NCBI GenBank assembly: GCA_012513545.1
Contig: JAAZCB010000411.1
Span: 1 to 5,071, forward strand
From: Clostridiaceae bacterium
GTDB lineage: Bacteria; Bacillota_A; Clostridia; Acetivibrionales; Acetivibrionaceae
Reading direction: 5' to 3'
Length of the DNA stretch: 5,071 bases
Below the pieces are notes generated by a model. The model made no database searches. It saw nothing but the letters and a program-made list of their open reading frames with translations, and was not told the DNA's origin. Positions 1-5,071 of the stretch are shown here, piece after piece (within the stretch, counting starts at the first letter, position 1; every line of letters starts with the position of its first letter). Both the position numbers and the translations under genes were made by a program.

Positions 1-55
1 AGACGGTGTTACTTGGCCTGCTCTTTCGTCAATTTTTGGACATTTAACACCGTCT
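1..55. repeat. Perfect 11-bp inverted repeat, arms 1-11 and 45-55
   Basis: AGACGGTGTTA at 1-11 is exactly complementary to TAACACCGTCT at 45-55, with 33 bp between the arms. The left arm starts at the first base of the window, so the true arm may be longer. The loop is long and no T-run follows, so it does not look like an intrinsic terminator. It lies inside the segment proposed to be an IS end and could be a transposase-binding repeat. Confidence 0.6.
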
Positions 56-73
56 ACCGCCGGACATTTTAGA
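1..73. mobile_element. Putative insertion-sequence end (partial, extends left of window)
   Basis: This segment carries a perfect 11-bp inverted repeat (AGACGGTGTTA at 1-11, its complement at 45-55) and a direct repeat of GGACATTT (38-45 and 62-69, 24-bp period). It is locally richer in GC (CACCGTCTACCGCCGG) than the transporter gene to its right. The minus-strand MFS reading frame stops resembling an MFS protein at about position 73. Short subterminal repeats of this kind are known from IS ends, for example in the IS21 family, but I see no transposase and cannot define the exact tip or a target duplication. The insertion is inferred; the repeats and the loss of family resemblance are seen directly. 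Confidence 0.38.
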
Positions 74-936
74 TTGGCTGTAACACCCAAGGCTATCTTC
101 CCTAATAACAGACCCGCCATACAGAATGAAACAATAGTTGCTCCAATAGAAATATCTTTTCCAATGGAATCTGCGTATGCAGGAAGATGCACGGTGAAAG
201 CATTGGTAAAACCACATGCTATGGCAAAAATGATAAGCATAAAAAAAGGAGCAGATTTAATTGCTGCTGAGAAGGATACATCAATACCCACTTCTTGGTT
301 TATATGATCAGATGTTGTTTCTTCTCTGTAACCATAGGGTTGTAAGCCTTTCTCACTGGGGTAGTTCCTAATAAACAAAGCGACCAGCGGGAATACAATA
401 ACAGCAATGATCGCCGCAAAAACCAGATAAGCTATTCTCCAGCCATAGTTTGCAATGATAAACCCACCTAATGGATTTAATACAATAGCACTTATACCTG
501 TAAAAGCTGAACAAAGACCGATATAAAATCCATTTTGCACACTAAACCAACGGTATATAAGCGTAGGCATGCAAACCATGATCAGAGGTCCAGTCAATCC
601 CAAAAACACGGCAGCAATATAAAATTGGATTATAGACGTAAAAGTAGACAGCGCACCTAAAGTTATTGCACTGATCATGACACAAATTGATAGCAGAATA
701 CGGGCATTGGTCCTGACCATAATATTCCCAATAATAGGAAAAAGCAGTGCCTGGGATATTGATGGGATCGCAAAAAAAATAGAAAACATACCGTTTGAAA
801 TGCCTAAATCTCTGGTAACTGGAATCATAAAAATACCAGCACAATTCCAAACGATTGCCGCTGGTATAGCCATTGCGCAGGATGCAACTACAATCAAAAA
901 TGCATGGTGAAAACCATGGGGGCGTATATTTTTCAA
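1..936 (-). CDS. MFS transporter, OxlT/monocarboxylate-like (3' part missing, probably interrupted)
   Basis: The minus strand is open for 312 codons from TTG at 936 to the window edge with no stop. The TTG start is supported by GAGGTAA (944-950) seven bases upstream. The protein is a chain of hydrophobic helices: TM1 at about residues 12-38, a second at about 52-70, then four more to about 190, a polar central loop, and helices from about 230. The OxlT/MCT-like signature is clear: YRWFSVQNGFYIG (128-140), NPLGGFIIANYGWRIAYL (154-171), and YPSEKGLQPYG (192-202) opening the central loop. This family exchanges or imports monocarboxylates and dicarboxylates across the cytoplasmic membrane. Family members are about 400-430 residues, so about a third is absent. 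After residue 288 the sequence (CPAVDGVKCPKIDERAGQ) is polar and unlike the expected loop after helix 8, which coincides with the repeat-rich segment at 1-73. The gene is divergent from the MmgE/PrpD gene, which suggests a shared substrate. The substrate is not determinable. Confidence 0.85.
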   Translation of the reverse strand, partial: MKNIRPHGFHHAFLIVVASCAMAIPAAIVWNCAGIFMIPVTRDLGISNGMFSIFFAIPSISQALLFPIIGNIMVRTNARILLSICVMISAITLGALSTFTSIIQFYIAAVFLGLTGPLIMVCMPTLIYRWFSVQNGFYIGLCSAFTGISAIVLNPLGGFIIANYGWRIAYLVFAAIIAVIVFPLVALFIRNYPSEKGLQPYGYREETTSDHINQEVGIDVSFSAAIKSAPFFMLIIFAIACGFTNAFTVHLPAYADSIGKDISIGATIVSFCMAGLLLGKIALGVTANLKCPAVDGVKCPKIDERAGQVTPS

Positions 937-1067
937 TTTATATTTACCTCAAGTTTACCAAGTATTAAAAGTCCAAATGGCCACAATTTTTTACCTGGCC
1001 TCGACTGCATAGACTACTTATCATAATACAAACTAATTAATAGAGTAATTCTATAACTTGACAAGAA

Positions 1068-1090
1068 CAACAAAGTAAAACTTTTTGTTG
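1068..1090. promoter_or_regulatory. Short dyad upstream of the -24 box (possible operator)
   Basis: CAACAAA (1068-1074) and TTTGTTG (1084-1090) form a perfect 7-bp inverted repeat with a 9-bp spacer, ending 11 bp before the -24 element of the rightward promoter. Activator sites for sigma-54 systems usually lie farther upstream, so a repressor or integration-host type site is equally possible. In A/T-rich DNA a 7-bp dyad can arise by chance. Confidence 0.25.
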
Positions 1091-1100
1091 AAAACGCATT

Positions 1101-1116
1101 TGGCATGATAATTGCA
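1101..1116 (+). promoter_or_regulatory. Sigma-54 (-24/-12) promoter for the MmgE/PrpD gene
   Basis: TGGCATGATAATTGCA matches the sigma-54 consensus TGGCACG-N4-TTGCA at all but one fixed position. The invariant GG (1102-1103) and GC (1114-1115) are exactly 10 bp apart. Transcription would start near 1127, giving a leader of about 108 bases before the preferred start codon at 1235. Sigma-54 promoters need an AAA+ activator bound upstream, and none is encoded in this window. The same core, 20 of 21 bases identical, precedes the second MFS gene. Confidence 0.8.
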
Positions 1117-1126
1117 ATAAGTAGAT

Positions 1127-1163
1127 AAAATAAGATTGCTGATTGTACTAAATCTTTTTTTTT
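1127..1163 (+). promoter_or_regulatory. A/U hairpin followed by T9 run in predicted leader (possible attenuator)
   Basis: AAGATT (1132-1137) pairs with AATCTT (1151-1156). The pairing can extend past one T-T mismatch using the A-run at 1127-1130 and part of the T9 run (1155-1163). It lies right after the predicted sigma-54 start. The stem has only one G-C pair, so a working terminator is doubtful and the T-run may be simple sequence. Confidence 0.2.
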
Positions 1164-1234
1164 CTTACGAGATACTTTCCCTTTGATTGGATCTAATGCT
1201 TTTTGTTATGAGTAATTTTGATGAGGTGAGACGG

Positions 1235-2611
1235 ATGGATATAGGTAAGGTTATTGGTGAATTTGCTTATCAACTAAATTATGATCGGTTACCTGAACAA
1301 GTAAAGATAAAATTAAAAACCTGTATTTTAAACGCCATTTGTATCGGGATTGCCGGTTACAAACTGATGCCCGCAGAAGTGGCTCGAAGAATAATCAAGG
1401 AGTATGAGGGTAAATCGGACGGCAAAAAAGCCACCTTATTTATGGGCGGCAGCAAAGTTTCAATGACCGGGGCAGTATTTGCCAATTCGACAATGTTTCA
1501 TTCACGGGCGCAGGAAGATACACTCGGCAGCGCTCACAGCGGCGTAATGGTATTGCCTGTGGTTCTTGCCATTGCTGAAAATTTTGAATGTACAGGCAAA
1601 GAGGTTATGGAGGCAGTGCTAACTAGCTACGAAGTAACGGGAGCTTTTGAGAAAGTCTTAGCAAAGTTATCTGAACCAAGGGGTTTTCGGTCGACTCCTC
1701 TTTACGTTCCAATAGCGACAGCCGCCGCTGCTGCTAAATTATTAAAACTGGATGCCGAGGGGATTGTAAACGCTGTACGTATAGCTGCATCTTTTGCGGG
1801 AGGCATAACAGAATCTTTCGCAGCTGGTACTACTGAATGGTTCTATCAGTGTGGAGCAGGTGCAAGAAATGCGGTGTTAGCTGCTTTACTGGCGGCTGAA
1901 GGAGTCAAAGGAGCAGAGTCCGCCTTTGATGGAGGTGCCGGGTTTATGCATGCATTCGCCGGAATAAAGGACGGGAGTAATCTTGAAGATGCGCTCAGCA
2001 GCCTTGGTAGAGAATTCAATATCCTCGATGTGACATTTAAGTTCTGGCCTACTTGTATGCTATGTCAAACTCCATTTACACTAACTGCAAATTTGGTTGA
2101 GGAAAAGAGAATTAAACCGGATCAAATTGAAGAAATTTGTTATTTTATGGCCCCTTCTGAAGCAGACTATCCGGGAACTTCGTATAGAGGACCTTTCACT
2201 ACAGATGTACAGACCACAATGAGTGCTGTTTTTAATATTGCCAATGCAATAAAAAGCCCAGTTCTAAGCAAGAGCCAAATGCAATGCTTCTCAGACTCGG
2301 AAGTAGAAAAAATAATTTCGCGAATCAAACTATGTAAGGATGAGCATATCCAAAGAAAATGCGGCAGGATAAAGATAACACTCTCAGATGGTACAGTATA
2401 TGAAAAGGAAATGATCATTAATCCTGCTGAATATTATAATCTTGGTTGGGATGAAAACATACAAAAAATGTACATTGTTCACAAAGAAGTAGGTATTTCG
2501 GAGAATATAACTGAACAACTCATTTCCGCCGTTATGGACTTGGAAAATGTTCAGAATATATCAAAGCTGATAAGTATTATTCAACGTCCACAGGATAAAT
2601 TAAGTAAATAG
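1235..2611 (+). CDS. MmgE/PrpD family protein (divergent active site)
   Basis: 458 residues, full length for the MmgE/PrpD family, which includes 2-methylcitrate dehydratase and cis-aconitate decarboxylase. The ATG at 1235 is preferred because GAGGTGA (1223-1229) sits five bases upstream; the frame stays open to TTG 1187 (474 aa), but those starts lack a Shine-Dalgarno site. Using the 458-aa numbering, the N-terminal helical domain begins MDIGKVIGEFAYQLNY. Family landmarks follow: FHSRAQEDTLGSAHSG (88-103, keeping Asp95 and His101), SYEVTGAFEK (131-140), the helix GARNAVLAALLAAEG (209-223), GFMHAFAG (236-243), FKFWPTC (268-274) and a C-terminal lid domain with LSDGTVYEKE (383-392). Several residues important in characterised relatives are changed: the usual GFHPT His is Arg (GFRST, 150-154), the usual LHPG is QCG (205-207), and the usual C-x(3)-H His is Gln278. 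The protein is cytoplasmic and is driven by the sigma-54 promoter at 1101. A hydro-lyase, decarboxylase or isomerase acting on a di- or tricarboxylate is inferred from the family only. Confidence 0.88.
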   Translation: MDIGKVIGEFAYQLNYDRLPEQVKIKLKTCILNAICIGIAGYKLMPAEVARRIIKEYEGKSDGKKATLFMGGSKVSMTGAVFANSTMFHSRAQEDTLGSAHSGVMVLPVVLAIAENFECTGKEVMEAVLTSYEVTGAFEKVLAKLSEPRGFRSTPLYVPIATAAAAAKLLKLDAEGIVNAVRIAASFAGGITESFAAGTTEWFYQCGAGARNAVLAALLAAEGVKGAESAFDGGAGFMHAFAGIKDGSNLEDALSSLGREFNILDVTFKFWPTCMLCQTPFTLTANLVEEKRIKPDQIEEICYFMAPSEADYPGTSYRGPFTTDVQTTMSAVFNIANAIKSPVLSKSQMQCFSDSEVEKIISRIKLCKDEHIQRKCGRIKITLSDGTVYEKEMIINPAEYYNLGWDENIQKMYIVHKEVGISENITEQLISAVMDLENVQNISKLISIIQRPQDKLSK

Positions 2612-2666
2612 TATCAGCTCCATTCGCCGCCACAAAAGCAGCAAAATAGCTAGTTTTTATCAAAGT

Positions 2667-2682
2667 TTGGCATGGCTTTTGC
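2667..2682 (+). promoter_or_regulatory. Sigma-54 (-24/-12) promoter upstream of the zinc-ribbon genes
   Basis: TTGGCATGGCTTTTGC followed by G has GG (2669-2670) and GC (2681-2682) exactly 10 bp apart and matches TGGCACG-N4-TTGCW with two changes. The predicted start is near 2694, which leaves about 134 bases before the gene at 2828. The leader contains a 7-bp hairpin and a 15-codon ORF. No strong terminator separates this site from the MmgE/PrpD stop at 2611, so read-through from the upstream gene is also possible. Confidence 0.65.
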
Positions 2683-2716
2683 GCATAATATGTGTATACT
2701 CATAATTATAATAAAT

Positions 2717-2749
2717 TTTGCATGCTATTTTACGACTGATTAATGCAAA
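2717..2749 (+). repeat. 7-bp inverted repeat in the leader, next to a GGAGGG site
   Basis: TTTGCAT (2717-2723) and ATGCAAA (2743-2749) are perfectly complementary with a 19-base loop. The right arm ends one base before GGAGGG (2751-2756), so a folded RNA could affect ribosome access there. It could also be a protein-binding dyad or chance. Confidence 0.25.
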
Positions 2750-2768
2750 TGGAGGGACAAGAGTATTA

Positions 2769-2816
2769 TTGAAAGCAGAATATATAAAGGGATTACGGGA
2801 TAAACCTGACATATAA
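2769..2816 (+). CDS. 15-codon ORF (leader peptide or gene remnant)
   Basis: TTG at 2769 opens a frame encoding MKAEYIKGLRDKPDI, ending in TAA at 2814-2816, which overlaps the ribosome binding site of the next gene. A GGAGGG (2751-2756) lies 12 bases upstream, rather far but strong. The peptide resembles, from memory, the first residues (xxEYIxSLRxxKPxVY) of the 4-hydroxybutyryl-CoA dehydratase / 4-hydroxyphenylacetate hydroxylase family. It could therefore be the relic of a deleted enzyme gene, or a coincidence. If translated, its stop would deliver ribosomes to the zinc-ribbon gene at 2828. Confidence 0.25.
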   Translation: MKAEYIKGLRDKPDI

Positions 2817-2827
2817 GGAGGAATAAT

Positions 2828-3112
2828 ATGGAGCAGCCTTATATTTTTATAATCATAGTTTTAATAATATGTGCAGTTTATATCGTTATACGAGGTAAAC
2901 AGAATGCTGATGCAAAAGCGTTTCTTACAAATATAAAAGAACAAACTGAAAATGAGTTCAAGTGTCCTAACTGTAATTCAAAGCAACTCGTATCAAGTAC
3001 TAGAGGGTGGTATTGGAAGACCGGATTGCGTGGCAGTGACCAAATAATCATTACCTGTTTACATTGTGGGGATAAATGGGAACCCGTATTTAAATCACAA
3101 AACAAAGATTAG
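2828..3112 (+). CDS. Small membrane-anchored zinc-ribbon protein (first of a tandem pair)
   Basis: 94 residues with a strong AAGGAGG (2815-2821) six bases before the ATG. Residues 5-21 form one hydrophobic helix followed by R22 and K24, which predicts that the C-terminal part faces the cytoplasm. A zinc ribbon follows: C46-P-N-C49 and C77-L-H-C80-G-x-x-W84, with RGWYWKTGLRG (59-69) between. That pattern of RG plus aromatics, then CxxCGxxW, recurs in small bacterial zinc-ribbon proteins. The four cysteines would bind one structural zinc. The protein aligns with the product of the gene at 3226 in both architecture and ribbon residues, so the two are paralogs. Such ribbons can bind nucleic acid or protein partners, but nothing here identifies one, and I do not recognise a named family. 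Expression is probably from the sigma-54 promoter at 2667. Confidence 0.8.
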   Translation: MEQPYIFIIIVLIICAVYIVIRGKQNADAKAFLTNIKEQTENEFKCPNCNSKQLVSSTRGWYWKTGLRGSDQIIITCLHCGDKWEPVFKSQNKD

Positions 3113-3225
3113 CTTTATTAAAAATCAGCATTAATAGTTCCTCTATAATGGATATTTAAGCACTTGGCAAGCACCTGTGCAATATTCAATTTATATTTTT
3201 GAAATAAGACAAATGGAGGAGAAAA

Positions 3226-3471
3226 ATGGATTTAATTAAAATACTATTAATAGTGATAGCAGCTGTTATTGCGGTGACATTCAAGATATATATCAATAGA
3301 ATGAGGAAAGAGAAGGTTGAGTTGTATCTTTCGAAAATAAGTTGTTCTGCTTGTGGGTCTAATCAACTTTATATAGATGCTCGCATTATGCATAATTTTT
3401 TTAAGGGCTTACCGCTCACTATTTCCTGTTTTGAATGCGGGAATACATGGCAGGAGAAAACAGATAAATAA
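3226..3471 (+). CDS. Small membrane-anchored zinc-ribbon protein (second of a tandem pair)
   Basis: 81 residues with GGAGGAG (3215-3221) four bases before the ATG. Residues 3-19 form a hydrophobic helix, and a basic stretch (K20 through R25, R27, K28, K30) suggests the remainder is cytoplasmic. The ribbon is C40-S-A-C43 and C68-F-E-C71-G-x-x-W75. It shares with the upstream paralog the pattern C-x2-C-x-S-x-QL, the closing CxxCGxxW and an N-terminal helix at the same place. The loop between the cysteine pairs is three residues shorter (24 against 27). It lies 113 bp downstream of the first gene on the same strand, and no strong terminator separates them. Function is unknown; it may have diverged to pair with, or replace, its neighbour. 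Confidence 0.8.
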   Translation: MDLIKILLIVIAAVIAVTFKIYINRMRKEKVELYLSKISCSACGSNQLYIDARIMHNFFKGLPLTISCFECGNTWQEKTDK

Positions 3472-3513
3472 AGATCTAATGATGTTTTATGAATAAGTAT
3501 GAAAATATTGAGA

Positions 3514-3550
3514 TGGGGCAGTTAGCTGATAAAGCAAGCTGTCCTCTTTA
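3514..3550 (+). terminator. Weak hairpin after the zinc-ribbon pair (doubtful terminator)
   Basis: GGGGCAG can pair with CTGTCCT using two G-T wobbles, and a small inner GCT/AGC stem is possible in the loop. It is followed by CTTTAAATTT, not a clean T-run. Its position between the second zinc-ribbon gene and the next sigma-54 promoter suits a terminator, but the structure is weak. Confidence 0.25.
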
Positions 3551-3596
3551 AATTTATAATAACATTCAAAAGTTTCGACAAAAGGTAAGCTATTAT

Positions 3597-3612
3597 TTGG
3601 CATAATAATTGC
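3597..3612 (+). promoter_or_regulatory. Sigma-54 (-24/-12) promoter for the second MFS gene
   Basis: TTGGCATAATAATTGC has GG (3599-3600) and GC (3611-3612) exactly 10 bp apart and continues into AAT, giving TTGCA. Two positions differ from TGGCACG-N4-TTGCA. The predicted start is near 3624, about 61 bases before the ATG at 3685. The block 3595-3615 differs at one base from 1098-1118 before the MmgE/PrpD gene. CAAAAG occurs twice, 12 bp apart, just upstream (3567-3572, 3579-3584). Confidence 0.75.
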
Positions 3613-3684
3613 AATTTATCAATTACAAAATAAAATGGAAATGCATGGAATTTGAAATATATCAACTTTTGATAGGATCATAAC

Positions 3685-4710
3685 ATGAAAAAAGAAAGTT
3701 TATGGACTAAGGATTTTATTACCATATTCACAATAAATTTTTTTGTTGCAATAGTATTTAATCTATTGATCGTTACCATCGCTTCATTTGCTATAGAAGT
3801 ATTTAATTCATCAGCAGGGGTAGCGGGTTTCGCAGCAAGTATTTTTGTTATTGGGGCTTTAATTGGCAGACTGGTAGCTGGGCCAATAATTGGTACAGAA
3901 GGTAAAAAGGTTATGATCATTGGCTTATTTATCAATATGGTTACTATCGTACTTTATTTGATCATAACTAATTTACCTTTATTGCTCATCAACAGATTGA
4001 TACATGGTTTTGCTTTTGGAATGGCAACTACAGCTACGGCAACAATGATTGCGCAGATACTTCCTTCCAGCAGACGTGGGGAAGGGATTGGCTACTATTC
4101 TTTGAATGTAACATTGGGTCAAGCAATAGGTCCCTTCTTAGGAATTCTTTTAAGCCATTATACAAGTTTTACTGTTATATTTGTTTGTGCTGCCATATTA
4201 GCTGCCATTAGTCTGGCGCTATCTTTTACTGTTATTCAACCGGTTCAAACAGTAGTCGATCCAATTGAAAAAAATACTGCAAAAAAGTTCCAGCTATCAA
4301 ATTTTATTGAATTTACGGCGATCCCAATTGCGATCGTTTCATTGGTCGTTGGCATCGGTTATTCAGTTGTAGGGCCTTTTTTGTCAGTCTATGCTGAGGA
4401 GATCAATTTAGTTAAAGCTGCCAGCTTCTTTTTCCCTGTATACGCTATTGCGATCTTGCTCTCCAGGCCTTATTCCGGGCGATTACTTGATACTAAAGGT
4501 GCGAATTCTGTGATATATCCTTCCCTTTTAATTTTCGCAGCCGGCATACTTGTGTATAGTCAGGCCAGTAATGCAATTATTTTATTATTAGCCGCTGTTT
4601 TAATTGGTTTAGGTTACGGCAACTTTCATTCCTGTGCTCAGGCAATAGCAATAAAGGGATCGCAACCCTACAGATTTGGATCAGCAATGGCTACTTTTTC
4701 TTTTTTATGA
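3685..4710 (+). CDS. MFS transporter, DHA1-like (main part; frameshifted near the C-terminus)
   Basis: 341 codons to a TGA at 4708-4710. The product begins MKKESLWTKDF, a common opening of Bacillota DHA1-type transporters. It contains helices 1-10 of a 12-helix MFS protein. A motif-A-like stretch GRLVAGPIIGTEGKKVMIIG (62-81) follows helix 2, and a motif-C-like GQAIGPFLG (about 145-153) marks helix 5, as in proton-coupled efflux carriers. The second half starts after the loop at about 185-210. The frame breaks after FGSAMATF; the missing helices 11-12 continue in the +1 frame (4691-4876). The intact protein would be about 397 residues, normal for the family. The ribosome site is weak (AGGAT, 3674-3678). 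Expression is expected from the sigma-54 promoter at 3597. Whether it exports a drug, sugar or pathway metabolite cannot be read from the sequence. The truncated form is probably inactive. Confidence 0.82.
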   Translation: MKKESLWTKDFITIFTINFFVAIVFNLLIVTIASFAIEVFNSSAGVAGFAASIFVIGALIGRLVAGPIIGTEGKKVMIIGLFINMVTIVLYLIITNLPLLLINRLIHGFAFGMATTATATMIAQILPSSRRGEGIGYYSLNVTLGQAIGPFLGILLSHYTSFTVIFVCAAILAAISLALSFTVIQPVQTVVDPIEKNTAKKFQLSNFIEFTAIPIAIVSLVVGIGYSVVGPFLSVYAEEINLVKAASFFFPVYAIAILLSRPYSGRLLDTKGANSVIYPSLLIFAAGILVYSQASNAIILLLAAVLIGLGYGNFHSCAQAIAIKGSQPYRFGSAMATFSFL

Positions 4711-4876
4711 ATCAGGATACGGCATGGGTCCATATTTATTTGGATCACTCATTCCATACATAGGATGGCGTTATTTATATTTGATAGTGACCATGGTTAT
4801 AATCGCAAATATTGGTTTTTACTACTTTTTATATGGAAAAAAGCAAAAACAAAGTAATCTCAGCGCAACAACGTAA
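4691..4876 (+). pseudogene. C-terminal part of the same MFS transporter, in the +1 frame
   Basis: This frame reads YESGYGMGPYLFGSLIPYIG and then WRYLYLIVTMVIIANIGFYY before a lysine-rich tail ending at TAA 4874-4876. These are the expected helices 11 and 12 of the transporter: the xxGxGxGPYxxG motif is a standard feature of helix 11 in this family. An ATG at 4676 is in this frame but has no ribosome site and lies inside the upstream frame, so an independent gene is unlikely. Removing one T, or adding two, in T5-C-T6 (4695-4706) rejoins the frames. The cause may be mutation, a sequencing error or ribosomal slippage. Confidence 0.75.
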
Positions 4877-4952
4877 TAATAAAGCCATTATAGAAAAGAG
4901 CCTATCATAACACACTGATGCTGGTACGTTTAATTTTATGGCCTATTCCCTA

Positions 4953-4968
4953 TGGTATGTTTCTTGCA
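4953..4968 (+). promoter_or_regulatory. Sigma-54 (-24/-12) promoter for the gene at 5018
   Basis: TGGTATGTTTCTTGCA has GG (4954-4955) and GC (4966-4967) exactly 10 bp apart. It differs from TGGCACG-N4-TTGCA at two positions in the -24 box, and the -12 box is perfect. The start would be near 4979, about 39 bases before the ATG at 5018, a normal leader. The remaining DNA between 4877 and 5017 shows no gene and no clear terminator. Confidence 0.65.
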
Positions 4969-5017
4969 AAATAGTATTGTTATATTTACTTATATGAGGG
5001 ACAGGGAGGAAAGGCCA

Positions 5018-5071
5018 ATGAGATTGCTGAGTATTCCGGAGCATTTTACACCGCCTGTCCGGTGGCAGGAA
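5018..5071 (+). CDS. Start of an unidentified gene (18 codons, runs off the window)
   Basis: ATG at 5018 follows a purine-rich AGGGAGGAAAGG (5003-5014), an excellent ribosome binding region, and a sigma-54 type promoter at 4953. The visible product is MRLLSIPEHFTPPVRWQE. There is no signal peptide or membrane helix in these residues, so a soluble protein is likely. I do not recognise the family from this short start. Its promoter type suggests that it belongs to the same regulon as the MmgE/PrpD and MFS genes. Confidence 0.6.
   Translation, partial: MRLLSIPEHFTPPVRWQE

What the first reader, a model, noticed from the sequence alone, without database searches (positions are those of the whole stretch)
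1101..4968. Four sigma-54 type promoters in under 4 kb, each ahead of a different gene
Sites at 1101, 2667, 3597 and 4953 all have the invariant GG-N10-GC spacing and one or two differences from TGGCACG-N4-TTGCW. All point right and lie in intergenic DNA before a gene with a ribosome site. Four independent sigma-54 units in one short locus suggests a dedicated regulon under one AAA+ activator encoded nearby, rather than a single operon. It ties the unknown zinc-ribbon proteins to an organic-acid pathway.
Basis: partly seen in the sequence, partly recalled or inferred. Interest (0 to 1): 0.7.

Follow-up and report, generated by a model that had tools for sequence, protein, structure and literature searches.

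The report
Clustered sigma-54 promoters in clostridial contig
A short piece of DNA from an uncultured, probably clostridial bacterium carries three convincing and one weaker promoter of a special, activator-dependent type in front of an enzyme gene, a small zinc-binding protein gene, a transporter gene and a cut-off gene; such clusters are already known in these bacteria, so this is a sound but fairly ordinary find.

Summary
Four such sites were reached in 0 of 1000 model sequences. Three have one difference each from the published Clostridiales consensus TTGGCATN5TTGCT; 0 of 300 model sequences held three that good. The fourth has three differences and is weaker. Five genes follow, not four: the second zinc-ribbon gene has only a GG-N11-GC near-site.

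Clustering in a catabolic-type locus (MmgE/PrpD-like enzyme, MFS transporters) is what clostridial sigma-54 regulons look like. One shared, nearby activator is not shown: the window is a whole 5071-base contig, no activator was seen in it, no genome is held, and no shared upstream site was found. The organic-acid link is loose: the enzyme has the MmgE/PrpD fold but belongs to a branch that lacks several known substrate-binding residues. Verdict: probably a working sigma-54 cluster, a new member of a known kind. The unusual parts are the two near-orphan zinc-ribbon proteins and the enzyme branch.

The parts
1101..1116 (+). sigma-54 type promoter, site 1 (TGG at 1101, GC at 1114-1115), expected transcript start about 1127
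   Evidence: one difference from TTGGCATN5TTGCT
1235..2611 (+). MmgE/PrpD-like enzyme, 458 aa, downstream of site 1
   Evidence: Pfam MmgE_PrpD_N 7.7e-48; model with MmgE/PrpD fold
2668..2683 (+). sigma-54 type promoter, site 2, expected transcript start about 2694
   Evidence: one difference from TTGGCATN5TTGCT
2828..3112 (+). ZnR1: 94-aa protein with N-terminal hydrophobic segment and CxxC...CxxCG zinc ribbon
   Evidence: only relative found P0121 (91%)
3165..3181 (+). near-site before ZnR2 with GG-N11-GC (one base too long), probably not a working sigma-54 promoter
3226..3471 (+). ZnR2: 81-aa relative of ZnR1
   Evidence: (30% over 53 residues, E 3e-05 for the single comparison)
3598..3613 (+). 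sigma-54 type promoter, site 3, expected transcript start about 3624
   Evidence: one difference from TTGGCATN5TTGCT
3685..4876 (+). MFS transporter (MFS2), in two frames: 3685-4710 and 4676-4876; the frame is broken near 4700
4953..4968 (+). weaker sigma-54 type promoter, site 4, expected transcript start about 4979
   Evidence: three differences from TTGGCATN5TTGCT
5019..5071 (+). start of a further gene behind a strong ribosome site, cut by the end of the contig; not identified
   Evidence: read
1..936 (-). divergent MFS transporter (MFS1), cut by the contig start; no sigma-54 site upstream on its strand

Best explanation
This is a catabolic-type locus of an uncultured, probably clostridial bacterium in which at least three, probably four, transcripts start at sigma-54 promoters. 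Shown: the -24/-12 sites, their spacing, strand and place before genes. Inferred: RNA polymerase with SigL/RpoN sits at these promoters as a closed complex and is opened by one or more AAA+ activators encoded outside the contig, most likely of the PAS-type one-component kind that is commonest in Clostridiales, sensing a substrate or product of the pathway. The MmgE/PrpD-like enzyme then works on a carboxylic acid brought in by the MFS transporter, and the small membrane-anchored zinc-ribbon proteins are accessory. That one activator serves all four promoters is possible (I put it near 0.45) but not shown.
For: Sites and chance levels. Sites 1-3 carry the leading T and the T after TGGCA that the Clostridiales consensus has (PMC6615313; abstract and outline, passages, sections 5-7 read). 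In that paper most target operons lie beside their activator gene, 93 of 263 activators control two to six operons, and 357 of 387 one-component activators have PAS domains. MFS permeases (COG0477) are among the sigma-54 targets named for Bacillota in PMC12316311 (passages only). Clostridial origin: P0121, 91% identical to ZnR1, is from a MAG named Clostridiaceae bacterium, and a 53% relative of the enzyme is from Ihubacter massiliensis. Enzyme family and fold.
Against: No rpoN or activator could be sought, as no genome is held. No shared upstream activator site was found. Site 4 is weak. With two differences allowed from TGGCAYGN4TTGCW, four unrelated G+C-rich loci (70,088 bases) hold 25 matches, so such looser matches prove little. 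MFS2 has a broken frame and the enzyme has glycine at position 71, where 40 of 41 proteins of the two nearest groups have aspartate (the other has a gap), so this copy may carry sequencing errors or be decaying. The C-terminal MmgE/PrpD profile scores below its cut-off (25.6 against 32.1). Conservation of the promoters in relatives could not be tested: the one genome scan gave four loci, Arthrobacter-type and Betaproteobacteria, 29-34% identical in the enzyme.
Confidence: 0.75

Rival explanations
1. The sites are real sigma-54 promoters but serve two or more different activators; the locus is a neighbourhood in a genome rich in activators, not one regulon. (This is one of the two forms left open by the best explanation, so the two confidences overlap.)
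For: 170 of 263 clostridial activators control one operon only. Two Clostridia are reported with 67 and 59 activators (PMC12316311, passages). No upstream motif shared by the four promoters was found; only site 1 has an exact dyad with 7-base arms, CAACAAA-N9-TTTGTTG at 1068-1090.
Against: Four promoters within 4 kb ahead of genes that fit one pathway (enzyme, transporter) is more simply one regulon; the motif search is weak with four short regions and had no positive control.
Confidence: 0.35
2. One or two of the sites are true and the rest are chance matches, or they are internal promoters of one read-through operon.
For: Site 4 is not significant with the published consensus; none of the four terminator-like sites found lies in a gap between genes.
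Against: Sites 1-3 are significant as a set (0 of 300), and all four sit in gaps of 142-298 bases ahead of genes.
Confidence: 0.2
3. The sites are chance matches in AT-rich intergenic DNA and sigma-54 plays no part.
For: A loose scan finds many matches (11 against 6.2 expected); rpoN has not been seen.
Against: Strict scans are far above chance; four other loci (70,088 bases, higher G+C) hold 2 sites with at most one difference from TGGCAYGN4TTGCW, against 4 in this 5071-base contig.
Confidence: 0.05

Closest known systems
Reconstructed sigma-54 regulons of Clostridiales (e.g. DioR, AguQ and PrdR groups; PMC6615313, Table 1)
   Same: Several sigma-54-controlled operons of one catabolic pathway per activator; same promoter letters.
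   Different: MmgE, PrpD and methylcitrate do not occur in the main text, and Table 1 names no zinc-ribbon gene, though it has unnamed 'hyp' genes; supplementary tables were not seen. Activator and activator sites are not known here.
MmgE/PrpD enzymes: iminodisuccinate epimerase (2hp0/2hp3), cis-aconitate decarboxylase, 2-methylcitrate dehydratase, methylsuccinate isomerase (PMC12290011, passages)
   Same: Fold (TM by model length 0.84 to 2hp3, 0.85 to 7e9d); H89, the catalytic histidine (H101) and a lysine (K269) are kept.
   Different: IDS epimerase D88, H150 and K198 are A92, R152 and W202 here, and Y145 is E147.
Small zinc-ribbon proteins (several Pfam zinc-ribbon families)
   Same: CxxC...CxxCG pattern.
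   Different: No family passes its cut-off. A search with ZnR1 found one protein, P0121; a search with the alignment of ZnR2, ZnR1 and P0121 found only P0121 and ZnR2 itself, among about 5.8 billion proteins and at the limited sensitivity of that tool.

Membership tests
sigma-54 promoter | GG-N10-GC with TGGCAY and TTGC boxes | tested here: met
   4 of 4 sites have GG-N10-GC and TTGC; sites 1-3 have TGGCAT, site 4 has TGGTAT
sigma-54 promoter | found more often than chance, in intergenic DNA | tested here: met
   site 4 alone inconclusive
sigma-54 promoter | rpoN/sigL in the genome | not testable with these tools
   no genome held
sigma-54 regulon under one activator | activator with GAFTGA and HTH close by | not testable with these tools
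   window is the whole contig; none of six frames scanned is an AAA+ protein; what lies outside cannot be seen
sigma-54 regulon under one activator | shared upstream activator site, mostly at 100-250 bases | tested here: inconclusive
   none found: no shared dyad, no TGT-N10-12-ACA, no shared palindrome above shuffles; low power with four regions and no positive control
MmgE/PrpD superfamily | MmgE_PrpD_N profile and fold | tested here: met
   163.3 bits against cut-off 32.1 (C-terminal profile 25.6 against 32.1, below its cut-off); fold
2-methylcitrate dehydratase PrpD | NCBIfam equivalog cut-off | tested here: not met
   TIGR02330 16.9 bits against 458; NF042438 32.5 against 950; NF006943 15.8 against 575
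MmgE/PrpD enzymes of known activity | the six residues H85, D88, H99, H150, K198, K266 (IDS epimerase numbering, PMC12290011) | tested here: not met
   3 of 6 kept (H89, H101, K269); 3 changed (A92, R152, W202) by the profile alignment; counts among relatives

The most novel reading that the evidence does not exclude
A sigma-54 regulon, not yet described, that couples a new branch of MmgE/PrpD chemistry to a pair of near-orphan, membrane-anchored zinc-ribbon proteins that act as sensors or transporter partners for its substrate, all under one unknown activator.
Probability: 0.15. Interest if true: 0.5.

Novelty: new member of a known kind. Interest (0 to 1): 0.33.

Why it matters
If true, it adds an MmgE/PrpD-type pathway to the sigma-54-controlled catabolism of Clostridia and gives a handle, through shared regulation, on two zinc-ribbon proteins with almost no known relatives and on an enzyme branch whose altered active site points to an untested substrate.

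Tried and rejected
Loose scan with three mismatches: hardly above chance, so stricter tests were used. Search for activator sites: gapped dyads (besides the exact dyad before site 1, dyads with 8-base arms and one mismatch at 2464 before site 2 and 4823 before site 4, of other sequence; none before site 3; no pair shared in sequence and spacing); TGT-N10-12-ACA and related pairs (none in that orientation; in the opposite one ACAA-N11-TTGT at 1070 and ACAA-N10-TTGT at 2461, before sites 1 and 2 only); palindromic Gibbs search against 25 shuffled sets per width (width 14 score 37.7, shuffles mean 36.2, largest 38.5; width 16 38.2, mean 39.2; width 18 43.6, mean 42.8, largest 47.6; the real set had more restarts than the shuffles, which favours it). 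Nothing shared by all four.

Local alignment of five leader regions, ten pairs, against 300 letter shuffles each: site 1 with site 3 (3 of 300 reach the score; its core is the promoter, 20 of 21 bases) and the ZnR2 leader with site 3 (8 of 300) are the lowest; the other eight range from 28 to 267 of 300; no correction for ten pairs. That the ZnR2 leader is a copy of the ZnR1 leader was considered and not supported (67 of 300).

Relatives of the locus: one scan of genome contigs, 37 stretches matched, four loci, none clostridial; viral contigs, 27 stretches, none a relative; plasmids by DNA none, by protein 79 records, all under 60% identity (15 listed, 26-36%). Neighbours (E 1e-5): in L001 five frames scanned, an MFS gene lies divergently next to the enzyme gene; in L003 three frames scanned, no transporter, others near the gene not scanned. 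L002 and L004 were not looked at. Rfam: no match at gathering scores. Solved structures for ZnR2: best E 0.065; ZnR1 was not searched.

Papers (open-licence library): sigma-54 + MmgE + Clostridia 0 papers; MmgE + sigma54 1 paper, on Paraburkholderia (listing only); sigma54 + propionate + PrpR + Clostridium 2 papers, one of them PMC6615313. Subscription papers and supplements were not searched.

A caution on controls: the Y and the final W of the patterns were chosen after the sites were seen, so the Fisher value (8.7e-05) is not independent; the test with the published letters is. The four control loci have G+C 0.59-0.65 against 0.37 here, and hold 2 matches with one difference and 25 with two (1, 12, 5 and 7).
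Full report
What the window is. It is a whole metagenome contig: the protein collection lists ZnR2, without other source, on one contig of 5071 bases, and no genome is held for it. G+C is 0.37. The closest protein found for ZnR1, 91% identical, is from a MAG named Clostridiaceae bacterium; a 53% relative of the enzyme is from Ihubacter massiliensis. An uncultured member of Clostridia is the likeliest source; this is an inference from two proteins.

The promoters. Four sites on the + strand have GG-N10-GC and one or two differences from TGGCACGN4TTGCW: 1101, 2668, 3598, 4953. The published Clostridiales consensus is TTGGCATN5TTGCT (PMC6615313). Sites 1, 2 and 3 differ from it in one letter, the last; site 4 in three (letters). 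Model sequences of the same composition hold three sites that good in 0 of 300 cases, and four sites by the first pattern in 0 of 1000. All four lie in gaps between genes, which make up 982 of the 5071 bases on that strand. Expected transcript starts give leaders of 108, 134, 61 and 40 bases to the start codons at 1235, 2828, 3685 and 5019. Sites 1 and 3 share 20 of 21 bases around the promoter. The divergent MFS gene has no such site upstream on its strand.

What does not fit neatly. The second zinc-ribbon gene (3226) has only TTGGCA...TGCA with GG-N11-GC at 3165. A match of that kind, with the normal spacing or one base more or less, arises in 43 of 20000 random stretches of that length, so it may be a decayed promoter; but sigma-54 is strict on spacing (recalled), and ZnR2 may simply be read through from ZnR1, since none of the terminator-like sites found lies in a gap. 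Site 4 alone is not significant with the clostridial consensus: 78 of 300 model sequences reach the 11 matches found at three differences.

One activator or several. None of the six frames scanned is an AAA+ protein. Three searches for a shared site upstream found nothing common to the four; they have little power and no positive control. Only site 1 has an exact dyad with 7-base arms (1068-1090), and it lies 10 bases before the promoter, nearer than the 100-250 bases that most clostridial sites keep. In that survey 170 of 263 activators control one operon and 93 control two to six, so both readings stand. The survey counts one to 28 sigma-54 regulons per genome; in a genome of a few million bases (assumed) four promoters within 4 kb are very unlikely to fall together by accident, whichever activators serve them. 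This last step is my estimate, not a computed value.

The enzyme. It matches MmgE_PrpD_N (163.3 bits, cut-off 32.1) and, below the cut-off, MmgE_PrpD_C (25.6 against 32.1). It falls far below the cut-offs for 2-methylcitrate dehydratase. Its model (mean pLDDT 91.3; made for P0001, which differs from the window in one residue) resembles IRG1/cis-aconitate decarboxylase and iminodisuccinate epimerase (TM 0.82-0.85 by model length). Aligned to iminodisuccinate epimerase, whose residues are named in PMC12290011 (passages), it keeps H89, H101 and K269 but has A92, R152 and W202 for D88, H150 and K198. Of the 243 proteins found, 120 were listed and aligned. R152 is present in 48 of the 48 nearest (P0001-P0048, P0001 being the window's own near-identical representative), W202 in 47 of 48 and A92 in 46 of 48; among the 72 more distant ones 48 have H, 52 have K and 49 have D (15 more E) at these places. 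I read this as a distinct branch without a characterised member among those seen, so an acid substrate is likely but its nature is open. The model is least certain at residues 194-197, next to W202.

The zinc-ribbon proteins. Both have a hydrophobic N-terminus (read from the sequence) and CxxC...CxxCG..W. They are 30% identical over 53 residues, E 3e-05 for the single comparison, 26% in the alignment. No family passes its cut-off. The only relative found outside the window is P0121. Placing ZnR1 behind a good sigma-54 site is the best clue to its use: it is probably made when the pathway is switched on.

Verdict.

Noticed in passing
window 3685-4710 and 4676-4876: The frame of the MFS2 gene is broken near 4700 in a T-rich stretch and goes on in another frame; a sequencing error or a decaying gene.
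   Followed up: partly
window 1445-1447 (enzyme residue 71): The window codes for glycine where its otherwise identical database representative P0001 has aspartate, as do 40 of 41 proteins of the two nearest groups (one gap; 3 of the next 7).
   Followed up: partly
window 2769-2816: A 15-codon reading frame with a TTG start that ends directly before the ribosome site of ZnR1 (read); could be a leader peptide or chance.
   Followed up: no
window 1068-1090: Inverted repeat CAACAAA-N9-TTTGTTG ten bases before promoter 1, a possible regulator site.
   Followed up: partly
L001 8155-9612 and 9947-11374: In a Pseudarthrobacter relative an MFS transporter gene lies divergently next to the related enzyme gene, with aldehyde and alcohol dehydrogenase genes beyond it and a transposase gene on the other side.
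   Followed up: partly
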